Positions 1 to 64,000 of a DNA stretch of 64,000 nt are shown here, in pieces. Each line of letters begins with the position of its first letter. Within the stretch, counting starts at the first letter, position 1. The notes beneath the pieces were generated by a model that worked only from the letters and a program-made list of their open reading frames with translations, was not told the DNA's origin and searched no databases. This DNA is from an archaeon. Lineage in GTDB: Archaea > Thermoproteota > Nitrososphaeria > Nitrososphaerales > Gagatemarchaeaceae. The stretch is from assembly GCA_021848045.1 (NCBI GenBank), contig JAJZNC010000046.1:62001-126000 (forward strand), written 5' to 3'. The translations under genes were made by a program, and so were the position numbers.

Positions 1-1
1 C

Positions 2-331
2 GACGACCACACCCTGGTCCTGAAGTTCTTCCTCCACATCGACAAGGCGGAGCAGAAGAGGCGGCTCGAGGAGCGGCTCACCGACCCCTCCAAGCAGTGG
101 AAGTTCAGCTCGTCGGACCTTCAAGAGAGGAAGCACTGGGCAGACTACATGAAGGCCTACCGCGACGCGCTCGAGAAGACCAGCACGGACTCGGCGCCGT
201 GGTACGTGATACCTGCAAACAAGAAGTGGTTCAGGGACTACCTGGTCTCGAGGATAGTGGTCGATTCGCTCGAGGCGCTTGGGATGGAGTACCCACCGCC
301 GTCGGTGGACCTCAGGGCCGTGAAGATCTAG
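2..331 (+). CDS. PPK2-family polyphosphate kinase, C-terminal part
   Basis: The reading frame is open from the left edge, so this is the last ~109 residues of a longer protein. FLHIDKAEQKRRLEERL, then DPSKQWKFS, then WYVIPANKKWFRDYLV are typical of the C-terminal half of PPK2 enzymes, which phosphorylate nucleotides with polyphosphate (or the reverse). The Walker motifs lie outside the window, so the subclass (NDP or NMP kinase) cannot be told. The gene ends 12 nt from a convergent universal stress protein gene. Confidence 0.85.
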   Translation, partial: DDHTLVLKFFLHIDKAEQKRRLEERLTDPSKQWKFSSSDLQERKHWADYMKAYRDALEKTSTDSAPWYVIPANKKWFRDYLVSRIVVDSLEALGMEYPPPSVDLRAVKI

Positions 332-342
332 CGCGGCCCGCG

Positions 343-1254
343 CTACTTTACGACCAGTACCGAGCAGTCCGCGTAGTGGAGCACGCTGTTCGCGACGCTC
401 CCCATCATGAGCTTCTTGAAGCCCTCGTTCCCCCGAGTCCCGATCACGATAAGGTCGGCGTGGTCGCTCTTCGCGAGCTGGACCAGCCCCTGCGCTGGCG
501 AGACAAGCTCTGTGACGAGCTCCTCCTCCACGTCCTCCACGCCCGCGTCCTTTGCGAACTTCACCGCCTGGGTGACGACCTTGTTCCCTGCCGCAGCTGC
601 GTCGTCCTCGACCCGCTGGGAGGGTATAGATGACCCCGGGATCCCCATGGACCAGAAGAGCGTGGGGATGTAGACGACGTGGGCCACGCGGAGGCTCGCC
701 TTCACCCCCTTTGCCAGCTCGACCGCGGCCTCTAGCGCCCTCTGCGAGTTGGCCGAGCCGTCGACCGCTGCAAGGATCAGCTTGATCTGCGGGGCGCCCT
801 TCTTATCAGACCTGACCACCATCGATGCGCAGGGCGCGTGCGCCGTCACCGCGCTGGAGACGCTGCCCAGGACCGCGCGCTTTATGCCTCCCAACCCCCT
901 GGTCCCCATCACCACCAGGGTCGTCTTCTCCTCCTCGACATAGTCCAGTATCGTCTGGACGGGGGACGCCTTGCCCTGGGGGACCTCCTTCGCTGCGACG
1001 GCGACCCCCGCCCTCTTGAACGCGGCCACCGCCTTGCCCGCTGCGTCGTCGGCCTTGTCTATCAGGCGCGAATAGTACTCCCCCTCGAGGGGGGCGGCGA
1101 GGGCGCTGATCGACGGGATCGCGCAGAGGACCGTCACCTCGGAGCCGAGCCCTCTCGCCACCTGTGCGGCGACCTCGGAGGCCATCTCGGCGCCGGGCGA
1201 CCCGTCGGTCGCCAGGAGGATGCGCCCGAACACCTTTGAAGCGGTCTTCGGCAT
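343..1254 (-). CDS. Tandem universal stress protein (two UspA domains)
   Basis: This 303-residue protein consists of two consecutive UspA domains, roughly residues 8-148 and 155-303. Each ends in the ATP-binding signature G-x2-G-x9-G-S (GTRGLGGIKRAVLGS and GTRGNEGFKKLMMGS), so both halves are predicted to bind nucleotide. Family members are cytosolic stress-response proteins of poorly defined biochemical role. The ATG lies at the position expected for transcription start from a TATA-like box at 1275-1286, so the mRNA is probably leaderless. It converges on the PPK2 gene and diverges from the nuclease-like gene. Confidence 0.92.
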   Translation of the reverse strand: MPKTASKVFGRILLATDGSPGAEMASEVAAQVARGLGSEVTVLCAIPSISALAAPLEGEYYSRLIDKADDAAGKAVAAFKRAGVAVAAKEVPQGKASPVQTILDYVEEEKTTLVVMGTRGLGGIKRAVLGSVSSAVTAHAPCASMVVRSDKKGAPQIKLILAAVDGSANSQRALEAAVELAKGVKASLRVAHVVYIPTLFWSMGIPGSSIPSQRVEDDAAAAGNKVVTQAVKFAKDAGVEDVEEELVTELVSPAQGLVQLAKSDHADLIVIGTRGNEGFKKLMMGSVANSVLHYADCSVLVVK

Positions 1255-1274
1255 CGGACGTCCCGTTCCCAGAG

Positions 1275-1286
1275 TGCTATTTTAGG
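1275..1286 (-). promoter_or_regulatory. TATA box of the universal stress protein gene
   Basis: On the minus strand the box reads CCTAAAATAGCA. Its centre is about 27 nt upstream of the ATG at 1254, which is the normal archaeal distance from TATA box to transcription start, so the transcript would begin at or next to the start codon. Confidence 0.55.
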
Positions 1287-1339
1287 ATAGGGTAGGCTCG
1301 TGCGGTCGGCCACCTCTCGCTCACACGTGGTCAACTGCT

Positions 1340-1789
1340 TTGGCGCAGCGGGCTGATATGCCGAGGCAGAGAGGACAGGCCGGCATGGAGTCCGCCCTTC
1401 ACCGCTCGATGAAGGAGCGCGCGTCCCGGGAGCTGGAGAGGGAGGGCTACTCCGTCTTCTTCGAGCCGCCGTCCTCGCCGTCTCGGTTCATGAGCTGGGG
1501 CGCGTACAGGCCGGACGTCTTCGGGGTTAGGACCTCCGCCGAGACCCAGGACTACGCGCTGGTGGAGTGCGAGACGAGGCCGTCCGGGAGGAGGCTCGGA
1601 TCGAAGGACTTCCGCAGCGTGCGGCTCCAGGCACAGCTCAACCGCGAGCCCTCTCTGAGGATGATCCTTGTGATCCCGAGGGGGACGCTGGGCAGGCTGG
1701 AGCCCAGCCTCAGGCTCACGTGGGAGACGTGGGTCTTCGGCGAGGGAGGCGTCCTGAGGCTCCCGAGGGCGCTACCCCCTGCGCACTGA
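1340..1789 (+). CDS. Uncharacterised protein, possible PD-(D/E)xK nuclease fold
   Basis: I do not recognise this 149-residue protein by name. A lysine/arginine-rich N-terminal helix is followed by YRPDVFGVR (~residue 57) and YALVECET (~residue 75). A D...ExE arrangement on adjacent strands resembles the metal site of restriction-endonuclease-like (PD-(D/E)xK) proteins, and a further basic stretch (RPSGRRLGSKDFRSVRLQAQ) could contact DNA. The nuclease idea is inference from this pattern only. It is divergent from the universal stress protein gene. TTG (1340) is the annotated start; the ATG at residue 7 is an alternative. Confidence 0.6.
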   Translation: MAQRADMPRQRGQAGMESALHRSMKERASRELEREGYSVFFEPPSSPSRFMSWGAYRPDVFGVRTSAETQDYALVECETRPSGRRLGSKDFRSVRLQAQLNREPSLRMILVIPRGTLGRLEPSLRLTWETWVFGEGGVLRLPRALPPAH

Positions 1790-1790
1790 T

Positions 1791-1802
1791 CGCCTTTTAT
1801 CA
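1791..1802 (+). promoter_or_regulatory. TATA box of the SnoaL-like gene
   Basis: CCTTTTATCAGG is centred about 27 nt before the TTG at 1824. It overlaps the stop region of the preceding gene and predicts a leaderless transcript. Confidence 0.5.
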
Positions 1803-1823
1803 GGCGGGCGGCCCGCGACAGCG

Positions 1824-2222
1824 TTGCCCGAGCAAGATAACCTGGAGGCGGTGCGACTGTTCTTCGAGCGCGTCCTCAACGCCGGGGACTACGAGAGCCT
1901 TCGGGCTCTGTCCCATCCCGACGTCGCCATCCCGCAGTACTCTCCTGGGGTAGAAGCGTTCAGGAGGCACCTCTCCGAGCTCAGGGACACCTTTGCGAGC
2001 CCTGACTACAAGCTCATGGACGCGGTCTGCGAGGGGGAGAAGGTCGCGGTGAGGTTCTCGGTAAGAGCCAGGCACGCGGGCAAGTTCATGGGTGTCCCTG
2101 CCACGGGCCGCCCCCTGAACCTGTGGGGGGTGATGATCTTCAGGTTCGAGGCTGGCTCGATCGCCGAGTTCTGGAGCCTCGTTGACGCGCAGGGCGTCCT
2201 GACCCAGCTCCGCGGTGCGTAG
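1824..2222 (+). CDS. SnoaL-like / ester cyclase family protein
   Basis: The 132-residue protein has the NTF2-like pattern of the SnoaL/ester-cyclase family: an N-terminal helix (LEAVRLFFERVLNAGDYESL), HPDVAIPQ, an F-R-x-H-L-x-x-L-R helix and a C-terminal W-G-V-M-I-F-R-F-E-A-G-x-I-A-E-F-W-S-L-V-D strand. The family forms one-domain barrels used as small-molecule isomerases or hydrolases; the substrate cannot be told. Start is TTG, 27 nt downstream of a TATA-like box. It converges on the SUMT gene, whose annotated frame runs into its 3' end (see findings). Confidence 0.8.
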   Translation: MPEQDNLEAVRLFFERVLNAGDYESLRALSHPDVAIPQYSPGVEAFRRHLSELRDTFASPDYKLMDAVCEGEKVAVRFSVRARHAGKFMGVPATGRPLNLWGVMIFRFEAGSIAEFWSLVDAQGVLTQLRGA

Positions 2223-3018
2223 ACACCGGACGCCCGGCGCCGAACCCCCTGGACGCCTTACAGGGAACCCCTCTTCTCCACGAGAGCCTGGGGGCCAGCG
2301 CGGCCACGGCCCCGACCACGATCACGCACGGGGGCTCGATCTCGTCGGCGGGCGGGTCGCCCCTCGCCGCCTCCCGGAGCGTCGTGAGGACCGTCCTCTG
2401 CCTCGGCGTCGTACCCCAGGTCGTGGCTGCCACGGCGGTGGCCGGCGCCCTCCCTGCGTCCAGCATCTTCCAGGCGAGCTCGCGCAACCGCCCCGCTCCC
2501 ATCAGCACCACCACCGACCCGGTGGCCGGCAGCGTCCCTGCCCAGTCAGCGCCCGAACCTTCCCGCTGCCCCGACCCCCTCCCCGTGACTATGGTCACGG
2601 AGGAGGAGTGCTCCCTGTGCGTGAGGGGGATCCCGGCGTAGGCCGGTACCGCGAGCGCCGACGTCACTCCGGGGACGACCTCGAACTCGACGCCGTGGCT
2701 AGCGAGGAAGTCCGCCTCCTCACCTCCCCTGGAGAACAGGAATGGGTCGCCGCCCTTGAGCCTTACCACCCTCCTCCCCGCCCTGGCCTCCCTGAGCATC
2801 AGGCGGTTGATCCGTAGCTGCTCCGGGCCCGGGTCCGACCCCAGCTCCTTCCCCCCGTACACCTTTGATGCGCTCTTCGGGACCAGCTCGAGGACCTCTC
2901 TGCTCACCAGTCTGTCGTACACCACCACGTCCGCCCGCTTGATCCTGTCCAGGGCGAGCAAGGTGACGAGGCCAGGGTCGCCCGGGCCCGCCCCTACCAG
3001 GGACACCCTACCCCTCAT
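2140..3018 (-). CDS. cobA: Uroporphyrinogen-III C-methyltransferase (SUMT), 3' end apparently frameshifted
   Basis: SUMT methylates uroporphyrinogen III at C2 and C7 with SAM to give precorrin-2, the first step toward siroheme and cobalamin. Family motifs are clear: VGAGPGDPGLVTL near the N terminus, VYDRLVS, RLKGGDPFLFSRGGEE and VPGVTSALAVPAYAGIPLTHR. After APRLSW the frame continues into ~45 Arg/Gly/Ser-rich residues unlike the family and overlaps the convergent SnoaL gene by 83 nt. A one-base shift gives LSWEKRGSL and a stop at 2268-2270, a normal SUMT end, so the true 3' end is probably 2268. The start overlaps the Met8-like gene by 11 nt in a siroheme operon. Confidence 0.9.
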   Translation of the reverse strand: MRGRVSLVGAGPGDPGLVTLLALDRIKRADVVVYDRLVSREVLELVPKSASKVYGGKELGSDPGPEQLRINRLMLREARAGRRVVRLKGGDPFLFSRGGEEADFLASHGVEFEVVPGVTSALAVPAYAGIPLTHREHSSSVTIVTGRGSGQREGSGADWAGTLPATGSVVVLMGAGRLRELAWKMLDAGRAPATAVAATTWGTTPRQRTVLTTLREAARGDPPADEIEPPCVIVVGAVAALAPRLSWRRGVPCKASRGFGAGRPVSTHRGAGSGRPARQRGSRTRRSSQPRT

Positions 3019-3685
3019 CCGCTTTCCCTGCCGACCTCAGCAGCGCCTCGGCCCGCCTCCTGGCCTTGGCGTAGCTCCCCTGCTTGAGGAGTGCACTGAT
3101 CCTCCTGTCCCCGATGACCTTGTACGCGAACTCCTTCCTCTCGGCAGGGCCTGCTAGGACCTCCTTTGCAAGGCCCCTCACGTGACCCTGGAGCCTGACC
3201 TGCAGGACGTCCTCCGGAGCGATCAGCTTCTCTATGCGCCTCCTGAGGACGCCTGCCATGGCAGGGCTGAGCCCCCCGGTGGAGACCCCCACCCTGATCT
3301 CTCCCACCTCGGCGATGGCCGGCATGTTGAAGTCGTTCAGCCTGGGGTCGTCCACGACGCAGACGATTGGGGTGGGTCCTGACGTCCGCCTCGCGGCCTC
3401 GGCTAGCTCCTCGTCGAGGTCGCGGTCGCCCGTCGAGATGAAGACGACGAAGGGCTCTTTCTCGCGCATGACCCTCCGCAGCGCATCGGCGCTCACCTCC
3501 TCTCTTGCGAGGGTGACCGCACCATGGCTTCGGGACGCGAGCTCCCGCAGGCCCCGGGTGAACCTCTCGGCTACCACGGTCACCCTGGCTCTGGCGTCTA
3601 TGAGCTTGAGCGCCTTGAGCTCCGGCTCCTTCCCTCCGCCCACCACGACGCACTCCCTGCGCGCAAGCACCAGGTCGACGAGCAT
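3008..3685 (-). CDS. Precorrin-2 dehydrogenase / sirohydrochlorin ferrochelatase-like (Met8/CysG-N)
   Basis: The 225-residue protein starts at an internal ATG (3685) of a longer open frame; upstream residues are a shadow of the hemD gene. It has a Rossmann start (MLVDLVLARRECVVVGGGKEPELKALKLI), the FISTGDRDLDEELA segment and VVDDPRLNDFNMPAIAEVGEIRVGVSTGGLSPAMAGVLRR, as in Met8 and the CysG N domain. It would oxidise precorrin-2 to sirohydrochlorin with NAD and may also insert iron. It lies 5 nt after hemD and overlaps SUMT, so the operon encodes siroheme synthesis from hydroxymethylbilane on. Confidence 0.88.
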   Translation of the reverse strand: MLVDLVLARRECVVVGGGKEPELKALKLIDARARVTVVAERFTRGLRELASRSHGAVTLAREEVSADALRRVMREKEPFVVFISTGDRDLDEELAEAARRTSGPTPIVCVVDDPRLNDFNMPAIAEVGEIRVGVSTGGLSPAMAGVLRRRIEKLIAPEDVLQVRLQGHVRGLAKEVLAGPAERKEFAYKVIGDRRISALLKQGSYAKARRRAEALLRSAGKADEG

Positions 3686-3690
3686 GCCCG

Positions 3691-4623
3691 CTACCTGGCC
3701 CTCCCGAGGTAGGCGGCCAGGGCGACGGTCATCGCGCCCATCGCCGGGACTCCGGGGACCACGTGGACCGGCGCGCCGCGCGCCTCGAGCTCCCTCTGGG
3801 TCGACCGCCCCACCGCGGCCACTGCTATCCCGCGCTCCCTCAGCCCACGGAGGATGTCCCCCTCGAGCCCGGCCTGGGAGGCCGTCTCGAAGAGGCTGCT
3901 CGCCGCGGGAGGGCTGGTGAAGGTGACAGCGTCTATCCTCCTGGTCCCTCCTGCAATCTCGCCTATCAGCCTGAGGACGCGCGCCTCCTCGGGGCCCCTG
4001 GGTTTGAACCCCATCCCGCCGAGGACGCGGGCCCCTTCCTCGCCCTGGCTCTTCGAGTAGCGGTAGGCGAAGCACTCGAAGACCTCGCTCGCCCCTCCCT
4101 CCAGGATGCCGTCGAGCGCTTCCTGGTTCCTCGACCCGTGCCAAAGGACGGCCACCCTCTTTCCGCGCAGGCCGCGCCTCCGCAGCAGCCCTACGACCCC
4201 CAGGGCTGTGGGCTCCTCCCTCGCGGGGACGGCGTCGACCTTGATGCCTTGCTCGGCGAGCTCCAGCCTCGGCTTTGCGCTCCTTGCCACCACGACCACG
4301 CGGGGGCTGTTGAGGGACTCTGTAAGGGGGCCCTTCACGCCCAGGCCGTTGGCGGCCAGCATCAGCACCCTCACCCCCGTCGCGGTCATGAAGACCGCAT
4401 AGTCCACCCCCGGAGGCGCGGTAAGGGCGCGCAGGAAGGGCTCTACCTGGGCGTCGCGGTCGGTGAGGCGCACTCCGACCGTCGGGACGAGGTACGGGAT
4501 GCCGCCGAGGCGGGAGACGAGGTCGGACTGCTCGGTCGCCCTCCTGCTCGCGGTGACGACCACCGTCATCCCGTCGAGGCGGCTGGTCCTCGAGGGCCCG
4601 CTTCCGGGGGTGTAGGGGCGCAT
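3691..4623 (-). CDS. hemD: Uroporphyrinogen-III synthase, siroheme-operon copy
   Basis: This 310-residue two-domain protein matches HemD: MTVVVTASRRATEQSDLVSRLGG with VDYAVFMTATGVRVLML in the first lobe, and AVTFTSPPAASSLFETA...IAVAAVGRSTQRELEARG in the second. The enzyme closes hydroxymethylbilane with inversion of ring D. The start is supported by a strong GGGAGGAG ribosome-binding site about 3 nt upstream, placed in the 9-nt gap after the sulfite reductase stop. A second, shorter hemD (10828-11607) lies in the heme operon, so this copy is probably dedicated to siroheme. It is longer than usual (typical 240-270). Confidence 0.85.
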   Translation of the reverse strand: MRPYTPGSGPSRTSRLDGMTVVVTASRRATEQSDLVSRLGGIPYLVPTVGVRLTDRDAQVEPFLRALTAPPGVDYAVFMTATGVRVLMLAANGLGVKGPLTESLNSPRVVVVARSAKPRLELAEQGIKVDAVPAREEPTALGVVGLLRRRGLRGKRVAVLWHGSRNQEALDGILEGGASEVFECFAYRYSKSQGEEGARVLGGMGFKPRGPEEARVLRLIGEIAGGTRRIDAVTFTSPPAASSLFETASQAGLEGDILRGLRERGIAVAAVGRSTQRELEARGAPVHVVPGVPAMGAMTVALAAYLGRAR

Positions 4624-4625
4624 CT

Positions 4626-4633
4626 CTCCTCCC
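4626..4633 (-). promoter_or_regulatory. Ribosome-binding site of the siroheme-operon hemD
   Basis: On the minus strand GGGAGGAG ends 2-3 nt before the ATG at 4623. It is one of the clearest Shine-Dalgarno sites in the window, and it belongs to an internal operon gene rather than a leaderless first gene. Confidence 0.6.
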
Positions 4634-6558
4634 TAGGGCTCGCGACCCGCGAGGCTCTGGTTGAGGTAGAACGGGTCGGTGCTCGGGAGCGGGTTGGGGA
4701 ACGTCCTCTTCATCAGCTCGGCCGTGTCGGGATGCCCCTTCAGGTACTCGATTATCCCCTCGAGCCCCACCCTCCTGAAGAAGTACCCCATCTGTCCGGG
4801 CTTGCCGAGCTCATCCGGGCTGCCCCTCGATACGTAGAACTCGAAGAGCGCGCCGGTCACCTTCGGGACGTCTTTCCTGGGGACCATCCTCATGTATATC
4901 TGGCGGGTCTTGGGGTCGAAGACGTAGCCTCCCTGGTGCCTTCCGTCCTCCGTGCCTCCCAGCTTGAGGGCGTACATGTTGAACCCGGTCCCCATCCACC
5001 CTATCGTCCTGGTCGCCGGCTTGTAGCACTGCCTCTCGCACCCGGTTATCCCGATCGACTCGCTCATCTCCCCCCACCTCCCGTCCAGTTCGTCCAAGAG
5101 CTGGGGCTCGAACCTCTCAGAGTCCGTATAGGTGAGCCTGCAGGTGTCCCGGCCCACGCAGGCGCCCGAGAGTAGCCTTAGGGGGGTGTACGGCCTGCCG
5201 TCCCTCCCGCCGTACCCGAAGCTCTTCATCTCCTCCAAGAACCCCTCCTTCTCCGACTGGTCTAGGTTCGCGAAGAGCAGGTCCTGGTCCGGGGTCACGT
5301 GGAGGAGGACGTGCGGGTGGCGCTCGGTCAGCGCCCTCACCATGCTCTTGAGGTCGCCTCCGGGGACGTGGTCGATTATCCTTCCCGTCTCGATGAACGC
5401 CCCGTAGCACCACCTCCCGTCGGTCTCCTGCCGCGTCCACCCCTGGTGCATGAGCCTCGCCCCCGCGTCCAGGGTCTCTTCCGGTGGCTGGAGGTCGACG
5501 CCCCTGGCCCTCACCTGCTCCCGGTACCAGCGCACCCCCATCTTGAAGATGACGTACTTCATCCTCGCCCAGTTCCGGTTCTTCCTGTCGCCCCACTCCT
5601 GGTGGACGCCGACAATCGCGTCCAGCGCCTCCAGCAGGTGGTCCTCGCCCGTCGCGATCCCGAGAGGGAGGCCGAAGCTGGCGAAGGTCGGCTGGCCGGA
5701 CTTTTCCCCCTCGCTGCCGCCCACGAAGATCTGGAACCTCTCGACCTTGCTCCCGCCGCCGAGCATCGGGACCACGCCGACGTCGTCAGTCCTTACCTCC
5801 ACGCAGTTGTCCGCGACGTAGTCCCCCGTCCTCTCGTCGCGCTCGACCCCCGCGACCGATATCTTGAACTTCCTGTTTAGCAGCCTGTCGCCGTACTCGA
5901 ACTTCTCTCCTGGCGCCCTGTCGTCGCGCACGTACTTCGGGTCGATCTCGAAGATCTCGATGTAGCCTCCCGTCGGGAGCCTGAAGTACCGCGCCGCCCT
6001 GGCGGCGAAGGCGGCCGCGTCGAAGTACCTAGAGTACGAGGAGATGGGACAGGCGACCAGGTTCCTCACGTTGTCGCCGCATCCGTTTATCGTATAGAAC
6101 CCCGAGCTGGCTATCTCCTGCATCGCGGGGATCACGTCCCTCTTCTTGATCCAGTGCAGCTGGACGGCCTGGCGCGTGGTCAGCCTCAAGGACGGCTCGG
6201 GCTTGCCAGTGTACGAGTCTGAGGATGTGTACCTGGTCGCGACGTCGTCGAGGATCGCCCACTGCCTGGCCGTGATCGGCCCGCCGGCGGGTATGGCGAT
6301 CCTGAACATGTACATCCAGTCCTTCTCCTCGCCGGTCTTCGCGCGGTTGAAGTCGGTGTAGATGCCGTAGGACTTTGCAATCGCCTCCGCCGCCTCGGGG
6401 ATCCCGCCGTGGCCGTCGTCCTTGAACTGGTGGCTGAGGTTCAGGGGGCTGTTGACGTCCTTGACCGTGAGCGTGAGACCCTTGGTGGCGACCTTGAGCC
6501 TCTCGTTGCCCGACCACTCGTCCTGGGGCGTTCGGAGCGCCGGGTCGACGTCCGTCAC
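4633..6558 (-). CDS. Siroheme/[4Fe-4S] sulfite (or nitrite) reductase
   Basis: The 641-residue protein is a ferredoxin-dependent assimilatory reductase of the sulfite/nitrite reductase family, with two ferrodoxin-like/siroheme half-domains. The cluster ligands are present as C-x5-C (C467, C473) and C-x3-C (C507, C511); NVRNLVACPISS is the conserved segment of the first half. Six-electron reduction of sulfite to sulfide (or nitrite to ammonia) is expected. The nearby sulfate-activation genes favour sulfite, but sequence alone does not exclude nitrite. Start is GTG, 33 nt after a small ORF. It heads an operon with three siroheme genes. Confidence 0.92.
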   Translation of the reverse strand: MTDVDPALRTPQDEWSGNERLKVATKGLTLTVKDVNSPLNLSHQFKDDGHGGIPEAAEAIAKSYGIYTDFNRAKTGEEKDWMYMFRIAIPAGGPITARQWAILDDVATRYTSSDSYTGKPEPSLRLTTRQAVQLHWIKKRDVIPAMQEIASSGFYTINGCGDNVRNLVACPISSYSRYFDAAAFAARAARYFRLPTGGYIEIFEIDPKYVRDDRAPGEKFEYGDRLLNRKFKISVAGVERDERTGDYVADNCVEVRTDDVGVVPMLGGGSKVERFQIFVGGSEGEKSGQPTFASFGLPLGIATGEDHLLEALDAIVGVHQEWGDRKNRNWARMKYVIFKMGVRWYREQVRARGVDLQPPEETLDAGARLMHQGWTRQETDGRWCYGAFIETGRIIDHVPGGDLKSMVRALTERHPHVLLHVTPDQDLLFANLDQSEKEGFLEEMKSFGYGGRDGRPYTPLRLLSGACVGRDTCRLTYTDSERFEPQLLDELDGRWGEMSESIGITGCERQCYKPATRTIGWMGTGFNMYALKLGGTEDGRHQGGYVFDPKTRQIYMRMVPRKDVPKVTGALFEFYVSRGSPDELGKPGQMGYFFRRVGLEGIIEYLKGHPDTAELMKRTFPNPLPSTDPFYLNQSLAGREP

Positions 6559-6591
6559 GGTGCCGTACCGCCCTCCCGCGGGGGTGTGACG

Positions 6592-6705
6592 CTAGACATA
6601 GCACCAGCTCTTCAGCCGCTCAACAACCTGCTCGTCCAGGGTCTCGTCGGGCCTCGCCTTCGCCAGGCGCTTGGCTGGTCTGGCCACTGGGGCGTCGCCC
6701 TTCAT
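6592..6705 (-). CDS. 37-residue ORF preceding the sulfite reductase gene
   Basis: This frame is too short for the ORF track. It encodes a basic peptide starting MKGDAPVARPAKRLAKARP and ending RLKSWCYV. The ATG is placed about 24 nt from the centre of the only good TATA-like box upstream of the operon, so it would be the first codon of a leaderless transcript, and its stop is 33 nt before the reductase. It could be a small partner of the reductase or a translated leader; the near-terminal Cys recalls cysteine-responsive attenuating uORFs, but that is inference. I recognise no family. Confidence 0.5.
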   Translation of the reverse strand: MKGDAPVARPAKRLAKARPDETLDEQVVERLKSWCYV

Positions 6706-6722
6706 GGGCAGAAAGGTCGATC

Positions 6723-6735
6723 CAAATTATTTAAG
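6723..6735 (-). promoter_or_regulatory. TATA box of the sulfite reductase operon
   Basis: The minus strand reads CCTTAAATAATTT, centred about 24-26 nt upstream of the ATG of the small leader ORF. No comparable element lies directly before the reductase GTG, so the ORF and reductase are probably cotranscribed. Confidence 0.6.
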
Positions 6736-7043
6736 GGGGTCTGATTGTAATATGACGACGCGAATATTCGGATTCGCATAAAATTACTATCGGATATGGC
6801 CAGGGGGCGGGCGACGCGGCCGATCCTCGCCACAGGTGTGTTACCATGTGTTCCATGGTGTGACCACGCGCCCGTCCGGCCGCTGCTGTAATCGTCCTCG
6901 ATATAGCGGCCCGCCCGACAGGGACTCTCGAGAGGTGTCCTCTACATGCCCACGCTTTCCAAGACGGCGCCGCCCGTACCAGCCGCGCGCGGCCTGATGG
7001 GCGCTTCCTGCATCGGCCTTCGGTCGCCGGAGGGTGACGAGCG
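6736..7043. promoter_or_regulatory. Intergenic region with two inverted repeats upstream of the sulfite reductase operon
   Basis: No convincing gene is seen in these ~310 nt. Behind the TATA box lie two inverted repeats: GCGAAT-N6-ATTCGC at 6760-6777 and ACCATG-N5-CATGGT at 6843-6859. The first is 25-40 nt upstream of the TATA box on the operon side, where an activator or repressor could bind. The rest is G+C-rich and featureless. Confidence 0.4.
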
Positions 7044-7439
7044 TTGATCCGGCAGTGGTTCGACACCAGGGTCTCGCTCTTCGAGCAGAGGGTCGCCAGG
7101 GTTGTCGACAGAACGATCCTCACGGGAGTTGTGAGGGACAACTGGATGCCCGCAGTGTACGTCCTGGGACTCGTGGCGCTCTCCGCCGGGATCGTCGACG
7201 CGCTGGCGAGCCCGGTCTCGCAGTCCTACATCATCTACCCCAGTCCCGGGGGCGAAAGCATAGCCGAGATGACCCTGTACATGGTCGCGACGCTCATCGG
7301 CGTCGGGGGGCTCTATCTCTCCTATCTCTGCGGGAGACCGACCTTGAGCCGACGCCTCGTCGGCTTCTTCCTCCCGCTCGGGCTGTTGATGCTGGGAATC
7401 GCCGTGTACATCGAGATGTACATCTTCTTCGCGAAGTAG
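7044..7439 (+). CDS. Small membrane protein, unknown function
   Basis: The 131-residue protein has an amphipathic basic N terminus followed by three predicted membrane helices (~34-51, 76-96, 106-127): WMPAVYVLGLVALSAGIVDAL, MTLYMVATLIGVGGLYLSYLC and LVGFFLPLGLLMLGIAVYIEMYIFF. There is no signal peptide and no motif I recognise. Start is TTG. It stands alone between the sulfite reductase operon and a coiled-coil gene. Confidence 0.6.
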   Translation: MIRQWFDTRVSLFEQRVARVVDRTILTGVVRDNWMPAVYVLGLVALSAGIVDALASPVSQSYIIYPSPGGESIAEMTLYMVATLIGVGGLYLSYLCGRPTLSRRLVGFFLPLGLLMLGIAVYIEMYIFFAK

Positions 7440-7560
7440 GGCCGCCCCTGACGCTAGGCTGGCTGCGACGCGCGGCCCCTCATCGATCGTATACGGCTTC
7501 AGCTTCCGACCGACTTGTTCCGGCCCCACGCTACGATGTCGCCTGGGACGGGGCCGAAGG

Positions 7561-8397
7561 TCAGTCTAGGTCGGGCGCCGGCTCGTCCGTTTCGCTCTCG
7601 GCCGACGCTGCGGGCTCCTGGATGACCTGGCGCCGCACGCCGAGCTCGCCCTTGCACCTCCTGAGCTCTGCTATCCTCTCTTTCTTCTCGGAGTCCTCAG
7701 GCCACGTCTGAAGGATCGAGACCGCCTCCTCGAGGTAGCGCTCGGTCATCCCGCATGCGGCGCACTTCCCGGAGACGTCGAACTTGTGCTCCCCGCCGGG
7801 GCTGGTACCGCCGGTGACGGGTGCGATCAGCCCGCGCAGCTCCTGCCAGTCTTCGTTCCTCAGCCAGTACCCGCCGTCGTCCTTCCGGTACCTTGCCCTG
7901 TTCGCCACAGCCTCGATGCTCCTGACCGTCTCCCTGCCCCTCATGTCCGCCTCTGCGGCTCTCCCCTTCACGGCCTCAATCTCCCTGGCCTGCGAGGCCT
8001 CGCCGATCTCTAGGCTCTTGATCCGGGACCTCAGGTCTCCGACCTGGGGCTCGAGCTCGCCGTTCCTTGCCGCGAGCTCCTGGTTCCTGGCCTCGAGGTC
8101 GTCCACCTTCCTGTTTGCCTTCTCGAGCTGCCCCTTGGGCACCGACCCTGCGAGTCGCTCCTCGAGCTCGCCGATTCTGGCCCTGAGGGCGTCAGCCTCG
8201 GTCCTCGGGACAGACGCCGCCAGCTCCTCCCTGAGCGCTGAGACCTGGGCATCAAGGTCGCGCTTCAGAGCCTCAAGCTCTCCTCTTGGCACGGAGCCTG
8301 AGAGCTTGGATTCGAGGTTCTTCACCCTAGTCCTCAGCCTCTTGAGCTGAGGGGACTCTGACTTCGGCTTCGCCTTGACCTTGGGCTTCTTCGCCAA
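7561..8397 (-). CDS. Coiled-coil protein with SVPR repeats and a C-x2-C motif
   Basis: The 278-residue protein is basic at its N terminus (KKPKVKAKPKS) and then forms a long coiled coil (~residues 16-165). Three spaced copies of a motif, SVPRGELEAL, SVPRTEADAL and SVPKGQLEKA, interrupt the heptads at about 30-residue intervals. A compact C-terminal region contains GYWLRNEDWQELRGL and CAACG, which may be half of a metal site. It is probably cytosolic and structural. I do not recognise a named family. Confidence 0.65.
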   Translation of the reverse strand: MAKKPKVKAKPKSESPQLKRLRTRVKNLESKLSGSVPRGELEALKRDLDAQVSALREELAASVPRTEADALRARIGELEERLAGSVPKGQLEKANRKVDDLEARNQELAARNGELEPQVGDLRSRIKSLEIGEASQAREIEAVKGRAAEADMRGRETVRSIEAVANRARYRKDDGGYWLRNEDWQELRGLIAPVTGGTSPGGEHKFDVSGKCAACGMTERYLEEAVSILQTWPEDSEKKERIAELRRCKGELGVRRQVIQEPAASAESETDEPAPDLD

Positions 8398-8585
8398 GCC
8401 TCCCCCGCCCAGTTTGACGACTCGACGTTTTACACGTTACCATTGCCCCCCTGCTCGAGGCTCGCCTACCGCCATGGGGATCGCCGTCTCATGCGCACTC
8501 CGACGGGAGCCTTTGCCCCGGCAGGAGGCGCCCCCCCCGCACGAGTACCCGCGGGAGCCCGGCCTTCATGGGGCCATGCTAACAA

Positions 8586-8597
8586 ACGTTAAATAGC
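8586..8597 (+). promoter_or_regulatory. TATA box of the heme operon
   Basis: AACGTTAAATAG is centred about 30 nt upstream of the TTG at 8624. It is the only TATA-like element before hemA, and no other lies between the following genes, so the whole hem cluster is probably one transcript. Confidence 0.55.
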
Positions 8598-8623
8598 AAA
8601 AAAATCCCCGCGCGTTCTGGTTC

Positions 8624-9895
8624 TTGAAGTCAGCCCTTGTCGAGAACGCCGGGGAGGTCACCCATCCCGACGGCGGTGAGGAGACGGGGGGCCGCCCCGT
8701 GGCAAGGCCGGCGGTGGTGGTCGTCGGGACCTCGTTCAAGACGTCCTCGCTGGCATTCCGCGAGTCGCTCTCTCGGCGGCTGCCCAAGGACACGGCAGCA
8801 CTGGCGCGCCTCTGCGGCGCCAGCGAGTGCGGCCAGCTGGTGACCTGCAACAGGATCGAGTTCTTCCTCGCCTCCGAGTCGGCGGAGGAGTCGGGGCGCG
8901 CCCTCCTTTCATGGGTGGCCGAGACCCCTGGGTTCGAGCCTGGGTCGGTCTACGTCCGCGCCGGGGTCGACGCGATATCGCACATCTTCAAGGTGGCTTC
9001 GGGGCTCGACTCGATGGTCGTAGGGGAAGACCAGATCCTCTCACAGGTCAAGCAGGCGGGGGTCGGTGCGAGGACATCGGGCACCTCAAAGGGGACGTTG
9101 TCCGCCCTCTTCGACGCGGCCGCTGGTGCTGCCCGGAAGGCGAGGGCAGCCCTCGACCCGGACGGCGAGTCGGTCTCGTCGGCCGCGCTCCGGTTCGCTC
9201 TCGGCCGCCTTCCCAGGCCCCCGAGGAGCGTCCTACTCATAGGCACGGGGAAGACGGCCAGGCTCGCCGCGGACCGGCTGAAGGGTGCCCGCCTCTACGT
9301 GGCTACGCGGAGGAGTGTCCCCAGGTCGTTCCCTACCTACACCGTCGTCCGACAGAAGGACCTCGAGCGCGTGGCCCGACGCTGCGATCTCATCGTCTGC
9401 GCGACGAGGCGGAGGGGTTACGTCCTGAGGGAAGGCGACCTCGGCGTGGGCAGGCGCGTCATCCTGGACCTTGCGTTCCCTAGGAACGTCGACCCGAGTC
9501 TCGCCAAGGGCAAGACCGAGCTCTACAACCTCGAGGACCTCGCCAGGGTCTTCGCCCCGGCTCCGGCGCCCACGCGTGGGCGCGAGATGGCGGAGGAGAT
9601 CGCAGCATCCGAGGCGGAGCGATTCTCCCGGTGGCTCCTCGCCAGCAGGCAGTCTCCCGCGCTCTCGCGGCTCTACCGGTGGGCGGAGTCCACCAGGAAG
9701 GCGGAGGCGGAGGCTGCGCTCAGGCGGCTGCCCGGCCTCACCGCGAGGGAGAAGAAGGTCGTCGAGTCGATGAGCAGGCGGCTGGTGAGCAAGCTCCTTG
9801 CACCGGCAACGAGCTTCGCCAAGTCCTCGACAGCAGACTTCCCGCAGGACCAGCGCCTCGAACTGGTAGACAGGATCTTCGACAAGGCAGTGTGA
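8624..9895 (+). CDS. hemA: Glutamyl-tRNA reductase
   Basis: The enzyme reduces glutamyl-tRNA with NADPH to glutamate-1-semialdehyde, the first committed step of C5 tetrapyrrole synthesis. The catalytic cysteine is in LVTCNRIEFF (~residue 73); VVGEDQILSQVKQA and the Rossmann segment RSVLLIGTGKTARLAADRL follow, with a C-terminal dimerisation helix region. The 423-residue length is normal. The TTG start fits the TATA position, although family homology begins only at ~residue 28 (RPAVVVVGTSFKTSSLAFRE). It heads the heme operon, 3 nt before hemC. Confidence 0.95.
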   Translation: MKSALVENAGEVTHPDGGEETGGRPVARPAVVVVGTSFKTSSLAFRESLSRRLPKDTAALARLCGASECGQLVTCNRIEFFLASESAEESGRALLSWVAETPGFEPGSVYVRAGVDAISHIFKVASGLDSMVVGEDQILSQVKQAGVGARTSGTSKGTLSALFDAAAGAARKARAALDPDGESVSSAALRFALGRLPRPPRSVLLIGTGKTARLAADRLKGARLYVATRRSVPRSFPTYTVVRQKDLERVARRCDLIVCATRRRGYVLREGDLGVGRRVILDLAFPRNVDPSLAKGKTELYNLEDLARVFAPAPAPTRGREMAEEIAASEAERFSRWLLASRQSPALSRLYRWAESTRKAEAEAALRRLPGLTAREKKVVESMSRRLVSKLLAPATSFAKSSTADFPQDQRLELVDRIFDKAV

Positions 9896-9898
9896 TGG

Positions 9899-10831
9899 GT
9901 GCTGAGGCTGAGGATCGGCGCAAGGCAGAGCATGCTGTCGCAGGCCCAGACCGCCCTCGTCTCGAACCTCCTGAGGCAGCGCTTCGGCAAGGACCTCGTC
10001 ATCGAGCTTGTGAATGTCCGGACTCTCGGGGACCGTTCGCCCCCCGGAGCGGCCGCCGGCTCAAAGGGAGGCGCCAAGGGCGCGTTCACCGGGGACCTCG
10101 AATCGATGCTCGCAGGAGGCCGGATCGACGTGGCAGTCCACAGCATGAAAGACCTCCCCAGCGAAGAGACCGAGGGCCTGGTGATAGGCGCGACCCCTGA
10201 GAGGGCCGACCCTAGAGACGCGCTCGTCACCCGGAACGGGGAGACTCTCAGCACCCTGCCGAGGCGCGCCAAGGTGGGCACTAGCAGCCTCAGGAGGAAG
10301 GCGCAGCTCCTCAAGCTGCGGCCAGACCTGGAGGTCGTCGAGCTCCACGGGAACGTCGACACCCGCCTGACCAAGCTGCAGGGGGCGCCGGCGGACGGGC
10401 TCGCCGGCGTGGTGCTCGCGGTCGCCGGCCTCGCACGCCTCGGCGAGGAGTCGAGGATCTCGCAGGTCTTCAGCGTCGACGAGATGGTCCCCGCGGTCGG
10501 CCAGGGGATAATCGCGGTCCAGATGAGGTGGGGCGACGGCGAGACCCGAGAGGTGCTCTCCAAGATAGACCACGAGGCGACCAGGATAGAGGCGATCGCG
10601 GAGAGGGCGCTCGCGAGGCGCCTCGGGATAGGCTGCAACGTCCCCGTTGGCGGCTGCGCGAGGGTCGAAGGGCGGAAGGTAAGGCTTGTGGGCATGATGT
10701 CGGAGGATGACGGTAGCGGGCTCACGCGGAGGTCCGTATCAGGGCCCTGGGGGAACGCGGTGTCCCTTGGGGAGCGCCTCGCCGACGCCCTGCTGGCGCG
10801 GGGGCGGACGCGGAGGGCGGTGGCTTCGTGA
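9899..10831 (+). CDS. hemC: Porphobilinogen deaminase (hydroxymethylbilane synthase)
   Basis: The enzyme joins four porphobilinogens into hydroxymethylbilane using a dipyrromethane cofactor. The family start RIGARQSMLSQAQ, the VHSMKDLP motif and KVGTSSLRRKAQLLKLRPDLEVVELHGNVDTRL are present, and the cofactor cysteine is in GIGCNVPVGGCA. The 310-residue length is typical. Start is GTG, 3 nt after the hemA stop; the 3' end overlaps hemD by 4 nt. Hydroxymethylbilane made here would feed both HemD copies. Confidence 0.95.
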   Translation: MLRLRIGARQSMLSQAQTALVSNLLRQRFGKDLVIELVNVRTLGDRSPPGAAAGSKGGAKGAFTGDLESMLAGGRIDVAVHSMKDLPSEETEGLVIGATPERADPRDALVTRNGETLSTLPRRAKVGTSSLRRKAQLLKLRPDLEVVELHGNVDTRLTKLQGAPADGLAGVVLAVAGLARLGEESRISQVFSVDEMVPAVGQGIIAVQMRWGDGETREVLSKIDHEATRIEAIAERALARRLGIGCNVPVGGCARVEGRKVRLVGMMSEDDGSGLTRRSVSGPWGNAVSLGERLADALLARGRTRRAVAS

Positions 10832-11607
10832 GGGCAGAGGCCGCGGGGAAGGCCAGGCTCTCGAGGGTCGTGATCACCCGGTCGAGGAGCGGAAACGAGG
10901 AGCTGGCCGCCAAGCTGAGGGCCAGGGGCTTCGAGCCCGTCTCCGTGGACACCCTCGAGTTCGCCCCGCCCAAGGACTGGTCTCGGGTCGACGCTGTCCT
11001 CGCAGGGCTCGGACGCTACGACTGGCTCGTACTGACGTCTCCAACGGGGGTCGGCTTCTTCGCCGAACGGATGCGGCTCCTGTCGCTGCCGCTCGCGTGG
11101 GTGGGTAGACCCTCGGTGGCTGCCGTCGGCCCTTCGACCGGAGCTGCCCTCTCGAGGGTCGGCGCGAGGGTCGACTTTCTGCCTTCAAAGTACACGAGCA
11201 AGGTCCTGGCAGAGGAGCTTCCGGCGGGCAGCGGGAGCGACGCCCTCCTGCTCCGCGCAGCCTCCGGCGACCCCGGGTTCCTCCCGGCGCTCGTGGCGCG
11301 AGGGTTCAGGGTGACCGACCTGCCGATCTACGCGACGTCTCATCTCTCCGGGCGCGGCGCGTCTCGCGCGATGAGCGGCGCCGATGCCGTGGTCTTCGCC
11401 AGCCCGTCCGCGGTGGAGGCGTTCGCAAAGGCGCTGGGGCCGGGCGACCTGGACTCGGCGGCGAGGCGCGTCCTGGCCGTGTGCATAGGCCCAGTCACGG
11501 TCGCGGCTGCGAAGGAGAGAGGGTTCCGGAGGACGGTCGCGCCCGAGACGCACACCATCGACGGAGTCCTGACGTGCCTGGAGCAGGCAGCGGGGGAGCG
11601 ATCCTGA
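10828..11607 (+). CDS. hemD: Uroporphyrinogen-III synthase, heme-operon copy
   Basis: This 259-residue HemD is of normal length, with VVITRSRSGNEELAAKLRARGFEPV and YDWLVLTSPTGVGFF in lobe one, and DAVVFASPSAVEAFAKAL and VCIGPVTVAAAKERGF in lobe two. It overlaps hemC by GTGA, and hemB probably overlaps its end. It is only distantly similar to the 310-residue copy at 3691-4623, which suggests an old duplication or separate origins rather than a recent copy. Confidence 0.9.
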   Translation: MRAEAAGKARLSRVVITRSRSGNEELAAKLRARGFEPVSVDTLEFAPPKDWSRVDAVLAGLGRYDWLVLTSPTGVGFFAERMRLLSLPLAWVGRPSVAAVGPSTGAALSRVGARVDFLPSKYTSKVLAEELPAGSGSDALLLRAASGDPGFLPALVARGFRVTDLPIYATSHLSGRGASRAMSGADAVVFASPSAVEAFAKALGPGDLDSAARRVLAVCIGPVTVAAAKERGFRRTVAPETHTIDGVLTCLEQAAGERS

Positions 11608-12608
11608 CGCCCGGGGAGGGGGCGCGCGCACAGAGGCGGGCGGAGAGGCTTAGGAGGCTCCGGCGGACGGACGCGATCCGAGACATGCTCGCGGAGAACA
11701 GGATCCACCCCTCAAACCTGATCGCGCCGATCTTCGTGCGCGGCGGCGAAGGGATCGTCGAGCCCGTGCCTGCGATGCCCGGAATATCGCGCTACTCGGT
11801 CGACGCGGTCGCCGGCTATGCAGGCAGGTTGGCCGAGACCGGGGTGCGGTCGGTGATCCTCTTCGGGATCCCAGAGAGCAAGGACGAGGCCGGGACCGGG
11901 GCCTACGCTCCAGACGGGGTCGTCTGCAGGGCGATACGGGAGCTGAAGGGCCGCCTGCCCGCGCTGGTCGTAGCGGCCGACGTGTGCCTCTGCGAGTACA
12001 CCTCACACGGGCACTGCGGGGTGGTGGAGCACGGGGCCGTGAGCAACGAGAAGACCCTCCCTCTCATCGCGCGCGCGGCCGAGGAGTACGCGGCGGCGGG
12101 TGCAGACATGGTCTGCCCGAGCTCTATGATGGACGGGCAGGTCTCGGCCGTACGGAGCGCGCTCGAGAGGTCGGGGCACGACGACCGCATCGTGATGGGG
12201 TACTCCGCGAAGTACTCGTCCAGCTTCTACGGGCCGTTCAGGGAGGCTGCCGGGTCCGCCCCGTCCTTCGGGGACAGGAGGGGATACCAGATGAACCCGG
12301 CGAACTCTCGCGAGGCGATGAGGGAGGTCGAGACAGACATACTGGAGGGCGCGGACATAGTCATGGTCAAGCCTGCTCTCTCCTGCCTCGACGTCATTGC
12401 GAAGGCCAGGTCGAGGTTCGACGTCCCGCTCGCAGCCTACAGCGTGAGCGGCGAGTACTCGATGATAAAGGCGGCGAGCAAGATGGGCTGGTTGGACGAG
12501 AGGGCAGCCGCCATGGAGGTCGCCCTCTCTATAAAGAGGGCCGGGGCGGACCTCATCGTGACCTATTTCGCGGAGCAGCTGGCCTCCTGGCTGGGGGGAC
12601 GACCATGA
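11574..12608 (+). CDS. hemB: Porphobilinogen synthase (5-aminolevulinate dehydratase)
   Basis: The enzyme condenses two 5-aminolevulinates to porphobilinogen. The zinc-type cysteine cluster DVCLCEYTSHGHCG is intact, with the active-site lysines in GYSAKYSSSFYGPFR and VMVKPALSCLD. The annotated frame opens upstream inside hemD. No ATG is available near the family start, so I chose GTG 11574, which overlaps hemD by 34 nt; the family homology proper begins ~28 residues later (RLRRLRRTDAIRDML). The stop overlaps the hemQ ATG. Confidence 0.93.
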   Translation: MPGAGSGGAILTPGEGARAQRRAERLRRLRRTDAIRDMLAENRIHPSNLIAPIFVRGGEGIVEPVPAMPGISRYSVDAVAGYAGRLAETGVRSVILFGIPESKDEAGTGAYAPDGVVCRAIRELKGRLPALVVAADVCLCEYTSHGHCGVVEHGAVSNEKTLPLIARAAEEYAAAGADMVCPSSMMDGQVSAVRSALERSGHDDRIVMGYSAKYSSSFYGPFREAAGSAPSFGDRRGYQMNPANSREAMREVETDILEGADIVMVKPALSCLDVIAKARSRFDVPLAAYSVSGEYSMIKAASKMGWLDERAAAMEVALSIKRAGADLIVTYFAEQLASWLGGRP

Positions 12609-13330
12609 CGGCACCAACCGGGGCGGGAGCGGACGACTCGGGCGCCGCAGGTTCGCCGAGGTTCGTGAAGTACACCTTCTTCAAGGTCGCGAGGGAGTGG
12701 AGGTCTCTCCCCGAGCCGGAGAAGGAGTCGGCGAGGTCGGAGGCCGCGGAGCTGCTCGCCGGTTCGCCGGGGGGCCTGCGACCCGAGGTCTTCTCCCTGG
12801 TCGGGATAAGGGGCGACGTGGACTTCATGCTCCTCTGCGACTCGAGCACGGTCGAGCCGTTCCAGGAGATGGTCTCGGCCCTCCTCGCGACCACCCTCGG
12901 GAGGTTCCTGGACGTCCCCTACTCCTACCTCGCGATGACGAGGCCGTCGCACTACACCGGCTCCCACAAGCACCCCGGACAAGAGGGGGAGGGCCCGCGC
13001 CAGCCAATGGGAGCAAAGTATCTCTTCGTATACCCGTTCATCAAGAAGAGGAGCTGGTACGGCCTCCCGTTCACCGACCGGCAGAAGATCATGGGAGAGC
13101 ACTTTAGGATCGGGCACAAGTACCCAGAGATCAAGATCAACACCGGATACTCGTTCGGGCTGGACGACCAGGAGTTCGTCCTCGCGTTCGAGGGCGACGA
13201 CCCGGCGGAGTTCCTCGACCTCGTCGAGGAGCTGAGGGGCACCGAGGCCAGCAAGTACACCGAGCTCGAGACGCCGATCTTCACCTGCGTCAGGACCAGC
13301 CCTCGGAGCCTCCTGCGGCTCCTCGCCTAG
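12605..13330 (+). CDS. hemQ: HemQ-like coproheme decarboxylase (chlorite dismutase family)
   Basis: The 241-residue protein starts at an ATG overlapping the hemB stop; the longer ORF upstream is a shadow of hemB. It has the HemQ core KRSWYGLPFTDRQKIMGEHFRIGHKYPEIKINT, where the histidine in FRIGHKY is the expected proximal heme ligand, followed by GLDDQEFVLAFEGD. HemQ oxidatively decarboxylates coproheme III to protoheme. True chlorite dismutases share the fold, but the heme-operon position favours HemQ. Its presence with hemH, and without hemN, points to the coproporphyrin-dependent route. Confidence 0.88.
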   Translation: MTAPTGAGADDSGAAGSPRFVKYTFFKVAREWRSLPEPEKESARSEAAELLAGSPGGLRPEVFSLVGIRGDVDFMLLCDSSTVEPFQEMVSALLATTLGRFLDVPYSYLAMTRPSHYTGSHKHPGQEGEGPRQPMGAKYLFVYPFIKKRSWYGLPFTDRQKIMGEHFRIGHKYPEIKINTGYSFGLDDQEFVLAFEGDDPAEFLDLVEELRGTEASKYTELETPIFTCVRTSPRSLLRLLA

Positions 13331-13346
13331 GCCAGCGTGAAAGCGC

Positions 13347-14660
13347 ATGACCGGCCGAGATGAAAGGAAGACCTCAGGGGAGCTCTTCGCCCGCGCCCGG
13401 AAGGTAATGGTCGGCGGGGTGAGCAGCCCCGTCCGTGCGTTCGCGGCGGTCGGCGGGACGCCGATCTTCATCGCCCGCGGGAAGGGAGCCCACGTGTGGA
13501 GCGTCGAGGGGAAGAGGTACATAGACTACGTCTGCTCGTGGGGGCCCCTGATCGCGGGGCACTCGCACCCGAAGGTGCTGGCTGCAGCAGCCTCCGCGCT
13601 GGAGTTCGGGGCGAGCTTCGGCGCCCCCACCGAGGGCGAGCTCAAGCTCGCGGAGAAGGTGTGCGCGCACATGCCCAGCGTCGAGAAGCTGAGGTTCGTG
13701 AGCTCCGGGACGGAGGCCGCCATGTCGGCTCTGAGGCTCGCGAGAGCGTCCACGAGGCGGGACAAGTTCCTGAAGTTCGAGGGCTGCTACCACGGCCACG
13801 CCGACGCCTTCTTGACGGAGGCTGGTTCGGGTCTCGCGACGCTCGACGTCGCCTCCTCGGCGGGGGTGACCAGGTCGGTGGCCGAGGACACGGTCACGGT
13901 CCCATACAACGACAGGGAAGCGCTCGAGGGGGCATTCGCCTCTCACCGCGGAGAGCTCGCCGCCGTCATCGTGGAGCCTGTCGCGGGCAACATGGGCGTC
14001 GTCCCGCCCCAGGCGGGCTTCCTTGAGGCGGCACGCGAGCTCTGCGACCGGGACGGGGCGCTGCTCATCTTCGACGAGGTGATCACGGGCTTCAGGGTCT
14101 CGCCAGGGGGCGCCCAGGCGGTGTCGGGCGTCCGGCCGGACATCACGTGCCTGGGGAAGATAGTCGGAGGAGGGTTCCCGCTGGGCGCCTACGGTGGCCC
14201 TCGCGAGGTCATGTCCCTCGTGGCCCCAGAAGGGCCCGTCTACCAGGCGGGGACGCTCTCCGGCAACCCGGTGGCCGCCGCCGCCGGGCACGCCACGATC
14301 TCCCTCATGGAGAGGCGGGGCGCCTACGAGCTCCTCGACGCGACCGCGGCTAGGCTCGAGCAAGCCCTCAGGGCAGAGGCAGAGGCGGCTGGCGTCGCGC
14401 TGACTACGAACAGGGTCGGGTCGATGCTCGGGCTCTTCTTCGCCCCCGGCAGGGTCGGCGACTTCGCCGGTGCGAAGCGCACGGACAGGGCGCGCTTCGC
14501 GGAGTTCCACCGCGCCATGCTCGAGGAGGGCGTCTACCTGCCTCCGTCGCCGTTCGAGACGCTCTTCGTCTCGACCGCCCATGCGGAGGCAGACGTCGAC
14601 AAGACCGCCGCCGCGGCTAGGAGGGCGTTCCAAAGGCTCGGCAAGAAGGGTTCGCGATGA
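13347..14660 (+). CDS. hemL: Glutamate-1-semialdehyde 2,1-aminomutase
   Basis: This PLP enzyme converts glutamate-1-semialdehyde to 5-aminolevulinate. VGGVSSPVRAF, RYIDYVCSWGPLIAGHSHP, the FVSSGTEAAMSALRLAR phosphate-binding region, FDEVITGFRVSPGGAQ and the PLP lysine in CLGKIVGGGFPLGAYGG (~residue 270) are all in place, and the 437-residue length is standard. It begins 16 nt after hemQ, and its stop overlaps hemE. With hemA it completes the C5 route. Confidence 0.96.
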   Translation: MTGRDERKTSGELFARARKVMVGGVSSPVRAFAAVGGTPIFIARGKGAHVWSVEGKRYIDYVCSWGPLIAGHSHPKVLAAAASALEFGASFGAPTEGELKLAEKVCAHMPSVEKLRFVSSGTEAAMSALRLARASTRRDKFLKFEGCYHGHADAFLTEAGSGLATLDVASSAGVTRSVAEDTVTVPYNDREALEGAFASHRGELAAVIVEPVAGNMGVVPPQAGFLEAARELCDRDGALLIFDEVITGFRVSPGGAQAVSGVRPDITCLGKIVGGGFPLGAYGGPREVMSLVAPEGPVYQAGTLSGNPVAAAAGHATISLMERRGAYELLDATAARLEQALRAEAEAAGVALTTNRVGSMLGLFFAPGRVGDFAGAKRTDRARFAEFHRAMLEEGVYLPPSPFETLFVSTAHAEADVDKTAAAARRAFQRLGKKGSR

Positions 14661-15685
14661 ACACATCTTTCCTAGACGCGTGCAACAGGAGGGAGCCTGC
14701 CCACACGCCGGTCTGGTTCATGAGGCAGGCGGGCAGGTACCTTCCCAGCTACAGGGCCGTGAAGGGGGGACGGCCGGTGACCGAGATTGCGAGGGACCCC
14801 GAGCTCTCCTCGCAGGTTGCGGTCGACGCAGTCGAGGCTCTCGGCGTAGACGCGGGGATACTCTTCGCCGACATAATGCTCCCCCTCGAGGGGATGGGGG
14901 TCAGGTTCAGGATTGAGGAGAACGTCGGGCCCATCGTAGAGAACCCCGTCAGGACGGGGGACGACGTCGGAGCCCTGAGGGCGCTCGACCCGGAGGCTGA
15001 CGTGGGCTTCGTCCTCGACGGGATCGACGCCACCCTCCAGAAGCTCGACGACTCCGTGCCTCTCATAGGGTTCTCAGGCGCGCCGTTCACGCTCGCCGGG
15101 TACATGGTCGAGGGCAGGCCTAGCAGGGACCTCGAGCGCACGAAGCGCATGATGTACAACGACCCGGACGCCTGGCACGGGCTGATGAGGGCCCTGACCA
15201 GGATGGTGAAGGCATACCTGGGCCGCCAGGTCTCCCACGGCGTGCACGCCGTCCAGCTCTTCGACAGCTGGGTAGGCTGCCTCTCTCCGGCGGACTATCG
15301 CACCTACGTGTCGAAGTATACCCGGCAGATCATGGACTCTCTTGAGGGGAAGGTCCCGCGGATACACTTCTGCGCCAACTCGTCCTCGCTCCTCGGGGAG
15401 CTTGTCGGGACGGGAGCCGACGTCATAAGCGTGGACTGGCGGATGCCGATCTCAGACGCGTGGAAGGCCGCAAGGGGGCGGGGGGTACAGGGGAACCTCG
15501 ACCCGGTCCTGGCGCTCGCGGGCGGCGCTGCCATGCGGCGCGGGGTCGCGCGCGTCCTCGAAGAGTCCAAGGGCAGGCGCGGGCACATCTTCAGCCTCGG
15601 CCACGGGGTCCTCAAGGAGACGCCTCCCGAGAACCTCAGGGCCGTCGTGAGGTCGGTCCACGCAGCCACCAGGCGGAGGGCCTAG
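14657..15685 (+). CDS. hemE: Uroporphyrinogen decarboxylase
   Basis: The enzyme removes four carboxyls from uroporphyrinogen III to give coproporphyrinogen III. The N-terminal signature PVWFMRQAGRYLPSYR is intact, with the LFADIMLPLEGMG, GFSGAPFTLAGYMVEG, and LGHGVLKETPPENL segments. It is 342 residues, and its ATG overlaps the hemL stop. Archaea that use only the siroheme-based Ahb heme route generally lack hemE, so its presence supports a classical or coproporphyrin route here. Confidence 0.96.
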   Translation: MNTSFLDACNRREPAHTPVWFMRQAGRYLPSYRAVKGGRPVTEIARDPELSSQVAVDAVEALGVDAGILFADIMLPLEGMGVRFRIEENVGPIVENPVRTGDDVGALRALDPEADVGFVLDGIDATLQKLDDSVPLIGFSGAPFTLAGYMVEGRPSRDLERTKRMMYNDPDAWHGLMRALTRMVKAYLGRQVSHGVHAVQLFDSWVGCLSPADYRTYVSKYTRQIMDSLEGKVPRIHFCANSSSLLGELVGTGADVISVDWRMPISDAWKAARGRGVQGNLDPVLALAGGAAMRRGVARVLEESKGRRGHIFSLGHGVLKETPPENLRAVVRSVHAATRRRA

Positions 15686-15687
15686 GC

Positions 15688-16641
15688 ATGGACGTATGCG
15701 TAGTCCTGATGACATACGGCTCGCCCGCGAGCCTGGACGACATCCCCGCGTATCTCAGGGACGTCAGAGGGGGGAGGGAGCCGGATGCCGCGCTCGTCGC
15801 GGAGTTCCGTAGGCGCTACTCGCTGATCGGTGGCTCCCCCCTGCTGCAGGTGACGAGGGCACAGGCGGCGGCCCTCGAGGGCGAGCTGCGGGCGCGGGAG
15901 GACGGGAACTCGTACCGGGTCGTCGCAGGGATGAGGTTCGCCCCGCCCCGCATCGCGGACGTCGTGAGGGAGGCCGCCCCCGCGGCGGGCGCGCTGGTGG
16001 GCGTGATCATGTCGCCGCAGTTCTCGCCCATCATCATGGGGGGCTACGTCAGGTCATTTCGAGAGGCCGCCGAGTCGCTGGGGAGAGAAGGCCTCTCGCT
16101 CCGGATCGTGCAGGACTGGCACCTGCAACCCCTCTTCCTCGAGGCGCTCGCGCGGCGGGTGACCGAGGCGCTCGACCGGCTCCCTCCGGGCGTCCGTGAC
16201 GAGACCCCCGTCTTGCTCACCGCCCACAGCATGCCAAAGCGGGTGGTCGAGGGGGAGCCAGGGTACATCCGCGACCTCGAGGAGACCGCGGCCGCCGTCG
16301 CCGAGCTCGCCGGGCTGGGGGAGGGGCGCTGGATGTTCTGCTACCAGAGCGCCGGCCACACGCCCGAGGAGTGGCTAAAGCCTGACTTTGCTGACATGAT
16401 GCCCCGCCTCAGGCAGGGCGGCTACACGCACGTGGTCATAGCCCCCGTCCAGTTCCTCGCCGACCACCTCGAGATCCTCTACGACATCGACTTCGGCGCG
16501 AGGGAGCAAGCGGAGAAGGAGGGGATCTACTTCTCGCGGACGGAGTCGCTGAACACCTCGCCCCTGTTCATCAGAGCGCTCGCCTCTGTGGTCGGGGAGG
16601 CGCTGGGGCGGAGCGCGGGCGGCGACACCTCCCAGCTTTAA
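15688..16641 (+). CDS. hemH: Ferrochelatase (probably coproporphyrin ferrochelatase)
   Basis: The start is the ATG at 15688, two nt after hemE; the longer track ORF is a shadow. The 317-residue protein begins VCVVLMTYGSPASLDDI and has the ferrochelatase core LLTAHSMPKRVVEGEPGYIRDLEETAAAV with the catalytic histidine, and VVIAPVQFLADHLEILYDID with the conserved glutamate. It lacks the extra C-terminal segment of mitochondrial enzymes. Next to hemQ its substrate is likely coproporphyrin III. It is the last gene of the operon. Confidence 0.94.
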   Translation: MDVCVVLMTYGSPASLDDIPAYLRDVRGGREPDAALVAEFRRRYSLIGGSPLLQVTRAQAAALEGELRAREDGNSYRVVAGMRFAPPRIADVVREAAPAAGALVGVIMSPQFSPIIMGGYVRSFREAAESLGREGLSLRIVQDWHLQPLFLEALARRVTEALDRLPPGVRDETPVLLTAHSMPKRVVEGEPGYIRDLEETAAAVAELAGLGEGRWMFCYQSAGHTPEEWLKPDFADMMPRLRQGGYTHVVIAPVQFLADHLEILYDIDFGAREQAEKEGIYFSRTESLNTSPLFIRALASVVGEALGRSAGGDTSQL

Positions 16642-16666
16642 TACGCGGGGGCCTCCGTAATGCTCG

Positions 16667-17161
16667 ATGGAGATACTTGAGGGTGACGCGATCCAGGGGG
16701 CCGTCCTGAGGAGCTACTCGAGGGACCCGCGGGGCTGGAGCTTCACGGTGCGCCCCTCTGGTGCCGACGGGTTCTTCGACGCTCTGGTCACGGGCCCGAC
16801 CGAGACCTGGCGCCTCAAGCTCGACACGATCTTCAAGCCGACGCCCCTCGTCCTGGGCGCCCGCACCGAGGAACAGGTCGCCGGCGCTACCGCTCCCCTG
16901 TCTTTCGGGTTCAGGAGGGTGGACCAGGAGGTCGCCCCGGCCCTCCTGGACGGCTCACCAGAGGGGGTCCGGAGGCTGGTCGAGCTGCTCCGCACTGCGA
17001 ACCCGGTCGCGCCAGCGGTCCCGGGGAGCTACGTCCAGGGGCCCATCATCTTTTCGAGCCGGGCTGCTCGCTCCACGTCCGACCGAGAGCGGGCGGTCGA
17101 GGAGAGGCTCTCCGCCGAGATGAAGGCGCTGGTAATGAGAAGGTATCCTGGCTACCACTAG
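16667..17161 (+). CDS. Conserved-looking protein of unknown function
   Basis: The 164-residue soluble protein has no motif I recognise; it looks like a mixed alpha/beta domain (WSFTVRPSGADGFFDALVTGPTETWRLKLDTIF) with a helical C terminus. A TATA-like box, TTTAATACGC (16637-16646), sits 25 nt before the ATG, so it has its own leaderless promoter although it follows hemH by only 25 nt. Its end overlaps the convergent cysC gene by 4 nt. Confidence 0.65.
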   Translation: MEILEGDAIQGAVLRSYSRDPRGWSFTVRPSGADGFFDALVTGPTETWRLKLDTIFKPTPLVLGARTEEQVAGATAPLSFGFRRVDQEVAPALLDGSPEGVRRLVELLRTANPVAPAVPGSYVQGPIIFSSRAARSTSDRERAVEERLSAEMKALVMRRYPGYH

Positions 17162-17700
17162 AGCCTGTCCATGGCCCGGAGCCTGCCGAGGACGTACTCC
17201 ACGCTCTCTTCCGGAGTCGCCATCTCTGTCTCTACGACGATGTCCGCGTCCGAGGGCGCTTCGTACGGGTCCTGGATCCCGGTCATGTTTGTGATCTCGC
17301 CCCTCCTCGCCTTCGCGTAGAGCCCCTTGGGGTCCCTCCTCTCGCACGCCTGGAGCGAGGCCTTGACGTACACCTGGACGAACCTCTCCGCCCCGATGAC
17401 CTGCCTGGCAGCCTCCCTAGACGTGCTGTAGGGCGAGATGAGCGCCACGATCGAGATCACCCCGTTCCTGGAGAGCAGCTTGGAGACGAACGACACCCTC
17501 CACGCGTGCTCCTCCCTGTCCTCCCTCGACAGGCCGAGGTCGCGCGAGATCCCCTTCCTCACCTCGTCGCCGTCTAGTATCTCCACCATCCTCCCGCTCG
17601 CCTTGAGCTTCCCCTTGAGGAGGGTCGCGAGGGTAGACTTTCCCGAGCCGGGAAGGCCTGTCATCCAGAGGGTGAAGCCCTCCTGTGGCCCGACGCTCAA
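17158..17700 (-). CDS. cysC: Adenylylsulfate (APS) kinase
   Basis: The enzyme phosphorylates APS to PAPS. The P-loop GLPGSGKST is at residues 15-23, with LDGDEVRKGISRDLGLSREDREEHAWRV (substrate region) and the GLYAKARRGEITNMTGIQDPYEAP lid typical of CysC. Length (180) is normal. It overlaps the upstream phosphatase-superfamily gene by 4 nt, so the two are cotranscribed. Together with sat at 19249-20403 it makes PAPS from sulfate; whether for reduction or for sulfation cannot be told here. Confidence 0.95.
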   Translation of the reverse strand: MSVGPQEGFTLWMTGLPGSGKSTLATLLKGKLKASGRMVEILDGDEVRKGISRDLGLSREDREEHAWRVSFVSKLLSRNGVISIVALISPYSTSREAARQVIGAERFVQVYVKASLQACERRDPKGLYAKARRGEITNMTGIQDPYEAPSDADIVVETEMATPEESVEYVLGRLRAMDRL

Positions 17701-19148
17701 CCTCTCACGGCCTCGAGGGCTTCCCCGATCGTGCTCCCGGCGAACCCCGCCGCCCTCGGCTCCATCCCGAGGAGCGACGCTATCGTTGGCGCGACCTGCT
17801 CCGCCCTGGCGCCCTTGACCTCTCTCCCTCCGAGGTCCCTCCCGGGGACGCTCATCATGATCACCCCGTCCATCGAGTGCACCGAGTCGTCTGGCCCCGT
17901 GTCGTTCTCGAAGAGGTAGAGCGAGTCGTGCCCCACCGTCCCGGCAGACCTCCAGTCCAGGTCGTCGAAGTAGACCATGAGGTCGGGCTTGTCTCCCGTG
18001 GCCGTTCCGTAGAGCTTCTGCGGCTCCATCACGGAGTTCCGCATCCTCCTGCCTGTGTGGTCCCTTATCTCCGCTATCCTGTCGGCGAGCTTCCTCTTCT
18101 CCGCCTCGAGCTCAGAAGGCTCGACCACCCCCTTCGCCTCTCTCCCCTTCACGTTGAAGAAGATCCTGGCGTAGTAGCCTCCCCACCCCCACGCCTTGGT
18201 CCTCCCCCAGTCTATCTCCGCCTTGTCGAGCTCGACGGGGGCCTCTGGCCTCTTCACGAAACTGAGATACCCCTCCTGCTCGAGCCACTGGTTGACGCAG
18301 AACCCTCCCTGCATCGCCTTCGACCCGTGGTCGGAGAGCACAAAGGTGACCGTGTCGTCTCCGAGCAGCGGCAGGAGCCTCCCCACCCGCCCGTCGACCA
18401 TGGAGTAATAGTCGAGGTCGATCCCTTCATACTCGTTGCCGCTCACATGCTTGGGATGCCTCGGGTCGAAGAACTTCCAGAAGGCGTGGTGGAGCCGGTC
18501 GAACCCGATCTCGTGCATCATGAAGAAGTCCCACCGCTTGGTCTTGGCAAGATGCTCCGCGACGTCGAACCTCTTCTCGGTCATCTCGAAGAGCTCCTTC
18601 TTGACCTCTGCCCTGTTCTCTGTCCTGAACGTGACGTCGAAGATGTAGTTCCCTCCAGCGGCCTGTATGACCTCGTCCCTCAGGCCGTCGGGGTTGGTAA
18701 ACGGCCGCTCGACCGAAGGGGTGAGGAAGCAGGAGACGGTGGCCGCGTTGGCGACGCGCTTCACCGGGTATCCCGGAGGGACGCCGAGCACCACCGAACC
18801 GCGCCCCGCGTCGGAGAGTGCGTCCCACACAGTCCTTGCTCGGACGTTCGCCGAGGTGACTATGTACCCGTCGTTGTAAGAGAATCCCCTCCTGTGCTTG
18901 AACCCGTAGATCCCGAGCTCCCCCGGGTTCCTCCCGGTCATCATCACCATCCAGGCGGGAACTGTGATGGGCGGGTCGCAGGTCCTGAGCCGACCGTGGA
19001 TGCCCTCGCGGTACATCCTGCCGAGATTCGGGAGCTTCGTGATCAGCTTGTCGAAGAGGATCTCGGGGGGGACAGAGTCGAAGCCGAGCACTGCCACCCT
19101 CCTGGCTAGTCTACCTCCTCTTCCGTCGTCTGTCTCGTCCGATTGCAA
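17697..19148 (-). CDS. Alkaline phosphatase superfamily phosphodiesterase/nucleotide pyrophosphatase
   Basis: The 483-residue protein starts VAVLGFDSVPPEILF and has the catalytic threonine region CDPPITVPAWMVMMTGRNPGELGIYGF, then metal residues in DHGSKAM and the C-terminal histidine in GTVGHDSLYLFENDTGPDDSVHS. This matches the type I phosphodiesterase/nucleotide pyrophosphatase branch. No signal peptide is visible, so it is likely cytosolic. It overlaps cysC by 4 nt. The tight coupling suggests a role in APS/PAPS or sulfated-product metabolism, which is inference. Start is TTG with a TATA-like CATTAAATATCG about 30 nt upstream. Confidence 0.85.
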   Translation of the reverse strand: MQSDETDDGRGGRLARRVAVLGFDSVPPEILFDKLITKLPNLGRMYREGIHGRLRTCDPPITVPAWMVMMTGRNPGELGIYGFKHRRGFSYNDGYIVTSANVRARTVWDALSDAGRGSVVLGVPPGYPVKRVANAATVSCFLTPSVERPFTNPDGLRDEVIQAAGGNYIFDVTFRTENRAEVKKELFEMTEKRFDVAEHLAKTKRWDFFMMHEIGFDRLHHAFWKFFDPRHPKHVSGNEYEGIDLDYYSMVDGRVGRLLPLLGDDTVTFVLSDHGSKAMQGGFCVNQWLEQEGYLSFVKRPEAPVELDKAEIDWGRTKAWGWGGYYARIFFNVKGREAKGVVEPSELEAEKRKLADRIAEIRDHTGRRMRNSVMEPQKLYGTATGDKPDLMVYFDDLDWRSAGTVGHDSLYLFENDTGPDDSVHSMDGVIMMSVPGRDLGGREVKGARAEQVAPTIASLLGMEPRAAGFAGSTIGEALEAVRG

Positions 19149-19248
19149 GCTTCTTCTCCCGGGCTCTCTTTTCGATATTTAATGGTTAGTCATTCATTAT
19201 TAGTGGCGACGTAAAATTAATGACTCTCAATCATCTTCTAGCCTCGCC

Positions 19249-20403
19249 TCACTCGACGAAGGGCTGCTTGAACCTCAGGATGGCCTGCGCGACCTCTGGC
19301 CTCATGAACTCCTTCGGGGGCGTCTCGCCCTCGGAGAACATCTTGCGAAGCTTCGTTCCGCTGAAGTTGAGCCTGTCCTCCTCCTTGTGGGGGCAGGTCT
19401 TCTCGCTGGCGATCCCGGCGCACCTCCTGCAGTAGTAGAACTCTCTGAAGAAGAGAGGGGATATCCCGAGGTCCGGGAACTCCTTGAATATCTCCTGGGC
19501 GGCGTACGGCCCGTAGAAGCTCCCCACTCCGGCGTGGTCGCGCCCTATGATTATGTGGGTGCACCCGAAGTTCTTCCGCATTATCGCGTGCATGACTGCC
19601 TCCTTCGGGCCCGCGTACTGCATCTCGTAGTGGAGGACGCTGAGCACCACCGATGCTCTTGGGTAGTAGTTCGCAAGGATCTCCTTGTAGCCGGCGAGAA
19701 TCACCTGGTCCTTGAAGTCGCCGGCCTTCTTCTTCCCTAGGACCGGGTTGATGAATAGGCCGTCGACCAGGGCGAGGGCGCTCTTCTGCAGGTACTCGTG
19801 GTTGATGTGGGGGGCGTTCCGAGTCTGGAACGCGACCACCGTGTCCCACCCCTTCTCAGAGAAGAGCACCCGCGTCTCCTGGGGTGTCAGCGTATGGTCT
19901 GCATACTCGCCGTAGTCGGGGCGGACGACCGTCTTGAGCCGCCCGCATACCGCCCGGCTGCTCCCGTCGAGCGCCCTCGCCGCCCCCGGGTGCGCCCTGT
20001 CCTCCGTCCCGAACACCTTGTTGGCGTACTCCTGCCTCGAGATCCCGAAGCTCCCTTCGCAATGCATCAGCGCGACCGGGCGCGAGCCCTCGTCGACGAG
20101 GAGGATCTCCTCCCCGCCCGAGAAGGTGCGGTCTTCTGGGACCGGGAGGAGGACGGGGATCGTCCAGGGGACGTCGCTCTCCAGGCGCATGTGCTCGAGG
20201 ACGTTGAGATAGTCTCCTTCTGACATGAAGCCCTCTAGAGGGCTGAACACGCCGTTCGCGATGTTGGCCACCGTCGTCGCCGTCTCTTTGGTGACCATGA
20301 GCCTCTGGCTCTCTCCGAACCCCGCGAGGGCCGGAGAGTCAGGGGTCGTCTGGGGCACCTGGACAAGCCTCCCGCCGTGGGGCGCGCTCGCCATCGCGTC
20401 CAC
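19249..20403 (-). CDS. sat: Sulfate adenylyltransferase (ATP sulfurylase)
   Basis: The enzyme forms APS and pyrophosphate from sulfate and ATP. The QTRNAPHINHEYLQ motif (first ATP/sulfate-binding signature), the IIIGRDHAGVGSFYGPYAAQEIF motif and a C-terminal zinc-type YYCRRC...CPH cluster are present; 384 residues is the prokaryotic monofunctional length. The start is GTG 20403, directly abutting the upstream ribbon-helix-helix gene stop; ATG 20394 is an alternative. The two genes are surely cotranscribed from the operator-rich region at 20.64-20.73 kb. Confidence 0.96.
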   Translation of the reverse strand: MDAMASAPHGGRLVQVPQTTPDSPALAGFGESQRLMVTKETATTVANIANGVFSPLEGFMSEGDYLNVLEHMRLESDVPWTIPVLLPVPEDRTFSGGEEILLVDEGSRPVALMHCEGSFGISRQEYANKVFGTEDRAHPGAARALDGSSRAVCGRLKTVVRPDYGEYADHTLTPQETRVLFSEKGWDTVVAFQTRNAPHINHEYLQKSALALVDGLFINPVLGKKKAGDFKDQVILAGYKEILANYYPRASVVLSVLHYEMQYAGPKEAVMHAIMRKNFGCTHIIIGRDHAGVGSFYGPYAAQEIFKEFPDLGISPLFFREFYYCRRCAGIASEKTCPHKEEDRLNFSGTKLRKMFSEGETPPKEFMRPEVAQAILRFKQPFVE

Positions 20404-20622
20404 CTACAGGTATCCCAGCGCCTGGAGGCGCTTCTTTATCTCCTCGAGGTCGGTGCTCGTGAACGGCTCTGGGACCTCCTTGAGCTCGTGCATCGCGACG
20501 ACCTCTCGCAGGACGTAGGTGACATAGTCAGAGACCGATTTGAACCCGGTCTTCTTGGAGATGATGGTCTCCAGCCTCTTGTGGAGCGTCAGAGGTATCG
20601 AGACGGAAGTGTACTTTGTCAC
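20404..20622 (-). CDS. Ribbon-helix-helix DNA-binding protein, probable regulator of sulfate assimilation
   Basis: This 72-residue protein has a CopG/MetJ-type start (KYTSVSIPLTLHKRLETIISKKTGFKSVSDYVTYVLREVV), i.e. a beta strand followed by two helices, then a short acidic helical tail. Such proteins bind DNA as dimers through the strand. It is immediately upstream of sat with no gap and is transcribed away from a region carrying three near-identical 16-bp palindromes, the obvious candidate operators. The effector is unknown. Confidence 0.85.
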   Translation of the reverse strand: MTKYTSVSIPLTLHKRLETIISKKTGFKSVSDYVTYVLREVVAMHELKEVPEPFTSTDLEEIKKRLQALGYL

Positions 20623-20640
20623 GAAGCTCGCCGCCGAGTG

Positions 20641-20656
20641 TAATTACATGTAATTA
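20641..20656. promoter_or_regulatory. Operator copy 1 in the sat/permease divergent promoter
   Basis: TAATTACATGTAATTA is a perfect 16-bp palindrome 18 nt upstream of the ribbon-helix-helix gene start. Its A+T-rich core also resembles a TATA box for the leftward transcript, so bound repressor would block TBP. Confidence 0.7.
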
Positions 20657-20696
20657 TGTTTTTGGGGTCGCCGGAAGCCGGCGGAGGTCCGGGCTG

Positions 20697-20712
20697 TAAT
20701 TATATATAATCA
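20697..20712. promoter_or_regulatory. Operator copy 2
   Basis: TAATTATATATAATCA differs from copy 1 at few positions and retains the TAATTA-N4-TAAT(T/C)A layout. It begins 5 nt before copy 3; together they form a double site next to the permease gene. Confidence 0.65.
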
Positions 20713-20717
20713 AGGCT

Positions 20718-20733
20718 TAATTACATATAATTA
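20718..20733. promoter_or_regulatory. Operator copy 3
   Basis: TAATTACATATAATTA matches copy 1 in 15 of 16 positions. It ends 13 nt before the GTG of the permease. Copies 2 and 3 start 21 bp apart, about two helical turns, so two dimers could bind on one face of the DNA. It overlaps the likely permease TATA element. Confidence 0.65.
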
Positions 20734-20746
20734 CCAAAGCCAGTTC

Positions 20747-21712
20747 GTGGCGGCGCTAGACCTCTCCTTCGGCGTCATCGCGTTCTTCGCTGTGCTGTCG
20801 CTCGCCGCCTCAATCGTGAACGGCGGACTGGGCTACGGCTACTCTTCTCTCTCCACCCCCCTCGCCCTCCTGGTCTTCGCCAACCGGATAGTCAACCCGG
20901 CGTACGTGCTGCTCGAGGCCGGGATCAACACGCTGATGCTCTTCCGCTCGGGCGGGTCCAACGTTCGGGCGACATACCGAAGGGCGCTCCCCGTGGTGCT
21001 CTCGCTCGTCCCTGGGGTGGTCTTGGGCAGCGTGGTCGTCTCAGAGGTGGCGCCCGAGTGGGTGAGGTTCGGGGTCTACGCGACGATACTCCCGCTGATC
21101 CTCCTCCAGGCGGCCGGCTTCAGGAGGCCGCTCAAAGGGGAGACGTCGGCCGCGGTGCCAGTGGGCGTCGGGGTCGGACTGATGTACTCGATCACGACGA
21201 TCTCGGGCCCTCCCATCGCCCTGTTCTGGAACAACCAGGGGCTGAAGCCTCGCGAGTTCAAGGCCGCCGTGGCGCAGGTGAGGATAGCCGAGTCGTACCT
21301 CGCCTGTCTCTCGTACTACCTCCTCGGGCTCTTCGGCGCGCAGAGCCTCTCCCTCTTCAAGGTGATAGCGCCGCCCGTCCTGGTGGGGGTGCCGGTCGGC
21401 ATGTTCGTGGCGACGATGGTCGCAGCCGAGACCTTCAGGAGGGTCTGCATGGCATTCGACGCGGGGATCGTCGGCTACGGCCTCTCGGTGGTCCTTCCCA
21501 CCCTCCTCGGGGTGGGAGCGGCCGTGGCGCAGTCGCTCTTCGTAGCCGTCCTGGCGGTCGACGCGGGGCTCCTCTACAGGTACCTCAAGGAGAGGCCTAT
21601 GGTCGCGGCGGGGGCCACGGGTGCGCTCGACCCGGGCGGAGGGCTGGCCGGCGGCTCGACGCCCGATGCGGGGGAGGGCGACCCCCACCCAGGTCCAGAG
21701 ACATATAGCTAG
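20747..21712 (+). CDS. TauE/SafE-family membrane permease
   Basis: The 321-residue protein has about eight predicted membrane helices in two repeats, and starts FAVLSLAASIVNGGLGYGYSSLSTPLALL, the usual first motif of TauE/SafE (sulfite exporter/sulfonate-related) permeases, repeated as GVGLMYSITTISGPPIALF. The family moves organic or inorganic sulfur anions. The shared operator region with sat supports sulfate or sulfite as substrate. The C-terminal ~35 residues are polar. Start is GTG. Confidence 0.85.
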   Translation: MAALDLSFGVIAFFAVLSLAASIVNGGLGYGYSSLSTPLALLVFANRIVNPAYVLLEAGINTLMLFRSGGSNVRATYRRALPVVLSLVPGVVLGSVVVSEVAPEWVRFGVYATILPLILLQAAGFRRPLKGETSAAVPVGVGVGLMYSITTISGPPIALFWNNQGLKPREFKAAVAQVRIAESYLACLSYYLLGLFGAQSLSLFKVIAPPVLVGVPVGMFVATMVAAETFRRVCMAFDAGIVGYGLSVVLPTLLGVGAAVAQSLFVAVLAVDAGLLYRYLKERPMVAAGATGALDPGGGLAGGSTPDAGEGDPHPGPETYS

Positions 21713-21730
21713 AGATGCCACACCCCGTGC

Positions 21731-23194
21731 GTGGGCCTAGCCCTGTCCCTGAGCTCGTGGACTAAGACGGCCGAATCGCTCGAGGCCTCGAAGAACCTGC
21801 TCTACTTCCGGCAGCTCGTCGGGCTCAAGATCGACAAGAGGCGGCTCGCCTCGATCGAGGCTCGGTCGAGCGCCCACTACATGTCCTATCTCAGGGGCCC
21901 TGCCCGCGCGGAGGGCGCGCCGCGCGGGCTCTACCTGATGTCCGTAGCCGCCGTGGGGGCGGCCGGGACATACAGACAGCTCCTGAGGCTCTACGAGGCG
22001 AGGTCGAGCAAGATCGTCTCGCGAGAGTCCAGATACGGCGGCGCCCCAGTGACCTGGGGGTCTTGGAGGCAGTTCTCGGCGAACACCGATGACTCGGCTG
22101 CACGCAAGCGGGTCTTCGACGACTTCCTCGGCAGGTCAGGGATCCTCTCGCCCCTGATCAAGGGCAGGTTCGAAGCGTACAGGGCCAAGCTCGCCGAGTT
22201 CGGCACCGACCCGCTCTCGGCCTACCTGGAGCTCGAGGGGCTCTCCTACGAGAGGCTGGACGCGCTAGTCCGGCGCCTGGGCGAGCTCGCGAAGGGTCCG
22301 TTCACGGAGGCCCTCGCTCGCTACTCCCACGAGGTCGTGGGCAGGACGGCGGAGTACTTCGACGACTTTTACTTCTTCAGGAGCCGGGTCTTCAAGCGGT
22401 ACTCGAAGGCGGCCCCGACACGGGAGAAGCCCATCGAGAAGGTGGTCCGGACCATGAGGCGGATGGGGCTCGACGCGTCAAAGGTGCCCGTCGACGACAC
22501 AGACCGGAAGGGCAAGAGCGCGTCGGCGTTCTGCTCCGGGATAAGGATACCGTCAGACGTCCGCATCTCCTACAGGAGGGCCAACCCGTTCGAGGACTTC
22601 GCCCCGGTCTTCCACGAGTTCGGGCACGCCATCCACTTCTCGTCGATCGACCCCGGCGCCAGCTTCTTCGACAGGTACGGCGTGGCCAACGGGGTGGCTG
22701 AGGTCTTCTCGATCTTCTTCGAGGGCCTGGTCCACGAGAAGGGGTTCCTCACGGCGGAGCTCGGGATCCCGGAGCCCGCGGCCGAGGACATCGTCGACAG
22801 GTTCCGCTTCAGCAGCCTCTACTTCGCGGCGTTCTACGCCGCCAACTCGACGCTGAAGCTCGGCTACTGGCACGACTCGCCGCCCTTCGAGAGCCTGGAC
22901 GGCCTCTACTCGGACCTCACCGAGAGGTACCTGGGCATAAGGTATCCTGGGGCATACTGGAAGCTCCACCACGTGATGCCCGACTACTTCCTCTACTCTC
23001 CCTCCTATCTCGTAGCGGCGGTCAGGGCCTTGGAGCTCAGGAACGACCTGATCGGGCGGTTCGGCGAGCGCTACTGGCGGGAGCGGGGAGCCGGCGCGCG
23101 CCTCCTCGAGCTGATGCGCCCCGGACAGTCGGTAGACCTGGGCTTCTCGAAGCTCGACGAGTCGGCGTACGTGAGGAGCCTCTCCGCTGCCTGA
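21731..23194 (+). CDS. M3-family oligoendopeptidase, short form
   Basis: The zinc site is HEFGH at residues 295-299 (PVFHEFGHAIHFSS), with the third ligand glutamate in NGVAEVFSIFFE (E324). A helical N-terminal half and a C-terminal helical cap follow the thimet/PepF architecture. At 487 residues it is shorter than the usual 560-680, mainly at the N terminus. The enzyme would cleave oligopeptides in the cytosol. It begins 18 nt after the permease gene but shows no functional link to it. Start is GTG. Confidence 0.85.
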   Translation: MGLALSLSSWTKTAESLEASKNLLYFRQLVGLKIDKRRLASIEARSSAHYMSYLRGPARAEGAPRGLYLMSVAAVGAAGTYRQLLRLYEARSSKIVSRESRYGGAPVTWGSWRQFSANTDDSAARKRVFDDFLGRSGILSPLIKGRFEAYRAKLAEFGTDPLSAYLELEGLSYERLDALVRRLGELAKGPFTEALARYSHEVVGRTAEYFDDFYFFRSRVFKRYSKAAPTREKPIEKVVRTMRRMGLDASKVPVDDTDRKGKSASAFCSGIRIPSDVRISYRRANPFEDFAPVFHEFGHAIHFSSIDPGASFFDRYGVANGVAEVFSIFFEGLVHEKGFLTAELGIPEPAAEDIVDRFRFSSLYFAAFYAANSTLKLGYWHDSPPFESLDGLYSDLTERYLGIRYPGAYWKLHHVMPDYFLYSPSYLVAAVRALELRNDLIGRFGERYWRERGAGARLLELMRPGQSVDLGFSKLDESAYVRSLSAA

Positions 23195-23199
23195 CGCGC

Positions 23200-23946
23200 T
23201 CAGAGCAGGAGCTTCTTCGCGTTCCCGTACAGGACGAGCTCCCTCTGCCCCTCCGTGAGCCCCGCGGCCTCAACCTTCCCGAGCTCCACGGCGTAGGCGT
23301 GGAACGGATAGTCGGAGCCGAAGACGACGCGCCCCTCGCCCACCCTCTCGACCGCTTCCTTGATCTTCGAGTGCATCGAGACCCCGGAGGTCTCGAGGAC
23401 TATGTTGTCGTGCTTCCTCGCCGTGTTGATCGCCGCCTGGATGTAGACGCCGTGGGCGTGCCCCATGTGGAGCATCACGAGCAGTACGTCCGGGTAGAGC
23501 TCGGCCAGCTCCCCTATGCTCCACGGGAGCGAGAACGGAGGGTGGCCGGAGTGTATCGCGACGGGTATCTGCTCCTTCCGGGCGAACTCTACTATGGGGA
23601 TCACCTCCTCGTCGGTCGGGAGGAATGCGTGAACGAGCGGGTGTAGCTTTATCCCTCTGAACCCCCATTCCCGCACCGCCCTCTTCACCAGCGGGAGGGC
23701 ACCTGCGTCGTGCGGGTTCGGCCACACGTACCCGGTGAACCTGTCGGGTCTCCCCAAGACCGCAGCCCTCGCGAGCGCGTTGTCGGGCGAGAAGACCACC
23801 GCCCTCTCGACGCCCGCCGCGTCCATCTCGCGCAGAAGCTCCTCGGACGTGGCGGCGACCCCCGCCCAGCTCCCGAAGCGGCCGACGTGGGCGTGCGCGT
23901 CTATCACCCTCGCCTTCACCGGTGCCTTGGCCTTCACCCTGGTCAC
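23200..23946 (-). CDS. Amidohydrolase 2 family metal-dependent hydrolase
   Basis: The start is GTG 23946, overlapping the upstream permease stop by 4 nt; the ORF-track start at 24006 lies inside the permease gene. VIDAHAHVGRFG gives the first metal histidines, IKLHPLVHAFLP, IPVAIHSGHPPF and LLVMLHMGHAHG carry further histidines, and the aspartate is in VVFGSDYPFH. This is the TIM-barrel amidohydrolase/decarboxylase group; the substrate is unknown. Coupling with an amino-acid-type permease suggests catabolism of an imported compound. Confidence 0.88.
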   Translation of the reverse strand: MTRVKAKAPVKARVIDAHAHVGRFGSWAGVAATSEELLREMDAAGVERAVVFSPDNALARAAVLGRPDRFTGYVWPNPHDAGALPLVKRAVREWGFRGIKLHPLVHAFLPTDEEVIPIVEFARKEQIPVAIHSGHPPFSLPWSIGELAELYPDVLLVMLHMGHAHGVYIQAAINTARKHDNIVLETSGVSMHSKIKEAVERVGEGRVVFGSDYPFHAYAVELGKVEAAGLTEGQRELVLYGNAKKLLL

Positions 23947-25559
23947 TCCGGAGGCAGCTGCGAGTGGGAGAGCCGGAGGTCGACCCCCCTTGACCTGTGG
24001 TACCAATAGGACGCCGCGTAGATCCCGACGGGAACCAGGACGACCGCCGCCACCACGGCCTGCGCCGACTGCTGGAATGGCCCGACCGCGGGGTTGGTGA
24101 CGCTGTTGTATCCAAGGTACGCGAAGAGGGCCGCCCCTACGAGCCCGAGAACCGTTATCGGCGGGACGCCCCTCCGCCTCCTCCCGGTGGAGGCTTCGTA
24201 GACGTCGCGCCGGACGAAGGGCAGCACCATGGCGCTCAGGGCGGCCAGGAACCAGACTACGCTGTAGAAGAATATAGCGTTCACCTGCGCTGAAATGAAC
24301 GAAGTGAAGTAAAGGAGGTACATCGGCACGACCGCCAGAGCCGCCGCGAGGACTATCGCGTTTACCGGTGTGTGGAACCTGTCGCTAACCTTCGAGAGCC
24401 ACTGCGGCATCACCCTGTCGAACGACCAGGCGAGGAAGAGCCTGCTGATGAACACGAGGCTGAGCCACGACCACCCGATGTTGCCCACGAAGAGCCCTAC
24501 GACGACGAGCCAGAGGACGACCCTGCTGGGGTCCAGCACCGTGGCGAAGGCTGTCGGGACGGTGGAGAGGGGCCCGGAGGCGCCTCCGTTCTGGACCGCC
24601 CACGCCTCGACGAACTGGAGCCCCACTACGTGGTCCAGCATGTACGTCAGCCCGAACCAGATGGCGATGGAGGCCGCCTCTGCCAGCACCAGTCCGTAGA
24701 GGAGCGACCTCCTCGGCCTGCGTATCTCCCCGCCGACGAACTGCATGACCGGGTAGGGCCCGATGCTCACGAAGAGGAGGGGCACCACCGCCCCGAGGCT
24801 GGCCAGGCTCTCCGTCGGGGAGTACCCCAAGGCCGAGGCGTCGGAGAAGACCTTCGGGACCCCTCCCGCGAAGTACGACCCGTACGCGCTCACGAAGCTG
24901 GCGTGGCTGCTGGTGAGGAAGATGCCCATGACGACCAGCATCGCGAAGACCCCGTACCCGAAGAACGAGTACACTACGAGCCTGAACGCCCTCCCTCCCA
25001 CCACCACCAGGGCCGCCCCTATTGCCAGGATCGCAACGCCGGCCGCCATGAGCGACGCTGGCGAGCCCGAGACCCCGGGGGTGATCGAGCTGCCGATCGC
25101 CTGGACGCCCTTGTCGCCCAGCACCTGCCCTGCGAACGAGAGCTGGGTCCCGACCTCGGAGAACGCCCAGTACGACCCAGACCCGGCGGAGATGAGGATG
25201 GCCACGAAGAAGAGGAAGCTCGACACGAAGCCCAACGGAGTCGAGAGGACCCTGGAGATGAAGACGTAGTCGCCCCCCGAGCGGGGCATCACGCTGGTGA
25301 GCTGCCAGTAGAGGAGGACGACCACCACGGCTATGACCGCCCAGACCGCAAGGCTCGCGTAGTAGTTCACGTTCTGGTAGTAGTCCGGGGTGACCCAGAA
25401 GATCCCCGCCCAGCTAGTGAGCCAAGGGAAGAAGATGATGCTCCATGTGAAGACGTCGACGGCCGAGAACTGCCTCACGAGGCCTGTCGCCTGTCTCACG
25501 AAGTACGTCCCCGCGGTCGCGGCCCCGCCGCGACCCTCCTCTCCCTCTTGTGCGGTCAC
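23943..25559 (-). CDS. APC-superfamily amino acid/polyamine permease
   Basis: The 538-residue protein has about 12 membrane helices and APC features: FSAVDVFTWSIIFF near the N terminus, PRSGGDYVFISRVLSTPLGFVSSF (the conserved SGG-Y segment after helix 2), and a charged loop GGEIRRPRRSLLYGLVLAEA. Import of an amino acid or amine is likely. Start is GTG, preceded by a TATA-like ATCTAATAG ~40 nt upstream. It is cotranscribed with an amidohydrolase. Confidence 0.9.
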   Translation of the reverse strand: MTAQEGEEGRGGAATAGTYFVRQATGLVRQFSAVDVFTWSIIFFPWLTSWAGIFWVTPDYYQNVNYYASLAVWAVIAVVVVLLYWQLTSVMPRSGGDYVFISRVLSTPLGFVSSFLFFVAILISAGSGSYWAFSEVGTQLSFAGQVLGDKGVQAIGSSITPGVSGSPASLMAAGVAILAIGAALVVVGGRAFRLVVYSFFGYGVFAMLVVMGIFLTSSHASFVSAYGSYFAGGVPKVFSDASALGYSPTESLASLGAVVPLLFVSIGPYPVMQFVGGEIRRPRRSLLYGLVLAEAASIAIWFGLTYMLDHVVGLQFVEAWAVQNGGASGPLSTVPTAFATVLDPSRVVLWLVVVGLFVGNIGWSWLSLVFISRLFLAWSFDRVMPQWLSKVSDRFHTPVNAIVLAAALAVVPMYLLYFTSFISAQVNAIFFYSVVWFLAALSAMVLPFVRRDVYEASTGRRRRGVPPITVLGLVGAALFAYLGYNSVTNPAVGPFQQSAQAVVAAVVLVPVGIYAASYWYHRSRGVDLRLSHSQLPPE

Positions 25560-25661
25560 TCAGGCTTGCCTGACACCGCGTCCGCCTGCTCACTATTAGA
25601 TTGTTGCTCGCCTGACACAAGGGAAACCTTTTTTCGCCGAGGGCTGGCCGCTGCCAGGGCA

Positions 25662-26009
25662 ATGAAGAACCCGCTCTCGAGGGAGAGGACGAAGAGGGTC
25701 ACGCCTGCGTCAGGGCTGGAGAGCGTCCCGGCGGGAGCCCAGATGATCCCGATGACCGTCAAGGCAGGCTACGAGCCCAACCCTGTCCACATCTATCACC
25801 CGACCCCGTACAGCGCGATCACCGTCCTCAGAGACAAGAAGCAGCCCCACGACCTGCTGGTTTGTGGATGGTACGTCGACACCTACAGGGAGCGAGGGGA
25901 GGTGAAGGGCCTGATCTACAAGACGGTCTCCTCCGAAGAGGACCGGCAGCACGTGGTCGCCGAGCTCAAGAAGCTCGACAAGGACGCCAACGCAAGATTC
26001 GGCCTGTGA
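25662..26009 (+). CDS. Small soluble protein, unknown function
   Basis: The 115-residue protein begins at ATG 25662; the longer track ORF upstream is a shadow of the permease. It contains IPMTVKAGYEPNPVHIYHPTPYSAITVLRDKKQPHDLLVCGWYVDTYRERGEVKGLIYKTVSSEED, which has the amino-acid balance of a folded protein, but no family is recognised. It stands alone, divergent from the permease. Confidence 0.6.
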   Translation: MKNPLSRERTKRVTPASGLESVPAGAQMIPMTVKAGYEPNPVHIYHPTPYSAITVLRDKKQPHDLLVCGWYVDTYRERGEVKGLIYKTVSSEEDRQHVVAELKKLDKDANARFGL

Positions 26010-26026
26010 CCGCCCAGCCGGGGGCG

Positions 26027-26560
26027 CTACGCGCAGGTCGTCCATACGGCGTTGTCGGTCAGCTCGAGCACGATGCTCACCGTGTCGTTCTGCCCTCCGG
26101 TGTTCGTCACAGTGATCGAGTAGCCGCTGTTGGGGGCAAGGACGATCCCCGAGGGAGTGGCCAACGTCGTCCCGTTCTCCGCGTATGCCACGGCCCCTCC
26201 GGAGGGCAGGCTCCCTACCTGCGTCCCGGAGACCGTGACCTGGGACGGGTATTCCGCGCTCACGGTCGCGCTCAGGGTCATCCCGTTGGGGTCGTCGACG
26301 GCGATCAAGTAGCTGCCCGAGCTTCCCGACGTGAGGCACCCCGTGTAGCTCTCGTAGGCGCTGGTCCAAGCCCGAGACGTGTGGACGGAGAACTCGCAGC
26401 CGACCATCGATGTGCTGGTGCTGGTCGCGGTGCTCGGCGGGTCGGAGGCGGCGGGCTGCTCGTTCAGCACCGTCCCCAGCCCCGCGACCATCAGCACCAT
26501 CACTGCGACGGTCGTGACGGCAGCCGCCTTCCCCACCGCGCGCCTCTTCGAGCCGGTCAC
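26027..26560 (-). CDS. Secreted or membrane-anchored protein, unknown function
   Basis: The 177-residue protein has one N-terminal hydrophobic segment after a basic start (KRRAVGKAAAVTTVAVMVLMVAGLGTVL), a Ser/Thr-rich linker (PPSTATSTSTS) and a beta-rich extracellular domain with three cysteines. This build recurs in the window (40518, 42304, 52985). GTG start; CACATAAGACG (26582-26591) is a TATA-like element 27 nt upstream, so the mRNA is probably leaderless. Confidence 0.65.
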   Translation of the reverse strand: MTGSKRRAVGKAAAVTTVAVMVLMVAGLGTVLNEQPAASDPPSTATSTSTSMVGCEFSVHTSRAWTSAYESYTGCLTSGSSGSYLIAVDDPNGMTLSATVSAEYPSQVTVSGTQVGSLPSGGAVAYAENGTTLATPSGIVLAPNSGYSITVTNTGGQNDTVSIVLELTDNAVWTTCA

Positions 26561-26732
26561 CGCTGCCCGGCCGATGGCGACGTCTTATGTGCCTTGCGAG
26601 CCGCCGAGGCGGGCGTCGGACCCCGCCCTGAAGGTCGGGGCGGCCCGCCTCGATAGGCCTCCGGCGGTCGAAACCAGTGCTTCGCTCCAAAGGCATAAAT
26701 GGGGGCTACATCGCGTCGACTTTCGAACCGAC

Positions 26733-27068
26733 ATGGAGACCAAGACACTCCTGAACGTGAAATCCTCGGAGTTCGAGAAGGAGGTCCTGAGGGCCTCGAC
26801 CCCCGCGGTGGTCGACTTCTATGCGGATTGGTGCGGGCCTTGCAGGATGGTTTCCCCCATCATAGAGCAGCTCTCGAAGGAGTACGAGGGGAGGGCGAAG
26901 TTCGCGAAGGTCAACACCGACGAGAACCCCGACATCGCCATGAAGTACGGCATCATGAGCATCCCGACGATAATCGTCTTCAAGAACGGTCAGGTCGCCT
27001 CAACCGTCATAGGTGCGGGGCCGGCCAGCATGTACAAGCAGAAGATAGACGCTGCCCTAAAGGCCTAG
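26733..27068 (+). CDS. Thioredoxin
   Basis: The 111-residue protein has the thioredoxin fold with the active site WCGPC (residues 33-37), VDFYADWCGPCRMVSP, KVNTDENPDIAMKYGIMSIPTIIVFKNG and the cis-proline at SIPT. It is a cytosolic dithiol reductant, with no signal peptide. The ATG at 26733 is 35 nt after a TATA-like GGCATAAATGG; the longer track ORF begins upstream of that promoter. Its stop is 2 nt from the convergent HMG-CoA synthase gene. Confidence 0.96.
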   Translation: METKTLLNVKSSEFEKEVLRASTPAVVDFYADWCGPCRMVSPIIEQLSKEYEGRAKFAKVNTDENPDIAMKYGIMSIPTIIVFKNGQVASTVIGAGPASMYKQKIDAALKA

Positions 27069-27070
27069 GC

Positions 27071-28438
27071 TCAGCCGGCCAGGGTGTAGACCCTGTCCCC
27101 TTCAGACTTGGTGCCATGCTGACCGATGCTGTTCAGGACGAACCTCTTCGACGCTCCCGACCTCCATTCCCCGGGCTGGATCCTCCCCTCGTGGATGCTC
27201 TCGTACTCCTCTATCGAGAGCTTCTTCCTCGAGTTGAGCATGGGCATCATGTCGAGCCTCTTCGCGACCTCCCGAAAGCCCTCCGGGACCAGGTTCGCCT
27301 GGATGACCGCATGGCTACCGCTGCCGTATCCGCACAGGACGACCCTCTTCCCCGCGAGGTCAGCCTTGTCGTTCTCGAACATGCTGTCAAGGCCGACGAA
27401 GACCGAGACCGAATAGGAGTTCCCCACCAGCTCTGGACCTACCACCGAGCTCCCCACGCGCGTCGCAAAGTCGTCTATGAAGTCCTTCGAGTTCATGAAC
27501 TTGCGCCTAAAGTCCCCGTAGCCCTCGCTCATGTAGTACGCCATGTCGTCCATGCCCTCCCTCGACGGCTCCGGTCCTATCGCCGAGACGACCTCCTTCC
27601 AGCGAGGGAGCGTCCTCCACTCGTGCATCAGGAGGGATGCGTAGGCTGAGATGACCATCTTCTTGTGCGGGTTGTGGTAGACCGCCCGATCTATGCTGTC
27701 TATCGTGGCGTCGCCTGAGGCGTGGGCCCCTGTCCGGGCTGCCGCTGCCTGGAAGTTGAGCCAGGCGAGCTTCATCTCGGTGAGGTACGACGCGTAGGAC
27801 CTCGCCCCGTCCACCAGGGCCACAGTCCTCCCGCCTGGCTTCTTGAAGTCCCCCTTCTCGTTCCTGAGCGCCGCCCCGAACGCGCCCGGGATTATCTCGA
27901 GGAGCCTCGGGTCGCGCCCCACGAGGATCGCCGCGGCGGCCGCCCCCTGGGTTGGCTCCTCCTTGCTCTTGAGGTCGTACTTCGCCACGTCTGTAGAGAC
28001 GATCAGGGCGTACTTCGCCGAGTTCCAGCCCGCTGCGAACCACGCGCTCGTGTCGAGGTACCTCTCCATCCCGCTGACGCAGGCGAACTTCTGCTCGTAC
28101 CCTAGCACGTGCGAGAGGCTCCCGTTCCCGTAGACCTGCTCCAGCATCCCGACCACGTCGGAGACGAGCGCCCGGGAGCCGTCCAGACCGCTCTCGGTGG
28201 GGGTGTCGATGCGGAATATCTCCGAAGGCGAGATCCTGTGCGCCTCCATAAGCCTGTAGGCCGCCGTGGCGGCCATGCTCGACTGGTCCTCGTCGGGCGG
28301 GGGGATGGAGAACGTCTTGACCCCGACCCCCTCGGTGAAGTGCTTCGGCTGGCTCCCCCTGGCCAGCGCGAGCTCCCCGTTGTCAACGTAATAGTCCGGG
28401 GAATACACGTACATCGCGTCGATTCCGACCTTCGTCAT
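27071..28438 (-). CDS. 3-hydroxy-3-methylglutaryl-CoA synthase
   Basis: The enzyme condenses acetyl-CoA with acetoacetyl-CoA for mevalonate and isoprenoid lipid synthesis. In the 455-residue protein (start ATG 28438) the nucleophilic cysteine is C120 in KFACVSGMERYL, the acid/base histidine is in YHNPHKKM, and NSYSVSVFVGLDS is the glycine/serine loop. A TATA element, AATAAATAGCC (28466-28477), places the transcript start within ~6 nt of this ATG, so I prefer it to TTG 28456. The usual archaeal neighbours (thiolase, DUF35) are absent. Confidence 0.93.
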   Translation of the reverse strand: MTKVGIDAMYVYSPDYYVDNGELALARGSQPKHFTEGVGVKTFSIPPPDEDQSSMAATAAYRLMEAHRISPSEIFRIDTPTESGLDGSRALVSDVVGMLEQVYGNGSLSHVLGYEQKFACVSGMERYLDTSAWFAAGWNSAKYALIVSTDVAKYDLKSKEEPTQGAAAAAILVGRDPRLLEIIPGAFGAALRNEKGDFKKPGGRTVALVDGARSYASYLTEMKLAWLNFQAAAARTGAHASGDATIDSIDRAVYHNPHKKMVISAYASLLMHEWRTLPRWKEVVSAIGPEPSREGMDDMAYYMSEGYGDFRRKFMNSKDFIDDFATRVGSSVVGPELVGNSYSVSVFVGLDSMFENDKADLAGKRVVLCGYGSGSHAVIQANLVPEGFREVAKRLDMMPMLNSRKKLSIEEYESIHEGRIQPGEWRSGASKRFVLNSIGQHGTKSEGDRVYTLAG

Positions 28439-28465
28439 GTCGTCGTCCCGCGCCAAGCCACCGGC

Positions 28466-28477
28466 TATTTATTGTGT
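28466..28477 (-). promoter_or_regulatory. TATA box of the HMG-CoA synthase gene
   Basis: The minus strand reads AATAAATAGCC centred ~33 nt upstream of ATG 28438, giving a predicted transcript start near 28444. It argues against the longer TTG start. Confidence 0.5.
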
Positions 28478-28557
28478 CACTTGCCAGACGCGGGTTTGCC
28501 GATTGCCGAACTGGCGGCAAGGTTAATCTAGTCTGCGCCAATGCTTCCCCCTCTGGA

Positions 28558-29529
28558 TTGAGGATATACTCCTTCATCCCCAGTGCGACGGAGATCGTCT
28601 ACGCGCTCGGGCTGGGGGACCAGCTGTGCGGCGTCACCCACGAGTGCGACTACCAGGACGATGCCAGGCACAAGCCCGTCGCGATCAAGTCGCTCATCGA
28701 CCCGGCTGGCCTGGGGCAGGCTGAGATAGACGCGATGGTCGCGGAGAGCATGACCCACGGCCACGGGCTCTACTCGATCGACGAGGCGCTGCTCCGGGAG
28801 CACCCGCCCGACGTGGTCATCACGCAGGAGCTCTGCGACGTCTGCTCCGTCTCACTGCGCGACGTCCTCTCGACCCTCGCCGGGATCTCGAAGACCTGCA
28901 GGGTCGTTTCGCTCAAGCCGCGCGGTCTCTCCGGCGTCCTGGAGGACATATCGACGGTCGGGAGGGCGTGCGGCGCGGAGCCGGAGGCTGAAGAGCTCGT
29001 GGGCTCGCTCTCGCTGAGGATAGACGCTGTGAGACGCAGGGCAGAAGGGCTCCCGCTGAGGACTGTCTTCTGCGTCGAGTGGTTCGACCCGGTCTTCGCA
29101 TCAGGTCACTGGGTTCCCGAGATGGTCCGAGTCGCAGGCGGGCACGACGCGCTCGGGCTGCCTGGGCAGGACTCCAGGAGGGTGCCGTGGGAGCGCGTGC
29201 TCGAGTTCGACCCAGACCTGATCGTCCTGATGCCATGCGGGTTCGGCGTCGAGCGGGCGGTCGCGGACCTCCCGCTCCTGGCAGGGAACCGAGGATGGCT
29301 GTCGCTCCGGGCCGTGAATAGCGGAGAGGTTTACGCCGCCAACGGGTCTGCCTACTTCTCCAGACCCGGCCCCCGCCTCGTCGACGGCCTCGAGCTCCTG
29401 GCCAAGATGATACACCCTGAGACTTTCGGGCGCGAGATGCCCGCTGGGATGGCCTCAAGAGTGGGCCATGGCGTGCTCTCGAGCAGCAGCAACACAAATA
29501 TCGAAGGCCGGCGCTCTCCGGCACGATGA
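28558..29529 (+). CDS. Cobalamin/corrinoid-binding protein of the BtuF type
   Basis: The frame is open from 28474, but a TATA-like GGTTAATCTA (28521-28530) indicates a start near TTG 28558 (LRIYSFIPSATEIVYALGLGDQL). It shows the periplasmic-binding pattern of BtuF-like proteins: GVTHECDYQDDARHKPV, PPDVVITQELCDVCSVS, PDLIVLMPCGFGVER. There is no signal peptide, so unlike ABC-transporter lipoproteins it would be cytosolic. Corrinoid binding is family-based inference. It overlaps the next gene by 4 nt. Confidence 0.8.
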   Translation: MRIYSFIPSATEIVYALGLGDQLCGVTHECDYQDDARHKPVAIKSLIDPAGLGQAEIDAMVAESMTHGHGLYSIDEALLREHPPDVVITQELCDVCSVSLRDVLSTLAGISKTCRVVSLKPRGLSGVLEDISTVGRACGAEPEAEELVGSLSLRIDAVRRRAEGLPLRTVFCVEWFDPVFASGHWVPEMVRVAGGHDALGLPGQDSRRVPWERVLEFDPDLIVLMPCGFGVERAVADLPLLAGNRGWLSLRAVNSGEVYAANGSAYFSRPGPRLVDGLELLAKMIHPETFGREMPAGMASRVGHGVLSSSSNTNIEGRRSPAR

Positions 29530-29849
29530 AGCTCTTCTTGAAGCACGACCTGCCCAGGCGGCTGAGGAGCGCAGAGGTCTACGTCGAGTTCCTGAACGCG
29601 TCTCTGTACCTCTCCGTAGACGGCGCCAAGGCTAGCATGATGGGGAGCATCGGGGGGCCGCAGAACAAGGCCGTCTCGATCAGCGACCGCGAGTACTCGA
29701 GCTACAGGGCGTCGCACGGCGTCGTGGGGGTCCTCGACGAGGACAGCGACCGGGTCGTCCTGAAGACCGCGGACGGCTATGAGGAGGAGTGGCTCCGTCC
29801 CCGGTGGGTGCTCAACGGTGTGAGGCGCACGAGAGCGCAGGAGCGCTAG
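29526..29849 (+). CDS. Small soluble protein, unknown function
   Basis: The 107-residue protein (KLFLKHDLPRRLRSAEVYVEFLNASLYLSVDG...GYEEEWLRPRWVLNG) is not recognised. Its ATG overlaps the stop of the corrinoid-binding protein by 4 nt, so the two are translated from one mRNA and probably act in one process. Confidence 0.6.
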   Translation: MKLFLKHDLPRRLRSAEVYVEFLNASLYLSVDGAKASMMGSIGGPQNKAVSISDREYSSYRASHGVVGVLDEDSDRVVLKTADGYEEEWLRPRWVLNGVRRTRAQER

Positions 29850-29955
29850 GCCTCTCCGCCACCCGTCCCAGCCCCTGAAGCGGGTTCGAACGAGCTCGTC
29901 TCTGCGACCTTGGGCTGCGGGATCCTGTCTGGTCTGCTCGGGCGAGGGGCTTGTG

Positions 29956-30267
29956 CTATTCCGCGTCTTCCTCTACAGCGGACTCCTCTCCGTCGTCCGC
30001 CGCCTCCTCGATGGCAATCTCCTCTTCGACGACCTTCTCTCCCTTGTCGGTCAGCATCTCCTCCGTTGGGTACCAGTGCTTCTTGCCGTCGAGGGTCGCC
30101 ATCTCGACCTCGGCGAAGCCCGCCAGCGTCCTCCCTGTTAGGACACCGGCGCGCTGCCTGCCCGCGGCGATCGACGCCTTCTTGACCTCGACACCGTCCT
30201 CTCCGAATATGGCCTCCTTCGTCGGGGTGCAGGTGACCTTCAGGCCTGTCGTGGGCTTGACCTCCAT
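29956..30267 (-). CDS. Small acidic-tailed protein, unknown function
   Basis: The 103-residue protein has a compact N-terminal part (KVTCTPTKEAIFGEDGVEVKKASIAAGRQRAGVLTGRTLAGFAEVEMATLDGKKHWYPTEEM) and ends in ~25 residues that are mostly Glu/Asp/Ala. The acidic tail is typical of small archaeal cytosolic proteins. No family is recognised. Confidence 0.6.
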   Translation of the reverse strand: MEVKPTTGLKVTCTPTKEAIFGEDGVEVKKASIAAGRQRAGVLTGRTLAGFAEVEMATLDGKKHWYPTEEMLTDKGEKVVEEEIAIEEAADDGEESAVEEDAE

Positions 30268-30320
30268 AGAACCCGCCTCTCGACGCCCCAGGCGCTGTTT
30301 ATCAACGTTCGTCGGCGCAA

Positions 30321-30653
30321 TCAGAAGAGAGAGTCGAGCTCGGAGATGATCTGCTGCGCTTCTTCGTAGACGGAGTCAGAGCTCAGCGGCTTCTTGCGAC
30401 CGGCCGCCACCGAGGCTCCGAGCATCACCACCCCCGGCACCGCGGTGATGGGGTCAGGGGCGAGGATCAGCGCAACGCCGGCCTTGCGCAGGGTCCCGGA
30501 GACGGAGTTGGGCCTCTTGACCTGCTTGAGTGCGTCGCGCGTCCTCTTGTCCGCCAGCCCGGCAGCGACCTCCTTCTTGTCGGCCGCGATGCGCACCGCG
30601 GACCCGACTCCGGACCTGACCACCCGGGCACGACGATGGCTCTCGCTAACCAC
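30321..30653 (-). CDS. Small protein with a hydrophobic C-terminal segment, unknown function
   Basis: Track ORF start is 30695, but GGTTAAGCC (30673-30682) is a good TATA element whose transcript start would fall at GTG 30653, so I use the shorter 110-residue form. It is basic and helical at first (AADKKEVAAGLADKRTRDALKQVKRP), then hydrophobic (GVALILAPDPITAVPGVVMLGASVAAGRK). A membrane-associated role is possible; no family is recognised. Confidence 0.6.
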   Translation of the reverse strand: MVSESHRRARVVRSGVGSAVRIAADKKEVAAGLADKRTRDALKQVKRPNSVSGTLRKAGVALILAPDPITAVPGVVMLGASVAAGRKKPLSSDSVYEEAQQIISELDSLF

Positions 30654-30713
30654 GCTCTGACCTGGACGCCTGTGGCTTAACCACTGGCTTGTCAAAAGAC
30701 CTTGTCAGGCGGC

Positions 30714-31154
30714 TCAACTAGGCGAGGTCTGAGGCTGCGAAGGCTGCGCAGCCATCCTCCTCGCCCTCGCGGAGACCATCCCGCCGGCCGCCATGAGTAT
30801 CAGTATCAGGACGGCGACGCCCTCATGCGCCATAAGGATCCCCTGCGCCCCACCTCCCAGGATGAGGCCGTACCCCAGGGCGACCTGGGCTAGGGTGAGC
30901 AGCAGCGTTAGCCCGTAGACCAGCCTGGCAGTCCCGAGGCTCGCCGACCTGAAGATGCTCAGGGTCAGATAGGCGACCAGCGCGAGGCCCGCGACCCCGA
31001 TCACCACGTGCGGGACCAGTATGGCGCTCTCCGTAGGGTGCGCCGTCCCGGCCACTGCGAACCCGAGTACAATCTGGATCACAAGACCTACTGCGCCGAC
31101 GGCGCCCAGGAGCGCTGTCCTGTTCAATCTGACCCGTGCCCGAGCCTCGCGCAC
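30714..31154 (-). CDS. Four-helix membrane protein with histidines
   Basis: I use GTG 31154, because a TATA element (minus-strand TAGTTAAGCG, 31174-31184) predicts a transcript start at 31152; the track start 31202 lies upstream of it. The 146-residue protein has four membrane helices, with histidines in helices 2 and 4 (ILVPHVVIGVAGLALVAYL, GILMAHEGVAVLILILMAAGGM), a layout also seen in heme-binding membrane proteins. Heme binding is only a suggestion. It shares an extremely compact divergent promoter with the pterin dehydratase gene. Confidence 0.65.
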   Translation of the reverse strand: MREARARVRLNRTALLGAVGAVGLVIQIVLGFAVAGTAHPTESAILVPHVVIGVAGLALVAYLTLSIFRSASLGTARLVYGLTLLLTLAQVALGYGLILGGGAQGILMAHEGVAVLILILMAAGGMVSARARRMAAQPSQPQTSPS

Positions 31155-31187
31155 GGTATATAGAACTTCTCGGCACCGCTTAACTAC
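31155..31187. promoter_or_regulatory. 33-nt divergent promoter with interleaved TATA boxes
   Basis: Only 33 nt separate the two start codons. The rightward TATA (GGTATATAG, 31155-31163) sits against the leftward start codon, and the leftward TATA (31174-31184) sits against the rightward one. Each box is ~26-29 nt from its own start, so both mRNAs should be leaderless and the two preinitiation complexes would overlap. Confidence 0.6.
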
Positions 31188-31508
31188 TTGGAGCGCCTCC
31201 ACCAGGATGTGGCAAGGCTCTCTGACGAGGCCGCGGAGAGGTCTATCCGGTCCCTCCCTGGTTGGCGGAGGGACGGGTCATACATCGTGAAGGTGTTCGA
31301 CTTCCCGACCTTCCTGGCGGGGGTGGGCTTCGTGAGGGCAGTGGCGAGGGTGGCCGAAGCCCAGGGGCACCACCCAGACATCCACATAGTCTGGACCCGC
31401 GTGACCCTGAGGATAACCACCCATGACGAGGGCGGCCTCACGAGGCGAGACTTCGCCCTCGCTAGGGCGATCGAGAACCGGCTGAAGACCTCGCGCAGTC
31501 CCCGATAA
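31188..31508 (+). CDS. Pterin-4a-carbinolamine dehydratase-like protein
   Basis: The 106-residue protein matches the PCD/DCoH family: an N-terminal LPGWRRDGSYIVKVFDFPTFLAGVGFVRAVARVAEAQGHHPDIHIVWTRVTLRITTHDEGGLTRRDFALARAIE, with the catalytic GHHPD and HDEGGLT motifs. The family dehydrates 4a-hydroxytetrahydropterin; no pterin-dependent hydroxylase is visible here, as is common in prokaryotes. TTG start, leaderless promoter. It precedes the thermosome gene by 50 nt. Confidence 0.92.
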   Translation: MERLHQDVARLSDEAAERSIRSLPGWRRDGSYIVKVFDFPTFLAGVGFVRAVARVAEAQGHHPDIHIVWTRVTLRITTHDEGGLTRRDFALARAIENRLKTSRSPR

Positions 31509-31514
31509 TTCTTA

Positions 31515-31535
31515 TATACAACGCGAAGTTGTATA
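31515..31535. promoter_or_regulatory. Palindrome overlapping the thermosome TATA box
   Basis: Perfect 8-bp arms TATACAAC and GTTGTATA (31515-31522, 31528-31535) flank GCGAA. The left arm is part of the thermosome TATA element (TTCTTATATACAAC) ~45 nt before the ATG. A factor bound here would compete with TBP, which suits a heat-shock-regulated chaperonin. Confidence 0.6.
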
Positions 31536-31558
31536 CCCGACGCGGTGTACTAGAGTAA

Positions 31559-33229
31559 ATGTCAACACAAGCGATACCTGCGGTGACTTCGGGAGGGCAG
31601 CCGGTGCTGATCCTGAAGGAAGGCAGCAACCAGTCGAGGGGAAGGGAGGCTTCAAGGAACAACATCCAGGCGGCGAAACTCGTCGCCGAGATAGTGAAGA
31701 GCTCTATCGGTCCGAGAGGGATGGACAAGATGCTGGTTGACTCCCTCGGCGACGTCACGATTACAAACGACGGCGCGACTATGCTGAAGGAGATCGACGT
31801 CCAGCACCCGGCCGCGAAGATGCTGGTCGAGGTGTCGAAGGCTACCGACAACGAGGTCGGAGACGGCACCACCTCCGCGGTCATCCTCGCCGGGGCTCTC
31901 CTCGAGAAGGCCGAGGCCCTCGTCGACAAGGGGGTCCACCCGACCATCATAGTGGAGGGCTACAACAAGGCCGCTGCACAGGCGATCAAGGTCCTCGGGG
32001 AGATTGCCCAGAAGGTCCCCCCCAACGGGAAGGACGCCCTGACCAAGATTGCAAGGACGAGCATGCAGACGAAGCTGGTCTCTCGCGACGCCCAGGGCCT
32101 CGCGGAGCTGATCGTCGACGCAGTGCTCCAGGTGGCCGAGAAGACCGACGCCGGAGGCTACAAGGTCGACCTTGACAACATAAAGGTCGAGAAGAAGCCG
32201 GGCGGCTCCATGCATGACACCAAGCTCATCAAGGGTATCGTGCTCGACAAGGAGGTCGTCCACGCGGGGATGCCCAAGCGCGTCGAGAAGGCCAAGATCG
32301 CCCTCGTCAACGCGGCGTTCGAGATCGAGAAGACCGAGTTCGACGCCAAGCTCAACATCAGCGACCCCTCGATGATGAAGAAGTTCTTGGACGAGGAGAC
32401 CAGGATGCTCAAGGGGATGTCCGACAAGGTCGTCTCGATCGGAGCGAACGTCCTCGTCTGCCAAAAGGGGATGGACGACATCGCCCAACACTATCTGGCA
32501 AAGGCCGGGGTCCTCGCGGTGAGAAGGGCCAAGGAGAGCGACCTCACGAAGCTCGCAAAGGCGACAGGCGCCAGGATAGCCAACAACTTCGACGACCTCA
32601 CCGCCGGAGACCTGGGATTCGCGGACCTCGTCGAGGAGAGGAAGGTCGAGCAGGACAAGTGGGTCTTCGTCGAAGGCTGCAAGAACCCAAAGGCCGTGAG
32701 CATCTTGATCAGGGGAGGGACGCAGAGGATAGTCGACGAGGCCGAGAGGTCCATGCACGACGCGCTCATGGTCTCCAAGGACGTGGTCGAGAAGCCCGCG
32801 GTGGTCGCCGGCGGTGGCGCCCCCGAGGCCGAGGTCGCCGCGCAGATCATGAAGTGGACGGAGAAGCTCACCGGGCGGGAGCAGCTGGCAGCGCAAAAGT
32901 TCGCGGACGCCCTGGAGACCATCCCGGTCTGCCTCGCCACCAACGCCGGTCTCGACCCGATAGACACCATGACGGAGCTGCGCGCCAAGCACGCGGAGGG
33001 GGGCGTGTGGTTCGGGGTTGAGGCGAAGGCAGGGAAGGTCAAGGACATGTACAAGGAGAACGTCATCGAGCCCCTGAGCGTCAAGGAGCAGATCGTAAAG
33101 TCGGCCACGGAGGCCGCATCGATGATACTCCGCATCGACGACGTGATCGCCGCTGGCAAGTCCAAGGGCCCAGCCGGTCCCCCAGGAGGGGCCGGAGGCA
33201 TGGGCGGCGGCGAAGGCGAGTTCGACTAG
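31559..33229 (+). CDS. Thermosome subunit (group II chaperonin)
   Basis: The 556-residue protein is a typical thermosome subunit. Near the N terminus are GREASRNNIQAAKLVAEIVKSSIGPRGMDKMLVD and NDGATMLKEIDVQHPAAKM, the ATP site is GDGTTSAVILAG (~residue 100), the helical protrusion region follows, and GGGAPEAEVA is the second nucleotide motif. The tail GGMGGGEGEFD is the Gly/Met-rich, acidic end of these proteins. It forms a double-ring ATP-driven folding chamber in the cytosol. Only one subunit gene is in the window. Confidence 0.97.
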   Translation: MSTQAIPAVTSGGQPVLILKEGSNQSRGREASRNNIQAAKLVAEIVKSSIGPRGMDKMLVDSLGDVTITNDGATMLKEIDVQHPAAKMLVEVSKATDNEVGDGTTSAVILAGALLEKAEALVDKGVHPTIIVEGYNKAAAQAIKVLGEIAQKVPPNGKDALTKIARTSMQTKLVSRDAQGLAELIVDAVLQVAEKTDAGGYKVDLDNIKVEKKPGGSMHDTKLIKGIVLDKEVVHAGMPKRVEKAKIALVNAAFEIEKTEFDAKLNISDPSMMKKFLDEETRMLKGMSDKVVSIGANVLVCQKGMDDIAQHYLAKAGVLAVRRAKESDLTKLAKATGARIANNFDDLTAGDLGFADLVEERKVEQDKWVFVEGCKNPKAVSILIRGGTQRIVDEAERSMHDALMVSKDVVEKPAVVAGGGAPEAEVAAQIMKWTEKLTGREQLAAQKFADALETIPVCLATNAGLDPIDTMTELRAKHAEGGVWFGVEAKAGKVKDMYKENVIEPLSVKEQIVKSATEAASMILRIDDVIAAGKSKGPAGPPGGAGGMGGGEGEFD

Positions 33230-33307
33230 GGGCGCCGCTCGGGCCTGGAGGCTAGCGGCGGCTCGCCGGAGCCGCGCGCTGTTCCCGGCCTGTCTCCCTT
33301 TCTGGGA

Positions 33308-34231
33308 CTATGTCCCCGGTCCCGGGGCGCCGCGCTTGAGGTAGGCCAGTATGCCGAGCACGCTGAGCCTGATCATCACGTTGACGTACCCTGGGAAGCT
33401 CCCGATTGGGATCCCAGTCTCCGAGATGATGCTTCGCCTCACCTCCTCTACCACCTGCTCTGGGGACATGTGGCTGTAGTCGAGGCGCCTCACCAACTCT
33501 ACCCACTCCTCGGTCTTCTCCCTCGTCCTGTCGATTATGAGCCCCACGTCCTTCCTCACCCCGAAGTGCGGGACCAGGAGCATCTTCGGGTCGGTCTGCC
33601 TGAGCAACTCGAGGCTCCGGATCAAGGTGGGCGGGTCGAAGCTCGGAGGGGGCGTCGTCGGGAGTAGGGTGGGGAAGGCCGGGAAGACCATCCCCACGGC
33701 GTCGGCGGGGAACAGGAGGTGCTCCTCCTCGAACAGGACGGCAACCTGGTGCGGGGCGTGGCCGGGGGCGTACAAGGTCCTGAGCGTCGCCCCCCCGAGG
33801 TCAATGTGGGCCTCCTCTCCAACCGCCTCGATCCTTTCCTTGTCGACGGGGAGGGGCGCCCCATACATCTGCATCTGCTTCTCTCCCACTAGGCTCGTCC
33901 AGCCTTCGATCACCTTCCGGGGGTCTGCCAGGTGGGGGGCTGCCCTCTCGTGCGCCACGACCTTCGCCCTCGGCATGTACTTCAGCAGGTGCCCGGTCGC
34001 TCCGCCGTGGTCGAGGTGGACGTGCGTAGGGATGAGATAGTCGACCTTCGAGGGCTCCACCCTGAGCTCGCGCAGCCCCTGCATCACGTTCCCGAAAGAC
34101 GAGGCGTAGCCGCAGTCTATGACCGCGGTCTTCCTGCCTCCCTTCACGACGTAGACGGCCACGGCGCCCGAGTTTCCGAACCCCAGGGTGTCTATCATGA
34201 ACGCCCTTCGGGTAATCCTTGTTGAGACCAT
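33308..34231 (-). CDS. Metallo-beta-lactamase-fold hydrolase
   Basis: Start is ATG 34231; the longer track frame runs past its TATA element (minus-strand ACTTTAGAAAG, 34257-34267). The 307-residue protein has the zinc motif THVHLDHGG, then YAPGHAPHQVAVLFEEEHLLFPADAVG with further ligands, and a histidine in LLVPHFGV. It resembles glyoxalase II/lactonase-like members; the substrate is unknown. A helical C-terminal ~60 residues follow the catalytic fold. It is divergent from the FAD oxidoreductase. Confidence 0.88.
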   Translation of the reverse strand: MVSTRITRRAFMIDTLGFGNSGAVAVYVVKGGRKTAVIDCGYASSFGNVMQGLRELRVEPSKVDYLIPTHVHLDHGGATGHLLKYMPRAKVVAHERAAPHLADPRKVIEGWTSLVGEKQMQMYGAPLPVDKERIEAVGEEAHIDLGGATLRTLYAPGHAPHQVAVLFEEEHLLFPADAVGMVFPAFPTLLPTTPPPSFDPPTLIRSLELLRQTDPKMLLVPHFGVRKDVGLIIDRTREKTEEWVELVRRLDYSHMSPEQVVEEVRRSIISETGIPIGSFPGYVNVMIRLSVLGILAYLKRGAPGPGT

Positions 34232-34292
34232 CTGCCCCAGACGTCCCAAACCATCCTTTCTAAAGTTGGAGATGGGCGGGAGTTTCGCCAAC

Positions 34293-34303
34293 GGTAAATA
34301 GGC
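34293..34303 (+). promoter_or_regulatory. TATA box of the FAD oxidoreductase gene
   Basis: ACGGTAAATAG is centred ~33 nt before ATG 34331, giving a leader of only a few nt. Confidence 0.45.
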
Positions 34304-34330
34304 GGGGCCCTCACGCGCGCTGGACCGGCG

Positions 34331-35539
34331 ATGCAGGAGCGAGATGTCGTAGTCGTGGGGGCAGGCTCTACCGGGTGCAGCACCTTCTACCACCTCGCGA
34401 AGCTTGGGGTCAAGGAGCCGCTCCTGATCGACATGCTGCCGCAGGTGGCAGCCGGGCAGACAAGCAGGTCGACAGCGCTCGTGAGGACCCACTACAGCTC
34501 CGAGGCGCTCGCAAGGATGGCCCTCCTGAGCTACAGGTTCTTCAAGGGGTTCGAGCGCGAGCTCCCGGGGAAGACCGCCGGATACGTCGAGACCGGGCTC
34601 ATAGTTGGCGCAGACGAGGCCTCCGTGGGCGCCCTCCGCCAGAACGCCTCGATGTACGCAAGGCTGGGGATCGACTCTAGGCTGATGACCCCCGAAGAGC
34701 TCTCGTCCTCAGGCATCGAGCCCGAGCTCGACGCCAGCCACTTCTCGCTCTTCGCGTACGAGCCCAACGCCGGCTACGCGGAGCCTTCCACGACGGCTGC
34801 GGCGTTCGCCGCGGCGGGTGCCGACCTGGGGGGTGACTTCCTCCCAGACGCCCGGGTCACGGCGATCCGGCGGGCGCCGGGGGGGCGTGCGGGGTACTCG
34901 GTAGAGACCTCGAAGGGCGCCGTCTCGTGCGACAGGGTGGTCCTGGCGACCGGGGTCTGGTCGAAGCCGATCTTCGCCTCCATCGGCGTCCCGCTGCCGC
35001 TGACTGTCTCGAGGCACCCTGTGGCCGTGTTCGGCCGCCCTCCGGGCTTCCGTGGTACAAGGCCGGTCGTCTTCGACTTCCTGCGCTCGGCCTACTACAA
35101 GCCCGAGGGGAAGGACCAGCTCTTCGTGGGGAGTCTCTCCCACGAGCTCGACGCCAAGGCCAGGGACTCTGACCCCGACGACTATCCGCAGGGGATATCC
35201 TACGACGAGGCGGTCGACTTCTCGGCGTCCGCCTCCTCGGCGTTCCCCTTGATGGGCGCCTCTGGCACCTATCGCAGCGGGTACGCAGGGCTCTACGACA
35301 ACACCCCCGACCTCCATCCTGTGATAGACGAGCTCTCGGCCTGGGGTCTCCAGGGTGTGCACTGCGTGGTGGGGCTGAGCGGGCACGGGTTCAAGCTCGC
35401 TCCCGAGTTCGGGAGGGTCTGCGCCTCGATGGTCACCGGAGGGAGCTTCCCAGACTACGACGTCTCCATGTTCGGGCTGAGGAGGTTCGACGACGGACGC
35501 CTCCTTACCGGTCGGTACGGCGTCTCGACGGTCCTCTAG
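34331..35539 (+). CDS. FAD-dependent amine/amino-acid oxidoreductase (DAO family)
   Basis: The 402-residue protein starts RDVVVVGAGSTGCSTFYHLAKLG, an FAD-binding Rossmann motif, then AAGQTSRSTALVRTHYSSEAL, typical of sarcosine/dimethylglycine/glycine oxidase-like DAO proteins, and ends with GLQGVHCVVGLSGHGFKLAPEFG, the FAD-contacting GxxGHG motif. It would oxidise an amino acid or N-methyl amine; oxidase or dehydrogenase cannot be distinguished. Confidence 0.9.
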   Translation: MQERDVVVVGAGSTGCSTFYHLAKLGVKEPLLIDMLPQVAAGQTSRSTALVRTHYSSEALARMALLSYRFFKGFERELPGKTAGYVETGLIVGADEASVGALRQNASMYARLGIDSRLMTPEELSSSGIEPELDASHFSLFAYEPNAGYAEPSTTAAAFAAAGADLGGDFLPDARVTAIRRAPGGRAGYSVETSKGAVSCDRVVLATGVWSKPIFASIGVPLPLTVSRHPVAVFGRPPGFRGTRPVVFDFLRSAYYKPEGKDQLFVGSLSHELDAKARDSDPDDYPQGISYDEAVDFSASASSAFPLMGASGTYRSGYAGLYDNTPDLHPVIDELSAWGLQGVHCVVGLSGHGFKLAPEFGRVCASMVTGGSFPDYDVSMFGLRRFDDGRLLTGRYGVSTVL

Positions 35540-35579
35540 GAGAGGCCCTTCCAGGTCGACGCTGCGCCCCCGCAACGGG

Positions 35580-36227
35580 CTAGCCGGGGCGGTTGGAGTG
35601 CCAGTACACCGCGGAGGCGTACGCCGCGAACAGCGGGAGCAGGAGCAGGTCGTTGAGGGGCGTCACCGCCTCCGCGAACCAGAACGTCGCAAACGCCAGC
35701 AGGAGCCCGGAGACGGCCACCTTCACCTGCGCCTGCTTCAACCTCCTCACACGGCTCCGCAGGGCGTAGGTCGAGGCGACGACCACCACAGCCCCGCCTG
35801 CCATCCCCAACACCGTGGGGTCGAAGCCGTTGGGCAGGAGCCCGACCAGGACGATAGCAGCCTCGAACGCCTCTACCGCCCCGACGGAGAAGGCCGTGAC
35901 TAGGGCCCCCTTCTCGAAGCCTTCCGCGTGCGCCGACCCTTTCCTGGAGGCCAGGACAGCCCGCCTGGCGCTCATCGCCAGCCTCCTCCCGAAGTAGAGC
36001 AGGAGAACTCCCCCAGTGAGCCTCACAAGGACCGCGGGGAGGAGTGCGATCATCGCCCCGATGGCGAACATCGGGGCGAAGACCACGGCCGCCCCGAGAG
36101 CCGCGTAGGGGAAGACCATGTGCCTTCCCGAGTGGGCGTAGAGCGTCAGGGCGACTGCCGAGGCCTCGACCATCTCGAGGGTCGTGATCCCGAGGGCCGC
36201 GAAGAAGATGGCAAGGTCGGAGAGCAA
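35580..36227 (-). CDS. Six-helix membrane protein with two acidic helix motifs
   Basis: The 215-residue protein has about six membrane helices arranged as two halves. Helix 1 (AALGITTLEMVEASAVALTLYA) and the matching helix of the second half (AFSVGAVEAFEAAIVLVGLLP) both carry an E-x2-E-A pattern, as in cation/ion transporters of the inverted-repeat type. It resembles the uncharacterised predicted membrane proteins of COG4280. Transported ion unknown. Start is TTG. Confidence 0.7.
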   Translation of the reverse strand: MLSDLAIFFAALGITTLEMVEASAVALTLYAHSGRHMVFPYAALGAAVVFAPMFAIGAMIALLPAVLVRLTGGVLLLYFGRRLAMSARRAVLASRKGSAHAEGFEKGALVTAFSVGAVEAFEAAIVLVGLLPNGFDPTVLGMAGGAVVVVASTYALRSRVRRLKQAQVKVAVSGLLLAFATFWFAEAVTPLNDLLLLPLFAAYASAVYWHSNRPG

Positions 36228-36281
36228 GCGACAGGGCGGGCCTGCCGGGTGCTAAAAAAGCACCGGGCGCGAGGGGCAGAA

Positions 36282-36806
36282 TCAGCGCGGCTTGGCGTAC
36301 ATCTCGAAGGCAATCTTGAACCACGGGGTATACGAGCCCGGGTTCTTCGCCATGTCCTTGGCGAGCTCGTCCATCGTCATGAACCGCGTCTCCATTATCT
36401 CGTCGGGGTTCGGGGCAGGTGCGCCATCGATGTCCCCGGTGAGGAGGACGCAGAACTCGTTCTCGCAATAGTCGCCGAACTTCGCGAAGTACGTGTAGTC
36501 GAGCTTTCTCTCGAGGCTCTTGACCTTCAAGTTGAGCTCCTGCATCGTCCTGCGGATCCCCGCCGCCTCGTAGGTCTCGCTCTTGTAGACGTGGCTGGTC
36601 ACCGACAGGTCCCAGAAAGCCGGCCACAACTTCTTCTTGAGGCTCCTCCTCTGGAGGAGCATCCTCCCATCCTTGTCGAACAGGAACACCACGAACGCCC
36701 GGTGCCTCCTCCCCGTCCCCTTGTGGCAGTTCTCCCTGGTGTCCAGCCCGAGCTCGTTGTCGTGGTCGTCGACCAGGACGAGCCACTCTACCTGCTGCCC
36801 GCTCAA
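36282..36806 (-). CDS. IDI1-like Nudix protein lacking the catalytic cysteine
   Basis: The 174-residue protein has the type I isopentenyl-diphosphate isomerase layout: HRAFVVFLFDKDGRMLLQRRSLKKKLWPAFWDLSVTSHV, ETYEAAGIRRTMQELNL (Nudix helix) and ENEFCVLLTGDI, which keeps the catalytic glutamate context. The catalytic cysteine of the N-x-x-C-x-H-P motif is replaced by Thr (SVTSH). It may be a divergent isomerase or a Nudix hydrolase. The TTG start is ~27 nt from a CTTAATATCC TATA element. Confidence 0.8.
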   Translation of the reverse strand: MSGQQVEWLVLVDDHDNELGLDTRENCHKGTGRRHRAFVVFLFDKDGRMLLQRRSLKKKLWPAFWDLSVTSHVYKSETYEAAGIRRTMQELNLKVKSLERKLDYTYFAKFGDYCENEFCVLLTGDIDGAPAPNPDEIMETRFMTMDELAKDMAKNPGSYTPWFKIAFEMYAKPR

Positions 36807-36828
36807 CCTCGCCCGCTTTATCTGACGA

Positions 36829-36838
36829 GGATATTAAG
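36829..36838 (-). promoter_or_regulatory. TATA box of the IDI-like gene
   Basis: The minus strand reads CTTAATATCC, centred 27 nt upstream of the TTG at 36806, predicting a leaderless mRNA. Confidence 0.5.
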
Positions 36839-36862
36839 TCGTTCCAAGATGCCACCCCGCCG

Positions 36863-36880
36863 CCCGGCCTGACGGCCGGG
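36863..36880. other. GC-rich hairpin between divergent promoters
   Basis: CCCGGCC-TGAC-GGCCGGG forms a perfect 7-bp stem. It sits between two divergent promoters, so it is not an obvious terminator. A second inverted repeat, ATGAAA-N3-TTTCAT, follows at 36894-36908. Confidence 0.4.
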
Positions 36881-36893
36881 GGCCGGCAGAAAG

Positions 36894-36908
36894 ATGAAAA
36901 AATTTCAT
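36894..36908. promoter_or_regulatory. A+T-rich inverted repeat upstream of the redox operon
   Basis: ATGAAA-AAA-TTTCAT lies ~45 nt upstream of the TATA element of the small Rieske operon, a usual place for an activator site. The function is inferred from position only. Confidence 0.35.
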
Positions 36909-36949
36909 TGAACGGTGAAGCGAGCCTACTGGTGGGCTGTGAAAAAGTC

Positions 36950-36961
36950 TAGCACTATATA
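36950..36961 (+). promoter_or_regulatory. TATA box of the redox operon
   Basis: GCACTATATACG is centred ~28 nt before GTG 36984. This decides the start of the first gene, since the track start at 36915 lies upstream of the box. Confidence 0.6.
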
Positions 36962-36983
36962 CGCGCCAGGGGAGCCTTCCCCC

Positions 36984-37319
36984 GTGATTCAACGGCTCTC
37001 GCTCATATCTGTCCTGAGCCTCGTCGCGCTCGCCGCGATAGGCCTCGTTGCTGTGGAGACGCATGGCTTCGGCGTGACGAGCCAGGCCTCACCCCAGGTA
37101 CTCCCAGCCTCGCCCCTAGCGGGGCCCTCGGGCTCGCACACGACGACCGTCCAGACGACCGTAGTCGTCACGATGACCAACTCGACTAGCCTGCCCGCCT
37201 CGTCGAGCGGCGCCGCCGCCGTGACCCCGGCGGGCTCGCTCCTGACCACTTCCCCGCCAGCCTCCAAGTCCAGCTCGGACGACGGAAGCAGCGCAGGCGG
37301 GGACGGCTCGGGCGACTAG
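36984..37319 (+). CDS. Ser/Thr-rich exported protein heading the redox operon
   Basis: With the GTG 36984 start the protein has 111 residues: a single N-terminal hydrophobic segment (RLSLISVLSLVALAAIGLVAVET), then a Ser/Thr/Pro/Ala-rich stretch containing TTTVQTTVVVTMTNSTS, ending in SSDDGSSAGGDGSGD. It has no folded-domain signature and is probably a heavily glycosylatable surface anchor or spacer. The next gene begins 44 nt downstream. The link to the Rieske protein is inferred from operon position. Confidence 0.6.
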   Translation: MIQRLSLISVLSLVALAAIGLVAVETHGFGVTSQASPQVLPASPLAGPSGSHTTTVQTTVVVTMTNSTSLPASSSGAAAVTPAGSLLTTSPPASKSSSDDGSSAGGDGSGD

Positions 37320-37362
37320 GTCATCCGCAGGACTAGGTCGGACGCGCCTGCTCGGGGGGCTC

Positions 37363-37860
37363 TTGACGACTCTCGCCTTCGAGGTGGGCGACGCGGCCGG
37401 GTTCCTGGCCCTGATAATGGTCGGGGCCTCCTCGACGTTCATGCTGGTGCGTTCGAGGGTCTTGAAGGTCACCAGAAACCTAGCCGCTGTGAGGGCAGCC
37501 CATGTCACCATCTCGGTGCTCGCCGGGGTGTTCATGATAGTCCACGTCAGCCTCCTCTTCCTCCCGCCCACGACCACGGCGGTCGACCTGGGCTACCTGT
37601 CGGTGGGCGTCGCGGCGGTGGTCTGGCTTACAGGGACGGCCTTCCTCGAGCGCCTGCGAGACTCGCTCTTCTTCCACAGCACGCTGGCGACGGTCCTCGT
37701 CGGCCTGATCATGGTCCACGCCGCGACCTCCAGCCTCGAGATGCCTTCGCTCCTGTCCCAGGGGATGCTCGCGACCACCGTGATGATCATGCTCGCCAAC
37801 GCGGCCTACCAGTACAGGAGGGCTTTCGCCCGCCCGTCGCTCGGCGCTGCATCCGGGTGA
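37363..37860 (+). CDS. Four-to-five-helix membrane protein with paired histidines (b-type cytochrome-like)
   Basis: The 165-residue protein has two helices that each carry two histidines spaced 13-14 residues apart: AAHVTISVLAGVFMIVHVSLLF and FFHSTLATVLVGLIMVHAAT. That geometry can ligate two stacked hemes, as in ferric-reductase/YedZ-like or cytochrome b561-like domains. It ends 4 nt before the Rieske gene, so a heme b/Rieske membrane complex is plausible. TTG 37363 is a tentative start; the frame is open further upstream. Confidence 0.75.
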   Translation: MTTLAFEVGDAAGFLALIMVGASSTFMLVRSRVLKVTRNLAAVRAAHVTISVLAGVFMIVHVSLLFLPPTTTAVDLGYLSVGVAAVVWLTGTAFLERLRDSLFFHSTLATVLVGLIMVHAATSSLEMPSLLSQGMLATTVMIMLANAAYQYRRAFARPSLGAASG

Positions 37861-37864
37861 TCGG

Positions 37865-38425
37865 ATGGGCGGCGGACGGAGGGAGTTCATACGAAGGATC
37901 GCCGCCGGGTCAGGGCTGCTCGCAGTCGGGGTCCTGGGCGCTTGGGGGCTGGTCCAAAAGTCGCTGGGGGGCGGGACAGGACAGGCGCCCCAGACGCTAC
38001 CCTCACCGAACGGGGCTGCTGGGCAAGGAGTCACATCCACCGAGACCGTCACGGTGACGGAGTATGCTTCGGGGTCAGGCGCGCAGTCGTCCCAGGCGGC
38101 CAGCTCGGCGTCTCAGTCTGTCCCGGGCGGGTATTTCCTGGTCACGCCGCTCAGCGCCCTCGCCGGGCGCACCTCCGCATACTTCAACCACCCGACTCGG
38201 GGGCTCTCGATCCTGGTCAGCCTCTCGAGCGGGTGGCATGCCTTCAGCGCCGTCTGCACGCACGCGGGCTGTACCGTGCAGTACACGGGGACCACCATCC
38301 TGTGTCCATGCCACAACGGGACGTTCAATCCTGCCAACGGGGCTGTCACCGGAGGCCCTCCACCGGCGCCGCTCCCCGAGATGACAGTGCTCGTCTCTAA
38401 TGGGGACCTGTACGTGTCAGGGTAG
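37865..38425 (+). CDS. Rieske [2Fe-2S] protein with Tat signal anchor
   Basis: The 186-residue protein starts MGGGRREFIRRIAAGSGLLAVGVLGAWGL, a twin-arginine signal with a long uncleaved-type helix, followed by a Ser/Thr/Gln-rich linker (~40-90). The cluster ligands are in CTHAGC (131-136) and CPCHNG (147-152). It would face the cell exterior and carry electrons to or from the preceding histidine-rich membrane protein. Lacking a full cytochrome bc1-type cytochrome b nearby, it is not an obvious bc1 subunit. A TatA gene is at 47770. Confidence 0.92.
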   Translation: MGGGRREFIRRIAAGSGLLAVGVLGAWGLVQKSLGGGTGQAPQTLPSPNGAAGQGVTSTETVTVTEYASGSGAQSSQAASSASQSVPGGYFLVTPLSALAGRTSAYFNHPTRGLSILVSLSSGWHAFSAVCTHAGCTVQYTGTTILCPCHNGTFNPANGAVTGGPPPAPLPEMTVLVSNGDLYVSG

Positions 38426-38504
38426 CGGCCTGCCCTTCCTCGCGGGGCCGGGGCGTCGAAGACTTGGCGGGGGCCTGCAGTCCACAGGGACAGTCAACAA
38501 CTAG

Positions 38505-38633
38505 GTGCAGCCGGTGGCGTCGACATCGGGCCTGCTGACACCCCCGGCGGTATTCGGGATATTCGCACAGGTCGCGTTCCCCCTCGTAATAGCCGTCGGA
38601 GGGTCGCTGGCCCTCTTCCTGAGGGCTCGCTGA
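38505..38633 (+). CDS. 42-residue single-helix membrane peptide after the Rieske gene
   Basis: This frame is below the ORF-track cutoff. It starts GTG 38505 and encodes a peptide with one clear membrane helix, PAVFGIFAQVAFPLVIAVGGSLALFL, ended by RAR. Codon use matches its G+C-rich neighbours. It lies 79 nt after the Rieske gene in the same direction, and small single-helix subunits are common in Rieske/cytochrome complexes. No family is recognised. Confidence 0.5.
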   Translation: MQPVASTSGLLTPPAVFGIFAQVAFPLVIAVGGSLALFLRAR

Positions 38634-38777
38634 TCGCAGTCCTTCGTCCCGGTGGGTAGCGCCGAGGTCGGGCCCTGCTCGGGCGCCTGAGACGCGCCAG
38701 CGGCGATAGAAGACATAATTAGCTTGCACGGCCACCCGAGAAGGCCGCAAGTTGCGAACGGAAGAGAGAAAGATAGC

Positions 38778-39470
38778 ATGTCGAACAGCGTGAGTCTCAG
38801 CCAGAAACTGAGCGCCGAGGTGCTCGGGACGTTCATCTTCGTCTTCGTCGGCGCCGGGTCAGCAGTCGCCTCCCGTTACATCGGCATCACGGACCCCGGG
38901 TCCGCTCTCCTGGTGGCCGCGTTGGCGAACGGGATAGGGCTCGGGGTCGGGATATCGGCCACGATGGCGGTCAGCGGCGGCGCGCTCAATCCTGCGGTTG
39001 TGATAGGGCTCTGGGTGGGCGGGAAGCTTCCCGCTCGTGAGGTGGTCCCGTACATCGTGGCCGAGATTGTCGGAGCCGCGATAGCCGGAGGCCTGCTCGT
39101 GGCGGTCGCCCCCCGGGCGATCGGCAACGCTGTCCACTGGGGAGCTCCCGGCCTGTCGAGTGCCACGAGCGTCGCTCAGGGGCTGCTCTTCGAGCTCATT
39201 ATGACGTTCTTCCTTGTCCTGGCGGTCTATGGTACCGCGGTCGACGCGAGGGCGCCAAAGATCGCTGGATTCGGGATAGGGCTCCTCGTTCTCGCCGACG
39301 TGCTCGTCGGCGGGCCCTTCACCGGCGCGGCGATGAACCCTGCGAGGGCGATGGGGCCTATGATAGCAGGGCTGTACTTCCCCAGCTACTGGTACATCTA
39401 CTGGATCGGGCCAGTGCTAGGCGGCATCCTGGCGGGGCTCGTCTACCATCGCGTCTTGGAGGAGCGGTAA
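38778..39470 (+). CDS. MIP-family aquaporin/glycerol facilitator
   Basis: The 230-residue protein has six membrane helices and the two half-helix motifs GGALNPAVVIGLW and GAAMNPARAMGP. It starts LSAEVLGTFIFVFVGAGSA as in MIP channels. The pore selectivity (water, glycerol or gases) cannot be settled by eye. ATG 38778 follows a TATA-like CATAATTAGC (38713-38722) with a leader of ~35 nt; the TTG of the track ORF precedes the predicted transcript start. It is the last backbone gene before the tRNA-Leu island. Confidence 0.92.
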   Translation: MSNSVSLSQKLSAEVLGTFIFVFVGAGSAVASRYIGITDPGSALLVAALANGIGLGVGISATMAVSGGALNPAVVIGLWVGGKLPAREVVPYIVAEIVGAAIAGGLLVAVAPRAIGNAVHWGAPGLSSATSVAQGLLFELIMTFFLVLAVYGTAVDARAPKIAGFGIGLLVLADVLVGGPFTGAAMNPARAMGPMIAGLYFPSYWYIYWIGPVLGGILAGLVYHRVLEER

Positions 39471-39581
39471 GGTATCCGGACCCGCCCTCTTGGGTGGCGA
39501 GGCTACCTGGTCCCTGCAGGGTGCCGTCGACGCACTGCGAGTTCCGGGTCCTAATCAAGGCGCGTCGTGCAGGCTTTCTGC

Positions 39582-39635
39582 CATCTCGTGTGAAGAATAT
39601 GCGGGGGGTGGGCATCGCAATTTAGGTTCAAATCG
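39582..39635 (+). repeat. tRNA-Leu flank repeat, copy 1 (left end of the island)
   Basis: It contains ATGCGGGGGGTGGG (39599-39612), identical to the tRNA 3' end and its flank at 43675-43688, followed by GCAATTTAGGTTCAAATCG. The preceding ~20 nt (GCCATCTCGTGTGAAGAAT) match copy 3 and the tRNA flank with substitutions. It marks the likely left attachment scar. Confidence 0.65.
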
Positions 39636-39706
39636 CCACCTTAACGGCTCTCTGCTGCCATCCGGCTGCGCTGCTGCCTCCGGGTGGCGGCTGTGTCCGG
39701 ATCAAA

Positions 39707-40114
39707 TCAGAATATTCTCTTTACTTCGGGCAATTTATCAAAATCCATGTCATTCGAGTATATTTCCGAAATCTTCATTCTCTTCATTTGCGCCCCTATG
39801 ACTAGGTCATCCCATTCACGCCAGTCAAAGCTGTATTTGGCTTGCATGTCTCTCGCTTCCTCGAAGTCTAGAATCGAAGTCTCAATCTTTTCCAACGACG
39901 TGAGCTTCTTCAGCAAAGACAGGCACACTGGTATCACAGATTGCCTCCTCTTCCACTTCAAGTAGCCACAAACTTGAGTTACCACCAGCGTGGAGGTTGC
40001 CGCAAGCTCCCCTCGCTCGATTGAGCTTAGTATTTCGGTCGCTCTCTTCCCGTAATTGGGGTCACCCGCGAAATGATAGACGAAGACATTCGAGTCAACA
40101 AAACGTGCTGTCAT
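39707..40114 (-). CDS. vapC: VapC-type PIN-domain toxin
   Basis: The 135-residue protein has the PIN fold acidic residues: FVDSNVFVYH at the start, E in the middle helices, DWREWDDLVIGAQMKR and the last YSNDMDFDKL. VapC toxins are Mg-dependent RNases that cut tRNA or rRNA. The ATG overlaps the antitoxin stop by 4 nt. Base composition is much less G+C-rich than the surrounding backbone, consistent with transfer. Confidence 0.92.
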   Translation of the reverse strand: MTARFVDSNVFVYHFAGDPNYGKRATEILSSIERGELAATSTLVVTQVCGYLKWKRRQSVIPVCLSLLKKLTSLEKIETSILDFEEARDMQAKYSFDWREWDDLVIGAQMKRMKISEIYSNDMDFDKLPEVKRIF

Positions 40115-40329
40115 TCTTTTCCTGGGGCCTCCTCAATGTCTTCCAGATTCACTTTGCCTATTTTCGCGATGCCCTCTGTTGATTTCACTGAAACTCTTTC
40201 CTTCGGCTTGAGGAGAATAGCCTGCCCGGAGAGTTCTACGTAGAACGAGTCCCCCTCTTTGATTCCCAATGTCCTTCGGATTTTCTCAGGAAGTGTTATG
40301 CGCCCCTTGTCGCGGACCTTTGATTCCAT
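40111..40329 (-). CDS. vapB: AbrB-type (SpoVT/MazE-like) antitoxin
   Basis: The 72-residue protein reads MESKVRDKGRITLPEKIRRTLGIKEGDSFYVELSGQAILLKP, a swapped-hairpin AbrB DNA-binding domain, followed by a tail that would wrap the toxin. I chose ATG 40329, because the TATA element (plus-strand TACGATATATAGG, 40359-40371) falls inside the longer track ORF. It should neutralise the PIN toxin encoded next to it and repress the pair. Confidence 0.9.
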   Translation of the reverse strand: MESKVRDKGRITLPEKIRRTLGIKEGDSFYVELSGQAILLKPKERVSVKSTEGIAKIGKVNLEDIEEAPGKE

Positions 40330-40397
40330 TCTATACGCCCACTTTAAAGTGGGAATATGTACGATATATAGGTTGCGGCGGTCTATGCCAACAATGG

Positions 40398-40432
40398 ATG
40401 CGGGGCGAACATCGCACTTTAGGTTCAAATCG
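40398..40432 (+). repeat. tRNA-Leu flank repeat, copy 2 (partial)
   Basis: ATGCGGGGCGAACATCGCAC followed by TTTAGGTTCAAATCG resembles copies 1 and 3 without the upstream part. It lies just upstream of the vapBC promoter. Confidence 0.55.
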
Positions 40433-40517
40433 GGCGGGGTTCATGCCTAATTGGGCTCGTCCCGCTGGTGCCCCTGAGCGATATACTTGGAGCTTCCCTC
40501 CAAGGGCGTCAAGCATC

Positions 40518-41165
40518 TCAAGCGGAGCAACCGATGATGTCGAACGGTGTGATACGATTGAGGACTTGAAACTGCCAATTCTCTTGCGAGATCAACCATC
40601 TGGCACTGGCCGTGGAGTAGGTGTATGCGTCCTGAGCGGATACTGTAGCTGTGACGTTACCGATGGAGTTCCGGAACAAGATTCCAAACGTCGAATTCAC
40701 TTCAGCCGAACCGTCTGTCACGACAGTCTTCACGGGAGGCTGGGTCACGTTCGAAATGGATATCGCCTGAAATCCAGAGAACCGTGTAGTATCTCCAAAG
40801 ATTACACTCAGAAGGAGGGCGATTGTGGTTGAATTCGAGTATAATCCGCTCAAGCAATACAATCCGTCCCACGTCACGTTAGCGTTTGGCTGGTATTCCG
40901 AAACTATTGCAGATACATTTCGGGAGGTAAAAATAACCAAGTGTTGGTCGAAGGCGGCATCCACCATCCCCACGATATCAAAGGAAGGCGAAGCCGTGGT
41001 TAGTGAAGTAAGTGTTCGTGTCGAAGTCGAGGTTGAGACGACCGTCACTGCCTTGGACTCCCCTGATTCCGAGACGAACACAAGAAGAAGCGCGGCGACC
41101 AGAATAATTATGACAATGGATAGTGCGATAATGGGTCTTTCCGATTGCCGCCCCCTTGGAATCAT
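40518..41165 (-). CDS. Membrane-anchored exported protein, unknown function
   Basis: Start ATG 41165 is ~31 nt from a GTATTTAGC TATA element; the track start lies upstream of it. The 215-residue protein has a basic N terminus, one hydrophobic segment (PIIALSIVIIILVAALLLVFV), a Ser/Thr linker (STSTSTRTLTSLTT) and an external domain with several N-x-S/T sites that looks like an NTF2/SnoaL-type fold (FDIVGMVDAAFDQHLVIFTSRNVSAIVSEYQPNANVTWDGL). Island gene, function unknown. Confidence 0.65.
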   Translation of the reverse strand: MIPRGRQSERPIIALSIVIIILVAALLLVFVSESGESKAVTVVSTSTSTRTLTSLTTASPSFDIVGMVDAAFDQHLVIFTSRNVSAIVSEYQPNANVTWDGLYCLSGLYSNSTTIALLLSVIFGDTTRFSGFQAISISNVTQPPVKTVVTDGSAEVNSTFGILFRNSIGNVTATVSAQDAYTYSTASARWLISQENWQFQVLNRITPFDIIGCSA

Positions 41166-41228
41166 TTTCGCTGTCTTTGGTGGCTCGCTCGCTAAATACC
41201 CTCGCAGGAGCATAACATCCGTATGAAG

Positions 41229-41920
41229 CTAGGGGAAAAACGCGAGATGCTCGTGGGTTGACCTTGAACGTCTGCGTCTAATTAATTGTCGGAGAAACCC
41301 AAGGTTAGCGAAATCTGTGGATATGGAAGGGAATAAGTCGCGCTCACGAGAACGCATTGTCCAGGATAGGACCGCTGGATTGCCCAATGTGCCGTAGAGT
41401 GCGTAGTATCCCCAAGTATCCGCCTGACTCATGTTGGGAGAGAAGAAGAACTCGTTTGTATAAGGCGAGCCGGTGAGAGTGGAGTGTCCCGTGTTGGTTA
41501 GGGCGGGCACAACGGAGTTGCCAATTCGAGGGTTGCGGTAATGCGCATCGAGCTTGAAAGGACCCGTGCCAGCCGAGCCGCTCGTATAGCCCACGAACGA
41601 AGAGTCAGATACGATGGTGGCGTAGTCGAATGGGGCATGATTTCCGACCACTTGGAAGTGGAGGATTGTCGTTTGCCCACACAATCCTGGCACTCGATTG
41701 TGTATAGGCCTGGGGAGAAGGGTCGGAAGACGTCTCCCTTGTCGTAAGTCCAATAGCCACAATATGTCATTCTTGCGGCAGCGGCAGCCGGGAAGCCCCG
41801 GTCTGAGAGATAGTTGCTCGTCGGCGCCAAAGACCAGGAGTTGGGGGATCCAGGACACCAATTGACGACTTCTTGGCTAGAGCTGATGAGGCCAAGTGAT
41901 TCTCCTTGGGACGCCCCTTG
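41229..41920 (-). pseudogene. Frameshifted remnant of an exported protein gene
   Basis: Two minus frames together read as one protein. The first has WCPGSPNSWSLAPTSNYLSD and, further on, PFSPGLYTIECQDCVG (41.7-41.9 kb). After a shift near 41685 the other continues TTILHFQVVGNHAPFDYATI and then TGHSTLTGSPYTNEFFFSPN. The join falls inside a plausible beta strand, and neither frame alone makes a sensible protein. It may be a natural pseudogene or a sequencing error. The N-terminal signal segment is not identifiable. Confidence 0.55.
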
Positions 41921-42078
41921 TCAAGTGGAGTTCTGCCGGAGTCGTCGCTTCGTAACCGACCGCATTTCATCTTAAGGCTAACGTTATGAGAGCGTGCCGG
42001 GCTTATGCCAGGGCAAGGTAGGGTCCTTGGGTGGCATTTGTATCGAGCCACATCGAGAAAGGACATTATGCGGTTCCT

Positions 42079-42182
42079 GAGCACCATGCCTTAGGTTCAA
42101 ATCCCAACAGGTTTTGCGAATTCCTGACCATCTCATGCGAAAAGTATGCGGGGGGTGAGCATCGCACTTTAGGTTCAAATCG
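42079..42182 (+). repeat. tRNA-Leu flank repeat, copy 3 (longest)
   Basis: This ~104-nt copy begins GAGCACCATGCCTTAGGTTC and continues like the sequence flanking the real tRNA (43607-43688): AAATCCCAACRGGT, TTCCTRACC, then ATGCGGGGGGTG. It then repeats into GCACTTTAGGTTCAAATCG, so the unit is partly tandem. Confidence 0.65.
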
Positions 42183-42265
42183 CAAACAAACACCTCAGCG
42201 TCTTCTTGTGGAGCCATCGCGCGTCATGAAAGCCCGGTGTGCTAAGGTTGGCTCTTGAAAGGGAT

Positions 42266-42276
42266 GAATAGGTTTT
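42266..42276 (+). promoter_or_regulatory. TATA box of the exported-protein gene at 42304
   Basis: TAGGTTTTAGG lies ~30 nt before the GTG start. A matching GCGAATAGGTT occurs before the broken gene at 43167, suggesting related promoters. Confidence 0.4.
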
Positions 42277-42303
42277 AGGCTGAGCGTAGCGTTTTCCGGA
42301 GTC

Positions 42304-43059
42304 GTGGAAAAGAAAAGCACAGTCCTTGCTATTCTCCTCATCCTCACTGTCGTCTTTGCTTCGCTCTCTCTGGTGGAATACACAATGTTCGGGACTGGAA
42401 GGACGACAATTAGCACAGTGGTTAGAACAACAACCACCACAGTCGAAGTAACACAAACTCCGTCTTCCTCGTCTTTGTCTCTGTCCGCCGAGTGTCTTCT
42501 CCCAGTGGGGGCCGGAGCCAACGTTATGAGGTCGGGGGACAAGAACATAACGGGAGTCACAGCGACCTTATCTTCTGGTCAGACGATGTTCTTTCCCCAG
42601 AACCAGTGCCCACAACCCGTGTCGAACCAGACCTTTGCATATTCGACGGGTTTCGGGCAAAAGATAGCCACTAACTACTATCAGCTCGCCCTTTCCGCGG
42701 TCTCGAACCCGAGGTTCGTCTCTCTGGAGAACGGGACGACCTTCCTCTTCTCGCAGCCTGAGTCGATGTCTCTCTCGACCACCTCAAACGGGAACGGTGT
42801 CTACGGGAGTTTCAATGGGTCCTACCAATACTCCTTCTCCGTCTTCTTCTTCCATTACACGAACGCGTTCCTTCCATACATAGGTTGCGAACACTTCAAT
42901 GCCACTGCGGGAATAGAGGTAGACTTTTTCGCGCCTTACTACCAGCAATACTCCAATGGCGTGCCAACGCAAGGGAATTGGAATCTCACAAACCCCTCCG
43001 TCCACGCGCTTTCATCGAACGTGATAGCCAGCGAAGTGGACTCCTGCGCGATTACGTAG
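42304..43059 (+). CDS. Membrane-anchored exported protein, unknown function
   Basis: The 251-residue protein has an N-terminal membrane anchor (STVLAILLILTVVFASLSLVEY), a Thr-rich linker (TTISTVVRTTTTTVEVT) and an extracellular domain with at least six N-x-S/T sites and four cysteines. No enzymatic motif is visible. GTG start, leaderless promoter. Lower G+C than backbone. It may be a surface protein brought in by the island. Confidence 0.65.
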   Translation: MEKKSTVLAILLILTVVFASLSLVEYTMFGTGRTTISTVVRTTTTTVEVTQTPSSSSLSLSAECLLPVGAGANVMRSGDKNITGVTATLSSGQTMFFPQNQCPQPVSNQTFAYSTGFGQKIATNYYQLALSAVSNPRFVSLENGTTFLFSQPESMSLSTTSNGNGVYGSFNGSYQYSFSVFFFHYTNAFLPYIGCEHFNATAGIEVDFFAPYYQQYSNGVPTQGNWNLTNPSVHALSSNVIASEVDSCAIT

Positions 43060-43166
43060 GCCCTTCTACCACGCGCTTTGAAACGTGCCCGTTAACCAGG
43101 CGGAGATGAAATAGAACCAAACTTGGGGACGCCTTCTAAAGTCGGCCCTTACGAAGAGCGAATAGG

Positions 43167-43440
43167 TTGAACCTCTGGACGCTGAGATTTGCTTCAATCG
43201 TGGGCATCATCCTTGGCGTTGTCGGTATCTTCAGGCTCCTTGTGTGGGTGGACTCCTATGCTTGTCTCACGATGACCGCGCGACAAACATCATCCCGGCC
43301 CGCCGAGTTGGGGGTTTGACCTCAGCCCTACGCGCTGGAGTCTCTCATCGCGCTCGTCGTCTTGACAATTGTCTCTTGCGTCGGGCTATACTACTCGTTT
43401 GTCAGGTCGAGAACGACCACGCGCAATGAAATGCCCCCCG
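43167..43440 (+). pseudogene. Frameshifted two-helix membrane protein remnant
   Basis: From TTG 43167 a frame reads LNLWTLRFASIVGIILGVVG and stops at 43317. A second frame then gives SLIALVVLTIVSCVGLYYSF. The two hydrophobic segments probably belonged to one small membrane protein split by a frameshift near 43320. Low-confidence call, based on reading frames only. Confidence 0.35.
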
Positions 43441-43606
43441 TTCGAAATACGCCGATTAGCATTCAGTTCAAGGCCAAAACTCACACAAGGTTGAGTCGAT
43501 ATGCGAGAAGAGGCTCTGAACGCGAAAGCATCGGAGTTTTCTCAAGGCCAAGTAATGTCTCACGTGTACGACTCTCTCGCCAAAGGGTCAGTAGGATGCG
43601 GAGTCT

Positions 43607-43688
43607 GAGCACTGAACTTTAGGTTCAAATCCCAACGGGTAGTGTGACTTTTCCTACCGTTTCAAGTGAAAATCATGCGGGGGGTGGG
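43607..43688 (+). repeat. tRNA-Leu flank repeat, copy 4 (the native tRNA junction)
   Basis: This runs from GAGCACTGAACTTTAGGTTC through the flank into the acceptor and T-stem of the tRNA-Leu gene (ATGCGGGGGGTGGG). It is the reference for the other copies; its right part is functional tRNA sequence. Confidence 0.6.
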
Positions 43689-43798
43689 ATTTGAACCCAC
43701 GAACCCCAAAGGGATGGGATCTCCTCCCCGGTTCTCCGGCCTTAAGTCCCACGTCTTCAACACCAGAGGTGCTTTTGACCGGGCTCAACAACCCCCGC
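43676..43798 (-). tRNA. tRNA-Leu (UAA) with two candidate introns
   Basis: The minus strand folds as a type II tRNA: acceptor GCGGGGG/CCCCCGC with discriminator A, T-arm GTGGG-TTCAAAT-CCCAC, variable arm TCCCTTTGGGGTTC, anticodon stem TGGGA/TCCCA and loop CTTAAG-A with anticodon UAA. A 20-nt insert (43721-43740) separates loop bases 37 and 38, the canonical intron site. A further 18-nt insert (about 43756-43773) interrupts the D-arm between GGTCAAA and GAC. Without both, an 85-nt tRNA-Leu results. CCA is not encoded. It marks the right end of the island. Confidence 0.88.
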
Positions 43799-43846
43799 GT
43801 TTCACAGGTCCGGAGCCAACCTCAAAAAGCGTTTCCGACCCCTCGC

Positions 43847-45538
43847 TCAGGAGGCCATCTTGAGGATGCCCCTAAGGGACATCGCGTTCGCGACGTCCGA
43901 GGGCTCCAGCCAGGCCCTCCTCGCAACCGATATCCCGAACCTGACGTTCTCCAGCTCCCCCACCGAGTGCGCGTCCGAGTCGACCGAGAGCTTCACCCCC
44001 TCGTCCCTGGCGCGCCTCGACCAGACGTCGTCGAGGTCCAGCCTGGTTGGGGACCCGTCGATCTCGAGGATCTTTCCGTTGTCCTTCGCTGCCCTGATCA
44101 CCTTCGGGAGGTCTAGGGCGTGCCCCTCCCTCCGCCCCAGGAGGCGGTTGGTCGGATGGTAGAGTATGTCCACGCCGGGGTGGTTGAGCACCTTGAGCGC
44201 CCTCTCCGTGAGCTTCTCCGGGGTCTGGCGGTGCCCCTGGTGTATCGAAGCCCCCACGATGTCGAACCTGTCGAAGAACTCGCGTGAGAAATCGAGGCTC
44301 CCGTCCGCCCTCACCTCGGCCTCGACCCCTTTGAGTATCCTGAATGGCTTGAGCCTCTCGTTCAGCTCGTCCACGAGCCTCCACTGCCTCTCGAACCTCT
44401 CCTCGGTCAGGCCGTTCGCGACGCCCACGGAGACCGAGTGGTCGGTTATCGCTACGTATTCGTACCCGCGCGCCTTGGCCGCGGCCACCATCCTCTCCAG
44501 GTCCTCCTTCCCGTCGCTCCACACGCTGTGCATGTGGAGGTCGCCCCTCAGGTCGCCCTCCCTCACCAGGTGGGGCAGCTTCCCCTCCCTGGCCGCCTCT
44601 ATCTCCCCCCTCGCCTCCCGCAGCTCTGGCGGGATGTACTCCAGACCCAGCTTCGCGTAGACCTCCTGCTCAGTCCTCCCCGCGAGGAGCCGCGACGCCT
44701 TGGGGTCCATGAGGCCGTACTCGTTGAGCTTCCATCCCCTGTCGATCGCGAGCGAGCGGAGCTCTATGTTGTGCTGCTTCGACCCTGTGAAATACAGCAG
44801 CGCCGCCCCGTACTCCGCGTCCTTGACCACCCTCAGGTCGACCTGGGTGCCGGTCTTGAGGAAGGCGCTGACCTTGGTCGGCCCTCTCTCGCTCACCCTG
44901 TCCACGAGCGGATAGTTCGCGAAGACTCCCGCAGCCTTCGGGTCTGTCGTGAGGAGGTCGATGTCCCCGACCGTGGGGCTTCCCCTCCTCAGGCTGCCGG
45001 CGGGCTGGACGTCGATCCCCCTCTCGCCGAAGTAGGCAACGAGCTGTGCCCCGAGGTAGAACGCCTCCACGAGGAGCATCCTCGACGACCCTGTCTTCAT
45101 CTTCTGCAGGTCCTCGGCGATCCTCTTCGAGACGACCTGACCCACCGCCTCGGCGAGCCTCCCGGACGAGGAAGCCTCCTTGAGCGCCTGGAGGCTCCTT
45201 ATCCCGTACCGGGTCGACAGCTTGTAGGCCGTCTTCGGCCCGACCCCCGGGACCCTCATGAGCTCCATCGAGCCGGCCGGGACCTTCTTCTCGAGCTCCT
45301 CCATCATCCCGAGCCTCCCGGTGCTCAGGTACTCGTCGATCTTCTTCGCTATCCCCGAACCGATGTACTTCACGTCCTCGAGCCCTCCCCGCTTCCAGAC
45401 CTCCTCGATGTCCTCCTCCAGGTTCCGCACGCTCGTAGACGCCCTCCTGTAGGCGATCACCTTGAACCTGTCTTCGCCCGCCGCCTCGGAGAGCCGGGAG
45501 AGCCTCTCGAGGAGCTCTGCTACCTCGTAGTTCTTCAC
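43847..45538 (-). CDS. polX: PolX-type DNA polymerase with PHP phosphoesterase domain
   Basis: The 563-residue protein has an N-terminal helix-hairpin-helix 8-kDa domain (to ~110, with VPGVGPKTAYKL), the family X nucleotidyltransferase with GDIDLL (D192, D194) and QVDLRVV, and from ~333 a PHP domain starting DLHMHSVWSDGKEDLE with ITDHS, HQGH and DSDAHS histidines/aspartates. It would fill short gaps in base excision repair and has an associated 3'-5' exonuclease or phosphoesterase. GTG start, 4 nt after the M24 peptidase gene. Confidence 0.94.
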   Translation of the reverse strand: MKNYEVAELLERLSRLSEAAGEDRFKVIAYRRASTSVRNLEEDIEEVWKRGGLEDVKYIGSGIAKKIDEYLSTGRLGMMEELEKKVPAGSMELMRVPGVGPKTAYKLSTRYGIRSLQALKEASSSGRLAEAVGQVVSKRIAEDLQKMKTGSSRMLLVEAFYLGAQLVAYFGERGIDVQPAGSLRRGSPTVGDIDLLTTDPKAAGVFANYPLVDRVSERGPTKVSAFLKTGTQVDLRVVKDAEYGAALLYFTGSKQHNIELRSLAIDRGWKLNEYGLMDPKASRLLAGRTEQEVYAKLGLEYIPPELREARGEIEAAREGKLPHLVREGDLRGDLHMHSVWSDGKEDLERMVAAAKARGYEYVAITDHSVSVGVANGLTEERFERQWRLVDELNERLKPFRILKGVEAEVRADGSLDFSREFFDRFDIVGASIHQGHRQTPEKLTERALKVLNHPGVDILYHPTNRLLGRREGHALDLPKVIRAAKDNGKILEIDGSPTRLDLDDVWSRRARDEGVKLSVDSDAHSVGELENVRFGISVARRAWLEPSDVANAMSLRGILKMAS

Positions 45539-45542
45539 GCCG

Positions 45543-46643
45543 CTAGCGCCACCACCCGTAGTCTTTGGGGACGCTGCTGGTGGTAACTACGGCGTGCCCG
45601 CGCTCCGATATCACCACGTCGTCCTCTATCCTCACCCCGAGCTTCCCCGGGATATACGCGCCTGGCTCCACCGTGAACGCCATCCCGGGCTTCAGGCGCT
45701 CGCGCCCCCCGGCAACTATGTACGGCGCCTCGTGCACCTCCAGCCCCAGCCCGTGCCCCGTCCTGTGGATGAAGTACGTGCCCAGCCCGTCCCTCGTGAG
45801 CGACCCCCTTGCCGCAGAGTCCACCTCTCCTGTCATCGCGCCCGACCTCGCTGCCGCGATCGCCTTCCTCTGAGCAGAGAGCACGCTCCGGTACGTCCTC
45901 TCGACCTCCGCCCCCCGACCCACCACGAACGTCCTGGTGATGTCCGCCGCGTATCCGCCGTAGCTGCTGACGACGTCCACCACCACGCTCTCGCCCCTTC
46001 TCACCTTCCTTTCCGAGGTCGCCGAGTGCGGGTCGGCAGCCCTGGGCCCCGACTGGACCGTGGGGTCCACCTCGTCCGCCCCACCCTCGAGGGCGGCCTC
46101 GCGTATCGAGAGCGCGACCTCCCTCTCGGTGGCGCCCTCTTTCAGCGTCTCTGGGACCCTCATGACGGCGCGCGACAATATGGCCGCCGACCTCTTGAGC
46201 AGCTCCACCTCCCCTGGCTCCTTCACCTCCCTCACCGACTGCAGTACCTCATCGGCGGGCTTGAGCATGAGCCCCTTGACGAGGAGGTGGTTGAGGAACG
46301 CGAACGGGACCCTCCCGTCGCACCCCCACTTCCCCTCCTTTCCAATCTCCGCAAGGACCTCCCTGAACGCGGCTGAGGGGCCCTGGTTGTCCGTCCAGGC
46401 ATGGACACTCATGGGGACCGAGTCTCTGAACGGTCCCGCCTCGAGCCTGGGCGCGAGTAGGTGGGCGCCCCCGTCGCGCCCGACGAAGAGCATGAAGGGG
46501 CGCTCGTATAGATGGGCCGCGACGCCTGTGTAATACGTGAGGTTCGGCCCCGGGGCGATCACCACCCCTCTGAGCCCCGCCGACCTTATGCCCTTCACAA
46601 GCCTCCCGATCCGAAGTCCTAGGGTGTGGGCTGGGTGCGCCAA
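45543..46643 (-). CDS. M24-family Xaa-Pro aminopeptidase/dipeptidase
   Basis: I start at TTG 46643; family homology begins just after (LGLRIGRLVKGIRSAGLRGVVIAPGPNLTYYTG), and the upstream part of the track ORF is unlike the family. The 366-residue protein has the pita-bread metal ligands in VVDVVSSYGGYAADITRTF (two Asp), RTGHGLGLEVHE (His), FTVEPGAYI (Glu) and GVRIEDDV (Glu). It would release N-terminal residues before proline or split X-Pro dipeptides. It is cotranscribed with polX and sits back to back with proline dehydrogenase, which may use the proline. Confidence 0.9.
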   Translation of the reverse strand: MAHPAHTLGLRIGRLVKGIRSAGLRGVVIAPGPNLTYYTGVAAHLYERPFMLFVGRDGGAHLLAPRLEAGPFRDSVPMSVHAWTDNQGPSAAFREVLAEIGKEGKWGCDGRVPFAFLNHLLVKGLMLKPADEVLQSVREVKEPGEVELLKRSAAILSRAVMRVPETLKEGATEREVALSIREAALEGGADEVDPTVQSGPRAADPHSATSERKVRRGESVVVDVVSSYGGYAADITRTFVVGRGAEVERTYRSVLSAQRKAIAAARSGAMTGEVDSAARGSLTRDGLGTYFIHRTGHGLGLEVHEAPYIVAGGRERLKPGMAFTVEPGAYIPGKLGVRIEDDVVISERGHAVVTTSSVPKDYGWWR

Positions 46644-46856
46644 TCTCGACTCTTTCCCTGCCTCCGCGTCACGATAAGAGGCTTGTGCGCGCCCCTCCCG
46701 CCACGCAGGTTCCCCTTCAAGGAGCCCCGCGATCGTCACGGGCGGGCCGAGCCCGGCCTGGGGTCTCTGCGCATCGAGCACGGCGGCGGGAGCGCCTGCC
46801 CCCTGGCCAGCCCGCGTCAAGTTCTTAGCCTCCGAGAAACCCGCGGCGAGGCAGCA

Positions 46857-47705
46857 TTGGGACTAGTGCAGAGCCTCACCTACCGTGCAGCCAAGCGGTG
46901 GATAGCGGGGAAGGACATGGACGCCGCCCTCGAAAGGGCAAAGGAGGCGAACGAGAAGGGGTTGGGGACGATACTGAACTACCTGGGGGAGGACGTCTCC
47001 GACCCGGCAGTCGCCGAGTCGCAGTTCGAGGAGTACGTGCGGCTCCAGCGCGCCCTGATAGGGAAGGGCGTCGACGGGTGCGTCTCGGTCAAGCTGACCC
47101 AGTTCGGGCTGGGGGTGGTCGAGGACGCCCACGTGGTCGACAAGGTGGCACTGCTCGCCGAGGAGGCGGGTCGGGCCGGACGGATGGTGTGGATCGACAT
47201 GGAGGGCTCGGCGGTGACAACGAGGACGCTCGCCGTCTACGGCAGGGTATTCGAGTCGCGCAAGAACGTGGGGGTGGCGCTCCAGGCATACCTGAGGCGG
47301 AGCGAGGACGACCTTCGGGCGCTGCTGGCGATGGGCGCGAAGGTGCGCCTCGTGAAGGGCGCCTACCGCGAGCCGCCGGACCTCGTCTTCCGCTCCCGAG
47401 ACGAGGTGACCAAGAACTACCTCAAGCTGATGAGGATGCTCTTCGAGGCGGGTAGCGGGTTCGCTGTCGCGACCCACGACTCGCGCCCCATCAGGGAGGC
47501 GGTCTCGCTAAGCAGGTCCATCCCGGGCGCCAGGTTCGAGTTCGAGATGCTCCGGGGGATAAGGGACGACCTCAAGCTCAAGCTCGCGGAGGAGGGTCAC
47601 CGCGTCGTGGACTACATGCCCTACGGCGAGGAGTGGTACCCCTACTCGGTGAGGAGGATCAAGGAGCACCCGAGCAACATCTTGCTCCTCTTGCGCTCCC
47701 TCTAG
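46857..47705 (+). CDS. Proline dehydrogenase
   Basis: The 282-residue monofunctional enzyme has the PRODH barrel: GTILNYLGEDVSDP near the N terminus, VSVKLTQFGLG, VWIDMEGSAVT, VRLVKGAYREP (with the active-site lysine) and YMPYGEEWYPYSVRRIKEHPSNI, where the two arginines bind proline. It oxidises proline to pyrroline-5-carboxylate with FAD, passing electrons to quinone. TTG 46857 is ~32 nt from a GTTCTTAGCC TATA-like element; the track ORF upstream of it is a shadow. No P5C dehydrogenase is nearby. Confidence 0.93.
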   Translation: MGLVQSLTYRAAKRWIAGKDMDAALERAKEANEKGLGTILNYLGEDVSDPAVAESQFEEYVRLQRALIGKGVDGCVSVKLTQFGLGVVEDAHVVDKVALLAEEAGRAGRMVWIDMEGSAVTTRTLAVYGRVFESRKNVGVALQAYLRRSEDDLRALLAMGAKVRLVKGAYREPPDLVFRSRDEVTKNYLKLMRMLFEAGSGFAVATHDSRPIREAVSLSRSIPGARFEFEMLRGIRDDLKLKLAEEGHRVVDYMPYGEEWYPYSVRRIKEHPSNILLLLRSL

Positions 47706-47769
47706 GCGCGCGTGGCTCGCTCAATCTTAATAAGGCCCAGGGCCCTTCGCAGGGACACCGCTGGAGAGG

Positions 47770-48195
47770 GTGAGATTCGCCTTAGACCCGCTAGAGATGG
47801 CCTCTATCGCAGCGATCCTGCTCGTCTTCTTCCTCTGGGGGCCCCAGAAGATCCCCGAGATGGCAAGGATGCTGGCGCAGGCGCGCAGGGAGTTCGACAA
47901 CGCCAGCAGGGAGTTCCAGAAGGTCTCGGCAGAAATCCAGAACGGGACGAGCCCCTTCCTCGCGACGTCGAGCCCCCCCTCCCCGGGAGCGGCTCCCAGC
48001 CCGGCGCCTGCCCTCCCCCACCCCGCGGCGAAGACGGGCGACCAACTGCTCATCGAGGCCGCGAGGAGGCTGGGGATACCCACCGTCGGGAGGACCCGGG
48101 AACAGATTCAGCAGGACATCATAGCCCGGGCGAACCCTCCGCCGCCCCCCGGAGACGCCCCGGCGCCCACAAAGGCCGACGATCCGACCCCATAA
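47770..48195 (+). CDS. tatA: Sec-independent translocase TatA/TatB-like subunit
   Basis: The 141-residue protein begins with a short helix (MASIAAILLVFFLWGPQKIPEMARMLAQARREFDNASREFQKV), the transmembrane plus amphipathic layout of TatA/B/E with the hinge GPQKIPE. A long Pro/Ala-rich tail ends in a helical LLIEAARRLGIPTVGRTREQIQQDII segment. It forms the Tat pore for folded proteins such as the twin-arginine Rieske proteins at 37865 and 57445. GTG start with TATA TCTTAATAAGG (47731-47741). Confidence 0.88.
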   Translation: MRFALDPLEMASIAAILLVFFLWGPQKIPEMARMLAQARREFDNASREFQKVSAEIQNGTSPFLATSSPPSPGAAPSPAPALPHPAAKTGDQLLIEAARRLGIPTVGRTREQIQQDIIARANPPPPPGDAPAPTKADDPTP

Positions 48196-48243
48196 TTGGT
48201 CGAAGTAGATAGCATCATCTGCTCAAGTAAGATAGACCCAGTT

Positions 48244-48255
48244 TTCAAAATATCG
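48244..48255 (+). promoter_or_regulatory. TATA box of the 55-residue protein gene
   Basis: TTCAAAATATCG is centred 27 nt upstream of ATG 48277, in an A+T-rich patch unlike the surrounding G+C-rich sequence. Confidence 0.5.
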
Positions 48256-48276
48256 TGAAATTGATATCACCATGAC

Positions 48277-48444
48277 ATGAGCACCTACACGACGGGACAG
48301 ACATGGGGAGCACTTCGGAAGGCCTGGAAGGCGTACAAGATCGCAAAGGTCCAGCACGACAACGCCAAGATGAAGGAGTACTCTGAGAGGATACGCACCC
48401 TCCAGACTCAGCTTGGCGTCCCGCAGTCGACCTTCGCATTCTAG
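48277..48444 (+). CDS. 55-residue basic helical protein
   Basis: This frame is too short for the ORF track. It starts STYTTGQTWGALRKAWKAYKI, continues KEYSERIRTLQTQLGVPQS and ends TFAF; it looks like one long amphipathic helix rich in Lys. The ATG lies 27 nt downstream of a TATA-like TTCAAAATATCG, so a leaderless mRNA beginning at this ATG is predicted, and a strong hairpin follows the stop. That promoter-ORF-hairpin layout argues for a real gene. No family is recognised. Confidence 0.6.
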   Translation: MSTYTTGQTWGALRKAWKAYKIAKVQHDNAKMKEYSERIRTLQTQLGVPQSTFAF

Positions 48445-48460
48445 GCCAAACGAGGTAAGA

Positions 48461-48495
48461 CCCCTCTCCTCGATTTTCTGAGAAGAGGAGAGGGG
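48461..48495. terminator. 11-bp hairpin between convergent genes
   Basis: CCCCTCTCCTC (48461-48471) and GAGGAGAGGGG (48485-48495) are perfect inverted repeats around a 13-nt loop. The hairpin sits 16 nt after one stop and 13 nt before the stop of the convergent HTH gene, so it may end or stabilise both transcripts. It lacks a strong T-run, so classical termination is not certain. Confidence 0.5.
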
Positions 48496-48508
48496 CTGCT
48501 CCGCATCC

Positions 48509-49186
48509 TCACAGGTCTCGCTCTAGGTCCGCGATCACCTCGCGCACCCTGGTGTCGCCGACCCTGAACCCCTTCAACCTGTCGCGCAACCCGTCCTCGT
48601 CCTCGTCGACGAGCTGGTTGACCACTCGCTTCTCGTCCCACCCGGACGAAGAGACCCCGCCTATCGCCTTGGAGACCTCCTTCATGGCGAGGTTCCTGAT
48701 GTAGAGCAGGATCGACCTCTCGTCCTCGATTCCGGCTAGCTTCTTGTCTATCTCCCTTATGAGCGAGGTCAGCGGGCGGAGCTTCGTGTTCTCCTCTGGC
48801 CGCTGGACCACCTCGGCCAGCAGCCTGTACAGGTCGCCGGACGCCCCCGGCAGGTCGAGCTCGGGCAGGGGGTCGAACTCCATCACCCTCGCCCTGAACA
48901 GGTTAGGGGCGAAGTCGATCGTGAGCGAGATGCTCCGGTTGAGCAGGTACTCCTTCCTCTTGGGGCCGTGGGGGCTCGCCTCCATCTGCGACGAGACCAC
49001 CCCAGAATCCTCCATCGCGTCCAAGTGCTTTGCGACGAGCTGTTGGCTGAACCCCAGCTCCTTCGATATCCTGAGCTGATAGCTGGGCTCCATGCTGAGC
49101 CTCCTTATGATCTTGCGCCTTACGGGATTCTCGACCGTCAAGAGCACCGAATCTATGCCGATGTCGTCCTCTTCCATCGTGGTCAT
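48509..49186 (-). CDS. ArsR-like winged-helix transcriptional regulator
   Basis: I use ATG 49186. The 225-residue protein starts MTTMEEDDIGIDSVLLTVENPVRRKIIRRLSMEPSYQLRISKELGFSQQLVAKHLDAMEDSGVVSSQ, a helix-turn-helix of the ArsR/archaeal PadR-like kind, then a wing PHGPKRKEYLLNRS and a helical C-terminal domain of ~130 residues that is probably for dimerisation or sensing. The ligand is unknown. TATA-like GATTTATACGC (49262-49273) is ~80 nt upstream, giving an unusually long leader. Confidence 0.85.
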   Translation of the reverse strand: MTTMEEDDIGIDSVLLTVENPVRRKIIRRLSMEPSYQLRISKELGFSQQLVAKHLDAMEDSGVVSSQMEASPHGPKRKEYLLNRSISLTIDFAPNLFRARVMEFDPLPELDLPGASGDLYRLLAEVVQRPEENTKLRPLTSLIREIDKKLAGIEDERSILLYIRNLAMKEVSKAIGGVSSSGWDEKRVVNQLVDEDEDGLRDRLKGFRVGDTRVREVIADLERDL

Positions 49187-49507
49187 CCGAATATTGGCTC
49201 TCGCGGTCCTGTCCCTTCGCCTTGGCAGGGGGGCAAGCTTACGTAGTGTATCGGCTTCCCGTTGCGTATAAATCCTTCCATGGAGCCGCGGGCGATGTCG
49301 AGCCGGGTCGCGCGCCTGGCTTTCAGCTCGCATGGCGGAGTCCCGCCAAGCGTTCCTCTGTGCCCTCCGCCCTTGGCCAGGGCCCGCGCCTTCTCAGGCA
49401 TCGACAGCGCGCGACTCCGCCCCGGACATCCCGCCTTGCTCGAAAGAGCCGCGCCGAAGTGGAATAGCAATAAATACGGATGCGCGGCCTTCGCAGCATA
49501 GGAAGTT
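49187..49507. promoter_or_regulatory. Divergent promoter region, regulator / pyrC
   Basis: About 320 nt without a credible gene. It holds the leftward TATA (minus-strand GATTTATACGC, 49262-49273) and the rightward TATA AATAAATACGG (49468-49478), which is ~34 nt before the pyrC TTG. The remainder is G+C-rich and I see nothing else in it. Confidence 0.5.
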
Positions 49508-50884
49508 TTGAGCCCAGCCGACCTGGTGATAAAGAACGGGAGAGTCGCCACGTCGTCTTCCCTTCGCAGCTGCGCTGTGGCCGTCCGCAACGGGAGGATC
49601 TCCTGGATCGGCGCGAACTCCAGCGCACCCTCGGCTGACAGGGTGATAGACGCCACCGGGCTCGTCGTCCTCCCGGGGGTCATAGATGCGCACGTCCACA
49701 TGCGCGACCCCGGGGCCACGTACAAGGAGGATTTTCTGACCGGGACCGCCGCGGCCGCGGCCGGTGGCGTCACCCTGGTCTTCGACATGCCGAACAACTC
49801 CCCTCCTACCAGGGACGTCGCGGCGGTCCTCGCAAAGGCGAAGGAGGCCTCGAAGAAGGCCATCGTCGACTACGCCCTCTACGGGCTCCTGACCGTGGGC
49901 AACGCCGAGCAGGTCGTGCCGATGGCCGACTCGGGGGTCGTGGGCTTCAAGTGGTACATGGCGAGGACGACGGGGAACGTCGCCCCTCCCTCTGATGGTG
50001 AGACGCACCGGGACCTCGCGGCCGTGGGGAAGCTCGGCATGCGGGTGGCCGTCCACGCGGAGGACGACTCGGTCATACGCGAGCGGCTCGCCAAGCTCAA
50101 GGACGCGGGGAGGGTTGACGCGCTAGCGCACTACGAGTCAAGGCCGGAGGTCGCGGAGGAGAGGGCTGTGAGACGCGCCATCTCCCTTGCGAGAGAGGGG
50201 AGGTGCGCGCTCCACATCGCCCACCTGAGCAGCGCCCCGGGCGCGGCCCACGTGAGGGGCGCGAAGCGGTCAGGAGGCTCCCCAGGGTGGCTCACCGCGG
50301 AGACGTGCCCCCAGTATCTTCTCCTTGACAAGGGCGACTACCCCGAGAAGGGGTCGCTGATGAAGTGCAACCCGCCTGTCAAGCGAAGGGAGGACAGGCT
50401 CGCGCTCTGGAGGGCGGTGCGGGACGGCACGATCGACATGCTCGCGACCGACCACGCCCCCCACACGCTGGAGGAGAAGACCGCCGGCTCGTCGATCTTC
50501 GACAGGGCCTCGGGGGTCCCTGGGCTTGAGACCTCCGTCGCCCTCATGCTCACCTGCGTGAGCCGTGGCCTGCTCACCCTCTCGCGCTACGTCCGCCTCA
50601 CATCCCACGGCCCCGCCAAGGCCTGGGGCCTCTACCCGAAGAAGGGGGCCATCGCGCTGGGGAGCGACGCAGACTTCACCGTCGTCGACCTGAACAGAGA
50701 GTGGACGGTCGACGCCTCAAGGTTCGTCAGCAAGGCGAAGCACAGCCCCTTCGACGGGTTCAGGGCCAAGGGTATGGCTGTCTACACAATAGTGAGGGGC
50801 AGCGTCGTAATGGACCACGGGGCCTTGGACAAGGGCCACAGGGGGGAGCTGCAGAGGCCGGCGCGGAGCGTCCCGACGGGCTGA
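49508..50884 (+). CDS. pyrC: Dihydroorotase
   Basis: The 458-residue protein is a cyclic amidohydrolase: VVLPGVIDAHVHMRDPGATYKEDFLTGTAAAAAGGVT, VGFKWYMA with the lysine expected to be carboxylated, HAEDDS, HIAHLSS and LATDHAPHTLEEK. It would interconvert carbamoylaspartate and dihydroorotate in pyrimidine synthesis. Allantoinase and hydantoinase are relatives, but the directly downstream dihydroorotate dehydrogenase gene (5-nt gap) supports pyrC. TTG start. Confidence 0.87.
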   Translation: MSPADLVIKNGRVATSSSLRSCAVAVRNGRISWIGANSSAPSADRVIDATGLVVLPGVIDAHVHMRDPGATYKEDFLTGTAAAAAGGVTLVFDMPNNSPPTRDVAAVLAKAKEASKKAIVDYALYGLLTVGNAEQVVPMADSGVVGFKWYMARTTGNVAPPSDGETHRDLAAVGKLGMRVAVHAEDDSVIRERLAKLKDAGRVDALAHYESRPEVAEERAVRRAISLAREGRCALHIAHLSSAPGAAHVRGAKRSGGSPGWLTAETCPQYLLLDKGDYPEKGSLMKCNPPVKRREDRLALWRAVRDGTIDMLATDHAPHTLEEKTAGSSIFDRASGVPGLETSVALMLTCVSRGLLTLSRYVRLTSHGPAKAWGLYPKKGAIALGSDADFTVVDLNREWTVDASRFVSKAKHSPFDGFRAKGMAVYTIVRGSVVMDHGALDKGHRGELQRPARSVPTG

Positions 50885-50889
50885 GCACG

Positions 50890-51858
50890 ATGGACGGCTA
50901 CCGGCTCGCCGCCCCGATCCTCTTCGCGCTCGACCCGGAGAAGGCGCACAGCGTGGGGCTCCGCCTGATGAGGTTCGCGTCCAAGACCAGGACGGAGCCG
51001 TCCCCAGTCGAGACCTCTCTGGGGGAGCTGGCGAACCCGCTGGCCATCGCAGCAGGCTACGACAAGACCGGTGCCCACCTCCGGAGCCTCTCGCGGCTGG
51101 GCTTCGGGTACCTGGTCGCGGGGACCTTCACCGCGTCCCCCTGGTCGGGAAATCCCCGGCCTCGGGTGGCCAGGGACCGCAGTGAGAAGACCCTCGTCAA
51201 CGCCCTGGGGTTCCCGAACCCCGGAATCGACGCATTCGTGCTCAGCCTCGCCTCCCAGGGGCAGATCGGCGTCCCCGTCGTGGCTAGCGTGAGCGGCAAG
51301 ACCGAAGCGGAGGTAGTCGCGTGCTACTCGAAGGTCCAGCCCCACGTCGCCGGCGTGGAGCTCAACCTCAGCTCGCCGAACACGCCCGGCCTCAAAGACC
51401 TCCGAGAGCCCGCCGCGTTCGCCGAGCTCGCTCAGGCGGTGAAGGCCGCAAAGGTCAAGCCTACCTACCTCAAGATACCGCCGTACGTCGACGAGGCTCA
51501 GTTCGGTGGGGTGGCCTCCCTCGTCAGGCGCTGGGAGGACCTCGGGTTCGAGGGGGTGACCGCCTCGAACTCCCTCCCTATCGAGGACCCGCGCATGGCC
51601 GTGGGTAGGGGCGGGCTCAGCGGGCCTCCCCTGCTCGAGCGGACCAAGGCGGCCGTCTCTCGCATCAGGAGGGCCTCCTCGCTCTCCTTCGAGGTGAACG
51701 CCTGCGGAGGTGTGAGCAGCCCTGCAGACGCCTCGTCCCTCCTGGCCATCGGGGCGACCACCGTCCAGCTCTTCACCGCGTTGGTATACCAGGGGCCATC
51801 GCTCGTGAGACAGATCCTGGCCGACCCGGACTTCCGGCTGTCCTCGCGTACGCGATAG
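50890..51858 (+). CDS. pyrD: Dihydroorotate dehydrogenase, class 2-like
   Basis: The 322-residue protein starts at ATG 50890. The N-terminal FALDPEKAHSVGLRLMRFASK helices are typical of class 2 (quinone-dependent, membrane-associated) enzymes. IAAGYDKTGAHLRSLSRLGFGYLVAGTFT, VELNLSSPNTPGLKDLRE (catalytic serine region) and GVTASNSL are FMN-barrel motifs. It oxidises dihydroorotate to orotate, presumably feeding the respiratory chain. Operon with pyrC. Confidence 0.9.
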   Translation: MDGYRLAAPILFALDPEKAHSVGLRLMRFASKTRTEPSPVETSLGELANPLAIAAGYDKTGAHLRSLSRLGFGYLVAGTFTASPWSGNPRPRVARDRSEKTLVNALGFPNPGIDAFVLSLASQGQIGVPVVASVSGKTEAEVVACYSKVQPHVAGVELNLSSPNTPGLKDLREPAAFAELAQAVKAAKVKPTYLKIPPYVDEAQFGGVASLVRRWEDLGFEGVTASNSLPIEDPRMAVGRGGLSGPPLLERTKAAVSRIRRASSLSFEVNACGGVSSPADASSLLAIGATTVQLFTALVYQGPSLVRQILADPDFRLSSRTR

Positions 51859-52108
51859 CCATCGGCTCAAGCGGCGAAATCGCACCGACCTTGAGTCTCT
51901 GGCGCCTGCGCTCCGTGGCCTGCCAATCCCGTCTGGCTCCCTTGGCGACCCGGCCCAGGTGGCCCTCGCCGCGATCGGCACGGTGCTCATGGTGGTCTCG
52001 GCCGGCACCTACAGGGCAGAGGGCCTCCTCGCGCGGGTGGGCGGCAATGGCTGCCTGAGGTGGAGGCCTGGTCTGGCTTATCAATGGGCCCGCCCCCCTG
52101 GAAGTGTC

Positions 52109-52939
52109 TTGGACGTCCGCCTCGGGACCAGCGGATGGTCGTACACGGAGTGGGAGGGGCCCTTCTACCCGAAGGGCGAGAAGAAGAAGCTCTCCTTCTA
52201 CTCCAGGTCCTTCGACACCGTGGAGATTGACTCCAGCTTCTACGCGTACCCGAGCACCGGGATGGTCCTGGGGGCGGCGAAGAGCACCGCCGACGGCTTC
52301 GTCTTCTCCGCGAAGATCCCGCGCCAGATAACCCACGAGAAGGAGCTCGACCTAAGCATGGGGGTCAAGGATGACCTCTACAGGTTCCTGCACGTGATGA
52401 GGCCGCTTGCGGAGCGAGCGAAGCTCGGCCCACTCCTAATCCAGCTCCCTCCGGGCTTCTCCTATGCGCGAGGCGCGGCGAACCTAAAGCGCTTCCTCGG
52501 GGTCCTCCCTCCTGATGTGATGTTCGCGGTGGAGTTCAGGAACAAGTCTTGGCTCGACAAGGGGGACGCGGTCGACCTGCTGAGGAGCCACAACGTTGCC
52601 CTCGCGACCGTCGACGAGCCTCTCCTCCCTCCTGACACTACCACGACCGCCGACTTCGCGTTCCTCAGATGGCACGGCCGCGGCTCACGCCCATGGTACA
52701 ACTACAGATACGGGGCTGACGAGCTCTCCGGATGGAAGGAGAAGGTCGAGGCGATAGCCACCAAGGCCAAGAGGGTTTACGGCTACTTCAACAACCACTT
52801 CCACGGGTTCGCCGTCGAGAGCAGCCTGCGGATGATGGAGGTCCTGGGGTCGGCCACAGACGAGCAGAGGAGGCTCCGCGCCGAGGTGACGAGGAGGATC
52901 GATGCTTCGACGAGGCCTCGGCAGGCTACCCTGGCCTGA
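52109..52939 (+). CDS. DUF72 family protein
   Basis: The 276-residue protein starts at TTG 52109 (DVRLGTSGWSYTEWEGPFYPKG), ~28 nt after a GCTTATCAAT TATA element; the track ORF upstream is not convincing. YSRSFDTVEIDSSFYAYP, FSAKIPRQITHEK, LLIQLPPGFSY, VEFRNKSWL and RWHGRGSRPWYNYRY are the conserved blocks of DUF72 (YecE-like) barrel proteins. Their reaction is unknown. It stands alone. Confidence 0.9.
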   Translation: MDVRLGTSGWSYTEWEGPFYPKGEKKKLSFYSRSFDTVEIDSSFYAYPSTGMVLGAAKSTADGFVFSAKIPRQITHEKELDLSMGVKDDLYRFLHVMRPLAERAKLGPLLIQLPPGFSYARGAANLKRFLGVLPPDVMFAVEFRNKSWLDKGDAVDLLRSHNVALATVDEPLLPPDTTTTADFAFLRWHGRGSRPWYNYRYGADELSGWKEKVEAIATKAKRVYGYFNNHFHGFAVESSLRMMEVLGSATDEQRRLRAEVTRRIDASTRPRQATLA

Positions 52940-52984
52940 CGCGACGCGCAAAGCTTATCCGGCTGGCTAAGCCAGCCAGGCGGT

Positions 52985-53656
52985 ATGCCGAAGCTGCAAT
53001 CCGGGCTGGCGGTGGTATTTGCTGCCCTTCTGGTGATCAGCGCCACCGCGGGCGCGTACTACTACCAGGAATACAGGCAGGCCTCGCAGACGGGTGGGGT
53101 TTACGCGGGAGAGCTCACGACAGCGACCAGCAGGTACGCCAGCCTGGCGGCGGGCTACAACTCCTCGCTCGCGCTTGACAACGCGACCCTGTCCCTGCTC
53201 GCAGGCACAGTGTCCGCGATCAACACCTCGCTCCCGATCTACGGTCAGGCGAGCGTGCAGCTCTCGCAGCTGTGGGCGAGCTACCTGCGCCTCGAGCCTG
53301 CCTCGTCGTCGCTCTACTCTTCGAACATCCTCATTGACTTTGGGAACGGGACGCAGGTCTGGCACAACGGGACGCGCGTCCAGCCCGGCTGGAACATGTA
53401 CACCGAGACGGTAGTCCTCACCCAGGGTAGGCTCCAAGCCGTCTGGTACCCGGCCTACGGGGAGCACCTGATCTCTGGGATTGACGGCGTCCAGAACTCG
53501 GCGACGATGAGCTGGTTCCTCTGGACCTTCGCCCCGAGCTCCTCTTGGCAGACCGCCCAGGTGGGCGCAGACGAACTGCCCGTCTACAACGGCTCGGTCT
53601 TCGCATGGACGTACTGCGCAGTCTCCCCCTCCTTCACCCCAGAGTGCACGCCCTAG
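52985..53656 (+). CDS. Exported DUF4430-like protein
   Basis: The 223-residue protein has a signal anchor (LAVVFAALLVISATAGAYYY), a helical stretch with N-x-S/T sites and a C-terminal domain with WHNGTRVQPGWNMYTETVVLTQGRLQAVWYPAYGEHLISGIDGVQ...WFLWTFAPSSSWQTAQVGADELPVYNGSVFAWTYC. The C-terminal pattern resembles DUF4430/transcobalamin-like beta domains; this is a loose similarity. TATA AAGCTTATCC lies 27 nt upstream. Confidence 0.65.
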   Translation: MPKLQSGLAVVFAALLVISATAGAYYYQEYRQASQTGGVYAGELTTATSRYASLAAGYNSSLALDNATLSLLAGTVSAINTSLPIYGQASVQLSQLWASYLRLEPASSSLYSSNILIDFGNGTQVWHNGTRVQPGWNMYTETVVLTQGRLQAVWYPAYGEHLISGIDGVQNSATMSWFLWTFAPSSSWQTAQVGADELPVYNGSVFAWTYCAVSPSFTPECTP

Positions 53657-53874
53657 CGTCGCCTGAGCTTCGAGCATCTCGGGGCCGAGGGCGAAGCAGC
53701 CGAGCGGAGTCCTGGAAGCGTGGGTGGAAGCAGGCACCATCCTGACCGCAGCTCGAGGGCGATCCCGCCCTTCCGTGCCTTCGAGGCTGGAGCGGGGTGG
53801 GACCGCGTGCGCCCTCGACCCTGGCGGGGTCGGCCATCCGGCCCCGGCGTTCTGCCCGTACCCGAGCCGCCAGG

Positions 53875-54660
53875 CTAGCCGAGCAAGGGGATGCTCACTT
53901 GCCAGGAGAAGAAGATGGACAGCACGATCAGGACCGCGACCATCTGGTGCACCATCACGAGCGCCCCGGGCCTGGCGGGCGTCCTGTTCACAGACATGAA
54001 TGTGAGCATCCCCACGCACATCTGGACGAGCACGAGGACGAGCGCCGCGTCGTACTCCTGGACATAGTACGCCAGTGTGAGCACGAAGAGCAGGACGGAG
54101 AGCGCGTGGGCCGCCCAGACCGCCTGCGCCCTTGTCCTCGGCAGCACGAAGTCTCCGATGGGCTTCTGGAATCCCCTCTGGCCGGTTGTCATCCCCCCGA
54201 GAAGGATCACCAGGAAGAACGCGTGCAGCGGTATCGCCGTGAGGAGGTATGAGGTAAGGCTCCCCTTGGAGCCTGTCGCGATCAGGAGATATGTGACCAT
54301 TGTGAGGTAGGCGAGCACATCGTGGACCCCGGGCACGATGGATGGGGCCCTGCCGGACAGCGTGTAGAGCGTGACCGCCCCGAGCAGGGCGGTCAGGACG
54401 ACCAGGACGAACCCCGTGAGCTCGAGGACGCCTGGCCTGTACACGAGGATCCCGAGCGACCCAAGCCCGAGGCCGGTCGCGAAGATCCTGTGCCAGACCT
54501 CCGGATCGAGCCTCCTGAATAGCGCCGGCATGCTCCGCGTGTAGGGCCAGCTCGTCCCCAGCGACAGCCCATAGCCGAACCCCTCCACAATCCCCCCAAG
54601 GACGATTATGCACACGGCCAGCACGGCCTCGACCGACGAGACCGCAGAGAGTGGGGTCAT
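53875..54660 (-). CDS. Eight-helix membrane protein resembling heme A synthase (CtaA/COX15-like)
   Basis: The 261-residue protein has about eight helices with histidines at helix ends: EVWHRIFATGLGLGSLG, VPGVHDVLAYLTMV, IPLHAFFLVILLGG, WAAHALSVLLFVL and MVHQMVAVLIVLSI. Two HR/HQ-type pairs in repeated halves recall CtaA, which oxidises heme O to heme A. The match is to pattern only and a different heme membrane protein is possible. TATA AGTTATACC (54691-54699) precedes ATG 54660. Confidence 0.6.
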   Translation of the reverse strand: MTPLSAVSSVEAVLAVCIIVLGGIVEGFGYGLSLGTSWPYTRSMPALFRRLDPEVWHRIFATGLGLGSLGILVYRPGVLELTGFVLVVLTALLGAVTLYTLSGRAPSIVPGVHDVLAYLTMVTYLLIATGSKGSLTSYLLTAIPLHAFFLVILLGGMTTGQRGFQKPIGDFVLPRTRAQAVWAAHALSVLLFVLTLAYYVQEYDAALVLVLVQMCVGMLTFMSVNRTPARPGALVMVHQMVAVLIVLSIFFSWQVSIPLLG

Positions 54661-54701
54661 CCGCCTCGCGAGGCCGCTCAGGGGTCGCGGTATAACTGTA
54701 A

Positions 54702-55535
54702 CTAGTCTTCCCCGCTGAGCCGCGACGAGCGGCTCCCTGCAGGTCCAGGGGATCCCGGATCGGGGCCGCGTCTCGACTCCAGCTCGGCCGCGGCGGCGCG
54801 CGAACGGGCCGGGGCGGCCTGGTCCAGGGGCGGGGACCGCGTGCCGGAAGGGGTCGAGAAGGCCGACGGGGTCAGCCTTGCCACGGATTTGCGCAGGGCC
54901 CTCAACGGCCTACCCCGCGCTAGGCCCAGGGCCGTGAAGGACAACGAGACGACGAAGAGGGACCAGTTGCTCACGAGCGACACCCCCTCGAAGGTCGCCC
55001 CGGAGGCTATGTTGACCGCCTGGATGTCCATCTGTCCGGGGTCGAAGACCAGGACCAGTACCGACAGGAACAGGATCGACGGGGCCGCGAAGAGCCTGGC
55101 CGCCCTCCTGACACCCTCTCCCAGGGAGAGGCAGGCCACAGCGAAGATCCAGGCAACAAGGGCAAGCGCGCCGTACCCGAGCCTTCCGCCAGGCCCCATG
55201 GGTGTGCCCCCGACGTAGGAAAGTGCCCTCAGGGGATACTGGACCAAGTCCAATCCGAAGACGTCCACGACCCTGTTGACGACCCTGAAGTTGCAGGCCG
55301 CCAGGAGGCCGAAGCTCAGTGCCCCGAGCACCCCGAGCGACGTGCATAGTTGCGAGAGGCGGGGGTCGAGGCGGGCCTGGAGGCTGTGGTCGACCCGTGG
55401 AGAAAGACCGGAGCGCTCCGCGGCCACGAGGAGCGCCGACGCGAGTACCACGAGGGCCACACCCTCGGCCACCTCCAACTGGGACGCGAACGACCAGACC
55501 ACCTGCCCTCCGACCGTGTTCCCGATGATGCCCAT
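54702..55535 (-). CDS. Membrane protein with proline/arginine-rich tail, unknown function
   Basis: The 277-residue protein has five to six membrane helices (residues ~15-200) followed by a basic, disordered C-terminal region of ~65 residues. No motif is recognised. It is upstream of, and in the same direction as, the CtaA-like gene, and the gap between them carries the latter's promoter. Confidence 0.6.
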   Translation of the reverse strand: MGIIGNTVGGQVVWSFASQLEVAEGVALVVLASALLVAAERSGLSPRVDHSLQARLDPRLSQLCTSLGVLGALSFGLLAACNFRVVNRVVDVFGLDLVQYPLRALSYVGGTPMGPGGRLGYGALALVAWIFAVACLSLGEGVRRAARLFAAPSILFLSVLVLVFDPGQMDIQAVNIASGATFEGVSLVSNWSLFVVSLSFTALGLARGRPLRALRKSVARLTPSAFSTPSGTRSPPLDQAAPARSRAAAAELESRRGPDPGSPGPAGSRSSRLSGED

Positions 55536-55616
55536 CGACCCTTCTCTCGCCCGCCCGGTTCGCAGGGTGCGCGCTTTATCGTTGTTGAGCGCCGCAGGCC
55601 GTACCCGCCGTCTCCA

Positions 55617-56384
55617 TCACGCAGCCTCGAGCCTGGCCGTCCGCCTTAGCGCCGCGACCGCTCCCACGAAGACGAGCACGCACTCGACCGAGAGCGCCAG
55701 CGCCTCCCAGGGCGCGTAGGGCGACCCGAAGCCCAGGATCCCCATTCGGAGCAGGTCCACGTCATAGGTCAGCGGGTTCAGCAGCATCAGCCCTCTAAGC
55801 CCGCTCGGAACGGCCGAGAGCGGATAGAGCGACGAGCTCACGAAGGTGAGCAGGATGAGCAGGAGGTTGAACGTCCCCTCGAAGGCCTCCAGTGACCTGA
55901 AGACGCTCGCCAGGATCACCGAGAGCCCCGCGAAGAAGAACGCGCCTGCCAGCACGGCACCCAGCGCGAGCGCCGCGCCGGGCAGCGTGGGGTGCACCCC
56001 GTAGGTGAAGGGGAGCCCGAAGGCGGCCACGACCACCGCGCCGCTCAGACCGATCGCCGCGGAGGAGAGCATCTTGCTCGTGGCGTAGTCCGCCCTCGTG
56101 GCGGGACCCACCAGTATCTGGCCGAACATCCCGTGCCTTCTGTCCGTGAAGAGGAGCGTCCCTCCTATCAGAGACCCGGTCATCGTCGTCTGCGCTATGA
56201 GCCCGGTCGCAAGGAACCTCTGGTAGCTTATCGCCTGCCCCCCGACCTGGAACGGGGCGATGAGGGACGTCAGCGGGAAGCTCGCCACGAACAGGAAGAA
56301 CAACGGGAGGATCAGCTGGAGCGCGACCAGCCCTCTGTTCAAGACCCGCGCGTCCCTGAGCATGAGGCGCACGACCGCGTTCAC
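55617..56384 (-). CDS. ABC-2 type exporter permease
   Basis: The start is GTG 56384, overlapping the ATPase stop by 4 nt; the track ORF upstream is a shadow. The 255-residue protein has six helices and the ABC-2 signature GTLLFTDRRHGMFGQILVGPATRADYATSKMLSSAAIGL. It pairs with the adjacent ATPase as a DrrA/DrrB-like exporter. Substrate (drug, lipid or polysaccharide) is unknown. Confidence 0.9.
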   Translation of the reverse strand: MNAVVRLMLRDARVLNRGLVALQLILPLFFLFVASFPLTSLIAPFQVGGQAISYQRFLATGLIAQTTMTGSLIGGTLLFTDRRHGMFGQILVGPATRADYATSKMLSSAAIGLSGAVVVAAFGLPFTYGVHPTLPGAALALGAVLAGAFFFAGLSVILASVFRSLEAFEGTFNLLLILLTFVSSSLYPLSAVPSGLRGLMLLNPLTYDVDLLRMGILGFGSPYAPWEALALSVECVLVFVGAVAALRRTARLEAA

Positions 56385-57325
56385 GAGCCGGTCTCCTCCC
56401 TCTCGATCAGGTTGATGAATGCCTGCTCCAGGCTGGGCTCGCGCACGGTCACCGTCGCGAACCGGAGCCCCGCCTGGCCCTCCAGCTCGATGATCTCGTC
56501 GAACGCGCGCTTCGGGTCGCTCGTCCATGCCACCACCTCGCCCGTCGGCTCCTCCTCCACGCCCGACACCCCTGCGACCTCGCGCATCCGCGCGGCGAGC
56601 ACTCCTCGGTCCCCCGACTCGACGGATACCTTGACCGCCCTGAGGCCGCCGAAGCGACGCTTCAACCCGGCGGGCGTGTCCGCCGTCACTATGCGGCCGT
56701 GGTTGATGACCGCCACCCGGTCGCAAAGGCGCTCCGCCTCGTCCAGGTTCTGGGTCGTGAGGAAGACTGTCATCCCCTCCCTTGCCCTTCCTTTTATCAT
56801 CTCGAGCGTCCCGCGCCGTGCCATGGGGTCAAGGCCGACCGTCGGCTCGTCCAAGAAGAGGAGCCTCATCGGATGGATGAACTCCCTCGCCACCTGCAGG
56901 CGCCTGCGGAGGCCGAGGGACAGCTCGTTGACCCGCTTCTCCCTGTGAGCTTCAAGCTGGAAGGTCTCCAAGAGCTCGCGAGCCCTCTCCTCCCGCTCCC
57001 GCCGCGGGACGTCCCACAGCATGCCGTAGATGTCCATGGCGTCCTCGACGGTGGACGAAAACTCGCAGCTCTCCCCCTGCTGCACCACGCCGATCTGTGG
57101 CCTCAGCCTGCTGCCGTCCGTCCTCACGTCCATCCCCAGGACCCTTGCCTCCCCGCTCGACGGTGGAAGGGCGGTGGTGAGCATGCGGATGGTGGTCGTC
57201 TTGCCGGCGCCATTGGGTCCCAGGAACCCGAAGACCTCGCCCTCCTCGACCTGGATCGTGACCTCCGTCACCGCGTCGACCGCGCCGAAGCTCCTGGACA
57301 GCGATCGGGTCTCGACGGCGAGCAC
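56381..57325 (-). CDS. ABC exporter ATPase (DrrA-like)
   Basis: Start GTG 57325 is 29 nt from a GACATAAACGG TATA element; upstream residues of the track ORF are not coding. The 314-residue protein has Walker A GPNGAGKTT, a Q-loop in VVQQGE, the signature NELSLGLRRRLQVA, Walker B LLFLDEPTVGLD and the switch region LTTQNLDEAE, with Gln/Asn at the usual H-loop place (LTTQNL), plus a C-terminal DUF4162-like extension. It drives the permease encoded next. Confidence 0.93.
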   Translation of the reverse strand: MLAVETRSLSRSFGAVDAVTEVTIQVEEGEVFGFLGPNGAGKTTTIRMLTTALPPSSGEARVLGMDVRTDGSRLRPQIGVVQQGESCEFSSTVEDAMDIYGMLWDVPRREREERARELLETFQLEAHREKRVNELSLGLRRRLQVAREFIHPMRLLFLDEPTVGLDPMARRGTLEMIKGRAREGMTVFLTTQNLDEAERLCDRVAVINHGRIVTADTPAGLKRRFGGLRAVKVSVESGDRGVLAARMREVAGVSGVEEEPTGEVVAWTSDPKRAFDEIIELEGQAGLRFATVTVREPSLEQAFINLIEREETGS

Positions 57326-57444
57326 AAAGCCCGCGTCGAAGCACGGTCCGTTTATGTCTTTTCGGGCGCCCAGAGGACGAGCCGCCCTCTCGTCTAGGAC
57401 GGTGACGCCGGCGCGCCGCGCCTCTCGCGCACGCGGGGTTAGGC

Positions 57445-58554
57445 TCAGCAGGGCGTGGTCCCGACGGTGCCCGTAGGGAAGATATTGCCAGAGGCGTCGA
57501 CGTTCAGTGTGACAGACGGAAGGGGGAGGTATGCCGGCCCGCGGACGACGTTCCCATGCGAGTCGTACTCTGACCCATGGCACGGACAGAAGAACCTGAT
57601 TCCGGAGCCCTGCTCGAACGTCAGCTCGCAGCAGACGTGCGTGCAAAGGAGGCTGTACGCGGCGAGGGTCCCGTCGCCCCTCATGAAGAGGATGTCCGGG
57701 AACCCACGAGGGTACTCGAAGGTCAGGTAGGCGCCGGGCTGGATGTCGTTGGTGTTGGCTATCGCCCCGGCTGGCAGCGAGGGGCCACTCGGTCGGGCGC
57801 CCCTGGACGACGACGAAGTCGAGCTTCCCGGCGGAGGGGGTGGCGGCAGCTTGATCGACCCCAGGACCACCCCGACCCCTATCAGCGCCCCGAACTCGGC
57901 CATCCTCCTCACAAAGTTCCTCCTCGAGAAGCCAAGCTCCTTCCCCTCCTGCCTCCTGACCGCGAGCGACTGCGCATATCCCCTGCCGAAGACGCCGAGC
58001 ACGAGGACGAAGCCCTGAAGCACGAGCTGGGCGTCGAAGGCCGCCAGCCCGAAGAGGTATCGCGCGAAGTAGGGCATCGTCATGTCGTACTGGGGCGCAG
58101 TTGTGATGTCGCCCAGCTGGAGCGCCACTCCGAGGAGCGCGCAGGCCATCGTCGCCAGGTACACCCTCTTCGACCCAGCCAGGTTCATCAGCCCGAGCGC
58201 GATGTCGAGCACGACGATCACCGTGAGGCCTATGGCGTGAGAGATCGCGAGGTGCCAGAGAGAGCCGTCTGTCGCGAGCAGATAGCCGCCCGACGTCGCC
58301 GAAAGCAGCATCGCGAAGCCCATGACGAGCTGGAGGATCCTCAGCCGCGAGAGCGCCCTCTCGTATCTGCGGCGCCTCTTGGACGCGCCGCTGCTCGAGC
58401 TCCCCTTGCCTGCCCCCGTGGGGTCATTCGGCCCCTCGTCCTCCGTCGGGGGCGCCGCACCTCCGGTGGCTCGTATCTCTATCCTAGGGAACCTCGCAGC
58501 GACGCTGGCCTCTATCCAGTCTTCACCAGCCCCTTCGACCTGGGTCATCTTCAC
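57445..58554 (-). CDS. Fusion of a four-helix membrane domain with a Tat-linked Rieske domain
   Basis: The 369-residue protein has a polar, possibly cytosolic N terminus (to ~60), four membrane helices (~72-190, with WHLAISHAIGL), then GFSRRNFVRRMAEFGALIGVGVVLGSIKLPPPPPPG, i.e. an internal twin-arginine motif (211-212) and a fifth helix, and a C-terminal Rieske domain with CTHVCC (304-309) and CPCHGS (from 323). The second Rieske loop residue is Cys where Gly is usual (CTHxGC). It would be an electron carrier anchored by its own membrane domain. No bc1 genes are nearby. Confidence 0.88.
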   Translation of the reverse strand: MKMTQVEGAGEDWIEASVAARFPRIEIRATGGAAPPTEDEGPNDPTGAGKGSSSSGASKRRRRYERALSRLRILQLVMGFAMLLSATSGGYLLATDGSLWHLAISHAIGLTVIVVLDIALGLMNLAGSKRVYLATMACALLGVALQLGDITTAPQYDMTMPYFARYLFGLAAFDAQLVLQGFVLVLGVFGRGYAQSLAVRRQEGKELGFSRRNFVRRMAEFGALIGVGVVLGSIKLPPPPPPGSSTSSSSRGARPSGPSLPAGAIANTNDIQPGAYLTFEYPRGFPDILFMRGDGTLAAYSLLCTHVCCELTFEQGSGIRFFCPCHGSEYDSHGNVVRGPAYLPLPSVTLNVDASGNIFPTGTVGTTPC

Positions 58555-58917
58555 GGCCTCCTGCCCTGGTCAGCGTGCGCGGCGCGGGGGTGTCTGTCCC
58601 GGCGGGCTGGGTCCGTCTCCGGGCAAGACCGCTCCACCCTCCGTGCTTGAGGGGGCGGGGTCAAGCTCCGTTCGGCTCATCCTGCCGCGGTGGCCCAGAG
58701 AAGATATAATCGGTGTGGTGCGAGTCTCGATAAGGTGGTGCGCTGGGAGTCGGGCGCCCACGCTGTTCTGTCCCCTCCCCTCGGCTCGGTTCCACGAGCC
58801 GAGAATCGCCTGCCAACCAAGACATCGGGAGCCGTGATGGTTGCTCGAGTCGGATCCGACGCTCCGAGCAGTCGGGCTCGACGACGATCGAGCCCTCGCA
58901 GGGCTGGGAGCCTTGGA
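58555..58917. other. Intergenic region without a supported gene
   Basis: These ~360 nt contain one TATA-like AGATATAATCGG (58702-58713) pointing right, but the plus-strand ORF behind it (58690-59142) has a shadow-like composition and lies over a real gene. I see no tRNA, and no repeat except short G+C-rich stretches. Confidence 0.4.
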
Positions 58918-59202
58918 TCAGTCAGGCAAGGGAACCCCGACCAGGATCATGGCTGCGTAGCAGTCGAGGGGGAAGAGAAGGCCGAACACAAAGTCCAGTC
59001 CCTCAGCCTCCCACACAAGGGCGTCGATCTCGAGCAGCTCGCCGGCGGCAATCACCAGCGTCACGAGCAACGCCAGGCCGTAGAGAGGGTCTGCGATGTC
59101 TATGGGCAGGAGGACGAACAGCTTCACCACGACGAGGGATAGGCCGAAGGCGCCGCCTGTGATGAAGAGTCGGCGATTGCGGACCTTCTTCTCGGTCCTC
59201 AC
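58918..59202 (-). CDS. Small membrane protein, unknown function
   Basis: The 94-residue protein is basic at the start (RTEKKVRNRR) and has three hydrophobic segments: LFITGGAFGLSLVVVKLFVLLP, LYGLALLVTLVIAAGEL and FVFGLLFPLDCYAAMILVGV. GTG 59202 lies 26 nt from a CTCATATAGCG TATA element, so a leaderless mRNA is likely. No family is recognised. Confidence 0.6.
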   Translation of the reverse strand: MRTEKKVRNRRLFITGGAFGLSLVVVKLFVLLPIDIADPLYGLALLVTLVIAAGELLEIDALVWEAEGLDFVFGLLFPLDCYAAMILVGVPLPD

Positions 59203-59621
59203 GCATCTCCCCTGCGGACTGGCGCTATATGAGCAGGCTACGCTGACCTGCCGGTCTACCGCATTCCATGGGTCCCGCGTCCTTCGACCGCCTACGTCCG
59301 GTCGATGAGCGTTTGGGGTCGGTGTGGGGACGCGAGCCTGGTCTTCGCCCGCACGGTCAGCTGTCCTGGCTAGCGAAGGCTTGCGCGCTCAGCCTCGAGA
59401 CGTCTGAGTCGGTCTTGGCTTCGCCTGTCGATGCTGCCGGAGAAAATGGAGGACCTGCGGGAGGGCTCTGCCTGCAGACTTGCCGTTCGGTGAGCCGCCC
59501 CGCGAGCGCCGGTGCCTGACCTCTGCCCATAACCGCGAGTGGAATCGCCCGACCTGGCCGAGGCGAGGCGGCCCCGAGTCCTTTGATGAAGCCCCGAAGC
59601 GTTGCCCGACCACGGCCGCCC
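59203..59621. other. Intergenic region, no gene seen
   Basis: About 420 nt between two minus-strand genes. Apart from the promoter of the 94-residue protein at its left end I see only overlapping short ORFs of unconvincing composition on both strands, and no repeat or RNA gene. Confidence 0.4.
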
Positions 59622-59981
59622 TCAAAGACCAAGCCTTGATACGCTTCTCACAAGCGCGCGACACGCCTCGACCCCCTTCTCTGTGATCTCGACGGTCTGC
59701 CTCGGGGGGCCCCTTGCTCCCAGGGATTTCGCCCGGCTTACCCTGACATAGCCAAAGCTTTCGAGCTTGTTCAGGTGGTTTTCCAGGCTTCCCTTCCCCA
59801 GCCCGGTCAGCGTCCTGAGCTGCACCGCGCTCATCCTCCGAGCCAACGCAAGGAGCACTAGTATCATGATTCGGGTGGACGACTTGAACGTCGGACCGGC
59901 GAGCTGCTCGTTCAGTGCCTGGACTGCTTGATCAGTGGCGATTCTATCGACCGCCTTCCTGGAGTCGTCTTCTTCACTCAA
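59622..59981 (-). CDS. Winged-helix transcriptional regulator
   Basis: The 119-residue protein has a MarR/PadR-like winged helix: STRIMILVLLALARRMSAVQLRTLTGLGKGSLENHLNKLESFGYVRVSRAKSLGARGPPRQTVEITEKGVEACRALV. It overlaps the upstream membrane-protein gene by 8 nt, so both come from the promoter at 60.7 kb, next to a perfect palindrome that is its likely autoregulatory site. Confidence 0.85.
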   Translation of the reverse strand: MSEEDDSRKAVDRIATDQAVQALNEQLAGPTFKSSTRIMILVLLALARRMSAVQLRTLTGLGKGSLENHLNKLESFGYVRVSRAKSLGARGPPRQTVEITEKGVEACRALVRSVSRLGL

Positions 59982-60651
59982 GCCCTGTGGGCTCCTCCTC
60001 GATCTCTGGAATGGGCCTCGTCCGAGCGTAGACCCCGGAGAAGATCCAGACGGCGATGGTCGCTCCCCAGATCACCGCGTACGGTCCTGTGCTAGAGACG
60101 AACGGGAGCAGAGCTAGCGAGGCGATACTGCTCAGCGAGAGTGACCCGATAGCGATGACCGCCTCCTCGGGGATCTTCCTCGAAAAGGAGAGTCTCAGCG
60201 CGTAAAGGAGGTATGCCGCGACTGCAAGGTGCAGCAAGAGCACCATCGAAGGGACCAGTGCTCTCGCAAGCACGAGGGTCAATATCGCCACCGCGTTGGC
60301 GGCGACCCACATCGCTACGATGAAGCGATACCCGAGTGGTGTTGACCACGCTCTGTCGCCTTCGGGGTGGATTGTCTCGGCTGCGTTGCGGACTCGTTTG
60401 AAAGCCCAGAGGATGGCAATCACGCCGAAACCGCTGCCGGTCATATTCAGGCCTATCGAGTTCGCGACTCCCAGTGATTCGATCGAGTCGATGATCGGCG
60501 TCCCAAATATCGAGAGCAGCATCGAGAGCGAGAGCGCAATGTAGAGCACGCCCCAGGCCCGGCGCAGCAGGTGCTCGTTCAGGAGTATGGCTTGCTTGAC
60601 CGCGTACCTGGTCTTGTCGCCCGGCGTATCGGGCAATCCATATTCCATCAT
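59974..60651 (-). CDS. Six-helix membrane protein coupled to a regulator
   Basis: I use ATG 60651 (MMEYGLPDTPGDKTRYAVKQAILLNEHLLRRAWGVLYIALSLSMLLSIFG), because the TATA element TTTTTTATAGGC (60693-60704) lies inside the longer track ORF. The 225-residue protein has six to seven helices and no recognised motif. Overlap with the HTH gene suggests a sensor/effector pair in which the membrane protein may modulate the regulator (inference). Confidence 0.65.
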   Translation of the reverse strand: MMEYGLPDTPGDKTRYAVKQAILLNEHLLRRAWGVLYIALSLSMLLSIFGTPIIDSIESLGVANSIGLNMTGSGFGVIAILWAFKRVRNAAETIHPEGDRAWSTPLGYRFIVAMWVAANAVAILTLVLARALVPSMVLLLHLAVAAYLLYALRLSFSRKIPEEAVIAIGSLSLSSIASLALLPFVSSTGPYAVIWGATIAVWIFSGVYARTRPIPEIEEEPTGLE

Positions 60652-60710
60652 CTTCGGCCCTATCCCGTGTTGGAGAGATTGCGACCTCACGCCTATAAAA
60701 AATCGTGATA

Positions 60711-60727
60711 CGTACAATTCTTGTACG
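60711..60727. promoter_or_regulatory. Palindromic operator in a divergent promoter
   Basis: CGTACAA-TTC-TTGTACG is a perfect 7-bp inverted repeat. It lies just upstream of the leftward TATA (60693-60704) and ~10 nt before the rightward TATA-like CTATTTTAGG (60737-60746), so one factor could control both transcripts. Confidence 0.6.
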
Positions 60728-60772
60728 TTTCAGACCCTATTTTAGGAGGATTGCTCGATCGCCGCCTTCAGC

Positions 60773-61255
60773 TTGAACAAACCGATAGTCATCATCGGCG
60801 GAGTCGCCCTCGTCATCGGGGTCGTTCTCATCGCGGTCGGGGCGGTCGGTGTTCTTCGAGGCCTTATCGTCATCACCGCCTTCAGCGAGCCGCACGGCGG
60901 CGAATACGTCTCGACAGAGTTGGTTCTAAACACGACCTCCGGGGTGGCGATAACTTCCGCGGCTCCGTCAGGGGGACTCGTCCCTGCCCAGGATCTGAAC
61001 CTGATCAACTCGACCAACATCGCCCAATACGCCCTTGCTCCACATTCTAGCGGAGTGACCTTGACCTACATTAACCTCACAGGGAACTACTACTACGTGG
61101 CCTTCGCGGCGTCCCAACCGAGCTCAAAGGTGGTGGCCACCCCGCTCCACGGGGGGACTATGGCGTCGAGCCCGACGACATTGGGCGGCTTCGCCGTCCT
61201 TGTGATCGGCGTCGTGGTCGTCGCGCTGGGAGTGCGCAGGAAGGGCGGCTCGTGA
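60773..61255 (+). CDS. Two-helix membrane protein with extracellular domain
   Basis: The 160-residue protein has N- and C-terminal membrane helices (PIVIIGGVALVIGVVLIAVGAVGVL and TLGGFAVLVIGVVVVALGVRRKG) around an outside domain with N-x-S/T sites. It shares the palindrome-containing promoter with the divergent membrane/HTH pair and may be their regulatory target. TTG start. Confidence 0.65.
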   Translation: MNKPIVIIGGVALVIGVVLIAVGAVGVLRGLIVITAFSEPHGGEYVSTELVLNTTSGVAITSAAPSGGLVPAQDLNLINSTNIAQYALAPHSSGVTLTYINLTGNYYYVAFAASQPSSKVVATPLHGGTMASSPTTLGGFAVLVIGVVVVALGVRRKGGS

Positions 61256-61495
61256 AGGAGCGACGAGAGCGACGAGGTTCCGGCACGCGGGATCGTCGGA
61301 GCGATAGGGCGTCTTCCCCATATCGACCGGTGGCAGTTCCATGGCGAGCTCGGCGCTCTCAATCGAGGCTATCGGGCTCACAAAGACGATGGCTCTTTCA
61401 CCGCCCTCGACAACTTGAATCTGAGGATCGACGAGCCTGAAGGGCGTCGGCCGGTGCAGGCGAGCACTGAACTGGGTCCCGATGAAGGTGAGCAT
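61124..61495 (-). CDS. Doubtful ORF with a protein-like N-terminal half
   Basis: The first ~75 residues (FIGTQFSARLHRPTPFRLVDPQIQVVEGGERAIVFVSP...) have a plausible protein composition, but the rest overlaps the end of the membrane-protein gene antisense and reads as a shadow. It could be a gene remnant. I see no promoter. Confidence 0.25.
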   Translation of the reverse strand: MLTFIGTQFSARLHRPTPFRLVDPQIQVVEGGERAIVFVSPIASIESAELAMELPPVDMGKTPYRSDDPACRNLVALVAPSRAALPAHSQRDDHDADHKDGEAAQCRRARRHSPPVERGGHHL

Positions 61496-61539
61496 CTCCC
61501 AATCGGCTTATCCACTGCCGACCGGTTCAGTAGGCGTAC

Positions 61540-61779
61540 ATGGCAAAGACGGAACAAAGATCTGTGGTCGACAGGGAAACTGTGGAACACCTAGTCGCCA
61601 TGCTCAGAGACTGAGTAAAGGAAGGGTTCACCGACGCCGAGCTCCAGGTACAGGCGCGGGAGATTCTCGACCCTCAGTACCGGAGCAAGACGGATCAAGC
61701 ATTCAGAGAGATGAAGAAAGGCGAGGTAAAGCGCTTCAAGAACACAAACCAGATGATAGAGGACCTGGAAAGCCGCTGA
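61540..61779 (+). pseudogene. RelB-like antitoxin gene interrupted by TGA
   Basis: From ATG 61540 the frame reads MAKTEQRSVVDRETVEHLVA, then MLRD and an in-frame TGA (61612), then VKEGFTDAELQVQAREILDP and more, ending at TGA 61777. The helical, charged sequence fits an antitoxin. The ATG is ~31 nt after a TATA-like GGCTTATCC. The internal stop makes the gene probably inactive. Confidence 0.45.
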
Positions 61780-62046
61780 GCAATCTTACCGTGGGCACCC
61801 GCATACACCCCGACGTTCAGGAGAGACTACAAGAACCTCGGCGTTCAAGACCAGCGAAGAGTCAACGAGGCAATCAGGGATATTGTCGACTCGGACGACC
61901 CTGCACGCCTGGGGATGCCCAAGTATGGCAAGTGGAAGGGAGCACACGGGTACGATGTCAGACGCGCTATCAGGGTGCTCTATTCGGTTGATTGGAGCGC
62001 GTGGACGGCGGTGTTCCTGAGATGCGGCCCACACGAAATCTACTAG
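61780..62046 (+). pseudogene. RelE/ParE-like toxin remnant without start codon
   Basis: Directly after the antitoxin stop, in the same frame, the sequence reads WAPAYTPTFRRDYKNLGVQD, then RLGMPKYGKWKGAHGYDVRR and IRVLYSVDWSAWTAVFLR, the RelE-type toxin pattern (basic core, Y/R residues, C-terminal H-x-x-Y). There is no ATG, GTG or TTG before WAPAY, so translation start has been lost or is non-canonical. Confidence 0.5.
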
Positions 62047-62072
62047 GGTCGGGCGACACCCGAGAAGATTGG

Positions 62073-62118
62073 GGTGAAACAGAGCTAAAAGTGAAGCTTG
62101 GCGGGCACGGCGGGACTC
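62073..62118 (+). repeat. Degenerate copy of the tRNA-Arg 3' end and flank
   Basis: GGTGAAACAGAGCTAAAAGTGAAGCTTGGCGGGCACGGCGGGA aligns without gaps to the tRNA-Arg end and flank at 63126-63168, at roughly three of four positions, with mostly transition differences. It looks like an old attachment-site copy bounding the mazEF-like genes. Confidence 0.55.
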
Positions 62119-62317
62119 GCCCAGCATCCTCGGTCATTTTTCAGGCGCGCATGCCTCGGGACGAGGGTTCGAGCACCGCTGGATTCGTCGGCTCGACCTT
62201 GAAAGACTTGACATTATTAGTTGCATGCTAGAGCAATCACTCTAGAGGATAAAATCACCCATACGCTGAGCACTGCTGTCACATTTGAGGCGGTTCGATT
62301 TCGTAGTCGCGAGGATG

Positions 62318-62668
62318 CTAGCCGAGAAGAAATATCAATCCATGCTTGACTGCGGCCAACTTCTGTTGAGAGACCTTTCCTAGAGCCTTGACCACCAGAC
62401 TCTTCTCCAATGTGAAGACCTTGTCGAATTTTATCCTGCTCCGCAAGGGAATCGATCCCTCGGACATCTCCGTAGGGTCTATCACGACGGAGTTCCGCCG
62501 GTTTGCTAGATTCGAGGTCATGCCGCAGCAGACAAAGTCCGGAGAACTACTGTTGTGACGACGACTAGATAGGACGAGGACCGGACGCCGCTTTACTTCG
62601 GACAGATCGGTGAACCGGAAGGGCACCAGGACCACCTCGCCTGGCTCAAGCGCTGTCCCAGATTGCAT
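62318..62668 (-). CDS. MazF/PemK-like toxin
   Basis: The 116-residue protein (start ATG 62668) reads EPGEVVLVPFRFTDLSEVKRRPVLVLSSRRHN...DFVCCGMTSNL...PLRSRIKFDKVFTLEKSLV, the MazF/PemK barrel with the conserved KRRPVLV strand and the S-x-I/K-x-D-K-V-F region. Such toxins are mRNA endoribonucleases. It overlaps the AbrB antitoxin gene by 23 nt. Confidence 0.9.
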   Translation of the reverse strand: MQSGTALEPGEVVLVPFRFTDLSEVKRRPVLVLSSRRHNSSSPDFVCCGMTSNLANRRNSVVIDPTEMSEGSIPLRSRIKFDKVFTLEKSLVVKALGKVSQQKLAAVKHGLIFLLG

Positions 62669-62909
62669 CCTTCTCATTCTCCCACAACTCCTTCGCGCTT
62701 CTTTCGGAAAGCCTGAGCAGATGCTCAAACTCGTCCTTCATCTTCTTCGAGACCTCCTCCGATTTGGCAATCAGCAGCTTGTCATCGCTGACTTGAAGTA
62801 CTAGGGTCTGGCCCTTTCGAATGTTCAGTCTCCTCCTGATGTCGACGGGGATGGACACCTGACCCTTTTCGGACACTGTGACGGTGCGAAGCTCCGATGC
62901 CGCGGTCAT
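62646..62909 (-). CDS. AbrB/MazE-like antitoxin
   Basis: The 87-residue protein has an AbrB domain (LRTVTVSEKGQVSIPVDIRRRLNIRKGQTLVLQVSDDKLLIAKSEE) and a helical C-terminal tail (KDEFEHLLRLSERSAKELWENEKDAIWDSA) that would bind the toxin. ATG 62909 lies ~31 nt from a GCTTATAGG TATA element (leader of ~4 nt). It is paired with the MazF-like toxin; a different AbrB antitoxin partners VapC at 40.1 kb. Confidence 0.9.
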   Translation of the reverse strand: MTAASELRTVTVSEKGQVSIPVDIRRRLNIRKGQTLVLQVSDDKLLIAKSEEVSKKMKDEFEHLLRLSERSAKELWENEKDAIWDSA

Positions 62910-63150
62910 GCTGCTCAGACGTAGTAAATTTCTTACCTATAAGCATAAGCCTTACACGTGTCTGGCCAGCGATGGTGCGAACCTCTTCCGGCCCGCGCCA
63001 ATATTCGTTTGGAAGTTCCTCTGACCGAACGCGAGCGTTACCGAGGTATCTCTCTTTGAGTTTCGCGCCGCACGACCTGTAATTGACCCTTTGGAGGCTG
63101 ACGCGCCCCTCTGGTAAAGATTAGGGTAAAATAGAGTTCAAATTGAGGTT

Positions 63151-63228
63151 TGGCGGGCCCGGTGGGATTTGAACCCTCGACCTAACGCTTAGGAGGCGTT
63201 CGCTCTGTCCGTACTGAGCTACGGGCCC
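63151..63228 (-). tRNA. tRNA-Arg (CCU), CCA encoded
   Basis: The minus strand folds as acceptor GGGCCCG/CGGGCCC with discriminator G and encoded CCA, D-stem GCTC/GAGC, anticodon stem AACGC/GCGTT with loop CTCCTAA (anticodon CCU, Arg AGG) and T-loop TTCAAAT. The T-stem GAGGG/CCCAC has one A-A mismatch. No intron is seen. The 3' end appears to serve as an integration site for the mazEF islet. Confidence 0.92.
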
Positions 63229-63277
63229 GAACCGGAGGCCCCCGGAGTCACCAATAAACTGTTTTGGTGTCCTCTTC

Positions 63278-63751
63278 TCAGAGCAAGTGGAACCTGAACA
63301 GGGCCTCCCTCGTCCTCTCCTCGAACGCGACCGAGTCCACCCTGACCGCACCCACCGACCCTGTGGTCTCAACATGGCTGCACGGGCAGCAGCTCACGTC
63401 CCACCCCTCTATCTTGACCAGCCTGATGTGGGCGCCTGGCTCTGGCGGCGCGGCGAGGTCGTAGATCCCCGTCCCGAAGTGCATCTCGGCCTCCTGCCTC
63501 TCCATCTCGAACTCCAGCACCTCCACGTCCTCCGCGACCTTCCTATTCGCGGCCGCCTCCACCTTTCCCGCCTCCTGCGTGCTGACCGGCGCGTCAGACC
63601 TCACCCTGAGCACCCCCGGCCCGGCGAAAGTCACCCTCCTTGGGCCGATGACTCTCGTGACCGCCCCCTTCAGCAGGTGCACCGCCGAGTGGACGCGGGC
63701 GTCCTCCGCGCCCGGCGGGCTAGACGTTGATGACCTTGAGGATGTCCCCAA
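63278..63751 (-). CDS. AlaX-type alanyl-tRNA editing protein
   Basis: The 157-residue protein corresponds to the AlaRS editing domain: RVHSAVHLLKGAV gives H-x3-H, and SCCPCSHVETTGSVG gives the C-x3-H zinc ligands near the C terminus. It is the short AlaX form that hydrolyses Ser-tRNA(Ala) (or Gly-). The only start before the HxxxH motif is TTG 63751, so it overlaps the upstream reductase gene by 32 nt. Confidence 0.88.
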   Translation of the reverse strand: MGTSSRSSTSSPPGAEDARVHSAVHLLKGAVTRVIGPRRVTFAGPGVLRVRSDAPVSTQEAGKVEAAANRKVAEDVEVLEFEMERQEAEMHFGTGIYDLAAPPEPGAHIRLVKIEGWDVSCCPCSHVETTGSVGAVRVDSVAFEERTREALFRFHLL

Positions 63752-64000
63752 GGTGGGTCTCTAGCCCGTATCTCCTCTCGTTGGTCTTCATGTGTCGATA
63801 TATCGACCAGAGCTCGGGGAACTGCCTGAGGACCGAGAAGTTCCCGTCCATCTTCGACTTTATGAACCTGTAGACCTTCCCGTAGAGCTCGAAGTGCCTG
63901 ATCACGGCGCTCTGGTACGCCCCCAGGTCGTCCATGTGGTCGACGAAGAGGTTCACGCACTCCATGCTCGGTATTATGCCCTCGCCGAGCAGCGGGTACA
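63720..64000 (-). CDS. C-terminal end of a probable FAD-dependent reductase (geranylgeranyl reductase-like)
   Basis: The frame is open to the right edge (reading YPLLGEGIIPSMECVNLFVDHM...), so the gene extends outside the window. The G-E-G-I-x-x-S/A-M/L motif followed by helices (AVIRHFELYGKVYRFIKSKMDGNFSVLRQFPELWSIYRHM) resembles the end of geranylgeranyl-reductase-type flavoproteins, which saturate archaeal lipids. The call rests on this fragment only. It overlaps AlaX by 32 nt. Confidence 0.55.
   Translation of the reverse strand, partial: YPLLGEGIIPSMECVNLFVDHMDDLGAYQSAVIRHFELYGKVYRFIKSKMDGNFSVLRQFPELWSIYRHMKTNERRYGLETHLGDILKVINV

Follow-up and report, generated by a model that had tools for sequence, protein, structure and literature searches.

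The 64,000-nucleotide stretch of DNA analysed here (the window; contig JAJZNC010000046.1) belongs to an archaeal genome of 1.6 Mb that is 88% complete, and carries on its forward strand three genes spanning positions 36984–38425, with intergenic gaps of 43 and 4 bases. Gene 1 (36984–37319) encodes a protein of 111 aa that is rich in Ser and Thr and has a single helix, at its N-terminus, and a putatively external tail ending in DDG/GGD. It is followed by gene 2 (37363–37860), which encodes a 165-aa membrane protein of five long predicted helices and is a probable di-heme cytochrome, and by gene 3 (37865–38425), which encodes a 186-aa Rieske [2Fe-2S] protein with a twin-arginine N-terminus. A reading of the same DNA made from its letters alone (the sequence-only reading) had placed one promoter ahead of the set. 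Indeed, a TATA-like element, TATATA, lies at 36956–36961 (+), 28 bases 5' of the GTG start codon of gene 1 at 36984 (-28 to -23). Several homologous genes, most clearly those of L034–L040, have AT-rich or TATA-like boxes similarly spaced from their alignment-predicted start, which makes both the start codon and the promoter of gene 1 credible; the box-to-start distance also suggests that the transcript is probably leaderless. Further along, at 39707–40428 on the reverse strand, two adjoining PIN-like and AbrB-like proteins probably form a toxin-antitoxin pair of the VapBC type; they lie at the border of a region in which the G+C content is reduced (0.53 versus about 0.66).

The sequence-only reading had added a fourth member, a hidden 42-aa subunit encoded by a hydrophobic open reading frame (ORF) at 38505–38633 (+). 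We found no counterpart for it downstream of the sister cassettes, where no short same-strand ORF for a hydrophobic peptide was present in the stretch searched. A search of 61 genomes gave weak matches (E = 0.0015 for the best one from another genome), and the matches inspected turned out to be unrelated frames or ordinary proteins. Its codon score is 12.6, and of 572 shadow ORFs of comparable length, 30 (about 5%) score at least as high, which is not decisive. The ORF may be translated, but as a subunit it was rejected because it is not conserved, and we place it outside the cassette.

For the three remaining genes, we examined how widely they occur together. A homologue of gene 2 was present in 19 of the 101 genomes searched as relatives (the host genome included), and among 201 genomes of the order, a gene 2 profile found 22 with a match, confined to two families (f1 and f9). 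A sample of 398 genomes from the phylum yielded no further case, and a plasmid search with gene 2 gave no match; bacterial genome collections were sampled by one peptide-pattern scan, and the narrow known distribution holds within that sampling. Gene neighbourhoods were read from 20 longer stretches plus shorter loci. In 14 homologous loci from two families of this one archaeal order (L032, L033, L034, L035, L036/L037, L038, L039, L040, L041, L042, L043, L049, L051 and L083), the gene immediately downstream of that for the membrane protein encodes a Rieske protein; the near-identical L036 and L037 are counted as one. In 12 of these 14, a homologue of gene 1 (hereafter, the anchor) lies directly upstream; it is missing next to gene 2 in L049 and L051. 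At a further locus, L031, anchor and Rieske occur within the same cluster, about 2 kb on. The apparent absence of a Rieske gene beside several homologues proved to be an artefact of an over-strict motif (C-x-H-x-G-C), since a looser search found the Rieske there. These loci come from related genomes, so that the counts are non-independent, and the tree sets them on several deep branches. The recurring neighbours, together with the invariant histidines described below, exclude chance for genes 1–3: the three-gene redox cassette is real and conserved, with a narrow known distribution, and the gene order proposed earlier holds for three of its four members. The cassette also occurs in SubAcS15-15, a genome listed among the Gagatemarchaeaceae in a genome paper on that family, which makes no mention of Rieske proteins (PMC10640624). 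The host genome is probably a member of the same acid-soil family of Thaumarchaeota. Literature searches for a membrane protein/Rieske pair of this kind returned nothing relevant, and the cassette is apparently undescribed. The record that holds L031 is titled Deltaproteobacteria (palsa_1115); the close relatives of its cassette are found only in Thaumarchaeota, and it is likely a misbinned archaeal contig.

The membrane protein encoded by gene 2 contains two histidine pairs of identical spacing, H47-x13-H61 and H105-x13-H119. In the alignment of 23 gene 2 proteins (the host's included), all four histidines are invariant, as are G13, P69, G77, Y78 and G91, which bears out the earlier remark that the protein has two histidine pairs suited to hemes. 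We therefore consider gene 2 to be probably a di-heme b-type cytochrome. By the positive-inside rule, the loops after its first and third helices should be cytoplasmic and its N-terminus outside, so that each pair would have its first histidine close to the cytoplasmic face of the membrane and its second close to the outer face. With one inner and one outer histidine per pair, the two predicted hemes would be stacked across the membrane, an arrangement seen in cytochrome b and in ferric-reductase-like proteins. The protein matches no Pfam family above its cut-off. It scores 11.9 bits with DUF4405 (PF14358), for which the cut-off is 26.7. Among the 23 members, weak matches were seen to DUF4405 in 10 (best 2e-5) and to Ni_hydr_CYTB in 9 (best 7e-4), while Ferric_reduct (PF01794) matched 3 with a best E of 0.05 and had no match in the host genome. 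Considering that DUF4405 also matches both true cytochrome b genes of the host genome, a match to it is the sign of a motif and not of a family. Two AlphaFold models of middling confidence (pLDDT 79 and 78) found nothing significant in a fold search against the PDB, csNOX5 appearing only at E = 2.9, and a PDB sequence search with the membrane profile returned only chance matches to light-harvesting chains. The PF01794 layout has six helices with the histidine pairs on helices 3 and 5, and gene 2 would fit it if gene 1 supplied helix 1, with the fold match being non-significant.

Gene 1 probably does supply that helix. Seven gene 2 homologues carry an extra N-terminal helix and form one clade (support 100/99), which includes a paralogue in the host genome itself (contig C31, L053:9237–9812), and at none of the seven loci is there an adjacent Rieske gene. 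The members of this clade are solo six-helix proteins. Their fused N-terminal helix and the separate anchor helix share a pattern, consisting of a basic start, L...S and often an NPF end. A profile of the fused helix gave 28.3 bits on the anchor of L031, 20.2 on that of L033, 18.7 on L042, 17.5 on L032 and 11.4 on L041, against a background maximum of 8.8 bits, taken from 93 other proteins with an N-terminal helix (511 start positions). Scores were lower, between 1.9 and 9.6 bits, for the genus g7 anchors and for the window anchor, which itself reached 6.4 and is under the background maximum; these anchors are tied to helix 1 because they resemble the other ones. When the profiles of anchor and fused helix were forced to align end to end, P was 2.8e-5 at a probability of only 48%. 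The profile scores led us to replace the view of gene 1 as an unrelated surface protein: it is probably what was once helix 1 of the membrane protein, now a separate product extended by a long external tail. With this tail and the N-terminus of gene 2 both predicted to be outside, the two products look as expected if a six-helix protein had been interrupted in the external loop that joins its helices 1 and 2. Of the "Ser/Thr-rich surface anchor" in the sequence-only reading, the Ser/Thr-rich single helix thus stands, while the part it plays is apparently that of a split-off helix 1, as five anchors at 11.4–28.3 bits suggest. Family f9 has yet another, third kind of gene 2 homologue (L048:2724–3334 and L082), which is followed immediately by a single-helix peptide of about 35 aa (MKRGELLWRLVSIAVFLATFAIAILLLYQMIQTFG in L048), the sequence of which is unrelated to that of the 42-aa ORF.

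The anchor tails in L031, L033 and L043 end in HHHH, HHHHDDG or DDGG and could bind metal. Several tails with such endings could also belong to a metalloreductase or metal sensor, in which they would bind iron or copper and the unit would reduce the metal for uptake by OFeT_1, a ferrous iron/lead permease encoded at 35580–36227 (-) in the window (PF16955, E = 7.5e-43). This permease lies near the cassette only in the window, where it is on the opposite strand, and was not seen beside the sister cassettes; known ferric reductases, moreover, require no Rieske protein. We therefore regard a metal-reducing role as very improbable.

The product of gene 3 is more readily assigned. Its Rieske domain matches PF00355 above the cut-off (E = 1.2e-9), and its profile matches solved Rieske structures (best 5.6e-18). 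The cluster ligands C131, H133, C147 and H150 are kept in all 12 aligned Rieske proteins, and the disulphide cysteines C136/C149 keep their position in 11. The exception is L031 (7958–8590), in which both cysteines are lost together, to Tyr and Leu; a degenerate protein was rejected here, as all four ligands are intact and the disulphide pair alone is gone. The N-terminus carries RREFIRR, with R5 and R6 invariant in 12/12, and precedes a hydrophobic stretch. The TIGR01409 score of 13.9 bits is below the cut-off of 16.7, so that the Tat assignment is by motif; in this form, the Tat-exported Rieske protein proposed earlier stands. In none of the 12 proteins are the residues present that raise the cluster potential, Ser(+2) and Tyr(+4), their places being taken by Gly/Ala and Phe; the other inspected Rieske proteins of the host genome (on contigs C30 and C45, and at 57.4 kb in the window) keep both. 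In yeast, loss of the Ser and of the Tyr costs about 130 and 65 mV, roughly additively (PMC12954380; compare PMC3758308). Based on these costs, a potential near +100 mV is expected for the cluster of gene 3, with caution due to an anammox Rieske protein that has the Phe but keeps the Ser, and shows +335 mV (PMC12954380).

The two Rieske proteins on C30 and C45 are part of canonical Rieske-cytochrome b pairs, and the only two PF00033 matches in the host genome are found there; neither gene 2 nor its homologues match PF00033. The earlier statement that there is no bc1-type cytochrome b is thus right for these 1.6 kb, but not for the genome, which has two ordinary Rieske-cytochrome b operons. In other words, the cassette is an additional system rather than a substitute. 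These observations bear on whether it could be a minimal quinol-oxidising Rieske/cytochrome b complex, in which the HX13H helices would be a cut-down cytochrome b and the Rieske protein would take one of the bifurcated electrons at a Qo-like site, as in bc1. The same two-pair HX13H layout with a Rieske partner, the disulphide type of that partner and the cytochrome b-type profile hints (DUF4405, Ni_hydr_CYTB) would suit such a complex. Against it, no Cytochrome_B match was found among the gene 2 members, and a profile comparison of the gene 2 family with cytochrome b gave no match; nor does a C-terminal cytochrome b half lie nearby. Besides the loss of Ser and Tyr, the Leu that follows the ligand His in bc1 (CTHLGC) is replaced by Ala, Arg or Gln, and two canonical complexes are already present in the genome. 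We consider a reduced bc1 unlikely.

A second Rieske protein bears on the direction in which electrons would flow. The window encodes, at 57445–58554 (-), a protein of 369 aa (Rieske B) that combines a twin-arginine motif and some four helices with a Rieske domain at its C-terminus, and this domain has the Ser/Tyr signature of the high-potential type. Homologues of this protein adjoin the cassette in L031, L033 and L043, and in L043 the open frame of Rieske B starts 4 bases beyond the end of the cassette Rieske (Rieske A). Electrons might accordingly run inward or sideways, with Rieske A taking them from an external donor or exchanging them with Rieske B, and the hemes delivering them to quinone or to a cytoplasmic acceptor. 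The presence of both Rieske genes on the same contig in the window is consistent with this, but they lie 19 kb apart there, and Rieske B is missing beside most cassettes. An inward or sideways path therefore receives little weight from us.

We favor outward transfer through a transmembrane unit, to which we assign a probability of roughly 60%. Gene 1 would supply helix 1, with its N-terminus inside, and the long external tail; gene 2 would supply helices 2–6 with two stacked b hemes, an inner one at H47/H105 and an outer one at H61/H119; and gene 3 would be the Tat-exported Rieske protein on the outside. Electrons would enter from quinol or from a cytoplasmic donor, cross the two hemes and reduce the low-potential Rieske cluster, which would then hand them to an external acceptor. 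The unit would in this way work like MsrQ-MsrP, with the Rieske protein taking the place of MsrP. Speaking for an electron-transfer unit are the invariant histidines, the gene neighbours, the Rieske-less fused clade, the helix-1 scores, the cytochrome b-type matches, and the kept ligands with loss of Ser and Tyr. On the other side stand the lack of a gene 2 family above cut-off and of a significant fold match, the 6.4 bits of the window anchor, the missing anchors in L049 and L051, and the relatedness of the genomes. What the sequence-only reading had called a minimal, possibly undescribed membrane electron-transfer complex thus survives as a three-gene redox cassette, based on its conservation and on our finding no description of it, but loses the 42-aa peptide and the organism without a bc complex.

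To our knowledge, the partners known for Rieske proteins are mainly cytochrome b, arsenite oxidase and oxygenases. If true, the conserved association of a Rieske protein with a five-helix di-heme protein would be another use of the Rieske module. We propose only tentatively, with the odds against it, that the cassette represents a new type of transmembrane electron-transfer complex, in which the first helix of a di-heme membrane protein, with a potentially metal-binding external tail, has become a gene of its own, and in which this split coincides with the use of a low-potential Rieske partner; if so, the type is so far found in two families of one archaeal order. The split helix, if it is one, would offer a clear-cut example from nature of a membrane protein that is divided within an external loop. 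Since the host genome retains the undivided form as a paralogue, what the split does is directly testable. The hosts are abundant archaea of acid soils that do not oxidise ammonia but are related to ammonia oxidisers, and their electron transport is poorly known.

Of the known systems, bc1 and b6f share with the cassette a disulphide-type Rieske protein beside a membrane protein with two HX13H helices. They differ in that the membrane protein of the cassette is no full-length cytochrome b but has 165 aa, without a match to a cytochrome b profile, in that the Rieske protein of the cassette lacks the Ser and Tyr, and in that the cassette is found besides two true bc operons. Closer in size are small six-helix archaeal proteins of DUF4405/ferric-reductase-like type (about 180 aa), in which two histidine pairs are in near register with those of gene 2 over the core; such proteins, of this length and with both pairs, are present in further families of the phylum. 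In these, helix 1 is fused, no Rieske gene was found nearby in the loci read, and the alignment is weak (P = 0.003). A pair on plasmid p3211-1 of Streptomyces sp. 3211 offers a functional parallel: a membrane protein of about 190 aa with conserved histidines, assigned to DUF6529, lies directly upstream of an exported Rieske protein. This plasmid was the one of five DUF6529 regions opened that had a Rieske gene nearby (L133:2857–3968), and we found no literature naming DUF6529. Its membrane protein has no similarity to gene 2 and a different histidine spacing, and its Rieske protein keeps the Ser. In MsrPQ (YedYZ), a heme-binding membrane protein of the ferric-reductase type feeds a Tat-exported redox protein. 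The cassette differs from it in having a Rieske protein instead of the molybdopterin protein MsrP as the partner, in having helix 1 as a separate gene, and in lacking a Ferric_reduct match above cut-off. Still, it shares with MsrPQ the design of a small heme membrane protein that would feed a Tat-exported redox protein, and by mechanism this is the system that the cassette would most resemble.
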